64,000 bases of DNA from Cytophagales bacterium (GTDB lineage Bacteria; Bacteroidota; Bacteroidia; Cytophagales; Spirosomataceae). Below the pieces are notes generated by a model. It was given only the letters and a program-made list of their open reading frames with translations. It was not told the origin of the DNA and did no database searches. Positions 1 to 64,000 of this stretch are shown here, piece after piece. Made by a program: the position numbers and the translations under genes. Positions within the stretch are counted from its first letter, which is position 1; the number at the start of each line of letters is the position of its first letter. The stretch covers positions 124,001-188,000 of the forward strand of contig JAAFJP010000007.1 of assembly GCA_013298125.1 (NCBI GenBank). The letters are read 5' to 3'.

Positions 1-408
1 CGTTCGGCTGAATTAATCAAAATTGAAGTGGGTTCGGCTCTACCAGAATTAGAAAATCCACCAGCAGATTATGAAATTCGTGGTCGTGATTTAATGACTG
101 GTATTCCAAAAGAAATTAAAGTTACGTATTCAGAAATTGCGTACGCATTAGATAAATCAATCTCGAAAATTGAGGAGGCTGTAATGAAGGCTTTGGAGGT
201 TTCACCACCAGAACTTTCGGCTGATATTTACCACAACGGTATTCACTTAACGGGTGGAGGTGCGTTGTTGCACGGTTTAGATAAGCGTTTAGCTAATAAA
301 ACAAAATTACCAATCCACATTGCTGACGACCCTCTAAGAGCGGTTGTACGTGGAACGGGCGAGGTTTTGAAGCACTTAGACCACTTCAAGCCAATTCTTA
401 TTTCTTAA
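1..408 (+). CDS. mreB: MreB, rod-shape actin homologue (C-terminal part, start outside window)
   Basis: MreB is the actin-like ATPase whose membrane-attached filaments guide lateral peptidoglycan synthesis in rod-shaped cells. The frame is open from base 1, so the 5' part lies outside; 135 codons and a stop remain. The late actin-fold region is recognisable: the segment ELENPPADYEIRGRDLMTGI, and the glycine-rich nucleotide-binding loop LTGGGALLHGLD near the end, followed by the usual short helical C-terminus. mreC follows on the same strand, which supports the call. The gap between them is filled by an inverted repeat. Confidence 0.96.
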   Translation, partial: RSAELIKIEVGSALPELENPPADYEIRGRDLMTGIPKEIKVTYSEIAYALDKSISKIEEAVMKALEVSPPELSADIYHNGIHLTGGGALLHGLDKRLANKTKLPIHIADDPLRAVVRGTGEVLKHLDHFKPILIS

Positions 409-497
409 AGTTACCAAGTTTCTAAGTTGTTAAGTTATTAAGTTACGGAATTGATTTTCAATAACTTAGAAACTTAGCAACTTATTAATTTAAAAAC
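409..497. repeat. Inverted repeat between mreB and mreC
   Basis: Arms AAGTTTCTAAGTTGTTAAGT and (right side) AACTTAGAAACTTAGCAACTT are near-complementary around a short loop. The arms are made of a reiterated word (AACTTAGAAACTT). A single arm of the same word family sits before plsC at 21553-21583. It starts directly at the mreB stop codon and lies inside what should be one operon. Confidence 0.75.
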
Positions 498-503
498 TTC
501 CCC

Positions 504-1349
504 ATGTACCAACTCGTCCAATTCATATCCCGCCAACGAGCCTTCATTTTGTTCGCATTTTTGGAGGTGTTGAGTCTTTGGCTTTTTTATTCCTACAACA
601 ACTACCCCAACGCTATCTTCTTCAATACCAGCAACTTCTATGCAGCAAAGGCTCTGAAAACGTCTAATTCGATAAAAGAATATTCAAATTTGAGAGAAGT
701 AAACACAGAATTAGCGACTGAAAATAAGCGATTGAACGAGATGGTGGCGAAATTACAAGCCGAACAATTATCGAAGTCAATTCTTAATTATAAGGCAGAT
801 TCAGCCGTGGCGGCACGATTTAAGTTTGTGTTGGCGAAAGTTCAGAATCTTACCACAACGCAATTCAACAATTATATCACAATAGACAAAGGCTCTGCCG
901 ATGGACTTGCTCCTGGTATGGGGGTCATTTCTTCGACGGGGGTTGTGGGTAAAATCAAATCCTGTTCAGAACATTTCTCGGTAGTGATTTCGGTTTTGCA
1001 CTCTGAATATACAGTTTCTGCGAAATTGAAAAGTAATAATGAAATCGGTTCGGTGAAATGGGGAGGTACAAATCCTGATATTGTAGAAATGACGGATGTG
1101 TCTCGTTATAAGACAGTTAAGTTGAAAGATACCGTGGTTACGTCTGATTTTAACTACGTTTTTCCACCCAATATTACGATTGGTTATGTTAGAAAAGTAG
1201 GTGTAAAAGCTGACCAGACTTTCCACGAAATAGACGTTCAATTAGCCACTAATTTCCATACGCTTGCTTACGTATATGTGATAAACAACAAATTATTAGG
1301 TGAGCAAAAGACCTTGGAAGAGAAGAGTGGGGATGCGAAGGTGAAGTAA
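504..1349 (+). CDS. mreC: MreC, rod-shape determining protein
   Basis: MreC is the bitopic membrane protein that links MreB filaments to the periplasmic wall-synthesis enzymes. At 281 aa it has normal family length. A short cytoplasmic start (MYQLVQFISRQR) is followed by one transmembrane helix at about residues 14-33, a charged coiled-coil stretch at about 62-95 (LATENKRLNEMVAKLQAEQ), and the beta-rich MreC core, with the typical GSADGLAPGMGVISSTGVVG segment around residue 130. The last ~20 residues are charged and probably disordered. mreB lies upstream and mreD downstream. Confidence 0.95.
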   Translation: MYQLVQFISRQRAFILFAFLEVLSLWLFYSYNNYPNAIFFNTSNFYAAKALKTSNSIKEYSNLREVNTELATENKRLNEMVAKLQAEQLSKSILNYKADSAVAARFKFVLAKVQNLTTTQFNNYITIDKGSADGLAPGMGVISSTGVVGKIKSCSEHFSVVISVLHSEYTVSAKLKSNNEIGSVKWGGTNPDIVEMTDVSRYKTVKLKDTVVTSDFNYVFPPNITIGYVRKVGVKADQTFHEIDVQLATNFHTLAYVYVINNKLLGEQKTLEEKSGDAKVK

Positions 1350-1355
1350 TTTTGG

Positions 1356-1508
1356 GTTGTTGGCTCTCAGCTTTCGGCTGTCAGCAATCGACTATGAAAT
1401 AACCATTCAGTATTAACATAAGTAAATAAAGTTGAAAGCCGATTGCCGACAGCTGAAAGCCAACAAAATAAAGCCGACAGCCGATAGCTGAAAGCCGACA
1501 GCCAATAA
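1356..1508. repeat. Word-type inverted repeat between mreC and mreD
   Basis: The left arm is built from variants of GGCTCTCAGCTTTCGGCTGTCAG. The right arm carries GCCGACAGCTGAAAGCC twice in tandem-like variants. A second member of this family lies at 51873-52034. The repeat fills the whole gap between two genes of one operon. Confidence 0.8.
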
Positions 1509-1511
1509 TAA

Positions 1512-2018
1512 ATGACTCCCAAAAGTATATTTTCACAAGTTCTTGTCTTTGGATTTTACCTTTTGCTACAAATATTTTTTGTAAGGCAATTGGTACTTTT
1601 CAACTATGCCTTCTGTTTCGTATATATCGCTACGATTACGCTTTTGCCTTTTGAAATAAACAGAATAACGTTACTCCTCCTTGCATTTTTTGCGGGATTA
1701 ATGGTTGATATTTTTTACAATACCGTCGGAGCAAATGCTACTGCAATGACCCTAATAGCCTTTTTACGACCCACAGTCATTGATATTTTAACGCCTCAAC
1801 GTGGCTATGACGAACGCCAAACGCTTAGTCTAAATTCAATGGGTCTGACGTGGTTTGTTACCTACACAGCCACCCTCACGGTCATTCATCATTTTGTACT
1901 TTTCTTATTAGAAGCCTCTGATTGGGGGTTATTTTTACCTGTCTTATTGAAGGTAATTTGTAGTACCATTTTCACTACGGCAGTGATTGTGATTATTCAG
2001 TTTTTTAGGAGAGATTGA
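1512..2018 (+). CDS. mreD: MreD-like rod-shape determining membrane protein
   Basis: MreD is the small integral membrane partner of MreC in the elongasome. The 168-aa product is very hydrophobic, with about five likely transmembrane segments (near residues 9-28, 30-48, 50-70, 110-130 and 140-160), and has an acidic residue in a hydrophobic helix (GLMVDIFYN), as in the family. The assignment rests on position after mreC, length and topology, because MreD is poorly conserved. The usual followers (PBP2, RodA) are not next; the next gene is on the other strand. Confidence 0.85.
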   Translation: MTPKSIFSQVLVFGFYLLLQIFFVRQLVLFNYAFCFVYIATITLLPFEINRITLLLLAFFAGLMVDIFYNTVGANATAMTLIAFLRPTVIDILTPQRGYDERQTLSLNSMGLTWFVTYTATLTVIHHFVLFLLEASDWGLFLPVLLKVICSTIFTTAVIVIIQFFRRD

Positions 2019-2099
2019 GGTTCTGAGTACTTTGTTCTGAGTTCTGGGTTTAAAACTTAAAATCCAAAACTCAGAACAAAGTACCCAGAACTCAGAACC
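2019..2099. repeat. Inverted repeat between converging mreD and eda
   Basis: GGTTCTGAGTACTTTGTTCT on the left and its near complement on the right (ending AACTCAGAACC) form a ~33-bp stem. The word TTCTGAG is reiterated within each arm. The right arm runs into the eda stop codon, so the last two residues and stop of eda are encoded by the repeat. It could act as a bidirectional transcription barrier. Confidence 0.85.
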
Positions 2100-2751
2100 T
2101 ATTTACCATCCCCACACAACCCTTCACAACCTTCGTAATTTGTTCAAAATTTCCAGATGTTAAAACGTCTTTGGGGAATAATTGAGAACCCATGCCTACG
2201 GCAGTTACGCCCGCTGAAAACCAGCCTTTTAGATTCTGTTCATTGGGTTCGACACCCCCAGTTACCATGACCTTTGCGTGAGGCATAGGAGCTTTGAGGG
2301 CTTTGATAAATGCCGTTCCAAGCACATTGGCAGGGAAAATCTTGATAATATCCGCCCCTAATTGTTGGGCTTGATAGATTTCGGTAATAGTCATAACGCC
2401 TGGCATCCAAGCGATTTTGTGTTTATGACAAACTTCTCCGACGGCAGGATTTAGACATGGTTGTACAATAAAGTCAGTATCAAGACTGACGAAATACTCA
2501 GCCTCTTCGGCACTGAAAACTGTACCTATTCCGATTGCCATATCGGGTAATTCTTGACGAATGTATTTTACTAATTCTGCAAAAATTAAAGCCGCCCCTT
2601 CGCCACGATTAGTATATTCAAAAACCTTGATTCCACCATCATAACACGCTTTTACGACTGCCTTACTCACCGCCAAATCGGGGTGATTGAAGAGTGGCAT
2701 GATGGGTACTTCGCTTAGTTTTGCGTATAGTTGTTCTTTTGTAAATTTCAT
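2092..2751 (-). CDS. eda: 2-dehydro-3-deoxyphosphogluconate (KDPG) aldolase
   Basis: This cytosolic class I aldolase splits KDPG into pyruvate and glyceraldehyde 3-phosphate, the last step of the hexuronate and Entner-Doudoroff routes. The 219-aa length is normal. Key residues are in place: E45 in KVFEYTNRG, R49, P117-G118 in MPGVMT, and the Schiff-base lysine K137 in IIKIFPANV. The C-terminal GGVEPNEQN phosphate-binding loop is present. kdgK and uxaB lie upstream on the same strand, so galacturonate or glucuronate breakdown is the likely use. The bifunctional 4-hydroxy-2-oxoglutarate aldolase activity of the family cannot be excluded. Confidence 0.95.
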   Translation of the reverse strand: MKFTKEQLYAKLSEVPIMPLFNHPDLAVSKAVVKACYDGGIKVFEYTNRGEGAALIFAELVKYIRQELPDMAIGIGTVFSAEEAEYFVSLDTDFIVQPCLNPAVGEVCHKHKIAWMPGVMTITEIYQAQQLGADIIKIFPANVLGTAFIKALKAPMPHAKVMVTGGVEPNEQNLKGWFSAGVTAVGMGSQLFPKDVLTSGNFEQITKVVKGCVGMVNRF

Positions 2752-2761
2752 TTTGAATTTT

Positions 2762-2841
2762 TACTGTAGCTCGAAGTGGCACTTCGAGAATGGACGAATA
2801 ATTGTACACGGATTCTCGAAGTGCCACTTCGAGCTACAGTA
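2762..2841. repeat. Inverted repeat, CTGTAGCTCGAAGTGG family, copy 1
   Basis: Arms TACTGTAGCTCGAAGTGGCA... and the exact complement ending in GCTACAGTA flank a ~20-base loop. Each arm has its own small palindrome (TCGAAGTGCCACTTCGA). Copy 2 at 46457-46535 has the same arms. It lies in the gap between kdgK and eda, inside the operon. Confidence 0.93.
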
Positions 2842-2846
2842 GTATT

Positions 2847-3851
2847 CTACCTTTTCAACCTCCCACTCACATCCCCATTCACCACCGCCTCCACTTCCTG
2901 CACACTCACGAGGTTAAAATCACCTTCGATGGTGTGTTTTAAGGCAGAAGCCGCAACGCCAAATTCGAGGGCTTTTGTGGTGTCTTTGTATGTTAATTCT
3001 CCATAAATATAACCCGCCATGAAAGCATCACCACCACCGATTCTATCCACAATATCTGGAATATCAATCGCTTGTGTTTCAATTATTTGGGAATCTGTCC
3101 AACATCTACCCAAGAGGGTATTATGTGAGGCGGAGATTTGTCCCCGTTTGGTAGTTATAACCTTTTTTACTTTCGGAAATTTCTCCGTGATTTGCCTGCA
3201 AACAGACTTGAAACTGCCTTTTTCATCATTCGGAATGATACCAAACATATCGGCGGCATCGCCTTTACTACACACAATTATATCACAATTTTCAACTAAT
3301 TGAGGCATGATTTCACTTGGTTTTTTGCCCCATTTCCATAGATTAGAACGATAACCTACATCGGCAGAAACCGTAATTCCCATCTTGCTGGCTGTTTGTG
3401 CGGCTTCTAAACAAGCCTGAAAAGCCCCTTCCGAAATGGCAGGCGTAATGCCCGTGAAATGAAACCAAGTGGTATCTTTCAAAATTTCTTCCCAATTGAA
3501 ATCGGTAGGCGAAAGACTTGCAAATGATGAAAAGGCACGGTCATAAACCACTTTGCTTGGACGCATGGCTGCCCCTTTTTCTACAAAATAAATGCCGATT
3601 CTGTCGCCTCCATAGACAATATGCTCTATACTGACTCCATATTTTTTATAAATGGCAGTAGCAGAACGCCCAATGTCGTTATCTGGAAAACGGGTAACGT
3701 GACTTGCTGGAATACCCAAAATAGCCAAGGAAGACGAAACATTTGCTTCGCCTCCGCCAAAATTTATATCGAACTGAGTAGCCTGTGGAAATCGAGAAAA
3801 ATTAGGAGTACTCAACCGCATCATGACCTCTCCGAAGGTAGTAACTTTCAT
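2847..3851 (-). CDS. kdgK: 2-keto-3-deoxygluconate kinase (PfkB family)
   Basis: This kinase phosphorylates 2-keto-3-deoxygluconate to KDPG, the substrate of the aldolase encoded next. The 334-aa protein has the ribokinase/PfkB layout: the N-terminal substrate-binding glycine motif FGGGEANVSSS (residues 31-41), and the C-terminal signature DIVDRIGGGDAFMAGY, in which D275 is the expected catalytic base. Between them lies the usual alpha/beta sandwich. The specificity call comes from operon context with eda and uxaB; sequence alone only gives 'PfkB sugar kinase'. Confidence 0.9.
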   Translation of the reverse strand: MKVTTFGEVMMRLSTPNFSRFPQATQFDINFGGGEANVSSSLAILGIPASHVTRFPDNDIGRSATAIYKKYGVSIEHIVYGGDRIGIYFVEKGAAMRPSKVVYDRAFSSFASLSPTDFNWEEILKDTTWFHFTGITPAISEGAFQACLEAAQTASKMGITVSADVGYRSNLWKWGKKPSEIMPQLVENCDIIVCSKGDAADMFGIIPNDEKGSFKSVCRQITEKFPKVKKVITTKRGQISASHNTLLGRCWTDSQIIETQAIDIPDIVDRIGGGDAFMAGYIYGELTYKDTTKALEFGVAASALKHTIEGDFNLVSVQEVEAVVNGDVSGRLKR

Positions 3852-3864
3852 GGTTTTAGTTTTA

Positions 3865-3944
3865 TTTTACCACAAAGGCACAAAGAAACACAAAGAAAAT
3901 ATTATTTAAAAACTTTGTTCCCTTTGTGCCTTTGTGGTAAAAAT
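3865..3944. repeat. Inverted repeat, ACCACAAAGGCACAAAG family, copy 1
   Basis: TTTTACCACAAAGGCACAAA on the left and TTTGTGCCTTTGTGGTAAAA on the right form a clean stem with an AT-rich loop. A second copy is at 57946-58015. It lies between uxaB and kdgK, inside the operon. Confidence 0.9.
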
Positions 3945-3946
3945 TT

Positions 3947-5404
3947 TCACAAATATTTACGAACAGCCTCAGTAAACCCGTCCAGTTTAGTTAGGTCTTC
4001 GCCCCAGAGACTGATGTTTGATAATACTTTTTCTAAATTAAAATCTTGCCATGCTTCGTAAAAATAAGGGGCAAAATTGCAATTGATGGGATAATACTCT
4101 CCGTTCGATTCTCCGTAGTACGTTCCGTTTACTTCTTTTTCACCTTTCATAAACTGCAAATACGCTGCAAAACCCATAGCAAAAAGCTCTGGGGCTTTTC
4201 CGAATTCCTTGTAGTATTGGAGTAAAACGGGAATATTACGCATCTTCATTTTGGTTGTATATTGAACGGTAATATCAAGGAGTTTATGGTTCAAAAATGG
4301 GTTACGGAAACGGTCAAGCACCATTCTTCCGAAACGGTCTCTCACCTTCGCATCAATTTTATAAGGTATCGCCAAAGACATTTCGCCCAACATCAAATTG
4401 GTAACGATGCGACTCAAATAAGCGTTTGTCATAACGTCTTTTACCGTTCTGAAACCTAACAAATACGACATTCCGCATTGTAAAGAATGCGTCCCATTGA
4501 GCATCCTGAGTTTGAGTTCTCTATAAATTTCAATGTCTCTTTCGATGATTACGCCATCGTCTGCCTGTGCGAAAGACAGCACATTACGCACGTGTTCGTC
4601 TCCCTGAATTGCCCATAAACGATACACCTCCGAAAGCACCATGAGGTTATCTTCGTAACCATATTTTTTCTGTAATTCAGCAATCATTTCTTTCTCTGGT
4701 TTTCCAGGTACTATTCTGTCCACCAATGAGTTACAGAAATAATTATGCGTTTTTATCCAGTCAATAAACTCCAATTCGAGTTTATTATTATCCGCTTGTT
4801 TCAAGACAATATCTTTCAAAATATCACCATTACCGACCAATAATTCTGTCGGAACAATCACCATTCCGCTTTCTGGCGAACCCTTAAATTCCTTCCAACG
4901 CTCATGTAAAAACGCTAATAATTTTACGGGAAAAGAAGAGGGAGGGTTATTCGTAATTTTATCATTTTCTAAAAGAGCAATCCCCACTTCGGTAGTGTTA
5001 GAAATGACGATTTGCATATCAGGGTTCTTGGCACAATGCAAAATCTCATGCCACTGCGAGCGGGCAGAAAGCGTACGAGAAATAGACGCATTCAAGATAT
5101 TTTCCTCAATTGCCTGACCATTTTCAAGTCCTTTTACGAGATGCGTAAAAAGTCCGTCTTGTTCGTTGAAATCGTCGGCACCACCTTTATCGGTAGATTT
5201 CACAACAACTACTCGACCATTAAAAATGCCCTTTTTATTGGCTTTATCAATGAAATAGTCACAAAGTCCACGAAGCAAAACGCCCGTGCCGAATTGTAAA
5301 ACTTTTTCTGGTAAATCAAACACCGCCTCATCGGGTAGGTTTAGGTGCTTGCTGAGGTTAACTGAATTAGAAGCTAAATGTGATTTATTGAGTTTAAAGT
5401 TCAT
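3947..5404 (-). CDS. uxaB: Tagaturonate reductase (altronate oxidoreductase), mannitol dehydrogenase family
   Basis: The enzyme reduces D-tagaturonate to D-altronate with NADH in galacturonate breakdown. The product is 485 aa from the chosen ATG at 5404 (MNFKLNKSHL); an in-frame ATG at 5461 would add 19 unlikely residues. Features of the family: N-terminal Rossmann region with VLQFGTGVLLRG, KSTDKGG, ISNTTEVGI, and the C-terminal helical domain with RMLNGTHSLQCGMSYLLGF, where N-x-x-H and the upstream lysine are catalytic in relatives. It heads the uxaB-kdgK-eda block. Altronate dehydratase and uronate isomerase, needed to complete the route, are not in the window. Confidence 0.93.
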   Translation of the reverse strand: MNFKLNKSHLASNSVNLSKHLNLPDEAVFDLPEKVLQFGTGVLLRGLCDYFIDKANKKGIFNGRVVVVKSTDKGGADDFNEQDGLFTHLVKGLENGQAIEENILNASISRTLSARSQWHEILHCAKNPDMQIVISNTTEVGIALLENDKITNNPPSSFPVKLLAFLHERWKEFKGSPESGMVIVPTELLVGNGDILKDIVLKQADNNKLELEFIDWIKTHNYFCNSLVDRIVPGKPEKEMIAELQKKYGYEDNLMVLSEVYRLWAIQGDEHVRNVLSFAQADDGVIIERDIEIYRELKLRMLNGTHSLQCGMSYLLGFRTVKDVMTNAYLSRIVTNLMLGEMSLAIPYKIDAKVRDRFGRMVLDRFRNPFLNHKLLDITVQYTTKMKMRNIPVLLQYYKEFGKAPELFAMGFAAYLQFMKGEKEVNGTYYGESNGEYYPINCNFAPYFYEAWQDFNLEKVLSNISLWGEDLTKLDGFTEAVRKYL

Positions 5405-5510
5405 TATATAGTAAGTTTCGTTATGAATAAGAAAGCATTGAATACCTCTCGTTATACTCAAATAACTATGATTTTTCCACGTGAGACCGTGATTTTTAAT
5501 TCAATGTTAC

Positions 5511-5566
5511 ACAAAAAAAGCGTAAAACTTATCAGTATTTATCTGATTATGTTTTACGCTTTTGTG
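5511..5566 (-). terminator. Hairpin terminator upstream of uxaB (reads from the DUF3467 side)
   Basis: GCGTAAAAC and GTTTTACGC form a 9-bp stem, extended by ACAAAA/TTTTGT, around a loop that contains a second small hairpin (ATCAG/CTGAT). On the minus strand the stem is followed by a run of Ts, so it would end transcripts coming from 6059 before they enter uxaB. It may be bidirectional. Confidence 0.75.
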
Positions 5567-5573
5567 ATTTTAA

Positions 5574-5728
5574 ACTTAGAGAGTTAGAGGTTTAGAGTAA
5601 AGATGAAATACTGATTCTCGGTTCTAACTTCAAAAAGATGAACAACCAACTCTAAATCTCTACTTCTCTAAGTTTTTGTTGAAGTTAGAAAGATGAGTAA
5701 CTAACTCTAAACCTCTAATTCTCTAAGT
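5574..5728. repeat. Three-copy word repeat behind the DUF3467 gene
   Basis: One inverted copy (5574-5598, ACTTAGAGAGTTAGAGGTTT...) and two direct copies (5649-5673 and 5704-5728, ACTCTAAACCTCTAATTCTC...) share a 25-base word with small changes. The two direct copies are also followed by AAGTT-rich sequence. Together with the hairpin at 5511-5566 this accounts for most of the 325-base gap 5405-5729; I see no gene there. Confidence 0.8.
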
Positions 5729-5729
5729 T

Positions 5730-6059
5730 TTATGCCTCCCCAATCGGTCCACGATAATTCATTGGGAATTGGAAACCAATTTGACTTTGTTCATCGGTAA
5801 TTGCTCCGTACGCCTCTTCATATCGTTGAATGTTCTCCTTCAAGGCTTGCATAAGGCGATATACGTGGTCGGGCGTGAGAATAACTCTTGATTTCACCTT
5901 TGCTTTCGGAAGACCAGGCACCATTTTGATAAAATCTATCACAAATTCACTTTGCGAGTGTGCTATCATTGCCAAATTTACGTATTCTCCTTCCGCCATT
6001 TCTTCGGTCAATTCTACGTTTATTTGATTTTCTTCTTCTTGTTGTTGCTGTTTTGCCAT
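5730..6059 (-). CDS. DUF3467 family protein
   Basis: This 109-aa soluble protein has a low-complexity start (MAKQQQQEEENQ) and then a conserved-looking core: EGEYVNLAMIAHSQSEFVID, VPGLPKAKVKSRVILTPDH, and the helical MQALKENIQRYEEAYG. This matches my memory of DUF3467, a small family widespread in Bacteroidota and some other bacteria, with no established function. It stands alone, with its own strong promoter at 6094-6123 and a terminator downstream. Nothing in the sequence suggests an enzyme active site. Confidence 0.85.
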   Translation of the reverse strand: MAKQQQQEEENQINVELTEEMAEGEYVNLAMIAHSQSEFVIDFIKMVPGLPKAKVKSRVILTPDHVYRLMQALKENIQRYEEAYGAITDEQSQIGFQFPMNYRGPIGEA

Positions 6060-6093
6060 TTTCTTAACGATATTATTCTACAATTCTATTTCA

Positions 6094-6123
6094 CAAATGT
6101 ATTGATTATTGATAGCTTAACAA
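6094..6123 (-). promoter_or_regulatory. Bacteroidota-type promoter of the DUF3467 gene
   Basis: On the minus strand TACATTTG (plus 6094-6101) is a perfect TAnnTTTG -7 box. TTG (plus 6121-6123) lies 19 bases upstream as the -33 element. The start codon is 35 bases downstream. Confidence 0.75.
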
Positions 6124-6166
6124 AAATCAATCCTAAATTGTGTGTAAGTTCTAAAAATATATTGCA

Positions 6167-6174
6167 TAATTTTG
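6167..6174 (+). promoter_or_regulatory. Candidate -7 box for the S9 peptidase gene
   Basis: TAATTTTG fits TAnnTTTG and lies 42 bases before the start codon. No TTG sits at the expected spacing (the nearest is 26 bases upstream), so only the -7 element is supported. Confidence 0.45.
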
Positions 6175-6216
6175 ATAAAAAATGAAATTTGGCATACAAA
6201 TCATTGACAATAATCC

Positions 6217-8595
6217 ATGAAAAAAACATTACTAACCCTTCTCTTTTCCGCCCTAATTTTCAGTACAAAAGCCCAAAATCTTTCGGTTGAGCATATCATG
6301 CAAGACCCTAAATTTACCGTTGGTGCTTTGCCTTCAAATATCTTCTGGTCGGAGGATTCTAAGACGATATATTTTAACTGGAATCCCGAAAAAAACAAGG
6401 CTGATTCATTGTATGGAGCATCTATTTATGAAAAGAAGTCTTTTAAAATTTCGCCACAGACTCGCAGGGCATTACCCGCTCAGGGGAATTATTCAACTGA
6501 TTTTAGTAGAAAAGTGTATGCTAAAAATGGGGATATTTATTTGATGGATTGTCGGACGATGGCGATTCGTCAGATTACGAATACAGTTGAAACGGAGTCA
6601 AATCCAACCTTCAATGCCAAGGACGATAAAATCATTTATACCAAAGCCAACAACCTTTTCAGCTTCACGATTGCCAACGGAGAAATTGATCAATTAACTA
6701 ATTTTCAGAATGGTACGAAGAAGGCTGAACCCAAATTAAGTGAGCAAGAAAAATGGCAAAAACAAGACCAGTTGAGTCTATTCGACATTTTGAAGGAACG
6801 TGCCGATAAGAAAAAGGAGGGTGATAAAATCCAAAAGGCAGATTTACCCAAACGTGCCAAGGAGATTTTTGTGGATGATAAAGCCGTGCTTGAACCACAA
6901 TTAAGCCCCGATGAAAAGTATATCACTTATCGTCTCATAAAATCTGCCAAAGATGCAAAATCCACCATCGTACCAAGTTACGTTACGGAGTCAGGTTTTA
7001 CGGAAGATTTACCAACTCGCACAAAGGTCGGTGCCGCTCAAACTGCCTTTGAGTTTTGGGTTTATGACATCAAAAAAGATACGTCTCTACAAGTTTCAAC
7101 CAAAGAAATTGATGGAATTTTTGACGAACCTGATTATTTGAAAGATTACTTAAAGAAAAGTACTGTTGCCAAAAAAGACACTGCCAAAAAGAAACCCGAG
7201 CCTCGGAAGGTAATTTTTAGTAATGCCGTGTGGTCGGAAGATGGGAAATATTGTGTGGTGGTTGTGAAAAGTCAGGACAACAAAGACCGCTGGATTATGC
7301 GTCTCGACCCTATTACTCGTAAATTACAAACCATTGACCGTCAGCGAGATGAGGCTTGGATTGGTGGACCTGGCATTGGCTTTTCGGGCAGTATGGGCGT
7401 GTTGGGTTTTCTGGGTGATAACCAAACGATTTACTTTCAATCGGAGGCAGATGGGTACTCGCATCTCTACATCGTAAACTTGGCTTCCTCCGCCCGCAAG
7501 CAACTTACGAAGGGCAAATTTGAAGTTCAGTCGGTACAATTATCTCGTGACAAACGCAATTTTTATATTACCACCAACGAAGAACATCCAGGCGAACAAC
7601 ATTTCTATCGCATGGCTACGTGGGGAGGCACACGCACGAGATTAACCAAAATGACGGGGGCGAATCAGGTAGTTTTATCGCCCGATGAAACCAAGTTAGC
7701 TTACTTAAATTCTTTCTCAAATCGCCCTTGGGAGGTTTATTTGCAGGAAAATGAGGTGAATGATGCTCCTTCCCAAATCACAAAATCACAAAGCCGACAA
7801 TTCAAAGAATACAAATGGCGTGAACCCGAAATTGTAAATTTTGCAGCCGAGGATGGCTCAGTCGTATATGCACGTCTGTACGCATCCAAGACGGGCGAGC
7901 AAGGCAAAAAACCAGCCGTGATTTTCGTTCACGGAGCGGGATATTTACAAAATGTTCATAAATGGTGGAGTCAATATTTCAGAGAATATATGTTCCACAA
8001 TATGCTCGTGGACAATGGCTACACGGTTTTGGACATTGACTACCGTGCTTCGGCAGGTTACGGGCGAGACTGGCGAACAGGAATCTATCGTTACATGGGT
8101 GGAAAAGATTTGTCCGACCATGTGGATGGAGCGAAGTATCTTATTGAAAAACAGGGCATTGACCCTAAAAAAATTGGTATTTATGGAGGTTCGTATGGTG
8201 GATTTATTACCTTGATGGCAATGTTTACAAAGCCCGATGTATTTGCGGCAGGGGCGGCTTTAAGACCCGTTACAGATTGGGCAGCATATAATCATGGTTA
8301 TACTTCCAATATCCTGAATGAACCACAAACGGATTCAATCGCCTACAAAAGAAGTTCACCCATTTACTTTGCAGAAGGCTTAAAAGGCAATCTTTTGATT
8401 TGTCATGGTATGGTGGACGTAAACGTACATTATCAAGATGCCGTCCGACTTTCGCAAAGATTAATAGAACTCAAAAAGGATAATTGGGAATTGGCTTCTT
8501 ACCCGATGGAAGACCACGGTTTTGTTGAACCAACCTCTTGGATGGATGAATATAAGCGGATTTTTAAATTGTTTGAGGGGACTCTGAAGAAGTGA
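6217..8595 (+). CDS. Secreted S9-family prolyl oligopeptidase / dipeptidyl peptidase
   Basis: This 792-aa serine peptidase has a cleavable signal peptide (MKKTLLTLLFSALIFSTKAQ) and so acts in the periplasm or outside. The N-terminal two-thirds are beta-propeller-like (SEDSKTIYFNWNPE, LSPDEKYITYR, WSEDGKYCVVV). The C-terminal alpha/beta-hydrolase domain has the catalytic triad: S659 in GGSYGGF, D734 in HGMVDVNVH, H767 in MEDHGF. Such enzymes release dipeptides or cut after proline. A lysine-rich insert around residues 190-215 (KERADKKKEGD) and another near 315-330 are typical of Bacteroidota members of the family. The gene is monocistronic. Confidence 0.93.
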   Translation: MKKTLLTLLFSALIFSTKAQNLSVEHIMQDPKFTVGALPSNIFWSEDSKTIYFNWNPEKNKADSLYGASIYEKKSFKISPQTRRALPAQGNYSTDFSRKVYAKNGDIYLMDCRTMAIRQITNTVETESNPTFNAKDDKIIYTKANNLFSFTIANGEIDQLTNFQNGTKKAEPKLSEQEKWQKQDQLSLFDILKERADKKKEGDKIQKADLPKRAKEIFVDDKAVLEPQLSPDEKYITYRLIKSAKDAKSTIVPSYVTESGFTEDLPTRTKVGAAQTAFEFWVYDIKKDTSLQVSTKEIDGIFDEPDYLKDYLKKSTVAKKDTAKKKPEPRKVIFSNAVWSEDGKYCVVVVKSQDNKDRWIMRLDPITRKLQTIDRQRDEAWIGGPGIGFSGSMGVLGFLGDNQTIYFQSEADGYSHLYIVNLASSARKQLTKGKFEVQSVQLSRDKRNFYITTNEEHPGEQHFYRMATWGGTRTRLTKMTGANQVVLSPDETKLAYLNSFSNRPWEVYLQENEVNDAPSQITKSQSRQFKEYKWREPEIVNFAAEDGSVVYARLYASKTGEQGKKPAVIFVHGAGYLQNVHKWWSQYFREYMFHNMLVDNGYTVLDIDYRASAGYGRDWRTGIYRYMGGKDLSDHVDGAKYLIEKQGIDPKKIGIYGGSYGGFITLMAMFTKPDVFAAGAALRPVTDWAAYNHGYTSNILNEPQTDSIAYKRSSPIYFAEGLKGNLLICHGMVDVNVHYQDAVRLSQRLIELKKDNWELASYPMEDHGFVEPTSWMDEYKRIFKLFEGTLKK

Positions 8596-8820
8596 GTTAT
8601 ATATAATGAAAGAATAATCTGTTCAATATTTTTCGTAAATCTAAATAATCTATTTCTTTCGGCATTATTATTGCTTACTAACAACCAAATAATATTCTGT
8701 TTATTTTAATTTTTTCAAGTTAAAATTTGGATAATTTTTCAAAACAGGTCTATACGTTAGGTACAAACGAATAATATATTGTTAATATTTGTTAATGGTA
8801 ATTATTTTTTTTGCATTTTG

Positions 8821-8851
8821 TTGGGAAATATTAGAACAACTACTATCTTTG
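8821..8851 (+). promoter_or_regulatory. Promoter of the ECF sigma gene
   Basis: TTG (8821-8823), 20-base spacer, TATCTTTG (8844-8851, perfect TAnnTTTG). This leaves a 5' leader of about 105 bases before the start at 8963. In the 367-base gap 8596-8962 I see no gene and no clear terminator for the peptidase; the rest is AT-rich. Confidence 0.75.
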
Positions 8852-8962
8852 ACACATCCTTTCGGGAAAATCCCAAGAAAGAACAAGCAAATCATTAAAA
8901 TAAAATATAAAACCGATACAATTTGAGGAAAAGCTTTACGTTAACTAAATAGATTTATCAAA

Positions 8963-9565
8963 ATGGAAAAAGTCCATGTTAACGACAGTGAACTTGTATC
9001 ACTTTATATTAAGACTAATGATGAAAAAGCCTTCGAAACGCTTGTTCGCCGTTACAAATCCAAAGTTTATACTACGATTTATTTGATTGTTAAAGATACC
9101 TTCGTAGCCGAAGATCTTATGCAAGATGTTTTCATCAAAGCAGTAGATGTTTTGCGTTCGGGAAGGTATAACGATGAAGGTAAGTTTTTGCCGTGGGTGC
9201 TTAGAATAGCCCACAATATGGCAATTGATTATTTCCGTCGTGATAAACGCTATCCAAATGTTGTATTTGAAGATGGTAGTAGTGTATTCAACACACTTGA
9301 TTTTGCGGAAGACTCATTTGAGGAAATCCAAATCCGTGAAGAATCGCACGCTCATCTGAGAAGCCTGATTAAGTTGCTTCCCGACACGCAGAGAGAGGTT
9401 TTAGTAATGCGTCACTACGAGGACATGAGTTTTCAGGAAATTGCCGATGCTACGGGTGTGAGCATCAATACAGCACTTGGAAGAATGCGTTATGCGTTGA
9501 TAAATCTTCGCAAAATGATGAGCAAACATTCTCCAAGCTATGATACAAATCTTTACGCAGCATGA
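8963..9565 (+). CDS. ECF-type RNA polymerase sigma-70 factor
   Basis: A 200-aa alternative sigma factor. Region 2 spans about residues 10-85 (ETLVRRYKSKVYTTIYLI, AEDLMQDVFIKAVDVL, WVLRIAHNMAIDYFRR, the last being the -10 recognition helix). Region 4 spans about residues 128-185 (LPDTQREVLVMRHYEDMSFQ, then EIADATGVSINTALGRMRYA, the helix-turn-helix for the -35 element). The short linker lacks sigma region 3, as in ECF factors. No classical anti-sigma factor with a membrane helix follows; instead a small acidic protein overlaps its end. It has its own promoter and a strong terminator closes the unit. Confidence 0.95.
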   Translation: MEKVHVNDSELVSLYIKTNDEKAFETLVRRYKSKVYTTIYLIVKDTFVAEDLMQDVFIKAVDVLRSGRYNDEGKFLPWVLRIAHNMAIDYFRRDKRYPNVVFEDGSSVFNTLDFAEDSFEEIQIREESHAHLRSLIKLLPDTQREVLVMRHYEDMSFQEIADATGVSINTALGRMRYALINLRKMMSKHSPSYDTNLYAA

Positions 9566-9785
9566 CGTTATCCGTTACGTCTATCAAGAAACAACGGAAG
9601 CAGAAGATATTTTGATTCAGGACGGATTCGTCCATGACCCCGAAATGTTAGAATTTTATTTGGACATGCTCGATGTCAAGGCAGGTTTAGATAAAAGTTA
9701 TCGCCAACCTTCCGAACGAAGTATAGACAACATACTTGCGTACTCAAGGAATCAAGAAAAGAGCCATCAAACCATGCTTGCATAG
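9540..9785 (+). CDS. Small protein overlapping the end of the sigma factor gene
   Basis: An 81-aa acidic protein, frame-shifted against the sigma gene and overlapping its last 26 bases. I do not recognise a named family. The middle (DPEMLEFYLDMLDVKAGLDK) is helical and acidic, followed by RQPSERSIDNILAYSRN. Translational coupling to the sigma factor and a shared terminator suggest a partner role, possibly control of the sigma factor, but this is inference from position only. The last nine codons and the stop lie inside the left arm and loop of the terminator hairpin, so ribosomes finishing this gene would cover the terminator. Confidence 0.7.
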   Translation: MIQIFTQHDVIRYVYQETTEAEDILIQDGFVHDPEMLEFYLDMLDVKAGLDKSYRQPSERSIDNILAYSRNQEKSHQTMLA

Positions 9786-9806
9786 CGTGGTTTGATGGCT
9801 CTTTTT
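9757..9806 (+). terminator. Strong intrinsic terminator of the sigma factor operon
   Basis: GAGCCATCAAACCATGC and GCGTGGTTTGATGGCTC form a ~17-bp stem with a 7-base loop, followed by TTTTTT. The stop codon of the 81-aa gene (9783-9785) is in the loop. Confidence 0.93.
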
Positions 9807-9817
9807 TAGTATTAAAA

Positions 9818-9946
9818 TGAAGGAATTTACAATGTTCAATTTCCAATACTCAATTTTCAAGTAAAAAAGTTTGACCTTAAACTACTTGAACATTGTTAGT
9901 TGAATATTGAACACGGAACGCCGTCCGATTGAAAATTCCTTCAATA
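9818..9946. repeat. Inverted repeat, TTCAATTTTCAA word family, copy 1
   Basis: Left arm TGAAGGAATTTACAATGTTC... and right arm ...GATTGAAAATTCCTTCA are imperfectly complementary and made of TTCAAT/CAATTTTCAA words. Related copies lie at 39821-39939 and 47256-47351. A small GC-rich palindrome (CGGAACGCCGTCCG) is embedded in the right arm. Confidence 0.75.
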
Positions 9947-9951
9947 AAAAC

Positions 9952-10893
9952 TCACAATCTTAGCGTTTCATGATGCTCCAAGAAATCTTGGTAGGCTAAT
10001 GCTATGCCTTCTTTCAAATCTATTGTGTGCTTCCAACCTTGGGCGTGCAGTCTTGATACGTCCATGAGTTTGCGGGGTGTGCCGTCTGGTTTTGTGGTGT
10101 CCCAAATCAATTCTCCTTCAAATCCTACGATTTTACTGACCGTCTCGGCTAATTCTTTGATGGTTACGTCTGTTCCTGTGCCTACGTTGATGAATTCTGG
10201 TTGGCTGTAATTTTCCATGAGGTACGCACAGGCTTCGGCAAGGTCATCTGCGTGTAGGAACTCCCGCATAGGTGAGCCTGTTCCCCAGAGCGTAACTGAT
10301 TCATTTCCAGAGGCTTTTGCTTCATGAAACTTGCGAATCATGGCTGGCAAAACGTGAGATTTTTGGAGGTCGTAATTGTCATTTGGACCATAGAGATTTG
10401 TTGGCATTACGGAAATAAAATCACACCCGTATTGACTTCTGTATGCTTCACACAACTTAATTCCTGCGATTTTGGCGATGGCATAAGGCTCGTTGGTTTC
10501 TTCCAAAAATCCACTCAAAAGATAGTCTTCTTTAAGAGGTTGTGGGGCAAGTTTTGGATAAATACATGACGAACCTAAGAACATCAATTTCTTTACGCCC
10601 GTCTCATAGGCACTGTGAATGACGTTGTTTTGGATTGCTAAATTTTCGTATAAAAAATCAGCTCGGTAGGTATTGTTGGCAATGATTCCGCCTACTTTTG
10701 CAGCTGCCAAGAATACGTAATCAGGTTTTTCAGTTTGAAAAAAATCTGAAACGGCTTGTTGGTTACGAAGGTCAAGTTCTTTGGAGGTTCGGAGGATAAA
10801 ATTAGTGAATCCTTTTTCTTGTAATTTTCGATGAATTGCCGACCCGACCATACCTCTGTGTCCTGCAATGTATATTTTTGATTTTTTTTGCAC
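9952..10893 (-). CDS. fcl: GDP-L-fucose synthase (short-chain dehydrogenase/reductase type)
   Basis: This enzyme epimerises and reduces GDP-4-keto-6-deoxy-mannose to GDP-L-fucose for surface polysaccharide. The NADP-binding [11 protein letters not shown] loop lies at the N-terminus, and the catalytic Ser-Tyr-Lys set is present (FLGSSCIYP, then [11 protein letters not shown]). [10 protein letters not shown] and [16 protein letters not shown] are also typical. I chose the GTG at 10893 ([14 protein letters not shown]) because the Rossmann strand normally starts within a few residues; the upstream ATG at 10956 would add 21 residues encoded by repeat sequence. The partner GDP-mannose dehydratase is not in the window. 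Confidence 0.93.
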
Positions 10894-10904
10894 GTGTGAA
10901 ATGA

Positions 10905-10977
10905 ATTGGAAAATTTGAAGATTTGGAAAATTTGAAAATAATGTAACCAATTCCAAACTTACATCTTCAAATTGCTA
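10905..10977. repeat. AATTTGAAGATTTGG inverted repeat upstream of fcl
   Basis: GGAAAATTTGAAGATTTGG on the left is answered by CCAAACTTACATCTTCAAATT on the right. Built from AAATTTG words and related to the octamer run at 11114-11143. It covers the upstream ATG that would extend fcl. Confidence 0.6.
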
Positions 10978-11113
10978 AAACTTTGGGGCAATTAAATGGA
11001 ATGAATTTTGTTGTTTTCAATTAAGAATAAAAATCGTAATTTTCCGTTTTACAAAAGTAATACATTCGTTTTAAACTGGCTGAATATTTGACAATTAGAT
11101 TCCTTTTGGGCTT

Positions 11114-11143
11114 TCAAATTTTCAAATTTTCAAATTTTCAAAT
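11114..11143. repeat. Tandem octamer CAAATTTT, about four copies
   Basis: Four successive copies of an 8-base unit (CAAATTTT, last one partial), ending 6 bases before the start codon at 11150. Copy number may vary by slippage and would change the distance between any promoter and the start codon. Confidence 0.85.
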
Positions 11144-11149
11144 TAATTT

Positions 11150-12160
11150 ATGAAGCTGTTTCCTCAATTATTAACATTCACATTCTTACTTTTTACCCTC
11201 AATGCAATCGGGCAAGTAACGGATGAATTTAAGACAAAAGCAAAGCCACAAACTGATACTTCCGCTAAGAAAAAAGGGGGGCTTTTAGGTGGTTTAATTC
11301 AAACTGATATTTTAGATAATATCAAGAATGCCAAACAGACCATTAAAGATGTAAAAGAAGACATAAAAAATAATAAAGAGGAGTTTAAAAGGGTAAAAGG
11401 TGAGACAGGAGACCTTTCTGCCGACTTAGGATTAAAAATAGGTAAGTCGAAAAAGAAGACTAAGGTAAAGAAAAAACCGAAGGACGAATATGAAGATATT
11501 AAGTTTGAACTTCGTATAGGCGAGTATGGTTCGGGTACGAGATTGACGATTGAGGAGATTAATGTTTTGCGTAATCCTGACGAGGCAGAACCGAGTATTT
11601 ATGCCAAAGAAATTTGGTGGTATGACCCTAAATTAAGGCGTGTTACCAACGTTCCAAGAAAAGATAAAGATTACGGTGAAATTTGTCACGGACCTTATAA
11701 AAAGTATGTGAATGATGAATTGGTAGAAGAAGGATTCTTTTACGTAGGTACAAAAGATGGACGTTGGGAGACTTACAATCAGGAGTATATTTTGTTATCA
11801 AAAGAAAAATATCGGGAGGGCTTTTTAGCGGATTCAAGGATTACTTATTACGATAAAGAAGAGACTAAAATCAAAGAAGTTGTACCTGTAAAATTCAATA
11901 AAGTAACAGGTGAATATCGTTCATTTTATAATGCTGGACAACTGAAAGAAGAAGGCAGATTTGATGATAGCGTAAAGGTAGGACGTTGGCGAGAATATCA
12001 TCAATTTGGCACAGGAGGGCGTTTGAAGAAGGAAACAATGTATGCCAGAGATAAATTTGACACTACGCCCGCAGAGGTTTTGGTAGAAAGAGACGAGAAA
12101 GGAAAGATTATATATGAAGCTCCTAAGAAGGTGAAAAAGAAGGAGGAAGAGGAGAATTGA
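11150..12160 (+). CDS. Secreted MORN-like repeat protein
   Basis: A 336-aa exported protein with a signal peptide (MKLFPQLLTFTFLLFTLNAIGQ). A lysine-rich, probably helical section follows at about residues 40-120 (KNAKQTIKDVKEDIKNNKEE, KSKKKTKVKKKP). The second half has short beta repeats of the MORN / YwqK type (GPYKKYVNDELVEEGFFYVG, KDGRWETYNQ, GEYRSFYNAGQLKEEGRFDD, KVGRWREYHQFG). Such repeats occur in bacterial surface and toxin-associated proteins, but no function follows from them. The C-terminus is a lysine/glutamate tail. It is a single gene with a strong terminator. Confidence 0.8.
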   Translation: MKLFPQLLTFTFLLFTLNAIGQVTDEFKTKAKPQTDTSAKKKGGLLGGLIQTDILDNIKNAKQTIKDVKEDIKNNKEEFKRVKGETGDLSADLGLKIGKSKKKTKVKKKPKDEYEDIKFELRIGEYGSGTRLTIEEINVLRNPDEAEPSIYAKEIWWYDPKLRRVTNVPRKDKDYGEICHGPYKKYVNDELVEEGFFYVGTKDGRWETYNQEYILLSKEKYREGFLADSRITYYDKEETKIKEVVPVKFNKVTGEYRSFYNAGQLKEEGRFDDSVKVGRWREYHQFGTGGRLKKETMYARDKFDTTPAEVLVERDEKGKIIYEAPKKVKKKEEEEN

Positions 12161-12182
12161 GTAGGCAGTTTTCAGTAGGCAT
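12161..12182. repeat. AGTAGGCAG word repeat
   Basis: AGTAGGCAGTTTTCAGTAGG, right after the stop codon. The same phrase recurs upstream of the OmpA-family gene at 17322-17354. Confidence 0.55.
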
Positions 12183-12183
12183 T

Positions 12184-12228
12184 AAAAAGGGTTAATCAGA
12201 GTTTTAATAGACCTGATTAACCCTTTTT
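12184..12228 (+). terminator. Intrinsic terminator
   Basis: AAAAAGGGTTAATCAG and CTGATTAACCCTTTTT form a 16-bp stem with a 13-base loop; the T-run is part of the right arm. It ends the MORN-like gene and would also work on the other strand. Confidence 0.9.
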
Positions 12229-12417
12229 CATAGATTAGATTTAAAATATAAGTATTCGCTGAGAAACAGTTAATGTTAGTTGAAATCTAATTTTGACATA
12301 CAACTATCTAATAATTAATGATTTAGGAGTTTTTTTAACTTAATGACTTATAAACTTTAAACTTAACAACTACTTAGATTAGATTTATTAAGATAATGTT
12401 TTCCTAAAATCTTACCG

Positions 12418-12425
12418 TAATTTTG
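12418..12425 (+). promoter_or_regulatory. Candidate -7 box for the heptose kinase gene
   Basis: TAATTTTG fits TAnnTTTG, 25 bases before the start codon. No clear TTG at the -33 position. Confidence 0.45.
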
Positions 12426-12450
12426 TGTTGTAATACGCTAAATCAAAAAA

Positions 12451-13437
12451 ATGACCCTCCCAGAAATATTCGATAATTTTAATTCGCTCAAAGTCCTCAT
12501 CATTGGCGACGTTATGCTTGATGCCTATACATGGGGAAAGGTAGAGAGAATTTCGCCCGAAGCCCCCGTACCCATCGTGAATGTGCGGAGTCGTGAGGTG
12601 CGTTTGGGTGGTGCTGGTAACGTCGTGATGAATGTTCAAGCCCTTGGTGCTGAGCCTATTATCTGTTCGGTCATTGGCTCAGATGCTTATGGCGATGCTT
12701 TATTGAAACTACTGAGAGAACAAAATCTTTCAACTGAGGGGATTATCCAATCCGAAACCCGAATCACGACTGTCAAAGAACGAATCATTGCGGGTTCACA
12801 ACAGATTGTGAGAGTCGATACTGAAACTGATAAGCTCATCAATGATTCTGAAAATCAGATACTTACCAATAAAATAAAGGATTTAGCACAAAATGCTGAT
12901 GTAATTATTTTTGAAGATTATGATAAAGGAGTTTTGTCGAAAGAGTTAATCCACGACATTATTTCTTTTGCTAATCATCATAATATTCCTACCATCGTTG
13001 ATCCTAAAAAACGTAATTTTTTGTACTACCAGAACGCCACTCTTTTCAAACCAAATTTGAAGGAATTGAAGGAAGGCTTAGCGATTCATTTTGATGTAAA
13101 AAATCCCGAAGAATTATCAGAGGCTGTGGCTATGTTAAAATCAGCCCTTGATTTGGGAGGAGTCTTCTTAACGCTCTCAGAAAGAGGTGTTTACATAGAT
13201 TTTAAGCATGAGAGAAAGGCAATCCCTGCTCACATACGTACGATTGCAGACGTATCGGGTGCGGGTGATACGGTCATTTCTATTGCTGCCTGTTGCTTGG
13301 CTTTAGGGCTTTCACCCGAATTGATTGCAGGACTTTCAAATTTGGGTGGAGGTTTAGTTTGTGAGTCGGTGGGAGTTGTGCCAATTAATAAAGAATTACT
13401 GAAACAAGAAGCCCTTTTGCATTTGTACGTTGAATAG
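12451..13437 (+). CDS. rfaE1: D-glycero-beta-D-manno-heptose-7-phosphate kinase
   Basis: This ribokinase-family enzyme makes heptose-1,7-bisphosphate on the way to ADP-heptose for lipopolysaccharide core. The 328-aa protein is the stand-alone kinase half (RfaE domain I); no cytidylyltransferase domain is attached. Motifs: IGDVMLDAYTWGKVERISPE and APVPIV near the N-terminus, LGGAGNVVMNVQALG as the sugar-binding glycine motif, IVDPKKRNF, and the catalytic region DVSGAGDTVISIA, in which the Asp after GAG is the base. Highly typical of the family, so the call is firm. Confidence 0.94.
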   Translation: MTLPEIFDNFNSLKVLIIGDVMLDAYTWGKVERISPEAPVPIVNVRSREVRLGGAGNVVMNVQALGAEPIICSVIGSDAYGDALLKLLREQNLSTEGIIQSETRITTVKERIIAGSQQIVRVDTETDKLINDSENQILTNKIKDLAQNADVIIFEDYDKGVLSKELIHDIISFANHHNIPTIVDPKKRNFLYYQNATLFKPNLKELKEGLAIHFDVKNPEELSEAVAMLKSALDLGGVFLTLSERGVYIDFKHERKAIPAHIRTIADVSGAGDTVISIAACCLALGLSPELIAGLSNLGGGLVCESVGVVPINKELLKQEALLHLYVE

Positions 13438-13454
13438 TGATTAGTGATTCAAAC

Positions 13455-13660
13455 AATTGATAATCAACAGACTTGTTGTGAATTGATTATCAGACAGTTA
13501 GCATTAAAATTATCTTTTTGGAAATTTTAAATACCATTGACCACCCCCTACCCCCTTCAAAGGGGGACTTGCACTAATGGTAAATCCCCCTTTGAAGGGG
13601 GTAGGGGGATGTTCAATGGTATTAAAACCTGTAACTATCTGATAATCAACAGATAACAAA
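13455..13660. repeat. Nested inverted repeats around a GC-rich palindrome
   Basis: Three layers are visible. The inner layer is CCCCCTACCCCCTTCAAAGG against CCCCCTTTGAAGGGGGTAGG. The middle layer is TTTTAAATACCATTGA (13526-13541) against TCAATGGTATTAAAA (to 13627). The outer layer is TTGATTATCAGACAGTTA (13484-13501) against TAACTATCTGATAATCAA (13635-13652), with extra TGATAATCAACAG words outside. No gene lies here; a short open frame at 13510-13692 is made entirely by the repeat. Confidence 0.85.
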
Positions 13661-13716
13661 TCTAATTGTTTATTTACAAGAAATAACAACATCGTTTAAA
13701 TTGCTTCAATTATTCC

Positions 13717-14028
13717 CTACTCAGGCTTTTCTTCTATCCCCAAGGTTGTCAAAGATGGATTTATCATTCTGGTTGTAATAACAACCTTGAAAATTTTATT
13801 GCCCGCCAAACTAAACTCAGCCACAAATTTCCCTTTCTCTTTCAAACTCCTATACACAGCGGTGTAGTTTATTTTCGAGTCCCAACCATTGATTGCCAAA
13901 GCCGCTTTCAGTTGGTCGAGGCATTTGCTGAGGTTTGAAAAATAGTTAAAAACTGTTTCTTTTTGGCGAATGGTATTTAATGAACCAATCGAAATTACCG
14001 CTATTTCATAGATGGTTTGTTGTTTCAT
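13717..14028 (-). CDS. Hypothetical protein, 103 aa
   Basis: A small soluble protein that I do not recognise. It starts MKQQTIYEIAVISIGSLN, has a helical middle (NYFSNLSKCLDQLKAAL), then a beta-rich part (YTAVYRSLKEKGKFVAEFSL, KIFKVVITTRMINP). Codon use looks like that of neighbours. It could be a small DNA- or protein-binding factor, but no motif supports this. Confidence concerns being a real gene. Confidence 0.5.
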   Translation of the reverse strand: MKQQTIYEIAVISIGSLNTIRQKETVFNYFSNLSKCLDQLKAALAINGWDSKINYTAVYRSLKEKGKFVAEFSLAGNKIFKVVITTRMINPSLTTLGIEEKPE

Positions 14029-14132
14029 GTTTTGAGTAGTAAATTAAAATGAAAAATTATCTCACTATTTTTCAAACATAAAACTTTTCCTAAACGTTCA
14101 GCGTTTTACTATCATACATCTGAAGTCAAAAT

Positions 14133-14167
14133 AAAAAAAGCCTTGCTATGAAGCGAGGCTTTTTTGT
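14133..14167 (-). terminator. Intrinsic terminator of the phosphoesterase gene
   Basis: AAAAAAAGCCTTGCT and AGCGAGGCTTTTTT pair with one G-T and a short loop. On the minus strand it follows the stop codon at 14187 by about 20 bases and is followed by T-rich sequence. Confidence 0.88.
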
Positions 14168-14186
14168 TTTCAAAATGTCTATTATT

Positions 14187-15452
14187 CTACCCCTTCACCA
14201 ACTCAAACACCGTAATCTCAGGCGGCATACCTACTCTGCCAGGATAACCAATATAGCCATATCCACGATTTATATAGAGTTTTTGTTCTCCTTCTTCGTA
14301 CAGTCCAGCCCACTGTTTATAGGCGTATTGTGCAGGAGACCATGTTTTTCCACCAACAGTTATTCCAAACTGTGTACCGTGCGTATGTCCCGAAAACATT
14401 ACGTCAATGTCTTTGTACTTGGTATTTACCTCCTTATCCCAATGCGTAGGGTCGTGCGAGAGGAGTAATTTTACAGGGGCTTCGTCTGTTCCTTGATGAG
14501 CTTTATGCAGATTTCCGTAGGTGTGAAAACGTCCTTGTCCGCTAATATTTTGTACCCCAATGATGGCTAATTTTTCTCCGCCTTGTTCAATAAAACGATG
14601 TTCGTCCATCAATAAATCGTAGCCCATAATCTTGTGGGCGTGCATTAAGTCTTTGAGGTTTTGCTGTTTAGCCGCTTTATTACCTTCCCAATTCACATAA
14701 TCTGCATAATCATGGTTGCCGAGGGTACTGAATACACCCAGCGGAGCTTTTACCTTGTTAAAAATATCAACGTATTGGTTTACTTCGGTTGCCAAATTAT
14801 TCACCAAATCTCCCGTAAAAAATACCATGTCTGGCTTTTCTTTCATCAACATTTCTACGCCACCTTTCACGGCTACTTTATTGAAAAACGAACCTGAGTG
14901 AATATCCGAAATCTGAGCAATGGTCATACCCTCAAATGCTTTTGGCAGGTTTTTCAAGGCTAATTTTACTCTGCGGATTCTATAATCATGAGCCCCCGAG
15001 ATAATGCCCCAAGTCAAAGCAATCGCTGGTACTGCACCCGCTACGACGGCAGTTTTCATCAAAAAATCAGAACGAGTGATATTCCCAGTTCCTCCAATAG
15101 GTGCATTTGACGTAACCGTATGCCCTGTAAATTTAGAGACAATCCATCGAACCAATCTTCCTAAATCATCAATCAAAAGAAATAAAACTACGAAGATTTT
15201 AGAGATATAATTGATAAAAACGCCTACCATAATGATTGTACGGAGGTTTTTGCCCAGAATATCAGGATTGGTAAAGTTATACACCCACATACCCGCAAGC
15301 GTAAGGGCAGTAACGCCCCAGAAAAGATACTTGATAATGTTCTGGGTATTTTGTGCAAGATTCTGAGTCGAAATTTTAACCGCTTGCCAAACGTACCAAT
15401 CTATCAACAAGAAGATGATGGTAATGATGGGAATGATAACGAGTTTGTTCAT
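14187..15452 (-). CDS. Membrane-anchored calcineurin-like metallophosphoesterase
   Basis: A 421-aa protein with about four N-terminal transmembrane segments (near residues 4-24, 40-58, 72-95, and a further segment at about 130-150 after the LMKTAVVAGAVPAIALTWG stretch). The catalytic domain at about 185-415 carries the dinuclear-metal motifs: DIHSG (D-x-H), FTGDLVNN (GD), LGNHDYADY (GNHD), LLSHDPTHW (H) and FSGHTHGTQFG (GHTH). The active site would face outward. Related proteins include YaeI-type phosphodiesterases acting on lipid or UDP-sugar phosphoesters; the substrate here is unknown. The domain and membrane topology are clear. Confidence 0.9.
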   Translation of the reverse strand: MNKLVIIPIITIIFLLIDWYVWQAVKISTQNLAQNTQNIIKYLFWGVTALTLAGMWVYNFTNPDILGKNLRTIIMVGVFINYISKIFVVLFLLIDDLGRLVRWIVSKFTGHTVTSNAPIGGTGNITRSDFLMKTAVVAGAVPAIALTWGIISGAHDYRIRRVKLALKNLPKAFEGMTIAQISDIHSGSFFNKVAVKGGVEMLMKEKPDMVFFTGDLVNNLATEVNQYVDIFNKVKAPLGVFSTLGNHDYADYVNWEGNKAAKQQNLKDLMHAHKIMGYDLLMDEHRFIEQGGEKLAIIGVQNISGQGRFHTYGNLHKAHQGTDEAPVKLLLSHDPTHWDKEVNTKYKDIDVMFSGHTHGTQFGITVGGKTWSPAQYAYKQWAGLYEEGEQKLYINRGYGYIGYPGRVGMPPEITVFELVKG

Positions 15453-15635
15453 TGAATGAGATGATTGTTTATCCCATGAAAACTTAAAAAATAGATAGGT
15501 GGTTCAATGATGGGCTTTTTTGTGATGAGTGGTTGATATTTTTACCAATAAATCCAAAACATTCAGATTTAGCTTTCAAAAAAGGTATCAAATCTAATTC
15601 CCATAGTGTACATCCCAAAAGTGCTGAAATACCTA

Positions 15636-17303
15636 TCAGTTCTTCAAAACCTTAAACTCAACCCGTCTGTTAATTGCCTGATTTTCAGGCGTATCGTTTG
15701 GAACTTTTGGGTCATATTTACCATACCCTTTAGCGGTAATACGCTCAGCAGGTACGCCTTGGGTGAGGAGGTAGTTACGCACTACGTCTGCACGTTCTTG
15801 CGATAGTTTATTGTTCACTAAGTCAGTTCCCAAGTTATCGGTATGTCCACCGATTTCTGTAAGCATTTTAGTATTTTCTTTGAAAAATGAAGCTAAACGA
15901 TTCAACTCATAGAAAGACTCGGGTTGAAGGGCTGCCTTTCCAAATTGAAAGAAAATATTTTTCATTTCAATTTTTGTGCCCACTTCTACATTTTTTGAAG
16001 GGATTACGGTCATATCCTTCCCTTCGATTTCGAGGTATTTGCCCGTTATTTTACTCAAATCAATGTTTTCGGAGGTACTGATATAGCCGTCAATTTTGGT
16101 GGTGATTCCGTAGTTTTTTCCGTAGGGTAAAACCACTTTATAAATCCCCGTGATGGGGTCGGGAGTGGCAATGCCTAATTCTTTTCCGTTGGTTAAGTCT
16201 TCATAAATGATTTTTGCGTTATTGGGTACTTTGCCCGTTTTGCCATCAATTACTTTTCCTGAAACCAATACCACTGGGTCAGATTTTGTAGGCTCAATCT
16301 TCACAGGGACAGTGCCAGGTGGATTTTTCTGTCCTCCTGCCATTGGTGAAGTTGTAGTTTCTGTTGGTTTTGTGGTTTCAACGGGTTTGGGTTGGTCTAT
16401 TTTCAAACGAAAAATATCTTTCTTCCCGACAGAATTATTACTCGAAATAAAATAAGCATAATCGCCTGCCGCCGAGATGGTGTAATAGGCATCGTATTGG
16501 TCGGTATTGATAGGTTCTCCGATGTTGGTAGGCTCTGTCCAATTTATCCAAGTTTCATCTTTTCGCTTGCAAACCCAGATGTCATTACTGCCTTTTCCAC
16601 CCTCACGATTACTCGAAAAATAGAGTGTTTTGCCGTCTGCGGCTAAGAATGGGGTTGTTTCTGTAAAATCGGTATTGACATCATCGCCCAAATTCATCGG
16701 TTCAGACCAAGAGCCGTCTTTTTCTAAAAATGAAGCATAAATATCGTCTTCGTCAGAATTTTTCTTTTCTGAAAAAGCCATCAAAAGAACTTTGCCATCA
16801 TTTGAAAGATAGCCATATTCATTCTTCCCACGACTCAGTTTTTCGTATTTTGGAATATTTATTTTTTGAGGAATCTCCCATCCATTAGCTGATTTTTTAG
16901 CGATTGAAAAACCACGAGTTTCGTATTGCCCGTTCACGTAAGCACCTTTTACCAAGATGGTTTGTCCATCGGGCGAAACGCTATAAATGGTATTGTATTG
17001 GTCACGGTTGAGACTTTCGGGCATACGACGGGCGGTTGTCCATGCCCCCATGAGACTCTCAGAATACCAAATATCTTGCGAACCCGCAATTTGCTCAGTA
17101 CCAGCCATGCCGAACTTGTTTTGTGGATGATTTTTACGCCCAAAATAAAGCGTTTTCCCATCGGGCGACATCACAGGATTGAGTTCCGAATATTCAGTAT
17201 TGACGGCAGAACCGATGCTTTCAGGCTTGTTTTGAGCTGTAAGCTGAGAGATATTACCTATGAGTAACGAGATAGTAATGAGAGATTGGAGAGTGGTTTT
17301 CAT
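15636..17303 (-). CDS. OmpA-family protein with PD40 beta-propeller repeats
   Basis: This 555-aa envelope protein has a signal peptide (residues 1-23, ending LTAQ). The N-terminal half has WD40-like PD40 repeats: SELNPVMSPDGKTLYFGRKN, YSVSPDGQTILVKG, GYLSNDGKVLLMAFSE, TPFLAADGKTLYFSSNREGG. A carboxypeptidase-like beta-sandwich follows at about 345-415. The C-terminus (about 440-555) is an OmpA peptidoglycan-binding domain with TEIGGHTDNLGTD, SQERADVVRNYL and NRRVEFKV. This architecture is common in Bacteroidota and includes proteins linked to gliding and T9SS (PorE-like). It probably tethers an outer-membrane complex to peptidoglycan. Confidence 0.9.
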   Translation of the reverse strand: MKTTLQSLITISLLIGNISQLTAQNKPESIGSAVNTEYSELNPVMSPDGKTLYFGRKNHPQNKFGMAGTEQIAGSQDIWYSESLMGAWTTARRMPESLNRDQYNTIYSVSPDGQTILVKGAYVNGQYETRGFSIAKKSANGWEIPQKINIPKYEKLSRGKNEYGYLSNDGKVLLMAFSEKKNSDEDDIYASFLEKDGSWSEPMNLGDDVNTDFTETTPFLAADGKTLYFSSNREGGKGSNDIWVCKRKDETWINWTEPTNIGEPINTDQYDAYYTISAAGDYAYFISSNNSVGKKDIFRLKIDQPKPVETTKPTETTTSPMAGGQKNPPGTVPVKIEPTKSDPVVLVSGKVIDGKTGKVPNNAKIIYEDLTNGKELGIATPDPITGIYKVVLPYGKNYGITTKIDGYISTSENIDLSKITGKYLEIEGKDMTVIPSKNVEVGTKIEMKNIFFQFGKAALQPESFYELNRLASFFKENTKMLTEIGGHTDNLGTDLVNNKLSQERADVVRNYLLTQGVPAERITAKGYGKYDPKVPNDTPENQAINRRVEFKVLKN

Positions 17304-17321
17304 AGAGAAAATGATAGCTAA

Positions 17322-17354
17322 GTAGTAGGCAGTAAAGAGTTTTCAGTAGGCAGT
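17322..17354. repeat. AGTAGGCAG word repeat, second occurrence
   Basis: AGTAGTAGGCAGTAAAGAG followed by TTTTCAGTAGGCAGTTTT, in the leader of the OmpA-family gene. It shares its phrase with 12161-12182. Confidence 0.55.
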
Positions 17355-17436
17355 TTTGTCTGCATTATCCTAACTATTATTACTACACACTTAAATTTTT
17401 ATTTTTAACGAAAAGTAAAGCGTAAAATTGTTGCAT

Positions 17437-17476
17437 AAAAAAGGTAGTAGGCATTTTGACAACCTACTACCTTTTT
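17437..17476 (-). terminator. Intrinsic terminator of hicAB
   Basis: AAAAAGGTAGTAGG and CCTACTACCTTTTT form a 14-bp stem; it follows the hicB stop codon by about 17 bases on the minus strand. The arms use the same AGTAGG word as the neighbouring repeat. Confidence 0.9.
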
Positions 17477-17492
17477 ATGAAAATATCATTCA

Positions 17493-17711
17493 TTAGGCAG
17501 CTACTGCAATATATTCTGCCATTTTATGAGGAGGTTGTGGGATTTCTTTACCCGTTTCTTTCAAATCTTCCAGATAAAGTTCTATTGCCTCTTTTATGTT
17601 TTCTTTGGTATCTTCTAAGGTATCTCCGACCGTAAAACATACAGGTAGATCAGGCACATACGCACTGTATCCGCCACCATTACATTCTTCAAAAATAACT
17701 AAATATTCCAT
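17493..17711 (-). CDS. hicB: HicB-type antitoxin
   Basis: The 72-aa antitoxin partner of HicA. It has the RNase-H-like HicB fold start YLVIFEECNGGGYSAYVPDL, then VCFTVGDTLEDTKENIKEAI and LYLEDLKETGKEIP, all typical. There is no added C-terminal DNA-binding helix-turn-helix or ribbon-helix-helix, so autoregulation is less obvious than in long HicB proteins. It begins 1 base after hicA ends, so the two are surely co-translated. Confidence 0.92.
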   Translation of the reverse strand: MEYLVIFEECNGGGYSAYVPDLPVCFTVGDTLEDTKENIKEAIELYLEDLKETGKEIPQPPHKMAEYIAVAA

Positions 17712-17712
17712 T

Positions 17713-17901
17713 TCATTTGATGCCCGCTTGCTTTAAAATGCTGTTTGCTGTTCCTAATTTTACATCTTTACTCAACCCGTGATTTGGCACGACAACGATA
17801 CCGTCTTTATCTGGATGTTTGTAAATAATGTGGCTGCCTTTTTGTCTATCAAAAACCCAACCATCATCTTGAATCAACTGAATAATCTCTTTTACTTTCA
17901 T
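17713..17901 (-). CDS. hicA: HicA-type mRNA interferase toxin
   Basis: The 62-aa toxin with a double-stranded-RNA-binding-like fold that cuts mRNA. It has the family core: MKVKEIIQLIQDDGWVFDRQ, then KGSHIIYKHP with the catalytic histidine H24, and VVVPNHGLSKDVKLGTANSI. Gene order toxin then antitoxin is normal for HicAB. The pair lies between housekeeping-like genes without mobile-element marks. Confidence 0.94.
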   Translation of the reverse strand: MKVKEIIQLIQDDGWVFDRQKGSHIIYKHPDKDGIVVVPNHGLSKDVKLGTANSILKQAGIK

Positions 17902-17940
17902 TTCTTGTGGTTAGAAATAACATTCAAATATACTGAAAAA

Positions 17941-18522
17941 TCACGCTCGCCCAATCCATTTTCCCACTAATTCGCCCTCAGAGACATCATTACGCAATTT
18001 TTCTAACAGGGATTCAATATTATCATCCACAATTAACATATCAAGGTTTGCTTCTTTTAGGAAACCTTCTGAGACCATTTTGGAAAGCATTACGAGCATT
18101 GGATTGTAGAACCCGTTAGTATTCAGAACGCCAACAGGCATTTGATGAAGCCCTAATTGTCGCCAAGTCAAGATTTCAAAGAGTTCATCCAACGTTCCCC
18201 AACCACCTGGAAGAGCAATTACCGCATCAGATTTTTCTGCCATTAATTGCTTGCGAGTGTGCATGGTGTCAGTTACGATACACTCGGTCAGTCCTTTGTG
18301 TTGAACTTCCCACGGCTCCATAAATGATGGAATTACTCCGATGGCTTCTCCACCATTTGCCAAAATAGCATCGGCAACTGTTCCCATCAGCCCTACACTT
18401 CCACCTCCATAAACCAATCTAAGTCCTTGATTAGCAAGTGTTTTGCCAACTTCTGTGGCAGTATTTCTATAAACTTCGTTATGACCTGCCGATGAACCGC
18501 AGTAGATTAAAATATTTTTCAA
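17941..18522 (-). CDS. LOG-family nucleotide 5'-monophosphate phosphoribohydrolase (TIGR00730)
   Basis: A 193-aa Rossmann-fold enzyme related to plant LONELY GUY, which hydrolyses nucleoside monophosphates (cytokinin or other purine nucleotides) to base and ribose phosphate. It has the N-terminal IYCGSSAGHNEVYRNTA, VYGGGSVGLMGTVADA, and the signature PGGWGTLDELFEILTWRQLG (PGGxGTxxE) with the catalytic glutamate. Cytosolic. In bacteria the physiological role is mostly unclear and may be nucleotide clean-up. Confidence 0.92.
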   Translation of the reverse strand: MKNILIYCGSSAGHNEVYRNTATEVGKTLANQGLRLVYGGGSVGLMGTVADAILANGGEAIGVIPSFMEPWEVQHKGLTECIVTDTMHTRKQLMAEKSDAVIALPGGWGTLDELFEILTWRQLGLHQMPVGVLNTNGFYNPMLVMLSKMVSEGFLKEANLDMLIVDDNIESLLEKLRNDVSEGELVGKWIGRA

Positions 18523-18560
18523 AATATCGGATTTGTTTTTTAGTTTCGTAAAAATAACAA

Positions 18561-18992
18561 ATGCTCATGTATTATCCAGAAATTGATGTAGATATCCGAT
18601 TAAATGCACCCAAAGCACATCAACGAATTATCAGTAAGTTGACGGCAAGCTTGGGACATTTATTTTATCATGAGCATGAGATTTCGCTCGAACCACTCCC
18701 TGAAACGCAGATTGATGAGGGACAAGCAAGCCCAGTACCTGATATTTTATTGTACGATAATGAAACCTATAAAACGCCCATCATCATTGAGGTTTTTCAC
18801 CCCAACGGTTTGAATAACGACATGAAGAAAATCATTCGTTTGATTGAGGAAAACGACTATGGTATTGAGGAGGGTTTTATCTACGATTATGTTCGTGGGA
18901 TGTGGTCTAAATACATAAAAGGTGTAGGTCAAGTGTTTGACAATCAGTCATATTCAGATATTTTGGATATGGATTTAGCTGGACTTTTATAG
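18561..18992 (+). CDS. Uma2-like putative endonuclease-fold protein
   Basis: A 143-aa protein. The middle, SPVPDILLYDNETYKT followed by PIIIEVFHPNG and a helix with NNDMKKIIRLIEE, resembles the Uma2 (DUF820) PD-(D/E)xK fold, with the D of PD and the E of IIEV in the expected places. The usual lysine after E-x is replaced here (EVF), so nuclease activity is uncertain. It is shorter than typical Uma2 proteins (~190 aa), mainly at the N-terminus. Divergent from the LOG gene. Confidence 0.55.
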   Translation: MLMYYPEIDVDIRLNAPKAHQRIISKLTASLGHLFYHEHEISLEPLPETQIDEGQASPVPDILLYDNETYKTPIIIEVFHPNGLNNDMKKIIRLIEENDYGIEEGFIYDYVRGMWSKYIKGVGQVFDNQSYSDILDMDLAGLL

Positions 18993-19006
18993 TCCCTACT
19001 CCTCAT

Positions 19007-19522
19007 TCAAATCTTCTCAAAAATCAAATAAGAGCCTTTATTCTTGGGAAAATCTAAGAAAACTCCTAATTGTAAAATCGTTTTTACAGGATTAGTCTCA
19101 ATTTGTACAATTCTATACTCTTGGGATTCCGCTAATAAGGTGTAGTAATTATTTTCGCACTGCATCATCTCAGTCGAACCTCCACGTTTTGAACCTCCAA
19201 CGGTGGAAATTTTGATAACTCCTTTTGAATCAGCTTCATAGCTTGCAAAATAATCATTCACGGTTGATTGTCCATTGAGAGAAAACAAATTACTCGTCCC
19301 AGAAGGATTGGCGGTAAATTCAATGGTAATTTCTCTTGTAGGTGTATTTACGCCACAAGGTCTGTCTAAAACATCTCCCCTAAGAATCTCTACTAATTTC
19401 CATTTGCCTATTAAAGTAGCAATACCCGTAGAAGATTCTGGTTCTACAATTTCTGTTTTTTTACATGAAAATGACATGATGAATAGAATTGTAATAAGAT
19501 AAATTCGCTGATAAGTCTTCAT
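19007..19522 (-). CDS. Lipoprotein, lipocalin/META-like
   Basis: A 171-aa predicted lipoprotein: MKTYQRIYLITILFIMSFSC is a type II signal peptide with C20 as lipid site, followed by a polar linker. The mature part, starting LIGKWKLVEILRGD, resembles the small lipocalin-like or META-type beta-barrel lipoproteins common in Bacteroidota, in which GxWxLVE opens the first strand. Two further cysteines (CGVN, MQCENN) may form a disulfide. Function unknown. It converges with the Uma2-like gene. Confidence 0.7.
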   Translation of the reverse strand: MKTYQRIYLITILFIMSFSCKKTEIVEPESSTGIATLIGKWKLVEILRGDVLDRPCGVNTPTREITIEFTANPSGTSNLFSLNGQSTVNDYFASYEADSKGVIKISTVGGSKRGGSTEMMQCENNYYTLLAESQEYRIVQIETNPVKTILQLGVFLDFPKNKGSYLIFEKI

Positions 19523-19581
19523 GATTTCTAAAAATTTTAAGTTTCATCAAAGACAATTCTTTCGACAAAATGGTTGGAATT

Positions 19582-20523
19582 CTACTTCAACAAATCTTCC
19601 AAAGCCTCCCGCACCTCCACAAACCGATACTCAAAATCCGTCTCCAACTTTATCCGTTGATTCAAGACATAATTTCCTCCTAAAACCAATATCGCCATTT
19701 CTCCAAAAACCATATTCAAAGCAAATGCAGGTACATTGGGCATCCAAAAGGGGCGTTTCAAGACTTGGGCTGAGATTTTGGTTAGTTCATAATTCGTTAC
19801 AGGATTTGGGGCAACGGCATTGTACGCACCCGTCATACGCTCATCCGTGAGGGCTTTGATGTAGAGTTCGCACAAATCATCCAAATGAATCCACGATTGC
19901 CATTGCTTGCCCGTACCCAAGGCAGCACCCACGCCCCAACGCACGGGAAGGGTCAATTTAGGCAAAGCTCCTCCTTTTTCACTCAAAACGATGCCAGTAC
20001 GAAGTTTGACAGTACGAATGCCCAAAGACTCAATTTCATCTGCCCCTCCCTCCCACTGAATGCAACAATCAGCGATGAAATCTGTACCAGCGGTATGTTG
20101 TTCTGACATATATTCATCGCCCGTATCAGCACCGTAAAAGCCAATTCCAGAAGAAGAAACGAAAGATTTGATTTTATGAGGGAGTGATTTTAACTTGTTA
20201 GAAATCAACTGAATAGACTTTACTCGACTATCAATAATCTCTTTTTTACGAGCTTCCGACCAGTTTTCATCGGCAATGCCCGCCCCTGCGAGATGGATGA
20301 GATAATCAGCTTCGAGGAGGGCTTGTTCTTCGATTTGCCCTTTTTCAATGTCCCAATGGTGGGTTTTAACTCGCCCCTCTCCTACTCCGTGGCTGGTGTC
20401 CCCACCAGCCACACGTACTACTTTTTTACGTCCAAGGTGTGAGACGGTAAATCCTTTTTGTAATAATAATGCTGTAAGTCGTGTACCGACTAAACCTGAG
20501 CCTCCTGTAATTAATACGTTCAT
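19582..20523 (-). CDS. TIGR01777-family epimerase/oxidoreductase (YfcH-like)
   Basis: A 313-aa extended SDR protein. The NAD(P)-binding ITGGSGLVGTRLTALLLQ opens the chain. YLIHLAGAGIADENW, KSFVSSSGIGFYG and WEGGADEIESLGIRTVKLRTGIVL are diagnostic for the family, as is QSWIHLDDL. The classical Tyr of YxxxK is not obvious, as usual in this group, and the substrate is unknown. A -7-like CAAATCTA (minus strand TAGATTTG) lies at 20546-20553. Confidence 0.88.
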   Translation of the reverse strand: MNVLITGGSGLVGTRLTALLLQKGFTVSHLGRKKVVRVAGGDTSHGVGEGRVKTHHWDIEKGQIEEQALLEADYLIHLAGAGIADENWSEARKKEIIDSRVKSIQLISNKLKSLPHKIKSFVSSSGIGFYGADTGDEYMSEQHTAGTDFIADCCIQWEGGADEIESLGIRTVKLRTGIVLSEKGGALPKLTLPVRWGVGAALGTGKQWQSWIHLDDLCELYIKALTDERMTGAYNAVAPNPVTNYELTKISAQVLKRPFWMPNVPAFALNMVFGEMAILVLGGNYVLNQRIKLETDFEYRFVEVREALEDLLK

Positions 20524-20636
20524 AAATTTTTGATTTGATTTTTTGCAAATCTAAGGCATTGAAAATGAAGAGATTGTTAATCAAAAGTGAACATTCCTTA
20601 ATGAGATGTTAATGTTCCATAAACTTCATTTTGTGC

Positions 20637-20746
20637 AACGGATTAAAATCCGTTGTTAGGATATCGGTCATCCCTACGGGATTATTTCCTGCCAACAAGT
20701 CCCAGAGGGACGGTTTATTTTCTAACAACGGATTTTAATCCGTTGG
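20637..20746. repeat. Paired palindromes, CAACGGATTAAAATCCGTTG
   Basis: Two 20-base palindromes (20637-20656 and 20726-20746) that are also complementary to each other flank a GC-richer centre holding CCCTACGGGA and TCCCAGAGGGA. It fills the gap between two minus-strand genes. Confidence 0.88.
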
Positions 20747-20770
20747 AAAGAAGTTTTACGTAATAAATCT

Positions 20771-21430
20771 TTAAACCCCACTCCCACCCTTCAAGTTTAA
20801 TTTCTTCACGCCTTTTCGCAATTTTGTCATAAAATCTATGCCAGGGTCGTCTTTTTCAGTTCTATAATTTGGGTCAGACTCTTTCCAAAGAGATGTCTTT
20901 TGGAAGTTGGTATATTCGTGATGTCCAATCAGATATTCGATGGATTTGTATTTCTTTTTCAAGTAATTTACAATCCAGATATTGGCTTTTAGTTGGGCTT
21001 CGGTGAGGGGATATTTATTACCATCTCCTACGTTTTCAATACCCAAAGCACACCAATTGAGTCCGATGACGTGGCGAGCCATGAGGTTTTCGGGCATCAA
21101 TCGGTAAATCGTTCCGTCTCTATCCACCAAAAAATGAATCGAAACATTCAAGGCACTCACGCCCTTCAACTCCTTCCGAAACGAAGGCAACATCACAGGA
21201 TTGAAAGCATTGAAAGAACCTTCGAGCGTAGGAATAGCCGTCCAATGAGCCACAATCATTTTGGGTGAAAGCGTGGGTTCTGACTGAACTAAACCATATC
21301 TTTCTTTAAGGTATTGTAGAGACAAAGATTTACGAGTAGAATCATAAATGATTGGTCGTTCTATGATTTTTTGAGATAATCCCTTGAAAATCAGTGAAGA
21401 AAGCAAGACGAAAAGCGTTAGTTTTCTCAT
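20771..21430 (-). CDS. Secreted N-acetylmuramoyl-L-alanine amidase (Amidase_2)
   Basis: A 219-aa exported wall hydrolase with signal peptide MRKLTLFVLLSSLIFKGLSQ. The amidase_2 (PGRP-like) zinc fold is seen in MIVAHWTAIP (H62 as first zinc ligand), VSIHFLVDRDGTIYRL, HVIGLNWCALGIENVG and YLIGHHEY (second His), then DPGIDFM near the end. It cleaves the lactyl-amide bond between MurNAc and the stem peptide, in recycling or remodelling. No wall-binding domain is attached. Confidence 0.9.
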   Translation of the reverse strand: MRKLTLFVLLSSLIFKGLSQKIIERPIIYDSTRKSLSLQYLKERYGLVQSEPTLSPKMIVAHWTAIPTLEGSFNAFNPVMLPSFRKELKGVSALNVSIHFLVDRDGTIYRLMPENLMARHVIGLNWCALGIENVGDGNKYPLTEAQLKANIWIVNYLKKKYKSIEYLIGHHEYTNFQKTSLWKESDPNYRTEKDDPGIDFMTKLRKGVKKLNLKGGSGV

Positions 21431-21552
21431 GGATGGATGGTTTTATGATGAAGGAGATGAATAAAATTACGAAATATTTAATGATAGAATGAGTTAATGA
21501 GTTAATGTGTGAGTATTTTTGATAAACCATTTTTGAAAGAGTCTTGGTTTAT

Positions 21553-21583
21553 CAACTTAACAACTTTGTAACTTAGAAACTTT
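21553..21583. repeat. Single arm of the AACTTAG word family
   Basis: CAACTTAACAACTTTGTAAC and following AACTTAGAAACTTT lie just before the plsC start. The phrase is the same as in the repeat after mreB (409-497), but without a partner arm. Confidence 0.5.
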
Positions 21584-21586
21584 ATA

Positions 21587-22393
21587 ATGAACTCCGTATT
21601 AAGAAAATTACTCTCCATGACTGATGTCTTTGGGTTCTTTGAGCGAGACCCCTTTGGTAATTCTATGCTTTTGAAGAGGCTAATTGTGATGGTTTTGGGC
21701 GTTTTGACTTATAGCCGATTGCGAGGTGTTAATAAAACCCAAATCAGAGGAACAGAGCATTTGGAGGGACTTCCACGCACGGGAGTGCTGTTTTTGTCCA
21801 ATCATCAGACCTACTTTATGGACGTAATTGCTCTTTATCATATCTTTTTTAGTGTGAAATGGGGATTCAGAAATTCTGTCAATTTTCCAATATATCTCTT
21901 AGCTCCACGTTCGAGGGTTTTTTATGTGGCGGCTTCCGAAACGATGAAAGAAGGGGGATTGATTCCAAGGATTTTCTCACAGGCGGGGGCAATTTTGGTC
22001 AATCGTTCGTGGCGAGCTGAGGGTAAGGATGTGAAAAGAGCGGTTGATACTTCGGCAGATGATAAAGTAGGGAAAGGTTTGTCTTATGGTTGGGTGGTGA
22101 GTTTCCCACAAGGCACGACTACGCCTTACGCACCCCTACGTAAAGGAACGGCACACTTGATAAAAGGTCATAATCCAATCGTTGTGCCTGTGGTAATAAA
22201 TGGTTTCAGAAGGGCGTTTGATAAGAAAGGATTGCGTTTTAAAAAGGTCAATACAACACTTTCAGTAGAATTTAAAGAACCCATCCGCTTCGACCCAGAA
22301 ATGCCCGTGGAGGAAATGGTGGAACTTTTGAGAGATAAAATTGAACAAAAAATTCCTGTTGAGAAATTGACGTGGAAACGTGAGGGAGTTTAG
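21587..22393 (+). CDS. plsC: 1-acyl-sn-glycerol-3-phosphate acyltransferase family protein
   Basis: A 268-aa membrane-associated acyltransferase of phospholipid synthesis. The catalytic motif N-H-x4-D is present as SNHQTYFMD (H73, D79). The phosphate-binding motif appears as SFPQGTTTPYAPLRKGTAHL, with PQGTT in place of the usual PEGTR. A hydrophobic stretch at about 31-45 anchors it to the membrane. The E-to-Q change in the second motif is a departure from canonical PlsC, so the acceptor may differ (for example ornithine lipid or another lysolipid). Confidence 0.85.
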   Translation: MNSVLRKLLSMTDVFGFFERDPFGNSMLLKRLIVMVLGVLTYSRLRGVNKTQIRGTEHLEGLPRTGVLFLSNHQTYFMDVIALYHIFFSVKWGFRNSVNFPIYLLAPRSRVFYVAASETMKEGGLIPRIFSQAGAILVNRSWRAEGKDVKRAVDTSADDKVGKGLSYGWVVSFPQGTTTPYAPLRKGTAHLIKGHNPIVVPVVINGFRRAFDKKGLRFKKVNTTLSVEFKEPIRFDPEMPVEEMVELLRDKIEQKIPVEKLTWKREGV

Positions 22394-22423
22394 GGATTGG
22401 GTAAATTGGGGATTAGGTATTCT

Positions 22424-22563
22424 CTGTCTGAATCAGGATTTATAGGATTTTAAGATGTACAGGATAAAGGATAAAATTTACCCATTCAATTGATAATAAG
22501 CCTTATAAAGCCCTCATGTTCATCCTATAAATCCTAAAATCTCGTAAATCCTGATTCAGACGG
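22424..22563. repeat. Inverted repeat, CTGTCTGAATCAGGATTTA family, copy 1
   Basis: CTGTCTGAATCAGGATTTAT on the left and GTAAATCCTGATTCAGACGG on the right enclose GGATTTTA/TAAAATCC words. Related copies lie at 37331-37429 and 41071-41212. It occupies the plsC-recO gap. Confidence 0.88.
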
Positions 22564-22627
22564 GGTCGCCAAGACAAAAAATTCTCTAAACAAAACCCCT
22601 CAAACCCCAAAATCCCAACCCCAAACA

Positions 22628-23317
22628 ATGCTCCACAAAACCCGAGGCATAGTCATCAACTACATCCGTTATCGAGAGACCTCGGTGATAGTGAAGATTT
22701 ATACCGAAGAATTTGGGATTCAGACCTACATCGAAAATGGAGTCAGAAGTGCGAAATCTAAGAACAAAATTGCTCTATTTCAGCCACTTACGTTATTAGA
22801 TTTAGTCATTTATCATAAAGAAAACAAAGGCATTCAACGGATTTCGGAGATAAAATGTAATGCCCCTTTTCAAACCATTCCTTTTGATATTTATAAATCT
22901 TCGATTGCTTTATTTATTACAGAATTTCTATCAAAATCACTTCACGAAGAAACAGGCAATACCAATCTTTTTCATTTCCTCAATAATTCGATTCTCTGGC
23001 TTGATGGTGTTACTGAAAACTTTGAGAATTTCCATCTACAATTTCTCATGCAGTTTGGCACGTACTTAGGTTTTTCGCCCGAGAATGCCCATGAAATTTC
23101 ACATGAATTGAGCCTTCACAACTTGCCAGTATTGACTAAAGACCTTGAAAATCAGTTAGATGTATTAATGAATACCCAATACGACAAAGCTCCTAAGATT
23201 GACCGTTTTTCCAGAAATCAGTTATTAGATTCAATCATTTTGTTCTATCGTTTACACGTAGATACGCTTACGGAAGTGAAGTCGTTGGGAATTTTGCAGG
23301 AGGTTATGCGGGGGTGA
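22628..23317 (+). CDS. recO: DNA repair protein RecO
   Basis: RecO helps RecR load RecA onto SSB-coated single-stranded DNA. The 229-aa protein has the OB-fold start TRGIVINYIRYRETSVIVKI, followed by FGIQTYIENGVRSAKSK, FQPLTLLDLVIYHK and a helical C-terminal domain. The zinc-finger cysteines found in some RecO proteins are absent here. Its 3' end overlaps that of the convergent dioxygenase gene by 14 bases. Confidence 0.93.
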   Translation: MLHKTRGIVINYIRYRETSVIVKIYTEEFGIQTYIENGVRSAKSKNKIALFQPLTLLDLVIYHKENKGIQRISEIKCNAPFQTIPFDIYKSSIALFITEFLSKSLHEETGNTNLFHFLNNSILWLDGVTENFENFHLQFLMQFGTYLGFSPENAHEISHELSLHNLPVLTKDLENQLDVLMNTQYDKAPKIDRFSRNQLLDSIILFYRLHVDTLTEVKSLGILQEVMRG

Positions 23318-24020
23318 ATTTTTCCCTCCAATCCAATCCATTAGGCAAATCTATATCTGAAAATTCTAAATGAATTACCCTTCTATTACGTTCTGAGGTA
23401 CTTTTATTAGAAGCATGAAGAATCAAGGGTTTCATTAACATTACACCACCTTTTGGAACGGAACAGGATATTGGTTCTGGATAATCTTCTAATCGAAAAT
23501 CCTTCATCGAAATCACCCCTTTTTGATGACTTTTGGGAATGACTCTCAACGCTCCGTTGGTTTCATCACAATCATCTAAATGAATTCTGACAGTAAAAAT
23601 ATTCTCTAAAATCTCACGTGGAGGCTGAACGGTTGGCTGCCCTTGTTTCAAAGTCCAATTGGTAAAGCCTTCAATATCAATCTTTTCCGAAACAGAAATC
23701 GTTAAATCTTGATGCCATGCTACTATCCAATTTGACTGTGGAGGTTTATCGAAATAAATGGCTTTGACGTTGAAATAATTACTTCCGAATAAATCCTTAA
23801 TCAAGGTTTTGAGCTTGTCATTCCAAAGAGCATTTTGTAGCTCAGGAATCTCTGAGAGTAGGTTTCGGATAGCGAAGAGGTCATTACTTTGTCGAAAATT
23901 TGGAGAGTTTTGGGTAGCGTTTTCGATGATTTTTGTTAATGTATTTACTTCGGATATTGAGTAAATATCTGGGAGGGTGGTGAAGCCGTTTTGGTGGAGA
24001 TATTGGATGGTTTTTACCAT
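23304..24020 (-). CDS. Phytanoyl-CoA dioxygenase family protein
   Basis: A 238-aa Fe(II)/2-oxoglutarate oxygenase-like protein. The iron-binding pair H-x-D is seen in VAWHQDLTIS. The HLDDCDETNGALRVIPKSHQ segment is diagnostic of the PhyH family, and a late histidine in LILHASNKS with the downstream RRVIHLEFS supplies the third ligand and the 2-oxoglutarate-binding arginine. The substrate cannot be inferred; bacterial members hydroxylate varied small molecules. Confidence 0.88.
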   Translation of the reverse strand: MVKTIQYLHQNGFTTLPDIYSISEVNTLTKIIENATQNSPNFRQSNDLFAIRNLLSEIPELQNALWNDKLKTLIKDLFGSNYFNVKAIYFDKPPQSNWIVAWHQDLTISVSEKIDIEGFTNWTLKQGQPTVQPPREILENIFTVRIHLDDCDETNGALRVIPKSHQKGVISMKDFRLEDYPEPISCSVPKGGVMLMKPLILHASNKSTSERNRRVIHLEFSDIDLPNGLDWREKFTPA

Positions 24021-24029
24021 AAAATCTTA

Positions 24030-24266
24030 TTACGCAACACTTGCATAATCACGATAATTGACTACTGCATGAGGTTTTGGGAGAGTAATATCTGATTCTA
24101 AAACGGGTATAACGTCAAGTGTATCACCCTGATTATCAAATACTTCTAAAATATATCCACTCGGTTCAATGAACTCTACAACCGTAGCGACATCTCCCTT
24201 CATGAACTGATATTGAGGGAAATCTTTGGTTAAAATAACCGTTGAGAATAATGGAAATTGTTGCAT
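24030..24266 (-). CDS. DUF4926 domain protein
   Basis: A 78-aa protein: FSTVILTKDFPQYQFMKGDV, ATVVEFIEPSGYILEVFDNQ, then LDVIPVLESDI. This is the small SH3-like beta-barrel pattern of DUF4926. It starts 2 bases after the DUF6883-like gene stops, so the two are one unit. In my memory DUF4926 genes often accompany DUF6883 genes and the pair has toxin-antitoxin-like size and spacing, but no such activity is established here. Confidence 0.8.
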   Translation of the reverse strand: MQQFPLFSTVILTKDFPQYQFMKGDVATVVEFIEPSGYILEVFDNQGDTLDVIPVLESDITLPKPHAVVNYRDYASVA

Positions 24267-24268
24267 GG

Positions 24269-24577
24269 TTATTTATCTGATTTGTTGGGAAATAACGTTA
24301 CAAACTTAAAAGTATTTTCACTGTCTAAAAGTAACCAAATCGTAACTACGCCAAAATTACGTAATTGACCTTTTACTTCAAATAAATCTCCTCCAAATGG
24401 TGAGGTTTTCTGAAATACAGCTTCATTTTCTTCTGCAATTTTACAAATATCTTTGGCTAAATCTTCCCAATTATCAAATGAATATCCAAGCTCATTAAGA
24501 AATTTCGACTTATCATTTTTATCTTTTGGAACGAGTAAATAGTTGGTTATTTTAGCGGGGTCAATAAAAATATTCAT
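24269..24577 (-). CDS. DUF6883-like small protein
   Basis: A 102-aa protein beginning MNIFIDPAKITNYLLVPKDK, with KSKFLNELGYSFDNWEDLAK and a beta-rich end FGVVTIWLLLDSENTFKFVT. It resembles DUF6883, a domain that also occurs at the C-terminus of polymorphic toxins. The free-standing form beside DUF4926 could be a toxin half. A -7-like box (minus TAAATTTG, plus 24632-24639) lies upstream without a clear -33. Family call is from memory. Confidence 0.65.
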   Translation of the reverse strand: MNIFIDPAKITNYLLVPKDKNDKSKFLNELGYSFDNWEDLAKDICKIAEENEAVFQKTSPFGGDLFEVKGQLRNFGVVTIWLLLDSENTFKFVTLFPNKSDK

Positions 24578-24666
24578 AAATTCAATTTAAAAACTGTTAG
24601 ATTTTTTAGTCTTTATAGTTTGATTTTAAAACAAATTTAGTTGGAAAAAGATTCTAATTGATTGAA

Positions 24667-25116
24667 TTAGGCTTTTTTAAAAGACAAATCATCAATCTTA
24701 CTTTGTACAATGTTTATCAGTTCTTCCTCATTTTCAATTCCATAAAAAATAAAGAATGGTTCTGTCTGATATGAAAATACTTTGTGTCCCATTGATGCCT
24801 TTTCAAATTTAGTAACGTTTCTGAATTGAATACTTTTCATTATTTGTCCATGCTCATAAATTATCAGACTTTCGCTCACTATTTCATATTCTCTGGAAAG
24901 AACTCGTTTTGTTTGATTTAAAAAGTATTTCCAAGTAAAAAACGGTACTATAATTACACAAATCAAGAATATCTGAATCGCAAAATGAGTATGATTATAA
25001 GTATCAAATAAAAAGTAAATCAGGGAGATTTGCACAAGTCCGTAACGGATTCCCATTGAAATTTGATGTTTTCGTATTCCCTTTACCTTCGTTTCTTCTG
25101 AAAATTTATATCTCAT
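24667..25116 (-). CDS. Membrane protein with C-terminal YcxB/PH-like domain
   Basis: A 149-aa protein with two transmembrane helices (about residues 24-41 and 45-63), then a soluble part YEIVSESLIIYEHGQIMKSI, FRNVTKFEKASMGHKVFSYQ, PFFIFYGIENEEE. The strand pattern and the phrase about internal helices match YcxB-like proteins (small membrane proteins with a PH-like tail). Function unknown. Confidence 0.6.
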   Translation of the reverse strand: MRYKFSEETKVKGIRKHQISMGIRYGLVQISLIYFLFDTYNHTHFAIQIFLICVIIVPFFTWKYFLNQTKRVLSREYEIVSESLIIYEHGQIMKSIQFRNVTKFEKASMGHKVFSYQTEPFFIFYGIENEEELINIVQSKIDDLSFKKA

Positions 25117-25134
25117 ATTTTTAGCATTTTAGGT

Positions 25135-25866
25135 CTATATCTTCCTCTTCAACTCAAAATGTTTACCCAAATACAAACGCCTAACTTGCTCATCGTCAGC
25201 GAGTTCTTGGGGTGTTCCCGCTTTTAGGATTTTGCCTTCAAATAGTAAATAGGCACGGTCGGTGATGGAAAGCGTTTCATCAACGTTGTGGTCGGTAATC
25301 AAGATTCCGATGTTGCGGTATTTGAGTTTTGCTACGATTCCTTGAATCTCCTCAACCGCAATCGGGTCCACGCCCGCAAAGGGTTCATCCAATAAGATAA
25401 ACTTTGGGTCAACTGCCAAAGCACGGGCAATTTCTGTACGACGGCGTTCTCCTCCCGACAGAACCTGTCCCAAATTCTTACGGACGTGCGTCAATGAAAA
25501 TTCCTCTAAAAGTGATTCGGTTTTTTCCTTTTGCTCCTTCTTCGAGAGTTTGGTCATTTCCAAAACCGCCAAGATATTTTCTTCTACGGATAAAGTCCTA
25601 AAAACCGATGCCTCCTGAGCCAAATAGCCAATTCCGAGCCTTGCACGCTTGTACATGGGCAAGTCCGTAACGTCCACATCGTCCAAATACACCTTGCCAG
25701 AATTGGGTTTCACTAAGCCTGTAGCCATATAGAAAGAAGTAGTTTTCCCAGCTCCATTGGGACCCAAAAGCCCCACAATTTCGCCCTGTGCCACTTGGTA
25801 GCTAACGTTGTCATTAACAGTCCGTTGTCCGTATTTTTTGATTAAATTTTCTGTTCTTAGTATCAT
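25135..25866 (-). CDS. lptB: LptB, ATPase of the lipopolysaccharide export ABC transporter
   Basis: LptB energises extraction of lipopolysaccharide from the inner membrane by LptFG. The 243-aa protein carries Walker A ([16 protein letters not shown]), Q-loop ([18 protein letters not shown]), ABC signature ([15 protein letters not shown]), Walker B ([16 protein letters not shown]) and the switch histidine ([12 protein letters not shown]). The DHNV form is typical of LptB. Its start overlaps the end of the restriction gene by 4 bases. Confidence 0.95.
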
Positions 25867-26606
25867 AAGTCGAATAATTCAGCGGGGTTAATTTTAAACT
25901 GTAACATATTGCCTGTGGGTCTTCCGCCATCTCCTCCTTTGCGTTGCATCGTGATTCTTCCAATGACAAAATTGCCTCTTTTTGTGATAAGCACTTCACC
26001 TTGACTATAATGGTTGATAGCAACATTCATGGGTTTTATTACCCATTGTATATTTGTTTTTAGTTTTAATGTAACCAACATCCACTCGGCAGCAAACTGT
26101 CCCCTTCCTTTCAGTATATCGCTAATAATCAGCGTTTTATTGTCGTATAGCCATTTCATAGTTACCGTTTTCTCTTCTTCCGAAAACTCATTGGCGAACA
26201 TTCGCCTTTTATCTTTTGGATTTGAAATAGAAGGTTTTTTTTCTCCCGTATAACGTTTTATGACATCAACAACATCTTCTGGAATGTTCCACATTTCGAC
26301 ATATTTATCAACCCAACGTTTATCTATTTGATTAAATCCTTTGGGATTTTTGACCAGTTTCAATTGTAAATTTTGAGCATCAATCAGAGTTTTCAGTTTG
26401 ATGCGTACCTGAACTTGTACATCAGCCTTGAAACCAGAATGTTGAAAGGCTTCTACATATTCAATTTCTTCTAAAATATAGCCCATTGAGACAAGCCAAC
26501 TTTGAGCATCAGAATCTGTTTCCCAATCATTGAATTTTTTGATAATATCTTTTTCATTCTTAAAGCCATCTTTGGCAATTTGAGAACCTTTTTCAACAGA
26601 GTGCAT
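25863..26606 (-). CDS. Type II restriction endonuclease, HinP1I-like (predicted GCGC)
   Basis: A 247-aa endonuclease. From memory it matches R.HinP1I over its whole length: the start ([15 protein letters not shown]), [50 protein letters not shown], and the end [20 protein letters not shown]. Putative active-site residues D62, Q81 and K83 (ADVQV ... NLQLKLV) stand at the positions I recall for HinP1I, a relaxed PD-(D/E)xK site. HinP1I cuts G^CGC. The gene overlaps the methyltransferase by 14 bases and lptB by 4 bases. It appears intact. Confidence 0.9.
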
Positions 26607-27585
26607 AAACTTGATTTTGGGTTAAAACCATTTGAATTTCTTTTAAGATAGCTTTTAAAACATTGATTGGAACACTATTTCCAAATTGTTTATATGCCTG
26701 ACTATCAGATGAATCTATCATAAAACTGTCTGGATAGCCTTGTAATCTTGCACATTCTCGGGGTGCTAATTTTCGGATTTTATCGTTAATTACATATACG
26801 CCCGTTTTTGCTCCAATACCTCCTCCGTATGCTGAAAGCGTGATGGCATGACCCAATTCGTGATAAATTCTTTCGCCTTGTCCACCTTTGTTGATTGACC
26901 CAATTCTGATGGGTTCAAGTGGATAATTTCCAAAAATATCTCTTGAAATCCTCACATTTGATTTTAAATAAACATCATCCCTTTCAATACGATATTTTTC
27001 AGTTTCATCATCTGAAAGAATAATATCTTTTATTTTAATTGGGACGTTAGTTTCTTTGGGAAATTTGAAATTATCAATTTCTAAATCATTTCTAAAACCA
27101 ACAATGTAAACCCTTTCTCGATTTTGAGGTAGTCCAAAATGGCTGGCATTCAGCACTTTATGAAAAATAGAATAACCTAAATCTTGTAGAGTAGATTTGA
27201 CAATCTTCAAGGTTTTTCCTTCATCATGCGTAGAAAAATTTCGGACATTCTCTAAAAATAAAACCTGCGGACGATGATATTCTATGATTCGTGCAATATC
27301 AAAAAACAATGTTCCTCTTGTATCTTCAAATCCTTTTTGCTTTCCCGAAATACTAAACGGTTGACAAGGAAAACCTCCACAAAGAATGTCATGGTCTGGA
27401 ATATCTCTTTCAGAAATTTGGGTAATATCTCCTGTTGGTAATTCTCCAAAATTCTTTTCATATACCTTTTGAGCATATTTATCCCATTCGGAAGAAAAAA
27501 CACAATTTGCTCCGAAACTTTCCAAAGCAATTCTGAATCCTCCAATTCCAGCAAAAAGGTCTATAAACTTCTGATTTTCAATCAT
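26593..27585 (-). CDS. DNA (cytosine-5) methyltransferase, M.HhaI/M.HinP1I-like (predicted GCGC)
   Basis: A 330-aa C5-methyltransferase. Motif I FIDLFAGIGGFRIALE (SAM site), motif IV GGFPCQPFS with nucleophile C74, motif VI LENVRNF (E112), motif VIII QNRERVYIVGFR, motif IX RECARLQGYPDSF and motif X YKQFGNSVPINV are all present. The target-recognition region (IGSINKGGQGERIY, AITLSAYGGGIGAKTG) is nearly that of M.HhaI as I remember it, which gives GCGC. It starts 5 bases from the recJ stop, and protects the host from the adjacent endonuclease. Confidence 0.93.
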   Translation of the reverse strand: MIENQKFIDLFAGIGGFRIALESFGANCVFSSEWDKYAQKVYEKNFGELPTGDITQISERDIPDHDILCGGFPCQPFSISGKQKGFEDTRGTLFFDIARIIEYHRPQVLFLENVRNFSTHDEGKTLKIVKSTLQDLGYSIFHKVLNASHFGLPQNRERVYIVGFRNDLEIDNFKFPKETNVPIKIKDIILSDDETEKYRIERDDVYLKSNVRISRDIFGNYPLEPIRIGSINKGGQGERIYHELGHAITLSAYGGGIGAKTGVYVINDKIRKLAPRECARLQGYPDSFMIDSSDSQAYKQFGNSVPINVLKAILKEIQMVLTQNQVYALC

Positions 27586-27589
27586 ATAT

Positions 27590-29314
27590 CTAAATCTTTA
27601 TATCCTTCAACATCAACTGAAAACTCCTTTTCCCTTGCCACTCATTAATCTCAATGGTGTAGCAAATTGAAAAGGTTTTTCTTTTGGATAATTCTTCGTA
27701 AAAATCTTCTACCATGCCAAAGCCTACGCACGTAAAGGCAGGTGAGTCCTCTTGAAATACGTTGATTTTCAGGTGTTTCTCTTTCATTTTTATCGGTACG
27801 CCGTGCAGTTTTACGTTTTCAGAAACAAAAACTGGGGTCATATTTTGTGGACCAAAAGGCGACATTTGCGACATAATTCTGTGAAATTTATCCGTAATTT
27901 GAGCCAAAGGTAAATTCATATCCACCGAAATCATGGGAGAGAGTTGTTCGGGTAAAATTTTACGAGAAACCACTTCTTCAAATTTACGCTTAAAATTCTC
28001 TATCTCGTTGATTTCCAAGGTTAAACCCGCCGCAAAGGTATGTCCGCCAAACTGAATGAGATGTTCTTCACATTCTTCGATGGCTTCATAGACATCAAAC
28101 CCAGGCACAGAACGAGCCGAACCCGCAGCGTGACCGTTTGATTCGGTCAGAATAATGGTTGGGCGGTGGTATTTTTCAATACAACGACTTGCCACTATTC
28201 CTATTACGCCTTTATTCCAATCGTTTTTGAAAAGGACGGTACTCTTAGCATTTTGTAGGACTTCGTCGTTCTCAATCATGTTCAAAACTTGCTCCGTAAT
28301 GCTACTGTCCAAGCCCTTTCTATCGGTGTTATGTTTACTAATAATTCTTGCAAAATCTAAGGCAGCATCCTCATTATCAGACAGTAACAGATTCACAGCA
28401 TCGTAGGCGTGCTTGATTCTACCAGCCGCATTGATGCGTGGACCAAGCCCAAAAACGACTTTGGTAATATCCATTTTTCCTTCCAAACTTGCCGAAGCCA
28501 TCAAGGCTTTCAAACCTGTTCTTGGATTGGTATTTAGTTGTTGCAAACCAAAATATGCCATCGTACGATTTTCACCCACGATAGGCACAATGTCGCAAGA
28601 AATGGACGTAACCACCAAGTCGAGGTAGGGGAGGAGGAGGTCGTCAGCAATGCCTTGATTAGTACAAAATGCCTGTAATAATTTAAAGCCAACGCCACAA
28701 CCTGTTAATTCATCGAACGGATAAGAACAGTCAGTACGTTTTGGGTCAAGCACCGCCACCGCATCTGGGAGGTCGTTACCGTCTGGGCGGTGGTGGTCGC
28801 AGATGATGAAGTCCACGTTATGAGCCTTTGCCCAAGCCACTTTATCTTTCGATTTTATACCACAGTCCAAACACACAATCAGCCCAAAACCATTCTCAGC
28901 GGCATATTCAATGCCTTTTTGCGAAACACCGTAGCCTTCGGTATAACGGTCAGGGATATAAAATTCTAAGGGACAATCTTCTCGATTCTGAAAAATAACC
29001 GTCTTCAAAAACCCATAAAACGTGGCAACCGAGGTAGTTCCATCAACATCATAATCACCGTAAACCAAGATTTTCTCCCCCTTGAAAATGGCTTCTTCCA
29101 AGCGTGCGACAGCTTTGTCCATATCTTTCATCAAGAATGGGTCGTGCAATTGTGAAAGTTCAGGGCGGAAAAAGTCTTTGGCTTCATCGAAATTGGTAAT
29201 TTTTCGTTGAGCCAAAAGCGTAGCAATTTCAGTCGAAACATTGAGTTTTTCGACTAATACATCAATCTGTTCTTGGGGGGGAGTGGGTTTATAAATCCAG
29301 CGTTTTTCTGTCAT
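27590..29314 (-). CDS. recJ: RecJ single-stranded-DNA-specific exonuclease
   Basis: RecJ degrades single-stranded DNA 5' to 3' in recombination and mismatch repair. The 574-aa protein has the DHH motifs: VYGDYDVDGTTSVATFYGFL (motif I), FIICDHHRPDGNDLPDAVAV (DHH), GCGVGFKLLQAF, and the DHHA1 part with GSARSVPGFDVYEAI and LIQFGGHTFAAGLTLE. A C-terminal OB-like domain closes it. A -7-like box (minus TAACTTTG, plus 29319-29326) lies right before the start. The restriction-modification genes follow almost without gap. Confidence 0.95.
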   Translation of the reverse strand: MTEKRWIYKPTPPQEQIDVLVEKLNVSTEIATLLAQRKITNFDEAKDFFRPELSQLHDPFLMKDMDKAVARLEEAIFKGEKILVYGDYDVDGTTSVATFYGFLKTVIFQNREDCPLEFYIPDRYTEGYGVSQKGIEYAAENGFGLIVCLDCGIKSKDKVAWAKAHNVDFIICDHHRPDGNDLPDAVAVLDPKRTDCSYPFDELTGCGVGFKLLQAFCTNQGIADDLLLPYLDLVVTSISCDIVPIVGENRTMAYFGLQQLNTNPRTGLKALMASASLEGKMDITKVVFGLGPRINAAGRIKHAYDAVNLLLSDNEDAALDFARIISKHNTDRKGLDSSITEQVLNMIENDEVLQNAKSTVLFKNDWNKGVIGIVASRCIEKYHRPTIILTESNGHAAGSARSVPGFDVYEAIEECEEHLIQFGGHTFAAGLTLEINEIENFKRKFEEVVSRKILPEQLSPMISVDMNLPLAQITDKFHRIMSQMSPFGPQNMTPVFVSENVKLHGVPIKMKEKHLKINVFQEDSPAFTCVGFGMVEDFYEELSKRKTFSICYTIEINEWQGKRSFQLMLKDIKI

Positions 29315-29392
29315 ACAGCAAAGTTAAAACCTTGATGCGTAGGATTGATATGTTTGTGGGGAAATTAAGAAGATTTAAGAAAAGAAGGATTA

Positions 29393-29509
29393 TAAAAGGC
29401 TGTCATTGCGAACGTAATGAAGCAATCTCTTCGATTGATGATAAGGATTTTATCACTCTTTCATCAGTCCAACAGATTGCTTCGTTGCACTCGCAATGAC
29501 AGCCTTTTA
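29393..29509. repeat. Inverted repeat, GGCTGTCATTGCGAACG family
   Basis: TAAAAGGCTGTCATTGCGAA and TCGCAATGACAGCCTTTTA pair; inside, GAAGCAATCT pairs with AGATTGCTTC. I recall closely similar TGTCATTGCGA elements from many genomes. It lies upstream of recJ. Confidence 0.88.
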
Positions 29510-29555
29510 CATATTTTTTATTTAGGGAAATTGCAAATTCAAGTGTACCATATTT

Positions 29556-29570
29556 GACTTTCGGGAAGTT
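29556..29570. repeat. Half copy of the CTTTCGGGAAGTT repeat
   Basis: GACTTTCGGGAAGTT matches one arm of the repeat at 33442-33522 but has no partner arm nearby. Confidence 0.5.
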
Positions 29571-29603
29571 AAAAGATGCTCTTATTTTTACAATTTCTTT
29601 TAC

Positions 29604-30809
29604 TTACACAAACCCCAACCCTTCAAACCTTTTCCCCAAAACCGCCACCGAATCCGTCTGCAACCATTTATCTAAAACGGTAGCATAAATATTTCTGAAA
29701 TCTACTTTATATTTCAAGTCTCCTTCGTCAAGATTCTGTAAGTCAGGGGCTTGCATGAGATTTTTGTCGGTTTTTAACTTCCCTCCCATCAAGAAAACGT
29801 TATTTGCCGTGCCGTGGTCTGTACCATTTGAGGCGTTTTGTTTTACTCTTCTACCAAACTCTGAAAACGTCATTACCATCACGTCTTCCATGCGTCCGTT
29901 GGCTTTCATGTCATCCATAAAAACTTTCATTGATTCAGCATATTGTTTCAATAAACGTTCTTGTTGGTTTACCTGATTGACGTGCGTGTCAAAGCTCCCA
30001 TGTGATACGTAATACACCTGTGTTTGTACGCCCGAGTTGATTAGTTCCGAAATGGTTTGCATTCTTTTCCCCAAATCTGATTGTGGATAAGTGGCTTTTG
30101 AACGATAAACCTTCGATTTTTCGTAAATATAATCTGCCGAAGAAATGGTTTCGGAAAGTGTTTTGTACAAATAATTTACGTTATCAAATTCTTCATGATT
30201 GGATTTTGAGAGTTTTTCGAGAAACGGATTTTTAGTTTGTCGGTATAGTTGGGCAGGATTTTGCGTTGCCATGCCTTTTACTTTCGAGCCTTTCAGAGCC
30301 AAACTCAACGAATCATCAACCTCAATAGCAACGTGCGGTTCACATTTACCCGAACATTGAGCATCTAAATATCGACCCAACCAACCACTTTTTAGATACT
30401 CGTCCGAACTACTGCCCGTTTGCCAAATATCCATAGAACGAAAGTGCGAACGGTCTGGATTTGGGTAACCTACATTATTGATAATCTGCATCGAACCATT
30501 GTCATAAAGCCCTTTCAGAGCCTCCATTGCAGGATTTAGCCCGATTTCATCATTCAATTTTAGGACTTTATCCGACTTGTAACTTATGCTTGGACGTTCA
30601 CGATAATAGATGTCATTTCTGAATGGAATGACCGTATTTAGCCCATCATTTCCGCCTGAAAACTGCACAATGATTAATATTTTCCCTTGGTTTTGAGCTT
30701 GTTGAATTGCCAAAGCCTGTTGTTCAAATCCCTTTAAAAAACTGGGAATCAGCATTGTGCCTACCGTAGCAAGGGCTGATTTTTGGAGAAATTCACGTCT
30801 TGAAGTCAT
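29604..30809 (-). CDS. DUF1501 family exported protein
   Basis: A 401-aa protein with an N-terminal export signal MTSRREFLQKSALATVGTML (an SRREFL Tat-like start). The chain shows the family features IVQFSGGNDGLNTVIPF, DRSHFRSMDIWQTGS, YVSHGSFDTHVNQ and the end-region VMTFSEFGRRVKQNASNGTD, HGTANNVFLMGG. DUF1501 belongs to the alkaline-phosphatase/sulfatase-like superfamily by these metal-site-like Asp/His residues, but its reaction is not known. A DUF1800 partner, often adjacent in Bacteroidota, is not seen. Confidence 0.9.
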   Translation of the reverse strand: MTSRREFLQKSALATVGTMLIPSFLKGFEQQALAIQQAQNQGKILIIVQFSGGNDGLNTVIPFRNDIYYRERPSISYKSDKVLKLNDEIGLNPAMEALKGLYDNGSMQIINNVGYPNPDRSHFRSMDIWQTGSSSDEYLKSGWLGRYLDAQCSGKCEPHVAIEVDDSLSLALKGSKVKGMATQNPAQLYRQTKNPFLEKLSKSNHEEFDNVNYLYKTLSETISSADYIYEKSKVYRSKATYPQSDLGKRMQTISELINSGVQTQVYYVSHGSFDTHVNQVNQQERLLKQYAESMKVFMDDMKANGRMEDVMVMTFSEFGRRVKQNASNGTDHGTANNVFLMGGKLKTDKNLMQAPDLQNLDEGDLKYKVDFRNIYATVLDKWLQTDSVAVLGKRFEGLGFV

Positions 30810-30884
30810 GTTGGGATGTGTTTTATTGTGTTAAACACCTCTTTGATTATGAATGGGGGGAATGGTTTAAAAAATATCGTAAAA

Positions 30885-30974
30885 ACCTCACCCCCGACCC
30901 CTCTCCTTCTGAGAGGGGAGTTTACTCGGTCGAATGCTCCCCTCTCAGAAGGAGAGGGGTCGGGGGTGAAGGTT
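30885..30974. repeat. Inverted repeat, CTCACCCCCGACCCCTCTCC family, copy 1
   Basis: ACCTCACCCCCGACCCCTCT and its complement at the right end enclose a second stem (GAGAGGGGAG / CTCCCCTCTC) and a short loop. Copies at 40814-40921 and 53098-53186. Much richer in GC than its surroundings. Confidence 0.92.
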
Positions 30975-30982
30975 GTAATTCC

Positions 30983-33391
30983 TCAAAACTTATACCCATA
31001 CCCAAGCCTAACCACCTGCGTTTCATAATAATCATCACTGGTGTATCTAAATCCATCCCCTTGAATTTCTCTTTTAATTATCATCGTATTCAACAAATCG
31101 GTGGCGTTAAAAAACAGTTCGCCCTTCCCGTTTTGAATGGTTTTTTTCAAACCTACGTCTAATGAAAATCTTGTGTTGATTTTGCCTTGTGGAATAATAT
31201 CGGGAGCTAAATAAATGGCGGTTAATTGTGCATCTATCTTTTTTGGAAAATGAAAAGTATTATTGAGTTTAATATTTCCAGAAAAAATCTCTTGCTTATC
31301 GGCTGAAAATGAGCGACTTACTGGATATTTATTCAAAACCGTAAACGCATCAATTTGATTTCTGTAAGCATTCAGATTGACATTGAATGAATAGACTTTC
31401 GATATTTCCTGAGCCAAAACCATTTCTACGCCCGTATTGAAACTCTTATTTACATTCTGAAAAGTAGCGTAAATCAGATTGCTCCCAGAGGCGGTACTCG
31501 AAATTCGGGTGATAGTCCCATCGGCAAAACGATGGTAAAAGGCACTATAAAAACTACCCTCCGACCAATTGGTTTTGTAGCCCAATTCAACGGAATTGGT
31601 AAATTGTGGACGTAAAGCGGGATTTCCTACTTTGATAATTTCAGCATCGTCATACTTCGGAAAAATCCGAATATCTACCTCATTTGGTCTATCTACTCGA
31701 CGATTATAGAAAAGTGAAATTTTGTTGTCGTCGTTTAATTTATAAGCAAATCGGAGATTCGGGAAAGGTTGCGTATAGTCATAACCATCGCTTTTATAGG
31801 TCGGATGATTTGGATTTACTTCATACCTTAAATCCACGTATTCGACCCTCAGACCTACTTCTGCCTCCCATTTTTTATTTTCAAAAACGTAGTTTCCATA
31901 CAACGCTGGTATTAATTCTTTGTACGTTGCCTCACCGCCCGCATTTGCATCTATGACCGAGTTTTTGCCTGGCATAAACATCATATTGGTAGGAATATCC
32001 CTTTTGCGGAGCTTCAAACCCGTTTCGATTCTACCGTATTTTAGCGGTTTTATATAATCAATATTCAAATCATATACTTGTTCGTCTGAGAGTAATTTGA
32101 AGGCATCCGTTCCCACAGAATTTGGCAAAATATTGTCGTAAAAATACTTCTCATCTTCTCGGTGAAAGGTATAATTAAATCCAATGTTCAACAAACGCCC
32201 CGCTTCTTTAAATTTGTGTTGATAAGCGGCAGTTGCCATGACCGTAGTTTTTAATTCATCTTCCAAAAACTGCCACAGTCTTCTTCTTTCCGATAAACTT
32301 TTATTGAAAAAAGGTTGGTCGCCATTGTCAATGATTTTTTCACTTCCGAATAATCCTGAAATGGTAAGCGTATTTTGCTCGTCAATATTCCAATCAATAC
32401 CCGATTTAAAAGTCGTAAAATGCGTATCTCTATTACGTTTCAATTGTGAATTTACTACATCGCCATCATCATAAATTCTTGTTACAAATTCGTTTTTATT
32501 GAGGGTTTCGGTATATAAATAATCACCTTGAAAAAAGGCATTTACTTTGTTTTTACGATAATTGAGCGATAAACTGGGATTGATTTTTGGGGTAAACGTA
32601 TATTGTGGTCTGATGGTTGGGAGATTACTTTTCCGTTCCCAAAGCGAGCCAAAACCCGTTGTAAAACCCGCCTTGCCATTGAAGCCTTCCTGTTTGTTTT
32701 TCTTGTAAATAATATTGATAATTCCAGCGTTTCCATTGGCATCATATTTAGCCGACGGATTATTAATGATTTCTATTTTATCAATCGCCGAGGAAGGGAT
32801 GTTTTCCAATCCAGATTGATTGCCAAAGCCCGTCAGAGCCGTTTGTTTTCCATCAATCAAAACCGTAACCTTGTCATTTCCACGTAGTTGTACTTTTCCG
32901 TCTTGTACCGTAACACTTGGTAGATTTTGCATAGCCTGTAAAACCGAACCGCCACTTTGAGCAATATTATCTTTGAGAGAAAACGTTTTTTTATCCATTT
33001 TCTCACTAATTTCCTCTTGTCTTCCCGTAACCATAACCTCTTTCAAAGTCGTAGAAATTTCATCTAATTCGATAATATTGACATCCAAAAACTGCGTAAG
33101 ATTCCCCACAAAAAGAGCTTGCTTTTTGGTAGAATATCCCACGAAAGAGGCTTCCAAAATATAGTTCCCAGACTTGATATTTGGGAGCGAAAAACGACCT
33201 TCTTCGTTGCTTACTGTACCATTTACGAAAGCACTATCTTTTTCAGTTTTGAGAATAATATTGACAAAAGGTAAAGCGGTTTTAGCAATTTTGTCTTTTA
33301 TAATTCCTGAAAGGGTTACTTTGTTTTGGGCGTAAGTAGTTGATAATGAAGATATTATTAAAGTGATTGAAAGTAGTATATTTTTGTACAT
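30983..33391 (-). CDS. TonB-dependent outer-membrane receptor with carboxypeptidase-regulatory-like domain
   Basis: About 802 aa from the chosen ATG at 33391 (MYKNILLSITLIISSLSTTY signal peptide); an upstream in-frame start at 33421 adds 10 residues that do not improve the signal. An N-terminal beta-sandwich (VTLSGIIKDKIAKTALPFVN, SFVGYSTKKQALFVG) precedes the plug (VLQAMQNLPSVTVQDGKVQL, NDKVTVLIDGKQTAL, DKIEIINNPSAKYDANGNAG) and a large beta-barrel of the outer-membrane-receptor 'beta-barrel protein' class. The C-terminus ends in aromatic-rich RLGYGYKF. The substrate is unknown, and no SusD partner is present. Confidence 0.88.
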   Translation of the reverse strand: MYKNILLSITLIISSLSTTYAQNKVTLSGIIKDKIAKTALPFVNIILKTEKDSAFVNGTVSNEEGRFSLPNIKSGNYILEASFVGYSTKKQALFVGNLTQFLDVNIIELDEISTTLKEVMVTGRQEEISEKMDKKTFSLKDNIAQSGGSVLQAMQNLPSVTVQDGKVQLRGNDKVTVLIDGKQTALTGFGNQSGLENIPSSAIDKIEIINNPSAKYDANGNAGIINIIYKKNKQEGFNGKAGFTTGFGSLWERKSNLPTIRPQYTFTPKINPSLSLNYRKNKVNAFFQGDYLYTETLNKNEFVTRIYDDGDVVNSQLKRNRDTHFTTFKSGIDWNIDEQNTLTISGLFGSEKIIDNGDQPFFNKSLSERRRLWQFLEDELKTTVMATAAYQHKFKEAGRLLNIGFNYTFHREDEKYFYDNILPNSVGTDAFKLLSDEQVYDLNIDYIKPLKYGRIETGLKLRKRDIPTNMMFMPGKNSVIDANAGGEATYKELIPALYGNYVFENKKWEAEVGLRVEYVDLRYEVNPNHPTYKSDGYDYTQPFPNLRFAYKLNDDNKISLFYNRRVDRPNEVDIRIFPKYDDAEIIKVGNPALRPQFTNSVELGYKTNWSEGSFYSAFYHRFADGTITRISSTASGSNLIYATFQNVNKSFNTGVEMVLAQEISKVYSFNVNLNAYRNQIDAFTVLNKYPVSRSFSADKQEIFSGNIKLNNTFHFPKKIDAQLTAIYLAPDIIPQGKINTRFSLDVGLKKTIQNGKGELFFNATDLLNTMIIKREIQGDGFRYTSDDYYETQVVRLGYGYKF

Positions 33392-33441
33392 TATGGATAA
33401 TTTCAAATATTTATTCAACAAAATTATATGAATTAATTCAG

Positions 33442-33522
33442 AACTTCCCGAAAGTAGAAATAACTTTCGGGAAGTAAGACCCTCAGTAACTTCCCGAAAG
33501 TTATTTCTACTTTCGGGAAGTT
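33442..33522. repeat. Double hairpin, AACTTCCCGAAAGT family, copy 1
   Basis: Two hairpins (AACTTCCCGAAAGTAGAAAT ... ACTTTCGGGAAGT, and again) whose whole also forms one long stem, since the second half is the reverse complement of the first. Lies between two minus-strand TonB receptor genes, next to the -33 region of the downstream one. A related element is inside the coding start at 47667-47714. Confidence 0.9.
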
Positions 33523-33555
33523 AGGCGGCAATATCATAATTACACACAAAAAAAC

Positions 33556-35826
33556 TCAAAACAAATTCCAACGAACCCCAAAAAAACCCCTCATTCCTTG
33601 AATTGGGGCAAAAATGGCATCGGCATTGAAGTAATATCCTTGGGGTAAACTACTAAAAGCAGATGCTTTTATTTGCTCTGGGTTTAAATCTTGGGCTTGA
33701 TAAACCACTTTTTGTTCGGGGAAAAAATTGAACAAATTTTTTACTCCTGCATAAATCTGTAAGCCATTATTAAATCGTCTCGAAATTTGTAGGTTGGAGA
33801 GGTTATAAACGGGCGATTGTGGCGAGCGAATATCGTCAGCTATCAGTGGTATATCCATTGAACCATAGACGTTTCCCGTAAAATCAATCGTAATTTGCGA
33901 ATGGGGATGGGTATATGAAACGGCATAATTACTGGTAAAAATAGGAGTCATCTTTTGCCGAATTTTTGCTCCTTTTTCCACCCGATAAACATCATTGTAA
34001 GTTGTTCCTACTATCAATTTTAAGCCATTGGTGAAATTAAAATCCAAGTTTATGCTTGCTCCTTTCAGTTCGCCGTAACCTTTCAGATTATCAAAAATCA
34101 CCTTGCTGGGGTCAGTGTCGTAATCTGCCATGATTTTATTACTGAAATAGGTATAAAAAATACTGCCTTCGAGCGAAATAAAACCTTTGTTGTGCGTGAT
34201 AGTTTTTTGATAATTCAAGTTAGTATTCCACGATTTTTCGGGATTGAGGTTGGGGCGAACCTCAATCTTTCTTGAACCCGAATACACCGTTTCATCTTCC
34301 GAAAACAAATTCACCACTCGATAACCCGTTCCAAAACTCAACCGAAAGATGTCTGATTTGTTGGAACTATATTTCCAGTTCACCCGTGGCGACAAAATGC
34401 CTCCGTGAATTGAATTATAATCATACCGTATTCCAACCAAAACTTTATTGCGTTGATTCAGCGTAATTTCGTCTTGGGCAAATGCTCCTGGCAAGAATGT
34501 TTTGCTGGGTTTATTCAAAGTTGAATCATTTTCATCTTGGGTCAGCGTGTTGTTATCATCGTAAAAAGTATATCGCAAAGCCGTTCCAAAAAGGGCATCG
34601 TGATTTTTGCCTATTTTCTTATCCCAAACCAACTGCCCGAAGGCAATTTCTTGTTTTGCTAAATATAATTGATTGCCATAAACAGAATTTTGATTGTGGT
34701 TATTATACGAAAACTGAAAGTTAACTTGTTGATTATCAATGGGTAGTTGATAATTTCCCAACATCTCCCAACGTTTTGTAAAAATGCTTTCACCATAAAT
34801 GGAGTTACCACCACGATTTTCTTTTTGCCAATCGAGTTCGCCCCCAAAACGGTCTTCATACACATATCTGCCCGCCAGCGTAAACGTTCGGTTGTGTTTC
34901 CTTTCAAACGTCCATTTATTGAAAACGGAGATTCTATTCTGCAAGGTTACGTCTGTGAAACCATCATTATTTTTGTCGAATCGGTTTTGGAAGTTGAAAT
35001 AATTGGTACTCAGCATGGTATTGGCTTTTCCGATTTTTGCTTTCATTGCACCATCAAATGTATATTCACCGTAGGTAGTTGAATTCATATCTAAGGAAAT
35101 AAGTGGTGCTTTGAGCGGATTCTTTGTAATAACATTGATTAATCCACCAACGGCTTCCGAACCGTAAAGCGTTGAGGCTGGACCTTTTACAACTTCAATT
35201 CGCTCGACCATTGAATTTGGAATCCCCGAAAGCCCATAAATTGTGGAAAGTGCCGACACAATGGGCATTCCATCAATGGTAATCATCGTGTATGCCCCTT
35301 CCATGCCGTTGATGTGAATATCGCCCGCATTACAAACACTACAATTGAGTTGCGGACGAACGCCATTGACCATCGTTAGGGCTTCAAACAAACTCGGGGT
35401 TGGATTTTTCTTAAAAAAGGTGGGCGTATAAATCTCAATGGGAGTGGAGGAAAGGTTCACTAAGGTTTCTTTCATCGTTCCACTCACAACCACCTCATTC
35501 AAAGCCGTTTGGTCGGATTCAATGTCAAAACTCACGGTTGAGGTTTTATCTTTCTGGATATGAACAGTTCGTTGCGTAGTTTTAAAACCAACGCCCGAGA
35601 TTTGGATAATTTGTTTACCTGCTGGAATGTTTTTTAGCTGAAATAATCCATCAATATCCGCTTGTGTTCCGATATTTTTGAGTGAAGGAATAGAAATATT
35701 TACAAATCCAGCGGCTTTTCCTTCACTAATAATTTTGCCTTTTATTCCCTGTGAAAAAGCTGAGAGTGGATTGGAAATCAAAATAATATGGATTATTACG
35801 GTTTTGAGCCAAGTATTAATCTTCAT
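33556..35826 (-). CDS. TonB-dependent receptor with carboxypeptidase-regulatory-like domain
   Basis: A 756-aa outer-membrane transporter. After the signal peptide (to about residue 25) comes the Ig-like domain (GIKGKIISEGKAAGFVNISI, GVGFKTTQRTVHI), then a classical plug domain: LNEVVVSGTMKETLVNLSST, DIHINGMEGAYTMITIDGMP, RIEVVKGPASTLYGSEAVGG, LINVITKNP. The barrel ends with a C-terminal aromatic (RWNLF). A plug cysteine pair (NCSVCNAG) is a notable feature and occurs in receptors I associate with cobalamin, iron-siderophore or copper. The strong promoter at 35882-35913 drives it. Confidence 0.92.
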   Translation of the reverse strand: MKINTWLKTVIIHIILISNPLSAFSQGIKGKIISEGKAAGFVNISIPSLKNIGTQADIDGLFQLKNIPAGKQIIQISGVGFKTTQRTVHIQKDKTSTVSFDIESDQTALNEVVVSGTMKETLVNLSSTPIEIYTPTFFKKNPTPSLFEALTMVNGVRPQLNCSVCNAGDIHINGMEGAYTMITIDGMPIVSALSTIYGLSGIPNSMVERIEVVKGPASTLYGSEAVGGLINVITKNPLKAPLISLDMNSTTYGEYTFDGAMKAKIGKANTMLSTNYFNFQNRFDKNNDGFTDVTLQNRISVFNKWTFERKHNRTFTLAGRYVYEDRFGGELDWQKENRGGNSIYGESIFTKRWEMLGNYQLPIDNQQVNFQFSYNNHNQNSVYGNQLYLAKQEIAFGQLVWDKKIGKNHDALFGTALRYTFYDDNNTLTQDENDSTLNKPSKTFLPGAFAQDEITLNQRNKVLVGIRYDYNSIHGGILSPRVNWKYSSNKSDIFRLSFGTGYRVVNLFSEDETVYSGSRKIEVRPNLNPEKSWNTNLNYQKTITHNKGFISLEGSIFYTYFSNKIMADYDTDPSKVIFDNLKGYGELKGASINLDFNFTNGLKLIVGTTYNDVYRVEKGAKIRQKMTPIFTSNYAVSYTHPHSQITIDFTGNVYGSMDIPLIADDIRSPQSPVYNLSNLQISRRFNNGLQIYAGVKNLFNFFPEQKVVYQAQDLNPEQIKASAFSSLPQGYYFNADAIFAPIQGMRGFFGVRWNLF

Positions 35827-35881
35827 GTGTGTTAATTTTAGAGTATTGTTAAATAATTTTTAGACTAACCTAAATTTTTAG

Positions 35882-35913
35882 CAAATATATAGCTAAAATA
35901 TTAAATTTTACAA
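35882..35913 (-). promoter_or_regulatory. Promoter of the TonB receptor gene
   Basis: Minus strand TATATTTG (plus 35882-35889) as TAnnTTTG, with TTG (plus 35911-35913) 21 bases upstream. The start codon is 56 bases downstream. Confidence 0.7.
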
Positions 35914-36036
35914 TCATATTCGTAAAATTGTTTGATAGGGTATTAATTTTAGAAAGTTTTGTTCGATAATAATTTTAAACTCCAAGGAAAATTACGTGTC
36001 ATTTACATTCGATTACACTTCTTAAACAAATTCATA

Positions 36037-37326
36037 ATGAAATATATTTTCACTTTTTTAGTAGCAATAATTTTTGTTCAAACCTCTTTTTCACAAAGTA
36101 AAAATTGGTCACTACATTTTCAACAAACGGTCATTCCACAGCACAAACCTAAAATAACGGCTCTGTATTCAGGCGAAAACAGTTTGGTTGATACTTCTGA
36201 GACACAGACCTCACTGACGACAACCATTTTTATCGGCAGACGATTATGGCAAGGGGCAGCCCTTTTTTATAATCCAGAATTGGCGGGAGGAAGTGGGCTT
36301 TCACAGGCAAGAGGAATTGCAGGATTTACCAATGGCGAATGTTTTAGGATTGGCGACCCTTCTCCAACTATTTATACGGCTCGATTATATTTACGACAAG
36401 ATTTTGCCTTAAAAAACTCGGCAATGGAAGCAGACGAAGATGCAGCTAATAGTTTGGCAGGTGAAAGACCAAAAGAACGATTTACGGTGGTGATGGGAAA
36501 ATTTTCAATGGCTGATTTTTTTGATAATAATTCCTACTCACATGACCCCCGAACGCAATTTATGAACTGGGCGTTGATGTCCACAGGAGCATGGGATTAC
36601 CCCGCAAATACTCGTGGATATACGTGGAACGTGGTGGGCGAGTACGTGCGTGAACGTTGGGCAATTCGGGCAGCTACGTCCTTAGTGCCAACCACTGCCA
36701 ATGGTCAAGAATTGAACTGGCAATGGAATGGAAATAATTCAAATACCCTCGAATTGGAGAAATCTACTACATTTTTTGGAAAAGAAGGTAAACTAAGAGC
36801 TTTGGCATTTTATACCACAACCTACATGGGAAGCTACGCAGAGGCAATTAAACAGACGAATCCAGACGTAACTTTAACCCGAAAACCTGGTAGGGTAAAA
36901 TATGGTTTTAGCATTAATTACGAGCAAGTCTTGACCCAAGAATCGGGGCTTTTTTTCAGGGCTTCATGGAACGACGGCAATAATGAAACGTGGGCTTTTA
37001 CCGAAATCGACCACTCCATCAGCGGAGGATTTGTGAAAGATAATTTGTTTGGAAGAAAGGAAGATAGACTCAATATTGGCTTTGCTTTGAACGGAATTTC
37101 TAACATTCATCGCCAGTATTTAGCAAAAGGAGGCTACGGTTTCATCATCGGAGATGGCAAATTGCCAAATTACGGTTTAGAGAGTATTTTAGAAATAAAT
37201 TATAATATTAAAGTAACAGATTGGCTTTCAGTAACGCCTGATTATCAGTTTGTTATGAATCCTGCCTACAACCAAGACCGAGGACCCGTTCATGCCCTTG
37301 CCTTGCGGGTGCATACGGAGTTTTGA
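36037..37326 (+). CDS. Carbohydrate-porin-like outer-membrane protein
   Basis: From the ATG at 36037 the product is 429 aa with a signal peptide (MKYIFTFLVAIIFVQTSFSQ); an earlier in-frame start at 35959 would bury this signal. The mature protein begins NWSLHFQQTVIPQHKPKITA and contains TTTIFIGRRLWQGAALFYNP, ERFTVVMGKFSMADFFDNNS, NWALMSTGAWDYPANTRG and a C-terminal strand VHALALRVHTEF. This pattern fits the OprB/AlgE-like carbohydrate porin group of Bacteroidota and Proteobacteria. It is divergent from the TonB receptor, and a joint role in uptake is possible. Confidence 0.78.
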   Translation: MKYIFTFLVAIIFVQTSFSQSKNWSLHFQQTVIPQHKPKITALYSGENSLVDTSETQTSLTTTIFIGRRLWQGAALFYNPELAGGSGLSQARGIAGFTNGECFRIGDPSPTIYTARLYLRQDFALKNSAMEADEDAANSLAGERPKERFTVVMGKFSMADFFDNNSYSHDPRTQFMNWALMSTGAWDYPANTRGYTWNVVGEYVRERWAIRAATSLVPTTANGQELNWQWNGNNSNTLELEKSTTFFGKEGKLRALAFYTTTYMGSYAEAIKQTNPDVTLTRKPGRVKYGFSINYEQVLTQESGLFFRASWNDGNNETWAFTEIDHSISGGFVKDNLFGRKEDRLNIGFALNGISNIHRQYLAKGGYGFIIGDGKLPNYGLESILEINYNIKVTDWLSVTPDYQFVMNPAYNQDRGPVHALALRVHTEF

Positions 37327-37330
37327 AATT

Positions 37331-37429
37331 TTGTCTGAATTTGGATTTATAGGATTTAAGGATTTGTAGGATTATTTTAAAAGGAAAATCCAATAAATCC
37401 TTAAATCTAAAAAATCCAAATTCAGACAA
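37331..37429. repeat. Inverted repeat, TGTCTGAATTTGGATTTATA family
   Basis: TTGTCTGAATTTGGATTTAT on the left, ATCCAAATTCAGACAAG on the right; the arms hold GGATTTAAGGATTTG words. A diverged relative of the copies at 22424 and 41071, and it has changed both arms in step (GAATTTGG/CCAAATTC instead of GAATCAGG/CCTGATTC). Confidence 0.85.
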
Positions 37430-37463
37430 GAACCCACAATCCGAAATCGAAACTCCACAATCC

Positions 37464-38054
37464 TTAAACTCCTTCCGCCAAAACTTCTTTCACCTCTGGC
37501 ACCATGCGAGTCAAAAGGTTTTCGATGCCTTGTTTCAAAGTAATCGTTGAAGACGGACATCCTGAACAAGAACCCTGCAAAAGCACTTTTACCGTACCAT
37601 CGTGAAATGAATGGAAATTGATAGCTCCCCCGTCAGATTCTACGGCTGGACGCACGTATTGGTCTAAAACCGCTTTGATTTTGATAACCGTTTCCGAATC
37701 CTGTTCTCCGTTTGCCGACTCGTAAGCCGCAATAGTAGTTTTAGTGAAAACGTCTTTTTTATCTTCAAAAAATTGTTTCAAAAATTGCTTCGTTCCAAAT
37801 AATTCATCTTCCCATTTGGTCGCATCGTCTTTGGTAATGGTGATAAAATTAGAAGAAATAAAGACTCTTCTCACGAAGTCAAAACCGAATAATTCAACCG
37901 CCAAAGGCGAATTTTTACCTTCTGTGAGAGCATCAGAGGGCGATGCGTAGTCGAAAGACGAACCGTCTGGCACTAATTCAAAGTTCAAAACAAACTTCAT
38001 TGAATTAGGATTGGGCGTTGATTCGGTATAAATGAGTATGTGGGGCTTCAACAT
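37464..38054 (-). CDS. Nfu-type iron-sulfur cluster scaffold (NifU family)
   Basis: A 196-aa Fe-S carrier. The N-terminal Nfu_N domain shows IYTESTPNPNSMKFVLNFEL and SPLAVELFGFDFVRRVFISS. The C-terminal NifU-like domain has VLDQYVRPAVESDGGAINFH and the cluster-binding CxxC in LQGSCSGCPSSTITLKQGIE, followed by LLTRMVPEVKEV. It delivers 4Fe-4S clusters to apo-proteins. Monocistronic. The gap up to 38344 contains no gene that I can support. Confidence 0.93.
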   Translation of the reverse strand: MLKPHILIYTESTPNPNSMKFVLNFELVPDGSSFDYASPSDALTEGKNSPLAVELFGFDFVRRVFISSNFITITKDDATKWEDELFGTKQFLKQFFEDKKDVFTKTTIAAYESANGEQDSETVIKIKAVLDQYVRPAVESDGGAINFHSFHDGTVKVLLQGSCSGCPSSTITLKQGIENLLTRMVPEVKEVLAEGV

Positions 38055-38344
38055 GATTTCTTAAAAGTATATACTTGTTTGAATACTTGGAACAGCAAAT
38101 TTACGAAATTAGTTTGGTGGAAATGGAAATGATGTGTTTCTCCGTAGTATAAAATGATAAATAATGACTTTTTATGCAAGAATCGGATTATGATAAAAAG
38201 TACCCAACTTGTGGTAAAACCGTAAGAAAGATGAAAAGTAATGATTGAATAGTGTAATTTCATATTGCGTGGAATTATGATTGAATTACAAAGAAAAGGC
38301 TTGGGCAAGGGCTTTTCAAGAAAATTTAAGCCCATTTCCAAAAA

Positions 38345-38390
38345 CAAAAAAGGTGTAAACGTCAGACAATCTGATATTTACACCTTTAAT
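38345..38390 (-). terminator. Intrinsic terminator of the tRNA unit
   Basis: AAAGGTGTAAA and TTTACACCTTT form an 11-bp stem. On the minus strand it lies just after tRNA-Leu and is followed by TTTTTTGTTTTT. Confidence 0.88.
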
Positions 38391-38403
38391 TTTGGGGTAA
38401 TAG

Positions 38404-38719
38404 TACCGGGGACGGGAATCGAACCCGTACGAACTTACGTTCACAGGATTTTCGTACCACTACAACTTTCGTTGCCACTGCCGAATTGCAGTTTTGGGGT
38501 CTGGACTTTCTCTTTACCGTGTTATGAAATTCATAATTTAGGTACTGCCTGTCAAGTCTCTACACCTTCCAATTCATTTCTGAAAAGGCTTGGCTCGGGA
38601 TTACCATCAGCTAAACTGTTAAGGATTCCCCGAATTTAAGCAGTTCTACATCAATCATTTCTGATTGAGCACTCAAATTTGTTTAAGTCCTGCGTGTCTA
38701 CCAGTTCCACCACCCTGGC
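38404..38719 (-). tRNA. tRNA-Leu(UAA) interrupted by a group I intron
   Basis: Exon 1 is 38685-38719 (35 nt; GCCAGGGTGG start) and exon 2 is 38404-38452 (49 nt). Joined, they give an 84-nt Leu tRNA. Its anticodon stem is CAGGA/UCCUG, the 7-base loop CUUAAAA has anticodon UAA, the long variable arm is AACG/CGUU-like, and the T arm is ACGGG UUCGAUU CCCGU. The acceptor stem is GCCAGGG/CCCCGGU, with one A-C mismatch and one G-U pair, and the discriminator is A. No CCA is encoded. Without splicing the anticodon stem-loop cannot form. tRNA-Gly lies upstream, and a terminator follows. Confidence 0.95.
38453..38684 (-). ncRNA. Group I self-splicing intron (IC3-like) in tRNA-Leu(UAA)
   Basis: The 232-nt insert lies between U34 and A35 of the anticodon, the classical site. 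Numbered 5' to 3' from 38684: P1 is exon ACUU with intron GAGU (nt 11-14) and a U-G pair at the splice site; P2 is UCAAUCA-GAAA-UGAUUGA; P3 ACUGCUU (41-47) pairs with AGGCAGU (135-141); P4 UUCGGG (51-56) pairs with CCCGAG (86-91); P7 GACUU (127-131) pairs with AAGUC (177-181); P8 UACC pairs with GGUA. P9-region hairpins CUGC/GCAG and CAAC-GAAA-GUUG follow. The last base is G (omega-G). Core strings UCCCGAGCCAAGCC and GGAAGGUGUAGAGACU resemble the Anabaena intron as I remember it. No open reading frame for a homing endonuclease is present. Confidence 0.95.
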
Positions 38720-38756
38720 AATTTGAGTCTGAGACTTCTCTCTTCCTCTTAAACTT

Positions 38757-38780
38757 AAAAAGCACCCGAAAGGTGCTTCA
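38757..38780 (-). terminator. Hairpin with T-run between tRNA-Gly and tRNA-Leu
   Basis: On the minus strand AAGCACC-TTTC-GGGTGCTT is followed by TTTAAG. It has the form of a short intrinsic terminator or a processing hairpin between the two tRNA genes. Confidence 0.6.
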
Positions 38781-38789
38781 TTTAAGCTG

Positions 38790-38862
38790 AGCGAAAAACC
38801 GGGTTCGAACCGGCGACCTCAACCTTGGCAAGGTTGCGCTCTACCAGCTGAGCTATTTTCGC
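38790..38862 (-). tRNA. tRNA-Gly(GCC)
   Basis: A 73-nt cloverleaf on the minus strand: acceptor GCGAAAA/TTTTCGC, D arm AGCTCAGCTGGTAGAGC, anticodon arm AACCT-TGCCAAG-GTT with anticodon GCC, T arm CCGGTTCGAACCCGG. Discriminator U, no encoded CCA. It contains GCGC in its D-stem region (38836-38839), the only GCGC I found in the window. Confidence 0.95.
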
Positions 38863-38886
38863 ATATTGTACTGGTGAATTGTGATG

Positions 38887-38917
38887 CAAAATTAGTGCTT
38901 TCTGTTTTTGTATGCAA
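38887..38917 (-). promoter_or_regulatory. Promoter of the tRNA-Gly / tRNA-Leu unit
   Basis: Minus strand TAATTTTG (plus 38887-38894) with TTG (plus 38915-38917) exactly 20 bases upstream. The tRNA-Gly 5' end is 24 bases downstream. Confidence 0.8.
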
Positions 38918-39031
38918 ATATTTATAGAAAAATATATAACAAAAACTTACAACATAAGTCATAATTGCCTGATTTTATTGACTTTACGACAACTAATAAT
39001 TTTACAAAAATATTCTCAAAACAGATAGAAA

Positions 39032-39062
39032 TTGGAATCCAATGTGTTTTTAAATAGTTTTG
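39032..39062 (+). promoter_or_regulatory. Promoter of the DUF2490 gene
   Basis: TTG (39032-39034), 20-base spacer, TAGTTTTG (39055-39062). An open frame could begin with this same TTG, but since it is the -33 element the true start is the ATG at 39086. Confidence 0.75.
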
Positions 39063-39085
39063 TAGATAATCCAAGAGCAAGTCGT

Positions 39086-39808
39086 ATGCGTAAATTATTG
39101 ACCACATTTATATTTCTAATATTTTTCCATTTTGTGACAGATGCCCAGCATTATGAGCATTTTACGTCTTGGAATAGGATTCTTGTCCAAAAAAAACTTA
39201 GCGACAATTGGGAGGTTTCAGCAGATGTTCATTGGCGACGACAAAATGATTTTAGGTCATCAAGTATTAGTCCATTTGCCCTAAAACTAATGGAAGGATT
39301 TAGGATAATGACTACTTATCGAACTAAGAATTTTTCCTTCTCTTTTGCTCCATTCCTACTTCATACGTATCCACTCTATGCAAAGAGCACTGATTTAGAC
39401 CGTCTGGATAGATTAGAAATCAGACCTACCATTTTTGGAGAATGGTCTAAAAAATTATCACAAAAATGGACTTTTCGTTCACGATTGGGCTATGAATATC
39501 GGATTTTTAAGCGGGATGATGGGAGTTTAGGAGACGAACAAGGTCGTGCGAGATTACGTTTGCAGATGCGTTATGCTTGGGATAAGAAGAATACTATTTT
39601 TATAAGTGAAGAGCCATTATATAACTTTGCTCCTAATGTCCCAGCGAATTCATTTAGTCAGAATCAGTTGTACCTTGCTTATAATCATGCTTTTACGTCA
39701 CATTTTTCTTTTGAAACTGGTTATTGTTGGAATCACCGCCAGAGGGCTTCGTTGGTAGAATTTGATGAAGAGAATATTTTACAGACGCACTTTATTTTTA
39801 GATTATAG
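39086..39808 (+). CDS. DUF2490 family outer-membrane barrel protein
   Basis: A 240-aa protein with signal peptide MRKLLTTFIFLIFFHFVTDA. The mature start HYEHFTSWNRILVQKKLSDN, then WEVSADVHWRRQNDF, YRTKNFSFSFAPFLLHTYPL, RLRLQMRYAWDKKNTIFISE and the closing EENILQTHFIFRL match DUF2490, predicted small outer-membrane beta-barrels of Bacteroidota. The final Phe-Arg-Leu strand is compatible with barrel insertion. Function unknown. The start was set by the promoter just upstream. Confidence 0.87.
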   Translation: MRKLLTTFIFLIFFHFVTDAQHYEHFTSWNRILVQKKLSDNWEVSADVHWRRQNDFRSSSISPFALKLMEGFRIMTTYRTKNFSFSFAPFLLHTYPLYAKSTDLDRLDRLEIRPTIFGEWSKKLSQKWTFRSRLGYEYRIFKRDDGSLGDEQGRARLRLQMRYAWDKKNTIFISEEPLYNFAPNVPANSFSQNQLYLAYNHAFTSHFSFETGYCWNHRQRASLVEFDEENILQTHFIFRL

Positions 39809-39820
39809 GAATAAAAGAGT

Positions 39821-39939
39821 TGAAATTCTCAATGTTCAATGCTCAATTTTCAATATTCAAGTAATTAATTAAATTCATAATTTGAACCCCTAAAAAAACA
39901 CTTGAACATTGAAAATTTTACATTGAATATTGAAAATTA
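39821..39939. repeat. Inverted repeat, TTCAATTTTCAA word family, copy 2
   Basis: CAATGTTCAATGCTCAATTT and later TTCAATATTCAAGT are answered by ACTTGAACATTGAAAATTTT and TTGAATATTGAAAATT. Lies between converging genes. Confidence 0.8.
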
Positions 39940-39952
39940 ATTTTACTTTTTT

Positions 39953-40792
39953 TTACTCTATTACCACCCTCTTAGCCGTTCCATCTTCGCCTTGCGTAAC
40001 GGTTACGAAAACTGTTCCTTTTACGTTTTTCTTCAAATCCACTTGTCCCATAAAATCTCCTTGGAAATCCTTGAATTTCTGTGAACCAACTTCCTTTCCG
40101 TTGATGTCAGTAACAATTACGTTTACATCACCTTTTTCAGGGGCGTGAAATTTGAGGTTCAATTTATTGTCAAAAGGCTTGTTTGGATAGATTTTGAGGG
40201 CTTTTACGGTTTTTGATTCATTCATAAAATCAAAATCTTTCATGTCGATATTAAAATTCCCCTTAAATTTTTTCATCATTGGCTCAATCGAACTGAACAT
40301 TTCTTTGTGGTCAAAATCCTTAAGTTGCTTTTTCATATCACCTTCAAAATCTTTGAAGAAAAAGGCAAAATCATCTCCTCCGTCACCATCTAAATCTTTC
40401 TCAATTCGTTTTCCGTCTTTATAAATCTCAATTTTTTTCTTCGTTTTTCCTTTTGGGGCATTTAACGAAAATGGAATATCATCGTCAGAATCCATACGCC
40501 TATCTTCATTTCTATCCACCTTGATACGGATTTGGTTACGTGAGCCTTTTTCATTGCCCGAAGCCGTCCAAAGGGAATCCGTTACTCGGTTGATGAGCTT
40601 ATCTTTGTCGTCTTGGCTCATACCTTTTACGTCATAATTACGTTCAAAGACCTCTTTTTTGCCATTTTCAGACGATTCTACATGGATTCTTAATTTACCA
40701 TCTTTTTCGTCAATGTTTTGAGAAATACTTTTTTGTGCCATTGCCGACATTCCCAAAGTCAGCATGAAAGCGGTTGTGATGATGTTTTTCAT
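39953..40792 (-). CDS. Exported protein with type IX secretion C-terminal sorting domain
   Basis: A 279-aa protein from the ATG at 40792 (signal peptide MKNIITTAFMLTLGMSAMAQ). An earlier in-frame start at 40894 would add 34 residues read from the GC-rich repeat and is rejected. The middle is charged (RNEDRRMDSDDDIPF, GKRIEKDLDGDGGDDFAFFF). The last ~85 residues form a type A sorting domain: KALKIYPNKPFDNKLNLKFH, NVIVTDINGKEVGSQKF, GTVFVTVTQGEDGTAKRVVI. So it is probably sent across the outer membrane by the T9SS and attached to or released at the surface. The cargo part is unrecognised. Confidence 0.85.
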   Translation of the reverse strand: MKNIITTAFMLTLGMSAMAQKSISQNIDEKDGKLRIHVESSENGKKEVFERNYDVKGMSQDDKDKLINRVTDSLWTASGNEKGSRNQIRIKVDRNEDRRMDSDDDIPFSLNAPKGKTKKKIEIYKDGKRIEKDLDGDGGDDFAFFFKDFEGDMKKQLKDFDHKEMFSSIEPMMKKFKGNFNIDMKDFDFMNESKTVKALKIYPNKPFDNKLNLKFHAPEKGDVNVIVTDINGKEVGSQKFKDFQGDFMGQVDLKKNVKGTVFVTVTQGEDGTAKRVVIE

Positions 40793-40813
40793 TTGGTATA
40801 ATGGATTGATTTG

Positions 40814-40921
40814 AACCTCACCCCGAACGTCGGTCGCCCCTCCCCCTCTCCGATTGAGAGGGGGAGTTATTCGTCCGACTTCTCCCCCTCTCAATCGGAG
40901 AGGGGGCTGGGGGGTGAGGTT
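40814..40921. repeat. Inverted repeat, CTCACCCC...CCCTCTCC family, copy 2
   Basis: AACCTCACCCC at the left and GGGGTGAGGTT at the right enclose the stem TCCCCCTCTCCGATTGAGAG / CTCTCAATCGGAGAGGGG. Diverged from copies 1 and 3 in the stem but identical in plan. Confidence 0.9.
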
Positions 40922-41070
40922 TGTTTTTACAATACAAACTTAACGAAACGTCTCAATATCAAATCTTTACCTTCTGTTAAAAGATGTTAAAGAGAATACA
41001 TCGAATAAGTTTTACGTTAATTTTGCTGACGAGATAAAGACACAGGAGTTTTTGAAATGTTGCATATTTT

Positions 41071-41212
41071 TCTGTCTGAATCAGGATTTACATGATTTTT
41101 GGATTTTCAGGATTACAAAAACTATTAGAGATGGTTAAAATTTTTGAAGAATACTCTTAGAAATATTTTCATCTCGTTTATCCTAAAATCTTATAATCCT
41201 GATTCAGACAGA
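41071..41212. repeat. Inverted repeat, TCTGTCTGAATCAGGATTTA family, copy 2
   Basis: TCTGTCTGAATCAGGATTTA at the left, ATAATCCTGATTCAGACAGA at the right. With the repeat at 40814-40921 it fills most of the 434-base gap 40793-41226, where I see no gene. Confidence 0.88.
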
Positions 41213-41226
41213 GGAAGCCAAAAAAA

Positions 41227-42960
41227 ATGACCAAACAAAAAATACGATATATCATTGCCCTCATGGCATTTGCCTTGTTGGGACTAATTGCCTTCCAAGT
41301 GTTCTGGTTGGGGTTTACGGTGCGTTCCAAAAATGACCAGTTCGGGAGTGATGTACGTGATGCTATGCAACAGGTAGTCAGGAAGTTATCTCAACAGGAG
41401 ATGTATTATTTTATGCAAAGAAAAATTGCTACGGAAGAAAACCAAAAGCAATTATTGGCGATTGCAAAACCCATCGAACAACAACCTAAGAAAAAGAAGA
41501 AATCGCACCCAATCGTCCCTAATAATCCATCCTTGGCGATGAATTTGGGAAATATGACCGAACGACAATTTCCATCGGATATTTTAGTATCAAAAGGCGT
41601 GGAAATTATGCCTAACGGTGAAATCAGGGAACACCAAGAGTTTTCGATTGATTTGAAGGACGAAGATATGATTAGTTTGATGAATGGTCAGAAGCAAATT
41701 GATGATATTTTTGGAGAGGCAATCCAGCGACATAATCAGATGATTCAGGATTCGATGGATAGAGCTAAATCCTTGACTACTAAGAAAATAAAGGCTAAAA
41801 AGTCCCACATTGACCGCTCTGTTCAATACGCTGAAACTGCCCAAAAAGTAAAGAATAAATCAGACATGGCGAAGGAGGTTTTGAACGATTTGATGTTTAC
41901 AAAACGCAGTATTTATGACCGTGTGAATTACCAAATTCTGGATTCGTTGCTGAAATACGAAATCAAAATGAAGGGCATCGACATCCCGTTTGAGTACGGA
42001 ATTAGTAGCATGGAAAATCCTGGGTATTTGCATTATGCCTCTTCGGTGAAGTACAAAATGACGGGTTTGAAGAGCGATAAAGACACCTACGAAGTCAATC
42101 TTTTTCCGAATGATTATAGTAATTCTGAGAACTATCTGCGGGTCTATTTTCCGAATCAGGATAAGTTTATTATCCGTAATATTTGGATGATGTACGCCAC
42201 TTCTTTGCTTTTGATTTTAGTGGTTTTGGGCTGTTTTTACGTGGCAGTAAGCACGATTGTGAAGCAAAAACAATTGGCTGACATCAAAAATGATTTCATC
42301 AATAACATGACTCACGAGTTCAAAACGCCCATTTCCACCATTTCATTGGCAACTCAAATGCTTGGTGATGAGGCTGTTACGGCGAGTTCTTCGATGTTCA
42401 AAAGATATTTGGGAATTATCAGAGATGAAAACAAACGCCTCGGCTCGCAAGTAGAAAAGGTATTGCAAACCGCCCAAATGGAACGTGGGGAAGTTAGCCT
42501 GAAATTGGGTACGGTGAATGTGCATCAAATTATTGAGCGAGTTTTAGAAAATATTAGTCCACAAATTGAATTGCGAGAAGGCATTATCGACATGGATTTA
42601 CAGGCAGAAAACCCTGAAATTCAGGCAGATGAAGTGCATTTGACCAATATCATTTTCAATCTTTTGGACAATGCCAACAAATATTCTCCCGAAAAACCCA
42701 TCATCAAAATCACGACTGAAAACACGGAGAAGGGACTTTCTATCAAAGTATCAGACCAAGGAATTGGTATGACGAAGGAATCCATCAAAAACATTTTTGA
42801 GAAATTCTACCGTGTGCCTACGGGTAATGTACATGACGTGAAAGGCTTTGGCTTGGGATTGAGCTACGTGAAAAAGATGGTGGAGGAGCATCAAGGGAGG
42901 ATAAATGTACAGAGTAAGATAGGGGAGGGGAGTGAGTTTGAGGTGGTGTTGCCTGTGTAG
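41227..42960 (+). CDS. Membrane sensor histidine kinase
   Basis: A 577-aa two-component sensor. One transmembrane helix lies at about residues 8-30 and a second at about 320-342 (MMYATSLLLILVVLGCFYVA), with a ~290-residue periplasmic sensor part between that is lysine-rich and unrecognised. HisKA: FINNMTHEFKTPISTISLA with phospho-acceptor H363. HATPase: NIIFNLLDNANKYSP (N box), KVSDQGIGM (G1), VKGFGLGLSYVKKMVEEHQG (G2). There is no HAMP domain. The probable partner response regulator is 3.6 kb downstream at 46568. Confidence 0.93.
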   Translation: MTKQKIRYIIALMAFALLGLIAFQVFWLGFTVRSKNDQFGSDVRDAMQQVVRKLSQQEMYYFMQRKIATEENQKQLLAIAKPIEQQPKKKKKSHPIVPNNPSLAMNLGNMTERQFPSDILVSKGVEIMPNGEIREHQEFSIDLKDEDMISLMNGQKQIDDIFGEAIQRHNQMIQDSMDRAKSLTTKKIKAKKSHIDRSVQYAETAQKVKNKSDMAKEVLNDLMFTKRSIYDRVNYQILDSLLKYEIKMKGIDIPFEYGISSMENPGYLHYASSVKYKMTGLKSDKDTYEVNLFPNDYSNSENYLRVYFPNQDKFIIRNIWMMYATSLLLILVVLGCFYVAVSTIVKQKQLADIKNDFINNMTHEFKTPISTISLATQMLGDEAVTASSSMFKRYLGIIRDENKRLGSQVEKVLQTAQMERGEVSLKLGTVNVHQIIERVLENISPQIELREGIIDMDLQAENPEIQADEVHLTNIIFNLLDNANKYSPEKPIIKITTENTEKGLSIKVSDQGIGMTKESIKNIFEKFYRVPTGNVHDVKGFGLGLSYVKKMVEEHQGRINVQSKIGEGSEFEVVLPV

Positions 42961-42995
42961 AAAAATTAATATTCAGTCATAAGTCTATATGAACA

Positions 42996-44849
42996 ATGAA
43001 AAATAAACTACCAATTCTCACTCTAATTTTTACTTTTTCGTTCACACTTAGTTTTGGAATGAGACCTACTATTGAATTATCACCAAATAAGACTTTGATT
43101 ATTGAATTAGGTGTTTCTCTGAAAGGTAAAATCTGGTTAGATGATTTGAAAATTACTGTTGATAATTCTGATAGTTTAAAAATTACGCCTTTACAAACCT
43201 TTTTAGCTGAAAAAGATACGCTGCTATTCAACAATTCTTCTGATATAGATGAAGTCAAAATAACAAAGAAAAATATTGATAAAATCAAACAGCTTGGATT
43301 AGTCTGGGGATTTGCAAAATATTATCATCCCAATGTAAGTAAGGGAGATTTCAATTTTGATTATCAACTTTTTAGAGTTTTGAGAAAAGTGATAGATGTT
43401 GATTCAAAAACAGAAAGCGAAGAAGTTATTTTAGAATGGTTGAAAAGTTTGGGGGAATTTGAAATAGCCATTTCCAAAATTCAGAGTGATAGTGTAAAAT
43501 ACAAACCCGACCTTGATTGGATTGAGAACGACATAACATCAACTGAATTAAAACGATTTCTACTAAAAATTAAATCGGCTAAAAGAATAGAAGAACATTA
43601 TTATTTTGGATTTAATGCCAACACAAAAAGCCCAATTTTTTACCATGAGGAAAATTACGAAGAAATGAAATATCCAGACACTGGATACAGAATTTTATCT
43701 CTTTTTAGATATTGGAACACAATCAACTATTTTTTCCCTTACAAAAAACTAATCGGAAAACCGTGGGAAAATACGCTTCAAGAGTTTATTCCTAAATTAA
43801 TAAAGGCAAAAAATGGAGGAGAGTATTTTAAAAGTATCTCGTCATTGATTTGTGAAATCAAGGATTCTCACGCTACTATTTGGGATGCTGACGACACAAT
43901 TAGCCGCTTATTTGGTGAGAGAATTGTACCAATAATTATTTCTAATGTTGAAGATAAGCCTGTGGTTACTGGTTTTAATACCAAAGGAAATTACTTAAAA
44001 GATAGTTTTCAAAAAGGTGATGTTCTTGTCAAAATTGGCAATGAAAAAGTTTCAAATTTGTCAAAGAAAATATCCCCTTTTATACCATCATCCAATAGTG
44101 CAACCTTGATACGAGATATTTACCGAAATATATTGCGGACTAATCATCAAGAACTTGCCATAGAATTTTCAAGGAATAGCAAGAAAATGGTTTTAAAGGT
44201 GAAAACAATTGATTTGGCTGATGTCGATATTTATGAATATCCATCAGAATCAGATTCAACCTTTCGTTTATTGGATAATAACTTGGCATATATTCGTAAT
44301 AGCACTTTGGAAATTAAAGATTTAGGGAGCGTATGGAAAAAAATAAAAAACACTAAAGGCTTAATCATTGACAACAGAAATTATCCAAAAACATTTCACT
44401 TTTGGGATTTTTGCGATTATTTATTTCCGAAAGAAACATCGTTTGTAAAATTTACACAGAATTCATTTGTTACGCCTGGTCTTCATTCGTTTAAAGAAGA
44501 GTATAAAATTGGGAAAGATTGTGATTCTTGCTACAAAGGGAAAGTAGTGATTTTGGTTAATGAAATTACACAAAGTGCCAGTGAGTTTCAGGGTATGGTA
44601 TATAAGTCATTGCCAAATTCAACGGTAATTGGTTCCACTACTGCTGGAGCAGATGGAGACTTATCAACCATAAATTTACCTGGTTATATCGTAACAGCTA
44701 TGAGTGGGATTGGTGTATATTTTCCTGATGGGCAAGAAACACAAAGGGTGGGCATAATACCTGATATTTTCATAAAACCGACCATAAAAGGCATCACGAA
44801 CAACAAAGATGAAGTTTTGGATAAAGCAATAGATTTTTTAAAGAATTAA
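42996..44849 (+). CDS. Secreted S41-family peptidase
   Basis: A 617-aa protein with signal peptide (MKNKLPILTLIFTFSFTLSF). The C-terminal half is an S41/C-terminal-processing-peptidase domain: KDSHATIWDADD, YIRNSTLEIKDL, TKGLIIDNRNYPKTF, and the catalytic Ser/Lys region TQSASEFQGMVYKSLPNSTV followed by GSTTAGADGDLSTINLPG. A PDZ-like segment (FNTKGNYLKDSFQKGDVLVK) precedes it. The front part (QLGLVWGFAKYYHPNVSKGD) is typical of large Bacteroidota S41 proteins. The first ~25 codons are nearly identical to those of the next gene. Confidence 0.87.
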   Translation: MKNKLPILTLIFTFSFTLSFGMRPTIELSPNKTLIIELGVSLKGKIWLDDLKITVDNSDSLKITPLQTFLAEKDTLLFNNSSDIDEVKITKKNIDKIKQLGLVWGFAKYYHPNVSKGDFNFDYQLFRVLRKVIDVDSKTESEEVILEWLKSLGEFEIAISKIQSDSVKYKPDLDWIENDITSTELKRFLLKIKSAKRIEEHYYFGFNANTKSPIFYHEENYEEMKYPDTGYRILSLFRYWNTINYFFPYKKLIGKPWENTLQEFIPKLIKAKNGGEYFKSISSLICEIKDSHATIWDADDTISRLFGERIVPIIISNVEDKPVVTGFNTKGNYLKDSFQKGDVLVKIGNEKVSNLSKKISPFIPSSNSATLIRDIYRNILRTNHQELAIEFSRNSKKMVLKVKTIDLADVDIYEYPSESDSTFRLLDNNLAYIRNSTLEIKDLGSVWKKIKNTKGLIIDNRNYPKTFHFWDFCDYLFPKETSFVKFTQNSFVTPGLHSFKEEYKIGKDCDSCYKGKVVILVNEITQSASEFQGMVYKSLPNSTVIGSTTAGADGDLSTINLPGYIVTAMSGIGVYFPDGQETQRVGIIPDIFIKPTIKGITNNKDEVLDKAIDFLKN

Positions 44850-44943
44850 ATACAAGATTAATTGATACTATTGAACCATTTTCACCTTTACAAATTAAGT
44901 ACATTTCAAAGTTGAATTTTACGTAATAAACTCCTCAAAACAA

Positions 44944-45702
44944 ATGAAAAACAAACTATCAATTCTCACCCTAATTTTTACCCTTTCGTTCACACTTAGT
45001 TTTGGAATGAAACCTACAAAGGATTATGTTTATACGCCAAAAGAGTTTGGATTTACTTATAAAGAACTGAAAATCAAAACGATAGATAATTTTGAGATAA
45101 ATACGTGGGATATTACGCCTAAATCGACAATTAAGAATACGACTATTATTATTTGTGGAACAGATGCAGGAAACATGAGCTATTTTATTGGTCAGGCTTT
45201 GAATTTGGCAAATGAAGGCTATAACGTAATTACCTTTGATTACAGAGGTTATGGACACAGCCAAGACTTCAAAGTTGATACTGTAAACTTACTTTTTCAT
45301 AACGAGTTTTTGCTTGATTTTGAGGCAGTTGTTGAATACGCCAAGAAATTATACCCTAAAAATAAAGTGGGTTCATTAGGCTTTTCGATGGGAGGGTATT
45401 TCCCTTTGATTACCAAAATGAAATTAGATTTTATCATGGCAGATAGTCCTTTGATTTCTCCTAAAACCTTCTTAAAACGTTTGGCAAGAACAGATACAAC
45501 TTTGCCAGATAATTTTCTTGAACCAATTGATAAAAAAGAACCACAATTATATTTTGTAGGAAAAGACGATAAATTTCTTCTCATAGATGATATTCCCATA
45601 GATTTTGCAGTTTTGTATAAAGGGAATCATTTAGGGGCAGAACTGATTTTGAAGGATAAATTTTACGAAATGATTGACTCGTTTTTATCGAAATTGAAAT
45701 GA
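44944..45702 (+). CDS. Exported alpha/beta hydrolase
   Basis: A 252-aa hydrolase with a signal peptide (MKNKLSILTLIFTLSFTLSF) almost identical, also at DNA level, to that of the preceding peptidase. The hydrolase core: YNVITFDYRGYGHSQDF, VGSLGFSMGGYFPLIT with the nucleophile serine of GFSMGG, QLYFVGKDDKFL with the likely acid, and a late KGNHLGAE with the histidine. The substrate is unknown. It overlaps the next gene by 4 bases (ATGA), so the two are translationally coupled. Confidence 0.85.
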   Translation: MKNKLSILTLIFTLSFTLSFGMKPTKDYVYTPKEFGFTYKELKIKTIDNFEINTWDITPKSTIKNTTIIICGTDAGNMSYFIGQALNLANEGYNVITFDYRGYGHSQDFKVDTVNLLFHNEFLLDFEAVVEYAKKLYPKNKVGSLGFSMGGYFPLITKMKLDFIMADSPLISPKTFLKRLARTDTTLPDNFLEPIDKKEPQLYFVGKDDKFLLIDDIPIDFAVLYKGNHLGAELILKDKFYEMIDSFLSKLK

Positions 45703-46451
45703 AAATCATCTGCATCTCCGACACCCACAACCTTCAAAGAGACCTAAAAATCCCCGATGGAGACATTCTCATCCATGCAGGAGACATGACTTGTGTAGGT
45801 GGAATAGATGAAATTCAGGAGTTTAATCAATGGTTGGGAACATTACCACATCGGCATAAAATTGTTATCGCTGGCAACCATGATTTGTATTTAGAATCTG
45901 TGCCGTCAATGGCTAAGGCGTTGATTACCAAAGCGATATATTTGAACGACAGTGGCGTTGAGATTGAAGGATTAAAAATTTGGGGTTCGCCCATTTCGCC
46001 AAATTATCAAGATTGGGCTTTTAATCGGGAGCGTGGAAACGAAATCAGAAAGCATTGGGAGATGATTCCCGAAGACACTGATATTTTGATAACGCATTGC
46101 CCGCCTTTTGGGATTTTAGATTTTGATGATAAAGGAAAACACGAAGGTTGTCAGGATTTATTAGAAATCGTCCAACAAAAAATAAAGCCACGTTTACACG
46201 TATTCGGACACTTACATGATGCTCACGAACAGGTAAAAATTGGCGAAACAATTTTCGTAAATGCTTCGATAGTCAATACGATTCAGTACGGTAAATGGAT
46301 GAAAATTCTCAGAAGTTTAGCAATAGATATTTTCCAGATTTTGAAGAAAATAAAGCGTATTTTTATCAATAAATCAGGACTAAGATTGAACAGAAAGGCT
46401 TATGAATCGCAGATTGAGGTGTTTTTTGAAGCGATAGTGTTAGAATTATGA
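45699..46451 (+). CDS. Calcineurin-like metallophosphatase
   Basis: A 250-aa cytosolic phosphoesterase. Metal-binding motifs in order: ISDTHNLQRDLK (D-x-H), LIHAGDMTCVG (GD), VIAGNHDLYLE (GNHD), LITHCPPFGILDFDDKGKHE (H), HVFGHLHDAHEQ (GH-x-H). This fits the small metallophosphatase domain family that includes UDG-like and MPPED-type proteins. The C-terminal ~50 residues are extra, basic and unrecognised (KKIKRIFINKSGLRLNRKAY). Confidence 0.87.
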   Translation: MKIICISDTHNLQRDLKIPDGDILIHAGDMTCVGGIDEIQEFNQWLGTLPHRHKIVIAGNHDLYLESVPSMAKALITKAIYLNDSGVEIEGLKIWGSPISPNYQDWAFNRERGNEIRKHWEMIPEDTDILITHCPPFGILDFDDKGKHEGCQDLLEIVQQKIKPRLHVFGHLHDAHEQVKIGETIFVNASIVNTIQYGKWMKILRSLAIDIFQILKKIKRIFINKSGLRLNRKAYESQIEVFFEAIVLEL

Positions 46452-46456
46452 TATTT

Positions 46457-46535
46457 ACTGTAGCTCGAAGTGGCACTTCGAGAAGACCCGAATAAACATA
46501 TACAGATTCTCGAAGTGCCACTTCGAGCTACAGTA
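46457..46535. repeat. Inverted repeat, CTGTAGCTCGAAGTGG family, copy 2
   Basis: Arms identical to those at 2762-2841 (TACTGTAGCTCGAAGTGGCA and complement). The loops differ but keep CGAATAA and a TACA(C/G)GATT-like phrase. It separates the phosphatase from the response regulator gene. Confidence 0.93.
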
Positions 46536-46567
46536 ATAACAAATCCAATCAAACCAATTTTAACAAA

Positions 46568-47251
46568 ATGACCAAGATTCTACTTGCCGAAGATGACCCA
46601 AATCTCGGACTTTTATTGCAGGAATACCTGACCATCAAAGGCTACGAAACCACTTTGGCAAAAGATGGCGATGATGCCCTCACGAAGTTTGTCCAACAAC
46701 CTTACGACCTCTGTATTTTCGATGTGATGATGCCTAAAAAAGACGGTTTCACGCTCGCAAAAGAAGTCAGGATGTCGGATAAAGATACGCCCATCATCTT
46801 CCTGACGGCAAAAGCCATGAAAGAAGACACCCTTCAAGGTTTCAAATTGGGTGCGGATGATTATATGACCAAACCCTTTTCGATGGAAGAATTATTGGCT
46901 CGTTTGCAGGCAGTTTTGCGGAGAAGTCAAAAGGTTGAGGAGCAAAATGAGAAGGTTACGAGCTTTCAAATCAAGGATTTTGTCTTTGATTCTGACAAAC
47001 AAACGCTCGTCTTGAATGGCGAATCTCAAAAACTAACCGTCAAAGAATCAGAACTCTTAAAACTCCTTTGCGAGAATATCGGCAAGCCCGTCAGTAGAAG
47101 TTTTGCCCTCAAAATGGTTTGGGGAGACGATACCTATTTCAACGCCCGAAGCATGGATGTATATATCACGAAACTACGTAAGTTTTTGAAAGAAGATGCT
47201 GATATTCAGATAGTTAATGTGCATGGAGAAGGGTTTAAGTTGGTGGTTTAA
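46568..47251 (+). CDS. OmpR-type response regulator
   Basis: A 227-aa transcription factor. Receiver domain (residues 1-120): acidic pair in LLAEDDPNLG, phospho-acceptor D52 in CIFDVMMPKKDG, T in IFLTAKA, K in DDYMTKPFS. Winged-helix DNA-binding domain (about 130-227): LTVKESELLKLLCENIGKPV, SRSFALKMVWGDDTYFNARS, MDVYITKLRKFLKEDADIQI. The sensor kinase at 41227 is the natural partner although three genes and a repeat now lie between them. Confidence 0.95.
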   Translation: MTKILLAEDDPNLGLLLQEYLTIKGYETTLAKDGDDALTKFVQQPYDLCIFDVMMPKKDGFTLAKEVRMSDKDTPIIFLTAKAMKEDTLQGFKLGADDYMTKPFSMEELLARLQAVLRRSQKVEEQNEKVTSFQIKDFVFDSDKQTLVLNGESQKLTVKESELLKLLCENIGKPVSRSFALKMVWGDDTYFNARSMDVYITKLRKFLKEDADIQIVNVHGEGFKLVV

Positions 47252-47255
47252 ATGG

Positions 47256-47351
47256 ATAATTTTCAATGCTCAACTACCAATTTTCAATGTTCAAGGAAAG
47301 AGCCGAAAATCACTTGAACATTGGACATTGAGCGTTGAAAATTGAAAATTA
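47256..47351. repeat. Inverted repeat, TTCAATTTTCAA word family, copy 3
   Basis: ATAATTTTCAATGCTCAACT... and the right side GAGCGTTGAAAATTGAAAAT pair; inner CAATGTTCAAG/CTTGAACATTG. Lies between the regulator gene and the riboswitch; with it, this explains the gap 47252-47558. Confidence 0.82.
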
Positions 47352-47398
47352 TTTTTTTACTTAATTTTTTCCTTCTACCTTTACACCACAATCACAAA

Positions 47399-47475
47399 AA
47401 GGGGTGCCTCATAACAACGGGCTGAGATTATACCCATTGAACCTGATGCAGTATAATGCTGTCGAAGGGAATTTT
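47399..47475 (+). promoter_or_regulatory. Thiamine pyrophosphate (TPP) riboswitch
   Basis: The THI-element strings are all present: GGGGTGCC, GGGCTGAGATTATACCC, GAACCTGATGCAGTATAATGC (partly read) and CGAAGGGAA. P2 (GGGGTG side), the CUGAGA TPP-binding loop, ACCC, and the GAACCUGA pyrophosphate-binding arm are in canonical order. It should repress the TonB receptor gene downstream when TPP is high. About 85 bases separate it from the start codon. Confidence 0.95.
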
Positions 47476-47558
47476 GTCAATCACGCAAAATGTAATGGTT
47501 TTTGTATGTTAAATCTGACAGGATTTGACTCCTTTATCTGTCTTAAAAATTTTCAACC

Positions 47559-50081
47559 ATGAAAAATTTTAAGAGCGTTATTCATTATTTATTTTTAGGA
47601 AATGTTGCTTTCGCACGAGTGTCTGGTCTGGGCTACTCCGTAAATAATAGCTACGGAACAGGGAATAACTTCCCGAAAGTTTTTTACCCGCAATGGATAT
47701 TGTTTCGGGAAGTTCGACGAAGAATATTTACTGTCTCCTGCCTCCTATTTACTGTCTCCCTTGCAAGGGCTCAATTCTCCATTTCTGGAAAAATCACGGA
47801 TGCCGAATCTGGCAAAACACTTTCTGGCACAACCGTAATTTTAGAAAATTCCACCAGAGGAACAATCACCAATCAACAAGGACTTTATAGTCTAAAAAAT
47901 CTCCTAAAAGGTTCTTATACTTTGAAAATCAGTTATTTAGGATTTGAAAAAATCACAAAGACGATTGATTTACAGAAAGATGAAACCCTTGATTTCAGCC
48001 TTCAAAAGACGACTTTTGTAGCGGATGAAGTCGTGGTAAATGCTACTCGTGCGAATGCCAATTCGGCTATGGCTTACTCAAATGTTTCCAAAGATGATAT
48101 TCAAAAACAGAATCTTGGGCAAGATATTCCTCAGCTTCTCAACTTCACGCCTTCGTCGGTCACAACCTCCGATGCTGGGGCGGGTGTGGGTTACACTGGC
48201 ATTCGCATACGAGGCACGGATGCAACCCGTATCAACGTGACTATCAACGGAATACCAATAAATGATGCTGAATCACAAGGTACTTTTTGGGTAAATATGC
48301 CCGACATGGCGAGTTCAGCAAATTCTATCCAAATTCAGCGTGGCGTGGGGACTTCTACCAACGGGGCAGGGGCTTTTGGTGGTACGGTCAATCTCTCGAC
48401 CAACGAATTCAGAAAAGAGGCTTATGCAGAATTAAACAACTCTTTCGGCTCTTTCAATACTTGGAAAAATACAATTAAGATTGGTTCGGGTTTATTGAAA
48501 AATAAATTTACGATTGATGGGCGTTTATCAAGGGTTTCATCAGATGGCTATGTCGATAGAGCTTCTTCCAATTTGAAATCCTTTTATTTGTCAGGAGCTT
48601 ACTTTGGCAAGAAATCATTTGTCCGTCTGAATGTTTTTTCTGGAAAAGAAATTACCTATCAGGCATGGGAAGGCGTACCTGAGAACTTGTTACAAAGCAA
48701 TCGTACGTTCAATCTTTACACCTACGAAAATCAAACGGATAATTACCGTCAAGACCACTATCAGTTGCTCTCATCACATATTTTATCTTCTGATTGGACG
48801 TTTAATTTCAACCTCCATTTCACGCACGGAGAAGGTTATTATGAACAATTTAAGGAAGCGGATAAGTTTTCAAAATATGGTTTACCTAACGTTATAAACG
48901 GAACTACGACTATCAAAAAGAGTGATTTTGTTCGTAGAAAATGGTTAGATAATAATTTCTACGGAACAACTTTCTCATTTGATTATCAAGGAAAAGACAA
49001 AATTACGGCAAATATTGGGGGTGGTTATAACAAATATGATGGTCTTCATTTTGGCGAAGTTATCTCGGTAAAAGATGCTCCAAAAGTGCCAGTAGGTTAT
49101 CGCTGGTATGAGAATAATGCAAAAAAGACTGACTTTAATTTATACGGAAAAATCAATTATCAGTTATCCAAAAAATTCAATGCCTTTGCTGATTTGCAGT
49201 TGAGAACGGTATCTTACGACATGAAAGGAATTGCCGATAAACTCCAAGATATTTCTCAAAATTCGAGCTATACTTTCTTTAATCCGAAGTTAGGTTTAAC
49301 GTATCAAGCGGCTGAAAATACGACAGTTTACGGTTCATTTAGCGTAGGTAATAAAGAACCAAATCGTTCGGATTTTGTGGATAATGCTCCCAAAGCTCCA
49401 TTGGCTGAGAACTTGAATGATATTGAAGTAGGTTTCAAGACTCAAAAATCTAATGTTGCCTTTTCGGTAAACGGTTATTTGATGAATTACACAAATCAGT
49501 TAGTTCTCACGGGCAAGGTGAATGACGTAGGCGAGGCTATCCGTATCAATGCACCCGAGAGCTACCGAATGGGAATAGAGGTTGAGGCAGGAATGCAAGT
49601 TTGTAAAGACTTGAAAATCAATGCCAATGCAACATTTTCTAATAACAAAATCAAAAATTTTACAGAGACTATCGTGAATTATGATGGCGGTGCAAATCCA
49701 GAAATCAGATACCCAGAAACGAATATTTCTTTCTCTCCCAATACGATTATTGGCTCGCAGATTTTGTATAATCCACTCAGAAATTTAGAGTTAGGTTTCT
49801 TGTCGAAATACGTAGGAAAGCAATATTTGGATAATACTACCAACGAAAACCGCAGATTAAATGCCTATTTTACAAATGATTTACGAGCGATTTATACGCT
49901 AAAAGGAAAGATTTTGAAGGAAGTAAATTTCAGCCTTTTGGTCAATAATCTTTTCAATACTTTATACGAATCTAACGGATATACATACAGTTATATCTCT
50001 GATAAACAGGTTGTTACTGAGAATTTTTATTACCCACAGGCAGGGACGAATTTTATGTTTGGGGTTAATTTGAAATTCTAA
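47559..50081 (+). CDS. TonB-dependent receptor under TPP riboswitch control (probable thiamine uptake)
   Basis: An 840-aa outer-membrane receptor. After an unusually long start region come the carboxypeptidase-like domain (ISGKITDAESGKTLSGTTVI, KISYLGFEKITKTI), the plug (FVADEVVVNATRANANSAMA, YTGIRIRGTDATRINVTING, IQIQRGVGTSTNGAGAFGGT) and a barrel ending NFMFGVNLKF. Riboswitch control makes thiamine or a thiamine precursor the likely substrate. The first 72 residues before ARAQ|FSISG are abnormal: MKNFKSVIHYLFLGNV, then a stretch encoded by an inverted repeat, then a second hydrophobic piece (FTVSCLLFTVSLARAQ). See findings. Confidence 0.88.
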   Translation: MKNFKSVIHYLFLGNVAFARVSGLGYSVNNSYGTGNNFPKVFYPQWILFREVRRRIFTVSCLLFTVSLARAQFSISGKITDAESGKTLSGTTVILENSTRGTITNQQGLYSLKNLLKGSYTLKISYLGFEKITKTIDLQKDETLDFSLQKTTFVADEVVVNATRANANSAMAYSNVSKDDIQKQNLGQDIPQLLNFTPSSVTTSDAGAGVGYTGIRIRGTDATRINVTINGIPINDAESQGTFWVNMPDMASSANSIQIQRGVGTSTNGAGAFGGTVNLSTNEFRKEAYAELNNSFGSFNTWKNTIKIGSGLLKNKFTIDGRLSRVSSDGYVDRASSNLKSFYLSGAYFGKKSFVRLNVFSGKEITYQAWEGVPENLLQSNRTFNLYTYENQTDNYRQDHYQLLSSHILSSDWTFNFNLHFTHGEGYYEQFKEADKFSKYGLPNVINGTTTIKKSDFVRRKWLDNNFYGTTFSFDYQGKDKITANIGGGYNKYDGLHFGEVISVKDAPKVPVGYRWYENNAKKTDFNLYGKINYQLSKKFNAFADLQLRTVSYDMKGIADKLQDISQNSSYTFFNPKLGLTYQAAENTTVYGSFSVGNKEPNRSDFVDNAPKAPLAENLNDIEVGFKTQKSNVAFSVNGYLMNYTNQLVLTGKVNDVGEAIRINAPESYRMGIEVEAGMQVCKDLKINANATFSNNKIKNFTETIVNYDGGANPEIRYPETNISFSPNTIIGSQILYNPLRNLELGFLSKYVGKQYLDNTTNENRRLNAYFTNDLRAIYTLKGKILKEVNFSLLVNNLFNTLYESNGYTYSYISDKQVVTENFYYPQAGTNFMFGVNLKF
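47667..47714. repeat. AACTTCCCGAAAGT-family repeat inside a coding start
   Basis: AACTTCCCGAAAGTTTTTTA on the left and TTTCGGGAAGTT on the right, the same arms as in 33442-33522, in frame within codons 37-52 of the TonB receptor gene. A TCCGTA...TACGGA inverted pair lies just upstream (47637-47657). Confidence 0.8.
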
Positions 50082-50091
50082 TTTTATGATA

Positions 50092-50283
50092 GTAGGGGCG
50101 TATCGCATACGCCCATTTCGTCCGAGAGGGCGTATGCGATACCAATGCTGTCAATTTAAGCAATTTGTCTGATGAACGCTGGTAGGGTTCAAAACCCTAC
50201 CAGCGTTGAAACTGGAAATAAACTACGTTTCGAGGTTATTAAAAACCTTAAATTGACAGCATTGGTATGCGATACGCCCCTAC
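50092..50283. repeat. Three-level nested inverted repeats
   Basis: Outer: GTAGGGGCGTATCGCATAC at 50092, a complementary GGCGTATGCGATACC near 50138, and a third copy GGTATGCGATACGCCCCTAC at the right end. Middle: CCAATGCTGTCAATTTAAG against CTTAAATTGACAGCATTGG. Inner: palindrome AACGCTGGTAGGGTTC/GAACCCTACCAGCGTT-like. The order suggests insertion of one element into another. Confidence 0.92.
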
Positions 50284-50321
50284 AAGTTATCAGAAAAAAC
50301 ATTCCCTAACCCAATCTGATG

Positions 50322-50359
50322 TACCTGCGAAGCCCTTGTGGTTTTGCAGGTTTTTTATT
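50322..50359 (+). terminator. Intrinsic terminator of the TonB receptor gene
   Basis: ACCTGCGAA and TTTGCAGGT form a 9-bp stem with one G-T pair, followed by TTTTTTATTT. It overlaps the stop codon of the converging YceI gene. Confidence 0.8.
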
Positions 50360-50957
50360 TAGGCTTCAAAGCCAATTCAGGCGTTTTGCTCGTATTATTT
50401 GATAATTTAAACTGGGCATTGACTTCCACTTTCTCCGCAATTTTTGTGAAAACCACGTTCGGAACGTCAATTCCGTAGTCTGAGAGGGTGATTTTGAAAT
50501 TTGTATCTATGATGATTGACTTGGTTTGAGGGTCAAAAAATAGTCTGCCATCAAGAATCATCATTTTTTGTACACCGTGCATATTCATCTCACCCGAAAC
50601 ACTTACAGAGGTATTTTGGGGCTTTGTCCAGTCAATTTCTTTATTAATTTTCCCTTTGAAAGTCGCATAAGGGAAGGTGCTTGTTTCCAAATACGTTTCG
50701 TTAAAATGGTCTTGCATTAATTTATTCGGAAACTCAAAACGCTTCATATCAATCTTAATTGCCACCTCATTATTTATCGTATTCAAAGCCGCTTTCGAGT
50801 TTTTATTGATTGCCACAATATCTTCTAAGGGAGCATCCGAAAAGAATCGAATGTATGACTCTTTTGAGAAATATATTTGCTGAGAAAATATCGGTAAAGC
50901 ATTGATTAACAATAAATTAATCATCCATATTTTATGAATCACAAATGCCCTTTTCAT
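50355..50957 (-). CDS. YceI-like exported protein (paralogue A)
   Basis: A 200-aa protein with signal-like N-terminus (INLLLINALPIFSQ). The lipocalin-like YceI barrel is indicated by IYFSKESYIRFFSDAPLEDI, AIKIDMKRFEFPNKLMQDHF, NETYLETSTFPYATFKGKIN, and SVSGEMNMHGVQKMMILDGR. YceI proteins bind isoprenoid-type lipids or quinones in the periplasm. It starts 1 base after the DUF5777 gene stops. A second YceI gene is at 53244; the two share the NKLMQ-HFNE-Y segment. Confidence 0.88.
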   Translation of the reverse strand: MKRAFVIHKIWMINLLLINALPIFSQQIYFSKESYIRFFSDAPLEDIVAINKNSKAALNTINNEVAIKIDMKRFEFPNKLMQDHFNETYLETSTFPYATFKGKINKEIDWTKPQNTSVSVSGEMNMHGVQKMMILDGRLFFDPQTKSIIIDTNFKITLSDYGIDVPNVVFTKIAEKVEVNAQFKLSNNTSKTPELALKPK

Positions 50958-50958
50958 A

Positions 50959-51852
50959 TCATTTGGCTACTTTATATTGATTCCTAAATTTCTTTCCTAA
51001 ACCAAAACTCCGACCTAAATTAAACCCAAAATGAATACCTCCGTCTCCCCAAGCATCAATGGTTTCTGCCAAAAATTGCTTCTCGACCATGCCCGTAGAA
51101 TTGGTAAAATGTAGTGAAAAAACGTGTCCACCCGTTTCGATATCGAAGCCGAAAGAGAGGGCGTTGGTATATTTTGCATTAATCTGATTGGGTAAAACGT
51201 AGTAATATTCCCCCACCAAAGCCGTTCTTTTCGAGAATTTATAACGCCCCGCAAAACCCATTGCAAAGACATCGTTTTTCTCTCCGTTCACATTATTTCT
51301 GTTCCTGTGCAAATACGTAGGCATGATTTGCAAGGAAAAATCATTGCTAAATTTCCTCGCAATCAAGGCTTGGAGGGCGTAACTGTATTTTGAAACAGAG
51401 GTCTTTTGCTCATCGGCTGAGTATTTGAGCATATCGGAATACGCCCCACCAAACACCGTTACCGACACAGGCATTCCGCTTTCGGTTTCTTGGCGAAGGA
51501 GTTTATATTTCGTAAAAACATTCAACATTTTTTGTTCAGAACTTCGCCCAATTCCTACCATCAATCTGTCAGTGATTCCGTAGTCGAAACCCATGTAAAT
51601 ATAGCCCTGGTCAAGCCCAAATGCCTGATATGACCCAGAATTGATAGCCCCAAAACGGTGCGAAACCCGATAGGCTAAGTTATGGGCGGGTTCAGTTTCC
51701 ACGGATTGCCCGCTGATAATTCGAGTGGCTTTGAAGGTCGCCGTTACGGGTTCTGGTTTTTTATCGTCTTTGATAAGATTCAATAAATCGTCTTGGGCTT
51801 TTGTCTGAAAAGTAGCCAAGATGATGGAAGAGAGTAACAATATTTTTTTCAT
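50959..51852 (-). CDS. DUF5777 family beta-barrel protein
   Basis: A 297-aa protein with signal peptide MKKILLLSSIILATFQTKAQ. After a linker (LLNLIKDDKKPEPVTATFKA) the barrel-type region begins with GQSVETEPAHNLAYRVSHRF and GYIYMGFDYGITDRLMVGIG, and contains LVGEYYYVLPNQINAKYTNA and GGHVFSLHFTNSTGMVEKQF. This fits DUF5777, an outer-membrane barrel of Bacteroidota often found with YceI and haem or Rieske genes, as here. It heads a minus-strand pair with YceI. Confidence 0.85.
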   Translation of the reverse strand: MKKILLLSSIILATFQTKAQDDLLNLIKDDKKPEPVTATFKATRIISGQSVETEPAHNLAYRVSHRFGAINSGSYQAFGLDQGYIYMGFDYGITDRLMVGIGRSSEQKMLNVFTKYKLLRQETESGMPVSVTVFGGAYSDMLKYSADEQKTSVSKYSYALQALIARKFSNDFSLQIMPTYLHRNRNNVNGEKNDVFAMGFAGRYKFSKRTALVGEYYYVLPNQINAKYTNALSFGFDIETGGHVFSLHFTNSTGMVEKQFLAETIDAWGDGGIHFGFNLGRSFGLGKKFRNQYKVAK

Positions 51853-51872
51853 GGATGATTGTGTTTAATAAA

Positions 51873-52034
51873 TGGCTGTCAGCATTTGGCTGTTGGCTTT
51901 CGGCTGGACGACACTCGTTGGGCTACACTCGCAGAGTGATATTTGCTTTAAAATGTCATCCAGATTCGGTGGTGTCAGATTTAAAACAGTGTGCGTTCGA
52001 TACCATCAAAAGCCGACTGCCGAAAGCCAAAAGC
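51873..52034. repeat. Word-type inverted repeat, GGCTGTCAGC family, copy 2
   Basis: GGCTGTCAGCATTTGGCTGT and TTGGCTTTCGGCT on the left are answered by AAAAGCCGACTGCCGAAAGC on the right, with a ~100-base centre. Relative of 1356-1508. Confidence 0.75.
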
Positions 52035-52043
52035 TACTTAATC

Positions 52044-52505
52044 CTACGCCTCATAAACCCTCAATTTCGTAGCCGAAGCTAATAATTCTGTTTGATACAT
52101 TTTGAGAGGCAATGAAGCGGGTGATTTAGTTACCTTGCCCGTGATGTCATATTTTGAACCGTGATTTGGGCAATAAATATCATTGGTATCTTTTTGAAAT
52201 TCTACGGTTGTGCCTACGTGCGTACAAACTTTCGAGAGAGCAATGTACTTGGCATCCTTCGAGCGAGCCACGATGATGTCACCATTGTATAAAAAGCCTC
52301 CATCGGCTTTTAGAGCCTTATTTGCATCCAAAGTGAGGTCGAGGGTAAAGTCGATTTTACCATTTTTGATAGGGTCTGGATTGACGCTGGTAGCGGGCAA
52401 GGGCGTATTTTCGTTTGCACAACTGGTGATAGCACCCATGCAATAAACCGCCATTAAAGCTCCTCCACCTAATTTTAAATTTTTGAGAAATTCTGTCCGA
52501 GTCAT
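52044..52505 (-). CDS. Rieske 2Fe-2S lipoprotein
   Basis: A 153-aa exported Rieske protein. The N-terminus (MTRTEFLKNLKLGGGALMAV) ends in a lipobox-like ITSC with C29, so it may be lipid-anchored in the envelope. The cluster is bound by C94 and H96 (KVCTHVGT) and by C112 and H115 (IYCPNHGSKYD). The two extra disulfide cysteines of cytochrome bc1 Rieske proteins are missing, so it is closer to soluble or alternative Rieske redox carriers. Genes for YceI, DUF5777 and a haemoglobin around it suggest a periplasmic electron-transfer task. Confidence 0.9.
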   Translation of the reverse strand: MTRTEFLKNLKLGGGALMAVYCMGAITSCANENTPLPATSVNPDPIKNGKIDFTLDLTLDANKALKADGGFLYNGDIIVARSKDAKYIALSKVCTHVGTTVEFQKDTNDIYCPNHGSKYDITGKVTKSPASLPLKMYQTELLASATKLRVYEA

Positions 52506-52663
52506 TTTAGTAAATTTTTATTTTGGGAGATATACGAGACAAGTGAGAGGTTTGGATTTATTAAAAATCATTTCCCAAAAATTTTCACCACCCCGCAATC
52601 CAACAGAACAGCTATCCCGTAGATATGATTGAAATTTTTAAAAACTCAGATAAATTTTTGATC

Positions 52664-53089
52664 ATGGAAACGCTAAAAAAAATCTTCAAAATCGCTGGAA
52701 TTACCGTTTTGAGCCTGTTTGTGGCTTTTACGATTTATGCCAATTGGAACGAACCACCGCTATCGGATAAACTCAACATCAAGCCAATTGAACTGGCTGT
52801 TTATAACCTCAATAAAGATATTTCAATAGAGGATAGTCTTCAAATTGCTGAAAAACTGAGTGCCAATAAAGGCGTAACGGCTTCGACGGTCAATCGGATG
52901 GGAAAAACGGTTAGTGTAACTTTTCACGCTGACGAAACCTCAGAGAGTGCTTTGAAACAAATTGTTGAGGCATCTAATTTCAAACCTCAAAAAGTTGATT
53001 TTGCAGCTTTCAAAGGACCACAATGCCCTGTACCGATGGAGTATATTGACCTTATTACAAGTGCGAAGAAGGCGTTGTGTTTTAGGTAA
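52664..53089 (+). CDS. Membrane-anchored HMA-fold-like protein without CxxC
   Basis: From the ATG at 52664 the product is 141 aa (METLKKIFKIAGITVLSLFV, one N-terminal membrane helix); an upstream start at 52625 would add 13 residues. The rest has the strand-helix pattern of heavy-metal-associated domains: ELAVYNLNKDISIEDSLQIA, KGVTASTVNRMGKTVSVTFH, ALKQIVEASNFKPQKVD. The metal-binding CxxC of HMA domains is absent. Near the end QCPVPMEYIDLITSAKKALC holds two cysteines far apart. Function unknown; part of the redox-gene cluster. Confidence 0.65.
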   Translation: METLKKIFKIAGITVLSLFVAFTIYANWNEPPLSDKLNIKPIELAVYNLNKDISIEDSLQIAEKLSANKGVTASTVNRMGKTVSVTFHADETSESALKQIVEASNFKPQKVDFAAFKGPQCPVPMEYIDLITSAKKALCFR

Positions 53090-53097
53090 GAAGTAAG

Positions 53098-53186
53098 AAC
53101 CTCACCCCCGACCCCTCTCCTACTGAGAGGGGAGTTTTGCGGACGAATGCTCCCCTCTCAGTAGGAGAGGGGTCGGGGGTGAGGTT
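53098..53186. repeat. Inverted repeat, CTCACCCCCGACCCCTCTCC family, copy 3
   Basis: Outer arm AACCTCACCCCCGACCCCTC and its exact complement, with inner GAGAGGGGAG/CTCCCCTCTC, nearly the same as copy 1 at 30885-30974. Confidence 0.92.
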
Positions 53187-53243
53187 AAAAGATAATCCTA
53201 TTCATGTACTTAATCTCATTTTCAAAAAACTTAAAAACAAATC

Positions 53244-53795
53244 ATGAAAAATCTATTTAAAATACTGATAATCAACGTATTATTAATCAATACCTCTTTC
53301 GGACAAGTGTATTCAACCCAAAGTGGCGAGACTAATTTTTTCTCAGAAACGCCCGTAGAAAATATCTCTGCCAGTAACAAAACTGTTGGGGCAGTTCTGA
53401 ATATCGCCACCAAAGAAATTGCGGTAAGCATGAAAATGACTGCCTTTGATTTCCCGAATAAATTGATGCAAGAACACTTCAACGAGAACTACATGGAGTC
53501 GAGCAAATTTCCTACGGGAATCTTCAAAGGGAAAATTGCAGAAAGTATTGATTTGACTAAAAATGGCGTGTATGACGTAACCGCCAAGGGACAATTGACC
53601 ATCCACGGAGTGAGTCAAGCCAGAGATTTGAAAGGAAAATTGACCGTTGAAAATGATAAAATTTCCTTGATTTGCAATTTTGACATAAAAGTAGCCGATC
53701 ACAAAATTGATGTTCCTAAGTTGGTTTTTGCAAAAATTGCCGAAGTGATTTCGGTCAAATCAAAATACACATTTACGCCCTACGTAAAGAAATGA
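53244..53795 (+). CDS. YceI-like exported protein (paralogue B)
   Basis: A 183-aa protein with signal peptide (MKNLFKILIINVLLINTSFG). The YceI barrel segments are GETNFFSETPVENISASNKT, AFDFPNKLMQEHFNENYMES, KFPTGIFKGKIAESIDLT, TAKGQLTIHGVSQARDLKGK and KIDVPKLVFAKIAEVISVK. It is a diverged paralogue of the gene at 50355 and lies on the other strand, on the far side of the Rieske gene. The tandem haemoglobin gene follows 90 bases downstream, probably in the same unit. Confidence 0.9.
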   Translation: MKNLFKILIINVLLINTSFGQVYSTQSGETNFFSETPVENISASNKTVGAVLNIATKEIAVSMKMTAFDFPNKLMQEHFNENYMESSKFPTGIFKGKIAESIDLTKNGVYDVTAKGQLTIHGVSQARDLKGKLTVENDKISLICNFDIKVADHKIDVPKLVFAKIAEVISVKSKYTFTPYVKK

Positions 53796-53885
53796 TTTTG
53801 CCCATTTTAATCAAAATTCATCGGTAAAAGTCAGGCATTTTGGGCAAGTCTAACTTTTGCTATCATTAGTAAAATTCTTAAAAAC

Positions 53886-54719
53886 ATGAAAAAAACAATG
53901 CAATTATGGGGAGCATTCCTCATGGCTGGAATGCTTGTGTTCGCATCTTCTTGTAAAAGTGATGAAGTGGTCACGCCACCAAAATCACTTTATTTACGTC
54001 TTGGTGGTAATTCTGCCATTTCGGCGGTGATTGACCAATTTGTAGCCAACGTTGCGGGCGACGCACGTATAAACGCCTTTTTTGCGGATGCAGCCTCTGA
54101 CCCAGCTCGTCTAACAAAACTCCGTAACAACTTGATTAATCAGGTAGGTGCAGCAACGGGAGGAACAGAAAAGTACACAGGTTTGGATATGAAAACTTCA
54201 CACGCAGGTATGGGAATCGAAGACTCACACTTTACGGCTTTGGTTGAAGACTTATCAAAAGCCTTGGATAAATTCAGTGTTCCAGCTACTGAAAAAACCG
54301 AATTATTGACGGCTTTGGGAGGATTGAAAGGAGACATCGTAGAAGGTCCAATTTCTTTGTATAATCGTTTGGGAAAAAACCCAGCAATTACAGCGGTAAT
54401 TGATGATTTTATCGGAAAAGTAGCGGCTGATACACGTATTAACGCATTTTTTGCGGTAGCGGCGGCAAGCCCAGCCCGTTTGAACAAGTTGAAATTAAAC
54501 CTTGTCAATCAAATTGGAGAAGCATCTGGCGGACCTGAAAAATATATAGGTTTAGACATGAAAACGGCTCACAAAGGTATGAAAATCACCGATGCACAAT
54601 TTAATGCTTTGGTAGAAGACTTGCAGGCATCATTAGTAAAATTCAAAGTAGAATCAAGAACTAAAATTCAGTTGTTGGCAGCTTTGGGTGGCATGAGAGC
54701 TGATATTGTGGGACAGTAG
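53886..54719 (+). CDS. Lipoprotein with two tandem group 1 truncated haemoglobin domains
   Basis: A 277-aa protein with lipobox FASSC (C23), so it is lipid-anchored on the envelope. Two homologous ~120-residue domains follow, at about residues 34-153 and 156-275: LYLRLGGNSAISAVIDQFVA and LYNRLGKNPAITAVIDDFI, then RINAFFA in both, EKYTGLDMKTSHAGM and EKYIGLDMKTAHKGM with proximal histidines H106 and H229. The B10 tyrosine that steadies bound oxygen in trHbN is V53 and I176 here. The protein may handle NO, O2 or electrons, or store haem. hemA is the next gene. Confidence 0.9.
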   Translation: MKKTMQLWGAFLMAGMLVFASSCKSDEVVTPPKSLYLRLGGNSAISAVIDQFVANVAGDARINAFFADAASDPARLTKLRNNLINQVGAATGGTEKYTGLDMKTSHAGMGIEDSHFTALVEDLSKALDKFSVPATEKTELLTALGGLKGDIVEGPISLYNRLGKNPAITAVIDDFIGKVAADTRINAFFAVAAASPARLNKLKLNLVNQIGEASGGPEKYIGLDMKTAHKGMKITDAQFNALVEDLQASLVKFKVESRTKIQLLAALGGMRADIVGQ

Positions 54720-55004
54720 GTTTAGTTATTAGTTTATTGGGAAATTGGTTGATTGGTTACTGGTTTATTAGTTATTGGTTTAATGGTTATTAGATTGCCA
54801 TTTTCTCAGAAATTTCGACTAATAACCAATGAGTTATACTATCTATACGGGACTTGTCATCCCGACGAAGGAGGGAACTGTTAAATTCTCTCACAAATAA
54901 CGATTTGGAGTTAAAAGTCTCAGTTCCCTCCTTCGTCGGGATGACAGTCTCTTATAAATTGTAGAAGAACTACCAATAAACTGATAACCAATAAACCAGT
55001 AACA
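54720..55004. repeat. Nested inverted repeats downstream of the haemoglobin gene
   Basis: Outer arms are made of TTATTAGTTTATTGG / GGTTATTAG words (54720-54835) and ACCAATAAACTGATAACCAA (near 54970-55004). Inside sits a clean hairpin at 54852-54948, CTTGTCATCCCGACGAAGGA against TCCTTCGTCGGGATGACAGT. No gene is seen in the 534-base gap 54720-55253; a candidate promoter box lies at 55124. Confidence 0.88.
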
Positions 55005-55123
55005 AAATTTGCACATTTCAAAGATTATATTTCATCAACAAACTCTTATTTATACCTATTCTAAATTAGTAAAAAGCCTTAAAAATTAAGGATAATTACC
55101 CATAAAAATATTCGTTCCTGTTG

Positions 55124-55131
55124 TAATTTTG
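55124..55131 (+). promoter_or_regulatory. Candidate -7 box for hemA
   Basis: TAATTTTG fits TAnnTTTG, with no obvious TTG at the right distance. It leaves a leader of about 115 bases before the hemA start. Confidence 0.45.
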
Positions 55132-55253
55132 CAGTCCAAATAAATGTTAGGAATTTGGTACTGCCCAAAACCATAATCATTTAATTTTCAATAACTTAAC
55201 AAAACATTTTAACAAAACGTCTCGTTGGTATTGAATTGGAATCGTAAGGAATT

Positions 55254-56525
55254 ATGCAAAATATATTTAAAGCATTCAGTTTATCATACAAATCAGCCCC
55301 ACTGATTATCCGTGAAGCATTAACCTTGACAGAAGGCGAAATAAAAGATTTCTCCCTAAAAATCAAGGACTTATTCGGTATTCAAGAGGTTTTAGTGGTT
55401 TCGACCTGTAACCGTACAGAGGTTTATTACACTTCTGAAAACGATATTACGACTAATTTAATCAAAGTCCTTTTGACCCAAAAAGGCATCATCGACACCG
55501 AAACATATTTTGGACATTTCCAACAATTCAATATTCAAGCCGAAGCCGTAAATCACCTTTTTAGAGTTGCCACGGGTTTGGAGTCGAAGGTGGTTGGAGA
55601 TTTACAAATTCCTAATCAAATCAAGCAATCTTATCAGATTTCAGCAGATTTGAACATGGCAGGTCCATTCCTTCACCGATTGATGCACACGATTTTCTTC
55701 TCGAACAAAAGAGTCGCTCAGGAAACATCTTTCCGTGACGGGGCAGCCTCAACATCGTATGCGGCAGTGGCTTTGACCGAAGAATTAACCCAAAACATCA
55801 ACACACCCAAAGTTTTGATTTTGGGATTAGGAGAAATCGGGATTGATGTTTGTAAAAATATGGCAGAAAAACCATTCGAGATTACAGTCTTGAATCGTAC
55901 CAAAGCCAAAGCCGAAAAAGTAGCCCAAGGACATAATTTTAGGGTAGCCGATTTTGAAAATTTTGAAGAGGAAATCAAGCGAGCTGATGTAGTTATTTCG
56001 TCAGTAATGATTGATAAACCTTTGATTACCAAAGCATTAATTGATAAAATAGGCATTCTGACTTTTAAATATTTCATAGATTTATCAGTTCCGAGAAGTG
56101 TAGAAGATAACGTTGAGGACATCGCAGGGGCATTGGTTTATAACATTGATTCCCTCCGTGAGCGGGCAGACGAAGCCTTACGTACACGCATGGCATCCAT
56201 CCCAGACGTGGAGCGAATCATTGAAGAGGCGATTTTGGGTTTTGATGATTGGTCGAAAGAAATGATTATTTCACCAACGATAAATAAATTGAAAAACGCC
56301 TTAGAGCAAATCAGAAAAGAGGAGATTTCGAGACATTTGAAAAACCTCTCAACCGAAGAAGCCGAAAGAATAGAAAAAATCACGATGGGCATTGTTCAGA
56401 AAATCATGAAGTCGCCCGTGTTGAACCTAAAAGCCGCTTGTAAGCGAGGAGAAGCCGACCAGTTAGTAGATGTGATTTCGGAATTGTTTGATTTAGAAAA
56501 ACAGAATGTTGGGTATATTCATTAA
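55254..56525 (+). CDS. hemA: Glutamyl-tRNA reductase
   Basis: HemA reduces glutamyl-tRNA to glutamate-1-semialdehyde, the first committed step of C5 haem synthesis. The 423-aa protein has the catalytic-domain signature VSTCNRTEVYYT with nucleophile C52, FRVATGLESKVVGDLQIPNQ, the NADPH domain VLILGLGEIGIDVCKNM, and the C-terminal dimerisation helices (RADEALRTRMASIPDVERII, MKSPVLNLKAACKRGEAD). Being next to the haemoglobin gene may be meaningful or accidental. Confidence 0.95.
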   Translation: MQNIFKAFSLSYKSAPLIIREALTLTEGEIKDFSLKIKDLFGIQEVLVVSTCNRTEVYYTSENDITTNLIKVLLTQKGIIDTETYFGHFQQFNIQAEAVNHLFRVATGLESKVVGDLQIPNQIKQSYQISADLNMAGPFLHRLMHTIFFSNKRVAQETSFRDGAASTSYAAVALTEELTQNINTPKVLILGLGEIGIDVCKNMAEKPFEITVLNRTKAKAEKVAQGHNFRVADFENFEEEIKRADVVISSVMIDKPLITKALIDKIGILTFKYFIDLSVPRSVEDNVEDIAGALVYNIDSLRERADEALRTRMASIPDVERIIEEAILGFDDWSKEMIISPTINKLKNALEQIRKEEISRHLKNLSTEEAERIEKITMGIVQKIMKSPVLNLKAACKRGEADQLVDVISELFDLEKQNVGYIH

Positions 56526-56596
56526 AAAATGATTAATTTTGATAACAGAGGATATATTACTCCTAATGAAATCATTTCTATTAATCTGTTTTGAAA

Positions 56597-56812
56597 ATGG
56601 AAATTACTAAGGAAAAACATATTCAAATCTTTGTTACCATTGATAGAATTAATCGAACCAATGAGACAATTAAAAGATACTTATCATTTGAAAGTAGCAT
56701 GACTAATGATGCCATGATTAAGCAATGGACTGATATACGAGATGATTTAGCTCAACAATTACAAAATCTGTTGTCAGAAGAAACAGAGATTAAATTTTTG
56801 ACGGCAGCTTAG
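56597..56812 (+). CDS. Small hypothetical protein, 71 aa
   Basis: Starts at ATG 56597 (MEITKEKHIQIFVTIDRINR); a TTG two codons upstream is less likely. The product is helical and charged: NRTNETIKRYLSFESSM, NDAMIKQWTDIRDDLAQQLQ, ending FLTAA. I do not recognise a family. It is followed by a good terminator, and codon use looks normal, so it is probably real. Confidence 0.6.
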   Translation: MEITKEKHIQIFVTIDRINRTNETIKRYLSFESSMTNDAMIKQWTDIRDDLAQQLQNLLSEETEIKFLTAA

Positions 56813-56843
56813 ATGATTGATTTGTAAAATATAAAATACTTGA

Positions 56844-56876
56844 AAATGCCCTCTGAGTAATTAGAGGGCATTTTTG
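56844..56876 (+). terminator. Intrinsic terminator
   Basis: AAAATGCCCTCT and AGAGGGCATTTTT form a 12-bp stem with an 8-base loop; ends the hemA / 71-aa unit. Confidence 0.93.
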
Positions 56877-56930
56877 TTTAAAAGTCTATTTTAAAAACAT
56901 GAATCCCAAGCGTTAGTTTAAGGATTTATG

Positions 56931-56938
56931 TAATTTTG
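56931..56938 (+). promoter_or_regulatory. Candidate -7 box for the small-gene run
   Basis: TAATTTTG (TAnnTTTG), 19 bases before the ATG at 56958 and after a terminator; the -33 region has only TTA, not TTG. Confidence 0.5.
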
Positions 56939-56957
56939 AAAAAATAGAATATTCAAT

Positions 56958-57944
56958 ATGCTCACAGACAGCGAATTAAGAAAATCAATGACCTTCAAAA
57001 CGATAAAGTCAGCTCTGGTAAATCCTGATGAAGTTTATAAATTATCGTTGCGTATCAATGAAATGCCCGAAGAAATGAGGCAATTCAAAAACCTTCAATC
57101 TTTGGATTTGAATGCGAGTAGATGGATAAAAAAACTACCCGAATGGATTGGTGATTTTCCGAATTTACAAGTATTGAGCCTAAGTGAAATGGGTTACTCT
57201 AACTTGCCCGCTTCTATTGTTAATCTTCAAAATTTACATTCCCTCGACATCTCTTTCAACTCAGATTTGAAGAGCGGTTTTGAACATATTTATCAACTCA
57301 GAAATCTCAAAAAATTAAAGTTAGATTGTAATAATTTCAAGCTATCATCAGACATTAAAAATCTGTCAAATCTTGAAGTTTTACAATTAGGTTATCTCAA
57401 AGACACCAGCGAATTAGAGCATATTTATGAATTGACACATCTGAAAAAGTTAGAATTAGTCGGTGGTGAAAACGTGAGGCTCATTGATGGTATTTCAAAG
57501 ATGAAAAACTTAGAATCTTTTACAGTTTGCGTTTTACCTTTGGAACAATTGCCCGATGATTTTAGCGAATTGCCCAAACTGAAAGAATTTACTTACACTG
57601 GTCTCTACAATGTCTATCTTTTCAATCACGAAAACCCCAATTTCAAGCTAAATATCAACTGGGGGCATATTTTTGAAGAATTATCCAAAATAAAAACCTT
57701 ACAATTAGTTGATTTAAACGGTAATAAAACCCAAAAATATCATCAAAATATTGGTCTTCTCAGTCAAATCAAGAAGCTGAATTTGAATGATATGGTTCGA
57801 CAAACTACGGAAGAGCCTTTCCCAAATGAGCTATCAAATTTGTCAAATTTAAAGGAACTCACCATTTCGGATAGAGATTTAGCGTGGGGTTTTATCAAGA
57901 ATTTAGAGGTAAATTTGCCGAATGTGAAGTTAATTGTGAAGTAA
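56958..57944 (+). CDS. Leucine-rich repeat protein
   Basis: A 328-aa protein without signal peptide. From about residue 45 it is built of LRRs: LQSLDLNASRWIKKLPEWIG, FPNLQVLSLSEMGYSNLPAS, IVNLQNLHSLDISFNSDL, LRNLKKLKLDCNNFKLSS, LKKLELVGGENVRLIDG, and further to LSNLKELTISDRD. Bacterial cytosolic LRR proteins of this kind are common near polymorphic-toxin immunity genes and may be immunity or recognition proteins. Gene opens the one-strand run to the window end. Confidence 0.85.
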   Translation: MLTDSELRKSMTFKTIKSALVNPDEVYKLSLRINEMPEEMRQFKNLQSLDLNASRWIKKLPEWIGDFPNLQVLSLSEMGYSNLPASIVNLQNLHSLDISFNSDLKSGFEHIYQLRNLKKLKLDCNNFKLSSDIKNLSNLEVLQLGYLKDTSELEHIYELTHLKKLELVGGENVRLIDGISKMKNLESFTVCVLPLEQLPDDFSELPKLKEFTYTGLYNVYLFNHENPNFKLNINWGHIFEELSKIKTLQLVDLNGNKTQKYHQNIGLLSQIKKLNLNDMVRQTTEEPFPNELSNLSNLKELTISDRDLAWGFIKNLEVNLPNVKLIVK

Positions 57945-57945
57945 A

Positions 57946-58015
57946 TTTTCCACCACAAAGGCACAAAGGAAACAAAGTTTTTTCTTTATGTTTCTTTATG
58001 CCTTTGTGGTAAAAA
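57946..58015. repeat. Inverted repeat, ACCACAAAGGCACAAAG family, copy 2
   Basis: CCACCACAAAGGCACAAAGG on the left, ATGCCTTTGTGGTAAAAA on the right. Same family as 3865-3944. It lies just before an ATG and creates a false upstream start at 57988. Confidence 0.88.
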
Positions 58016-58020
58016 TAATT

Positions 58021-58233
58021 ATGATAAAGCAAAAAATAATAGACCAAATGCAGCTTGACATTCAGAATTTAGCCATCAAAAAGATCTGGAAAATCAATGA
58101 AAATGGTAATAAAGTCAAGGTTCGTAGAGATGCTGAAACGGAATATTCTATCTATTTGGACGGGCATTATATCAGCACTTTGGGAGATTGGAAAGGCACT
58201 TTTGACATGGCGAAAACGCTGTTATTATCATGA
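58021..58233 (+). CDS. Small hypothetical protein, 70 aa
   Basis: Start ATG at 58021 (MIKQKIIDQMQLDIQNLAIK), just after the repeat. The rest is beta-like: KKIWKINENGNKVKVRRDAE, TEYSIYLDGHYISTLGDWKG, ending DMAKTLLLS. Unrecognised. It overlaps the next gene by 4 bases (ATGA), so the two are coupled, which argues for a real gene. Confidence 0.65.
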   Translation: MIKQKIIDQMQLDIQNLAIKKIWKINENGNKVKVRRDAETEYSIYLDGHYISTLGDWKGTFDMAKTLLLS

Positions 58234-58871
58234 TACAAATTTCTGAAAACGACCCAATTTCAGGCTTAAAAGAGGTCATTCCAAGGCTTTTTGAGGTAAA
58301 ATTTGATGACTTTGATTTCACAAAATATCATCCAGATTTACCTCAACCATTAAAAGAAATCTACGAAATAGATGCCTTCTTTTTACGTGAAAATTGTGCT
58401 TATGAAACTATCCGTTTTTTCTGTAATCAAGACCGTTTGGTAAAATACCAAGACCTAAAATTAGAAGAGCCTTTCTTTTCCTTTGTGAACCAAAATCAGG
58501 CAAATTGGAAATGCAGAACCCGATTAAATTCTGATATTGTCATGTTGGAAAGTTATTACGAAACAGTAGAAGAATACGTTTTACCTCAAAAAATAGACGA
58601 ATTTTTAACCACATTTGCCCTACAAGAAATCGCCTTTAATTTGCCTTTTTATTTTGGTTTAGATTACGAAAATATGGAAGAAGTAAGGGATAAATTCAAT
58701 AAAATAGAAGACCTTTGGATTGATAAAAAGTACGTTTACGAACACCCTCATTCCTATTATTTAGTCGATAATGATTGCCTCGTGATGTGGGGTGGCATGA
58801 ATATTTTTGCTACAAAAGATGAAGCAAAATTTGAGTTCTATAAATCAATTTTGAAACATTATTCTTTTTAA
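58230..58871 (+). CDS. Hypothetical protein, possibly SUKH-like immunity protein
   Basis: A 213-aa cytosolic acidic protein. PDLPQPLKEIYEIDAFFLRE, then FFCNQDRLVKYQDL and CLVMWGGMNIFATKDEAKF, recall SUKH/SMI1-KNR4 proteins, in which a 'lP..lk.fY' start is followed by beta strands, but the likeness is weak. SUKH proteins are immunity proteins of polymorphic toxins. Context (small acidic neighbours, overlapping starts) fits. Function not established. Confidence 0.6.
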   Translation: MIQISENDPISGLKEVIPRLFEVKFDDFDFTKYHPDLPQPLKEIYEIDAFFLRENCAYETIRFFCNQDRLVKYQDLKLEEPFFSFVNQNQANWKCRTRLNSDIVMLESYYETVEEYVLPQKIDEFLTTFALQEIAFNLPFYFGLDYENMEEVRDKFNKIEDLWIDKKYVYEHPHSYYLVDNDCLVMWGGMNIFATKDEAKFEFYKSILKHYSF

Positions 58872-58927
58872 CTAATTGAAAATCAAAGTATTATAATAAA
58901 TTTCACGAGTACAAAACAATAGAACAA

Positions 58928-59443
58928 ATGTTAGAGCAATTAATCCCGTTATTGGGAATGCGAGTAGATAGTCAGGAAATCAAAGATATTTTCACGGAGT
59001 GGAACGCCATCTTTCCTAAGCGAGTGACCTGCACGGCAAACGAGCCAAATATCAAAGGCAAAGTCGAGAAAAACTGTGTGAGATTATACTTCGGCAGAGG
59101 CGGAAATAGTCGATATTTGAAACCCATTCCAACCTCTTGGGAAGGTGGATATTTTGGCATTTTCACGATGATTGAATTCACCAAAAAACGCAAAGGTGAT
59201 ATGCCTTTCGACGTAGAGTTTGACATGGAAGCCGAAGAATTAACTCAAATTCTGGGTGAACCAAAAGTCGTTGAGTTTATGGGTACAACCACTACTTGGC
59301 GTAAAAATATTACAGATAAACACGAATTTATCGTGAGTGATTCCATTTCTACGGATGGCTCTTCTTTGCGTTCGATGACGGTTAGTTTTATTTATGAGGC
59401 TGACCTTTATACGATGGAAGAATATGAAAAGGCGGGGCTTTAA
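58928..59443 (+). CDS. Hypothetical protein, 171 aa
   Basis: A cytosolic protein that I do not recognise. It opens MLEQLIPLLGMRVDSQEIKD, has a beta-rich centre (NCVRLYFGRGGNSRYLKPI, GYFGIFTMIEFTKKRKGDMP) and a part EELTQILGEPKVVEFMGTTT that looks like an internal repeat-type fold seen in some immunity proteins. No catalytic motif is seen. Same strand as its neighbours, gap of 56 bases. Confidence 0.65.
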   Translation: MLEQLIPLLGMRVDSQEIKDIFTEWNAIFPKRVTCTANEPNIKGKVEKNCVRLYFGRGGNSRYLKPIPTSWEGGYFGIFTMIEFTKKRKGDMPFDVEFDMEAEELTQILGEPKVVEFMGTTTTWRKNITDKHEFIVSDSISTDGSSLRSMTVSFIYEADLYTMEEYEKAGL

Positions 59444-59454
59444 AATCTCTATTT

Positions 59455-59907
59455 ATGTGTCGTTACGCTTTCTATAAATACAAAACCACTTACGGATGTT
59501 TCAGATGTCAGGTGGGTTTCAAACGTCCCAATTTGTTTGATGTGAATCCAAATGCTACCGAAGCAAAGGATTTTCATTGTCCGAATTGTGGCGGTGAAAT
59601 GGCAAATCTTGGGCGAGATTTACGACTGCCTGCCAAACATAAAGACGAAGAATGGGCTTGTATAAAATATCTCGTGGACAATAAATATAACATCTATTCC
59701 TGTGGTTGTCAGGGGATTGGCTTTGTACCACACAAAATGGAAGATGCCATTGGGTTAGTGAAAAGTGTAGAAATTAATCGTAAAAAATATTCCTACGAAC
59801 AAGCCCTACAAGACAAAAAGGAGGCTTTGGAAAAAGCCAGAAAGAAACGTAAGGATGCTTTGAGAACGAGACTACTGTTACGTGAAATTAAAAAAGAAGA
59901 GCAATGA
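59455..59907 (+). CDS. Zinc-ribbon hypothetical protein
   Basis: A 150-aa protein with cysteine pairs GCFRCQVGFK and DFHCPNCGGEM that should form a zinc ribbon, and a second region YNIYSCGCQGIGFVPH. The C-terminal third is a lysine/glutamate helix (QDKKEALEKARKKRKDALRT). I know similar short 'MCRYAFYKYKxTYGCFRC' proteins in Bacteroidota but no function. It overlaps the next gene by 4 bases. Confidence 0.7.
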   Translation: MCRYAFYKYKTTYGCFRCQVGFKRPNLFDVNPNATEAKDFHCPNCGGEMANLGRDLRLPAKHKDEEWACIKYLVDNKYNIYSCGCQGIGFVPHKMEDAIGLVKSVEINRKKYSYEQALQDKKEALEKARKKRKDALRTRLLLREIKKEEQ

Positions 59908-60188
59908 ATAAAGAAGAATTAGAAGCCATAAAAGCTCGCTACGAAGCTACTTCCGTAGCCCCTTGGGTGCCGTTTATCGAAGGACGAGACTGCGAAAGTG
60001 GTAGTAGTTTTATCATGACGGGCATACCCAAAGGCGAAGATATTTGGCAATCGAAACGGGGTGAGGATATAGAAATCGTAAGCGGAGCAATGAATGCCGA
60101 TATAGATTTTATCGCCCATGCTCGCCAGGATATTCCAAGGCTTTTGGAAGAAATTGAACGATTAAAAAAAATCATTGATGGAAAATAA
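59904..60188 (+). CDS. Small hypothetical protein, phage/Ea22-like fold
   Basis: A 94-aa protein: EELEAIKARYEATSVAPWVP, then GSSFIMTGIPKGEDIWQS and DIDFIAHARQDIPRLLEEIE. The 'ARYEAxxxxPW ... DxxFIAHARQDIPxLL' pattern is widespread in small proteins of phage or phage-like origin and of immunity loci. Role unknown. It overlaps both neighbours. Confidence 0.75.
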   Translation: MNKEELEAIKARYEATSVAPWVPFIEGRDCESGSSFIMTGIPKGEDIWQSKRGEDIEIVSGAMNADIDFIAHARQDIPRLLEEIERLKKIIDGK

Positions 60189-60771
60189 TTTCAACGAAAC
60201 TTACCTCCGAACACTTGTAAAAGGCGACTTACAAGGCGATTTTGGTCCTTTTTTGACTCATGAAACCTACGAAGTGGAAGGTTATATCCAGCAAATGTTG
60301 GGGCGATTAAAAGACCGCAAAGACATCAAAATTCAAGCGGATTTTACGGCTTATGGGAGTGGTTTTGCCTCTTATATCAACGTGAAAATCACGAAGAAAG
60401 ATAGGTCAGATACTGTATTTTCTAAAAAAGGAAATCTTGATGCTGAAACCAAAAATAGCATCATTTTATATATTTCTTTGCTTGCTCCTTATTGGTTTTT
60501 TGGTGGAGCGTTATGGACTGAAAACTATCTCGAAGGCAAATATCAAGGCGGTTCAATGCCTTTTTTACGTCCCGAAGACAATTCCAAATATGACAAAATA
60601 ATTTGGCAAGAAGAGATTGATTTTATCACCCAACATTTTGACGAATATCGTTACCGATTATTGACCCAAACCGAACTCGAACCGTTTTTGGATTTTGAGA
60701 TTGACATTCCCTCAATTATTGCCGACAAACCCTATCAAATCTTCGATTGTTTCTTTTATTGGGAAGATTAA
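60178..60771 (+). CDS. Hypothetical protein, 197 aa
   Basis: ATG at 60178 gives MENNFNETYLRTLVKGDLQG; a TTG one codon earlier is possible. It overlaps the preceding stop by 11 bases. Aromatic-rich centre (LLAPYWFFGGALWTENYLEG) and acidic tail (FLDFEIDIPSIIADKPYQIF, DCFFYWED). No family is recognised. The general look (acidic, cytosolic, ~200 aa) is that of immunity proteins. Confidence 0.65.
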   Translation: MENNFNETYLRTLVKGDLQGDFGPFLTHETYEVEGYIQQMLGRLKDRKDIKIQADFTAYGSGFASYINVKITKKDRSDTVFSKKGNLDAETKNSIILYISLLAPYWFFGGALWTENYLEGKYQGGSMPFLRPEDNSKYDKIIWQEEIDFITQHFDEYRYRLLTQTELEPFLDFEIDIPSIIADKPYQIFDCFFYWED

Positions 60772-60783
60772 AAAATAAATAAA

Positions 60784-61833
60784 ATGCTTGGAAAAAACGT
60801 GTTCAGACTCTGGCAGTCAATGGACGACTACAACGAAACTCAGCTATACGGTAAGTTGAATGAAGCCACAGATTGGCAAATTCTAAGGGATATTTCCGAA
60901 GGTATAAAGCAAGCAAGCGATTATCAACCTTTTAAATTGAACTTAAAATCAAACAAAATCCTCAAAAAAGATTTGATACCAGCCCCTGCGGGTGTGCATT
61001 TTATCAGTGAAAAGTTTAAAAATTATTTTGATGCCGATGTATTTGAAGGCAGTGTGTTGTTGCCCGCTACAATCAACGATACCCCATACTATGCTTGGAT
61101 ATTTTTAGACATCAACGATTGTTTGAATAGAGCGGAAAGCCAGTTAGAGGACTTTAAATACGATGAGAACAGCGACCAAATTCCTCACAAATTTGTTTTT
61201 GATTCCAATAAAATAAAAGACAATAGGTTTTTTAAACTATCAGATGAAGGTAACGAACTCTACTATTGTGATGAAATCGTTGGCAGAAAAATCTTGGCTA
61301 GTGACCTAAACCTGATGGCACAACCACTTGTGTATGAAGAAAAAGACCTACGAAAAAGAGTTAATTACGATAACCCAGTTGTCGGGATTCATTTTGAAGA
61401 GCCTGAAAACTGGCATTTAGAGTGTAAGCAATATAAAAAAATCAAAGAGGGTAAAAAGTTAACCTATAAAGATTGGGAAATTAAATTTGGAATGGGTGAA
61501 TTAGAGTTTGGATTGCTTTCCATGTATCGCCATCAATTGTTGGTTTCTACTAATTCGTTGCAAAAAGCTGAAATTCATATTGGCTTAACCAAACGCACAG
61601 CGGAAGAATATTTTAACTATCGAAGTTCCATAAAACCCATTGATTTTCAACATATTGACACAAAATTTGAAAGTCGAATTAATGAATACGAATGGGAAAA
61701 GACGTTGATTACGCCATACAAAAATGAGCTTAATTTATACATAATTATTGTGAATAGAACCCATTTAAAGACAGATGAAATTTATAAAAATGAGGCGTTG
61801 GAGGTTGTGACAAGTATTCGATTTAAAGTGTAA
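60784..61833 (+). CDS. Two-part hypothetical protein, Imm11/DUF1629-like N-terminal half
   Basis: A 349-aa protein. The N-terminal half (MLGKNVFRLWQSMDDYNETQ; LIPAPAGVHFISEKFKNYFD; LPATINDTPYYAWIFLDIND; KFVFDSNKIKDNRFFKLSDE) follows the pattern of the DUF1629/Imm11-type immunity family. The second half (NPVVGIHFEEPENWHLECKQ to SIRFKV, about residues 195-349) appears to be a separate domain of unknown type. So this may be a fusion of two immunity-type domains. Family call is tentative. Confidence 0.6.
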   Translation: MLGKNVFRLWQSMDDYNETQLYGKLNEATDWQILRDISEGIKQASDYQPFKLNLKSNKILKKDLIPAPAGVHFISEKFKNYFDADVFEGSVLLPATINDTPYYAWIFLDINDCLNRAESQLEDFKYDENSDQIPHKFVFDSNKIKDNRFFKLSDEGNELYYCDEIVGRKILASDLNLMAQPLVYEEKDLRKRVNYDNPVVGIHFEEPENWHLECKQYKKIKEGKKLTYKDWEIKFGMGELEFGLLSMYRHQLLVSTNSLQKAEIHIGLTKRTAEEYFNYRSSIKPIDFQHIDTKFESRINEYEWEKTLITPYKNELNLYIIIVNRTHLKTDEIYKNEALEVVTSIRFKV

Positions 61834-61899
61834 CCTGAACTTTCCAGTTCGGATTACATTCACTTACAAAACATATCAAATTTTCAATAAAAATTAACC

Positions 61900-62853
61900 A
61901 TGTCAAAACGAAAAAAACGCATAAAATCTACCGAATGCCCTAATTGCCATACGATTTTTGCTGATGACCACTCTAATTATTGTGCCAACTGTGGGCAGGA
62001 AAACCATACGCACAAACTGCCCGTAAAACACTTTTTTACAGAGCTTATTGAGTCGCTTACGCATTTTGATACTAAGGTTTTGGCAAGTCTCAAAGACCTT
62101 GTTTTATACCCAGGATTAGTCATCCAAAAATTTAATGATAACAAACGAGCGAGGTATGTGCCACCCATAAGGCTTTATGCGTTTATGAGCTTTATCTTTT
62201 TTTTAATTTGGACTACGGTGACTACAAAAGAGGTTGAAGTAGAGTCAAATTTTTTCAAAAATACTCCTAAGACAGTTAGTAAATGGTCAGTAAGTTTTAT
62301 ACACAAGACCACCGTAGATTCTTCTACAATGAAGGTGTTAACTAAATTGCCTAAGCTGACTAATGCGGCAATTGATAGTGTTTTGTATAAAAAAAATATC
62401 CAAACCAATTGGATAAATACCCGTTTGCTAAATTCCGCTGTGAGGTTACTAAAAGGGGAATTGACCTTGTTAGATTTGTATAGTAGATTCATTAAATATT
62501 CGTCTTACGCTATATTTATTTTGATGCCTATTTTCGCCTTATTACTCATGCTTTTTTATCGAAAACGTAACTATTTTTACTCAGAATGTTTAGTGTTTTC
62601 GATATACTACCATACCCTTATTTTCGGTGTTCTCATTTTGCTAATCATCTTGCAAAGCCTGTTCAAAATAAATGGTAATTATATAGCTCTTTTGGTTTTA
62701 TTCTGTGTATTCAGCTATTTAGGCTTGGCACTAAGGAGGGTTTTTATGGATTCTATCTCAATGACGATACTAAAAACAGTTTTACTATCAATAACATACC
62801 TCTTTTTACTGATGTTATCAGCCGTAATTTTACTTTTGTCGAGCATAGTCTAA
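61900..62853 (+). CDS. DUF3667 family membrane protein with zinc ribbon
   Basis: A 317-aa membrane protein. The N-terminal zinc ribbon (STECPNCHTIFADDHSNYCA, NCGQEN) is followed by the DUF3667 signature VKHFFTELIESLTHFDTKVL, ASLKDLVLYPGLVIQKFNDN and KRARYVPPIRLYAFMSFIFF. About four transmembrane helices follow (near residues 97-113, 200-222, 235-255, 290-312). Common in Bacteroidota, function unknown. It is the one membrane protein of the run. Confidence 0.88.
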   Translation: MSKRKKRIKSTECPNCHTIFADDHSNYCANCGQENHTHKLPVKHFFTELIESLTHFDTKVLASLKDLVLYPGLVIQKFNDNKRARYVPPIRLYAFMSFIFFLIWTTVTTKEVEVESNFFKNTPKTVSKWSVSFIHKTTVDSSTMKVLTKLPKLTNAAIDSVLYKKNIQTNWINTRLLNSAVRLLKGELTLLDLYSRFIKYSSYAIFILMPIFALLLMLFYRKRNYFYSECLVFSIYYHTLIFGVLILLIILQSLFKINGNYIALLVLFCVFSYLGLALRRVFMDSISMTILKTVLLSITYLFLLMLSAVILLLSSIV

Positions 62854-62887
62854 TACATCCTTGCTTATCAATAAATACTATCCAAAA

Positions 62888-63556
62888 ATGACCTACTCAG
62901 TCAAAGAAATATTTGAAGAAATTTTGAAGGAAAGCGTTACGCCTTTCTTCAAAAAACAGGGCTATAAAAAGCAAAATTATAATTACCGTAAAACAGAAAA
63001 TGGCTTAACTTTCATTGTTAATTTTCAGTCAAGTGGTTATAATTCAGTGGATTATGCGGCTTATTATATTAATTGTGGGATATTTTGTACTGAGTTTGAA
63101 AACATAGTAGGGGAAGAATTTATTGCCAATCCCAAAGAAGTAGATTGCCTTTTTCGTGAGAGAATAGAGCGAATTACAGGTTCGGGTAAGCAACAAATTG
63201 AGATTTTAGAATCGAGTGATGCGGGGAAGATTAGTATTACCAATGAGCTTTTATCAGAATTAGAAAAGGTGGTTTCATTTTTTGAAACTATCAAAACGAT
63301 GGATGATTTGGTGAGTTTGTGCATAGAAAGACATACGTTTTTTTACGAAAAGATATTTCATTATTTATGTATCAAAAAAGACATGATTCGATTGGATATT
63401 TTCTTCCAAAAATTCGGCGATAACTTCAAAGATGATGAAAGATTTATCTTTTTTGAAAGTCGTTTGAATGATATTTTGGTGTCTCATGGAATTGAGAAAA
63501 TGAAGTTTAAGGCGGTTATGAGTGTGTCTTTTGAGTTACAAGAAAAACCAAATTAG
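62888..63556 (+). CDS. DUF4304 family protein
   Basis: A 222-aa cytosolic protein from ATG 62888 (MTYSVKEIFEEILKESVTPF); a TTG at 62861 would add 9 residues. FFKKQGYKKQNYNYRKTENG, LTFIVNFQSSGYNSVDYAAY and NCGIFCTEF fit DUF4304, a family found in polymorphic-toxin immunity loci. The C-terminal half is helical (ELLSELEKVVSFFETIKTMD). Confidence 0.8.
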   Translation: MTYSVKEIFEEILKESVTPFFKKQGYKKQNYNYRKTENGLTFIVNFQSSGYNSVDYAAYYINCGIFCTEFENIVGEEFIANPKEVDCLFRERIERITGSGKQQIEILESSDAGKISITNELLSELEKVVSFFETIKTMDDLVSLCIERHTFFYEKIFHYLCIKKDMIRLDIFFQKFGDNFKDDERFIFFESRLNDILVSHGIEKMKFKAVMSVSFELQEKPN

Positions 63557-63559
63557 CGT

Positions 63560-64000
63560 ATGAATTGGACAGAAAACGGAACGCTTTTGACATACTCACC
63601 ATACACGCCTTGCAAAGAGATTTTTCAAGCCGCTTGTGATGAAATTGGCAAATATTACGAACAAAAAGGTTTCAAATATTCGCCATCTCGTCCAAAAATA
63701 ACTCTCAAAAAAGGGGACTACGCTATTGAAATTGCCTTTTTTTCAAGTCGAAGCAATACGCCTGGGCAATATGTGAATTTGGAAATTATCCCCAGCCTGT
63801 CCTGCAAATCAGCGAAAACTGAGGCGAATCCCAAGGGAATTTTGAGCCAATATCCCGATTTATTTTATCATCCATCAGACGAAATTCCTCCCAAAATGAC
63901 CATCAACGAGATTTATGGTGGAGTGATTTATAACACCGAATCTTGGATTACGGAGTCGGTCATCAGGGACTACCACGCCTGCAATGTGTATGACTTAGAC
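63560..64000 (+). CDS. DUF4304-like hypothetical protein (cut by the window end)
   Basis: An open frame of 147 codons from the ATG at 63560, 3 bases after the preceding stop codon, running off the window. It reads MNWTENGTLLTYSPYTPCKE, then ACDEIGKYYEQKGFKYSPSR, IEIAFFSSRSNTPGQYVNLE, IIPSLSCKSAKTEA. The 'YYEQKGFKYS..RP.....G....I.FFSS..N' plan resembles the previous DUF4304 protein, so it may be a distant tandem relative. It continues the run of small one-strand genes. Confidence 0.7.
   Translation, partial: MNWTENGTLLTYSPYTPCKEIFQAACDEIGKYYEQKGFKYSPSRPKITLKKGDYAIEIAFFSSRSNTPGQYVNLEIIPSLSCKSAKTEANPKGILSQYPDLFYHPSDEIPPKMTINEIYGGVIYNTESWITESVIRDYHACNVYDLD

Follow-up and report, generated by a model that had tools for sequence, protein, structure and literature searches.

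How does a bacterium read UUA codons when its gene for tRNA-Leu(UAA) is broken inside the anticodon? The question is raised by a stretch of 64,000 nucleotides (the window) from a member of the Cytophagales (family Spirosomataceae), whose genus, judged by its relatives, is Arcicella. On the minus strand of the window, at positions 38404-38719, direct reading reveals a tRNA-Leu(UAA) gene in which a 232-nt insert separates U34 from A35. We take this position to be the insertion site of the tRNA-Leu(UAA) introns of cyanobacteria and plastids. Unless noted otherwise, all window coordinates below refer to the minus strand.

The split tRNA-Leu(UAA) gene

The 5' exon (38685-38719, 35 nt) has U34 as its last base and is identical in intronless genes of the same genus. 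It is followed by the insert (38453-38684), whose last base is omega-G, and by the 3' exon (38404-38452, 49 nt), which starts with A35 and does not encode the CCA end. Both exons were read directly and recovered by ARAGORN. When introns are allowed, the program joins them into a full tRNA-Leu(taa) with a 232-nt intron inside the anticodon at the same place, as the preliminary description had laid the gene out. That description had also held that searches for contiguous tRNAs would miss the gene, and this is what happens: ARAGORN without introns reports only the neighbouring tRNA-Gly, and the Rfam tRNA model gives no match to the split gene. The acceptor stem contains one mismatched pair, A4-C69, which is no sign of decay because it is common to the intronless genes of the genus.

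Just upstream lies an intact tRNA-Gly(GCC) (38789-38862), reported by both ARAGORN and the Rfam tRNA model. The same neighbour is present in five intronless genomes of the genus and in one whose intron carries an HNH reading frame. Downstream of the tRNA, a terminator-like hairpin followed by a T run was read at 38346-38387, and the HNH-bearing relative has a similar hairpin. Elsewhere in the window, a TPP riboswitch is located on the plus strand at 47390-47488 (59.7 bits).

The insert has the fold of a group I ribozyme

The Rfam group I model RF00028 matches positions 38480-38694 over its whole length (positions 1-253 of 253) with an E-value of 6.9e-11. The preliminary description had proposed this search as a check, and it supports the assignment; the score, 47.1 bits, falls 2.9 short of the gathering score of 50.

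The helices listed in the preliminary description, including the interlock of P3 and P7, could all be laid out on the window sequence and compared across 40 aligned, non-redundant Leu introns. P1 (38671-38688, 7 bp) pairs the exon bases ACUU and the intron bases AAA with the guide UUUGAGU, placing a U.G pair at the 5' splice site; the UUU of the guide is also able to pair with AAA of the 3' exon (P10). The U.G pair is found in 40 of 40 introns, a conservation that is partly built in because the search pattern fixed the flanking exon bases. P2 (38651-38668) is a 7-bp hairpin with a GAAA loop, and all seven pairs show two-sided changes among the homologues. The same is true of the seven pairs of P3, formed by a 5' strand at 38638-38644 and a 3' strand at 38544-38550. 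The P4-P5 domain occupies 38595-38633, with the P4 strands at 38629-38633 and 38595-38599. P4 has 6 bp, the last of which competes with P6; it is paired in 99.5% of the alignment cells and is mostly invariant. P7, the guanosine-binding helix, is formed by GACUU (38554-38558) and AAGUC (38504-38508) and is interlocked with P3. Its 5 bp are paired in 100% of cells, with two-sided changes in two of the five pairs. The outer 3 bp of the P8 hairpin (38516-38543) are likewise paired in 100% of cells and show two-sided changes, and P9.2 (38463-38474), a hairpin with a GAAA loop close to the 3' splice site, shows them in four of four pairs.

Over the whole alignment, standard pairs fill 89.7% of cells, compared with 73.5% in column shuffles, and none of 500 shuffles was as high on any of five pairing measures. 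Sliding the structure by 1-3 columns reduces pairing to 29-48% of cells. Covariation, in the form of two-sided changes, is present in 50 of the 65 drawn pairs. The covarying helices are P2, P3, P6a, P8, P8b, P9.0, and P9.2; P4, P6, and P7 are mostly invariant, and the window forms of P5b and P9.1 find little match in the other Leu introns. In folding energy, shuffled sequences do only moderately worse than the whole precursor (z = -2.35). It is the comparative evidence, not the folding energy, that is the strong part of the structural case. A covariance model built from the Leu introns (R1) matches the window with 156 bits; this model includes the window itself and, unlike RF00028, does not provide independent evidence.

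From these comparisons, the insert is close to certain to be a group I intron. Among its visible peripheral features are a short P5 and P6, a single-hairpin P2, and a P9 extension. No homing endonuclease reading frame was found inside the window copy, in agreement with the preliminary description.

No other tRNA for UUA was found in the genome

The genome to which the window belongs contains 46 tRNA matches, in an assembly of 72 contigs that is 95.5% complete. The preliminary description had suggested that the genome might appear to lack tRNA-Leu(UAA). The tRNA model, a search with the contiguous pattern, and an intron-aware ARAGORN scan indeed found no second gene for it in this assembly. The other tRNA-Leu anticodons in the intron-aware scan are UAG (twice), CAA, and GAG. 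In eight open reading frames near the split gene, UUA accounts for 27% of 319 Leu codons. A loss of splicing would thus be costly; given the 95.5% completeness, a second gene might sit in an assembly gap. The same assembly also contains a 2.5-kb region with 11 tRNAs and no intron, possibly a prophage or a phage array (L189, G000:C18:32300-34800).

There is another RF00028 match in this genome, with 69.7 bits, and it falls within an initiator tRNA. This gene is interrupted after U33 and before C34 by a group I intron of 262 nt (L001, G000:C31:52953-55597, at about 1437-1774). The split tRNA carries the marks of an initiator, namely a mismatched first acceptor pair and GGG/CCC in the anticodon stem, which are absent from the two other Met-type tRNAs of the genome. 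It is the only initiator tRNA that was found there.

Intron-bearing and intronless alleles coexist within the genus

A survey of the same locus in close relatives, another check named in the preliminary description, revealed intronless, intron-bearing, and HNH-bearing alleles at one site. Five genomes of the genus contain a contiguous, intronless tRNA-Leu(UAA) gene. One further genome of the genus, G006, carries an intron of 745 nt that is identical to that of the window at 210 of 225 positions (93%) from the guide to the last G. The difference in length comes from an HNH frame of 171 codons that occupies the P1 loop and at its end enters the ribozyme. The Pfam matches of this frame are HNH_3 (E = 5.2e-5) and HNH (E = 0.0011), both just below the cut-offs. 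The genome of the window contains no copy of the HNH protein except for a match to the tail that is encoded by the ribozyme.

The order of events within the genus was approached with gyrB and a kinase gene as markers, since rpoB is missing from G006 and G002 and was unusable. In the gyrB tree, the intronless genome G004 and G006 are sisters (100/99), and both then join the window (100/99). This topology implies at least two gains or losses of the intron. The kinase-gene tree leaves the fork of G004, G006, and the window open. Co-conversion was considered on account of the 3' flank shared by the two intron-bearing genomes and is given no weight here, since the intronless relatives differ among themselves in this region. 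With flanks that vary in this way, and with small open reading frames of unknown function downstream of the tRNA in G004, insertion of an element at the tRNA end explains the shared flank equally well.

Distribution of the intron among bacteria

Among 119 relatives, 22 have group I matches; reading of the flanks named the host genes as tRNA-Leu(UAA), tRNA-fMet, tRNA-Arg(UCU), and tmRNA. The tmRNA introns occur in three relatives (L003, L007, and L010). In three other loci, from genomes of the family (L014, L022, and L023), group I introns interrupt the anticodon of tRNA-Arg(UCU), and two of these matches span about 570 nt. The contiguous tRNA-Leu(UAA) gene is present in 118 of 150 sampled genomes of the family, and nearly all relatives have a single copy.

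Scanning 84,980 species genomes with one pattern returned 115 stretches. The pattern fixed the bases of the 3' splice site, so the scan shows only introns with that boundary. A minority of the stretches had no tRNA beyond the match and were set aside as chance matches. Both Leu exons are present in 88 loci, a count that includes the genomes of the family and in which a few genomes appear twice. They belong to several Bacteroidota families, Bacillota, Acidobacteriota, Bdellovibrionota, and one gammaproteobacterial record (L125); many of the intron-bearing genomes are metagenome-assembled, and some bins may be wrong. One of the loci is on a Bacteroidota chromosome of only 489,825 bp that retains the Leu intron (L129, CP063811.1). 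With the R1 model, a related intron in any host gene was found in 35 of 392 genomes sampled over Bacteroidota. The split Leu gene of the window is no isolated oddity.

Leu introns longer than 600 nt make up 21 of the 88, and most of these contain an HNH-type frame. Such frames have about 150-196 codons and the motifs ELHH.DGN..N and CPNCH; their place is the P1 loop in some introns and the stretch from P4 to P7 (P5/P6) in others. Four loci with two core-model matches were examined as possible twin ribozymes. Each proved to be a single ribozyme in which a long insert separates P4 from P7; the insert is HNH-coding where it is readable.

Copies in phage tRNA genes

The same pattern is found in 18 contigs of IMG/VR, and a variant of the anticodon stem is found in 63. 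In most of these contigs ARAGORN reports an intron-containing tRNA-Leu(UAA), in several cases amid many other tRNAs, and some of the group I introns contain HNH frames (L208-L224 and L226-L288, together with L289 and L290). A terminase match was obtained in 4 of 14 phage records tested, and virion proteins lie near two; the phage identity of the remaining contigs is the classification of IMG/VR itself. One contig is identical to a region of the isolate Agrobacterium phage Atu_ph07 (L289, 110411-115811), which has no tRNA annotated at the split Leu site. In a 735-kb metagenomic phage, 98% of the window's gene is covered at 73%.

No phage copy was found that could be a near-identical source of the window intron, and the pattern scan of the viral contigs gave no fMet introns. 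Several phage tRNA arrays contain more than one group I core (L232, with four core matches, L249, L270, and L287), and in these the ARAGORN output points to further split tRNAs, Thr and Met among them. For another phage contig (L219), ARAGORN gives an intact as well as a split tRNA-Leu(UAA).

A review from 2014 stated that the phage group I introns then known were all in protein genes, despite the many phage tRNA genes (PMC3984707). Our search of the literature, which covered open papers and few subscription papers, found no report of either a Leu intron in Bacteroidota or phage tRNA genes split by group I introns.

Phylogeny of the intron core

A tree of the intron core was calculated from 137-154 columns; it contains no cyanobacterial rows and has many open forks. 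The window intron pairs with that of G006 (98/94), and the nearest beyond is a Saprospiraceae intron. Two introns from Bacillota-type metagenome-assembled genomes are placed among the Bacteroidota introns. A single clade (100/100), separate from the Leu introns, unites the fMet introns of six genomes, and each intron type therefore keeps to its own site. Placing the 16 Spirosomataceae Leu introns in one clade costs 67.7 log units and is rejected by the AU test (p-AU = 0.0017); a single clade of all Leu introns is not rejected (p = 0.48). Phage Leu introns mostly cluster separately from the bacterial ones, with a few mixtures, a grouping that is compatible with exchange and silent on its direction.

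Discussion

The reading that we prefer, with a probability of about 0.86, is that a group I intron of IC3-like type interrupts the gene, splices itself out to make an essential tRNA, and derives from a homing intron as a copy that lacks the endonuclease. In the transcript of the split gene, P1 would be docked by the P3-P9 core, and a guanosine bound in P7 would attack after U34. The released 5' exon would then attack after the terminal G, and the joined exons would form the only tRNA of the cell that reads UUA. Spread into intronless tRNA-Leu(UAA) alleles would occur by endonuclease cutting and repair, and the DNA may have moved between species, possibly by phages. The endonuclease would then have been lost in the window copy, or else gained later in its sister. 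Self-splicing is the strongest part of this proposal, homing of the relatives by HNH cutting is weaker, and phage carriage between hosts is weaker still.

A wider version is more tentative, and we rate it at slightly less than an even chance. It holds that a common pool of HNH-driven group I introns targeting tRNA anticodon loops moves among bacteria of several phyla and the tRNA genes in the phages that infect them, with phage arrays as carriers; from this pool the window intron would have settled in an essential tRNA without its endonuclease.

Among the other readings, the least improbable is that the ribozyme splices poorly alone or requires a host protein. Some group I introns use such proteins (PMC3984707), and the score just under the Rfam threshold and the modest folding advantage would fit. 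But no core helix is missing, the homologues show compensating changes in these helices, the intron differs from its sister at just 15 of 225 nt, and no other UAA tRNA was found, so that we consider this reading unlikely. That the split gene is a pseudogene, with UUA read by another tRNA, is very improbable: a second gene could fall in a gap of the 72-contig assembly, but neither exon is damaged, both agree with the intronless genes of the genus, nearly every relative has a single copy, and the split arrangement is kept in 88 loci.

The preliminary description had called the intron horizontally acquired or very old. Old vertical inheritance, with an ancestral Leu intron lost many times and no recent movement, would account for the common site, the single Leu clade that is not rejected, and the fidelity to site that is also seen in the separate fMet clade. 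It fits poorly with the contiguous gene in most of the family, the rejection of a single Spirosomataceae clade, the Bacillota-type introns among those of Bacteroidota, and the HNH-type frames in most of the long introns, and we give it only a small chance. A marginally smaller one is given to direct acquisition from cyanobacteria. In its favor are the same gene and the same anticodon insertion (PMC5733544, PMC4033280), and an alignment with an Anabaena intron, a lead only, agrees at 167 of the 211 bases compared. Against it, the nearest relatives found are other Bacteroidota introns, in a tree without cyanobacterial rows. With intronless and HNH-bearing alleles in one genus and the single-clade rejection, the choice offered by the preliminary description can be sharpened: the comparisons lean towards repeated gain and loss of the Leu intron in these bacteria.

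Several known systems resemble the one described here. The IC3 introns of cyanobacterial and plastid tRNA-Leu(UAA) share the tRNA, the insertion in the UAA anticodon, a similar size, and the order of the core (PMC5733544, PMC4033280). The present introns differ in the host phylum, in a presence that varies within one genus, and in the many Bacteroidota, Bacillota, and phage copies with HNH frames at the same site. The second intron-bearing tRNA of cyanobacteria is tRNA-fMet, where some introns carry an open reading frame (PMC5733544); the initiator tRNA of the window's genome is likewise split, at U33/C34, by an intron whose lineage is distinct from that of the Leu introns. Small group I introns in the anticodon loop that tRNA finders also miss are known from tRNA-Ile2 of Acidovorax and Burkholderia and from further proteobacterial tRNAs; they occupy tRNAs different from those described here (PMC8450103, PMC4033280). 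Group I introns in the T-loop of tmRNA, few of them with endonuclease genes, are known from the class Bacteroidia and Saprospiraceae as well (PMC11915505); they differ in host RNA and site and match the Leu model more weakly. Outside cyanobacteria, a deep-subsurface gamma-proteobacterium reportedly has an intron in the same tRNA-Leu(UAA).

The window intron itself is of a known kind, and the newer part of these results is the phage tRNA introns and the endonuclease-bearing Leu introns. The phage copies would change the 2014 picture, in which phage introns are confined to protein genes (PMC3984707). For genomes such as this one, group I introns explain missing calls of tRNA-Leu(UAA) and initiator tRNA. 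In textbooks, the intron of tRNA-Leu(UAA) stands for an ancient intron and is used to argue for a descent that predates plastids. With its site filled in some members of a single Bacteroidota genus and vacant in others, and with HNH forms and phage copies at hand, the gain, loss, and transfer of this intron become traceable and open to test.
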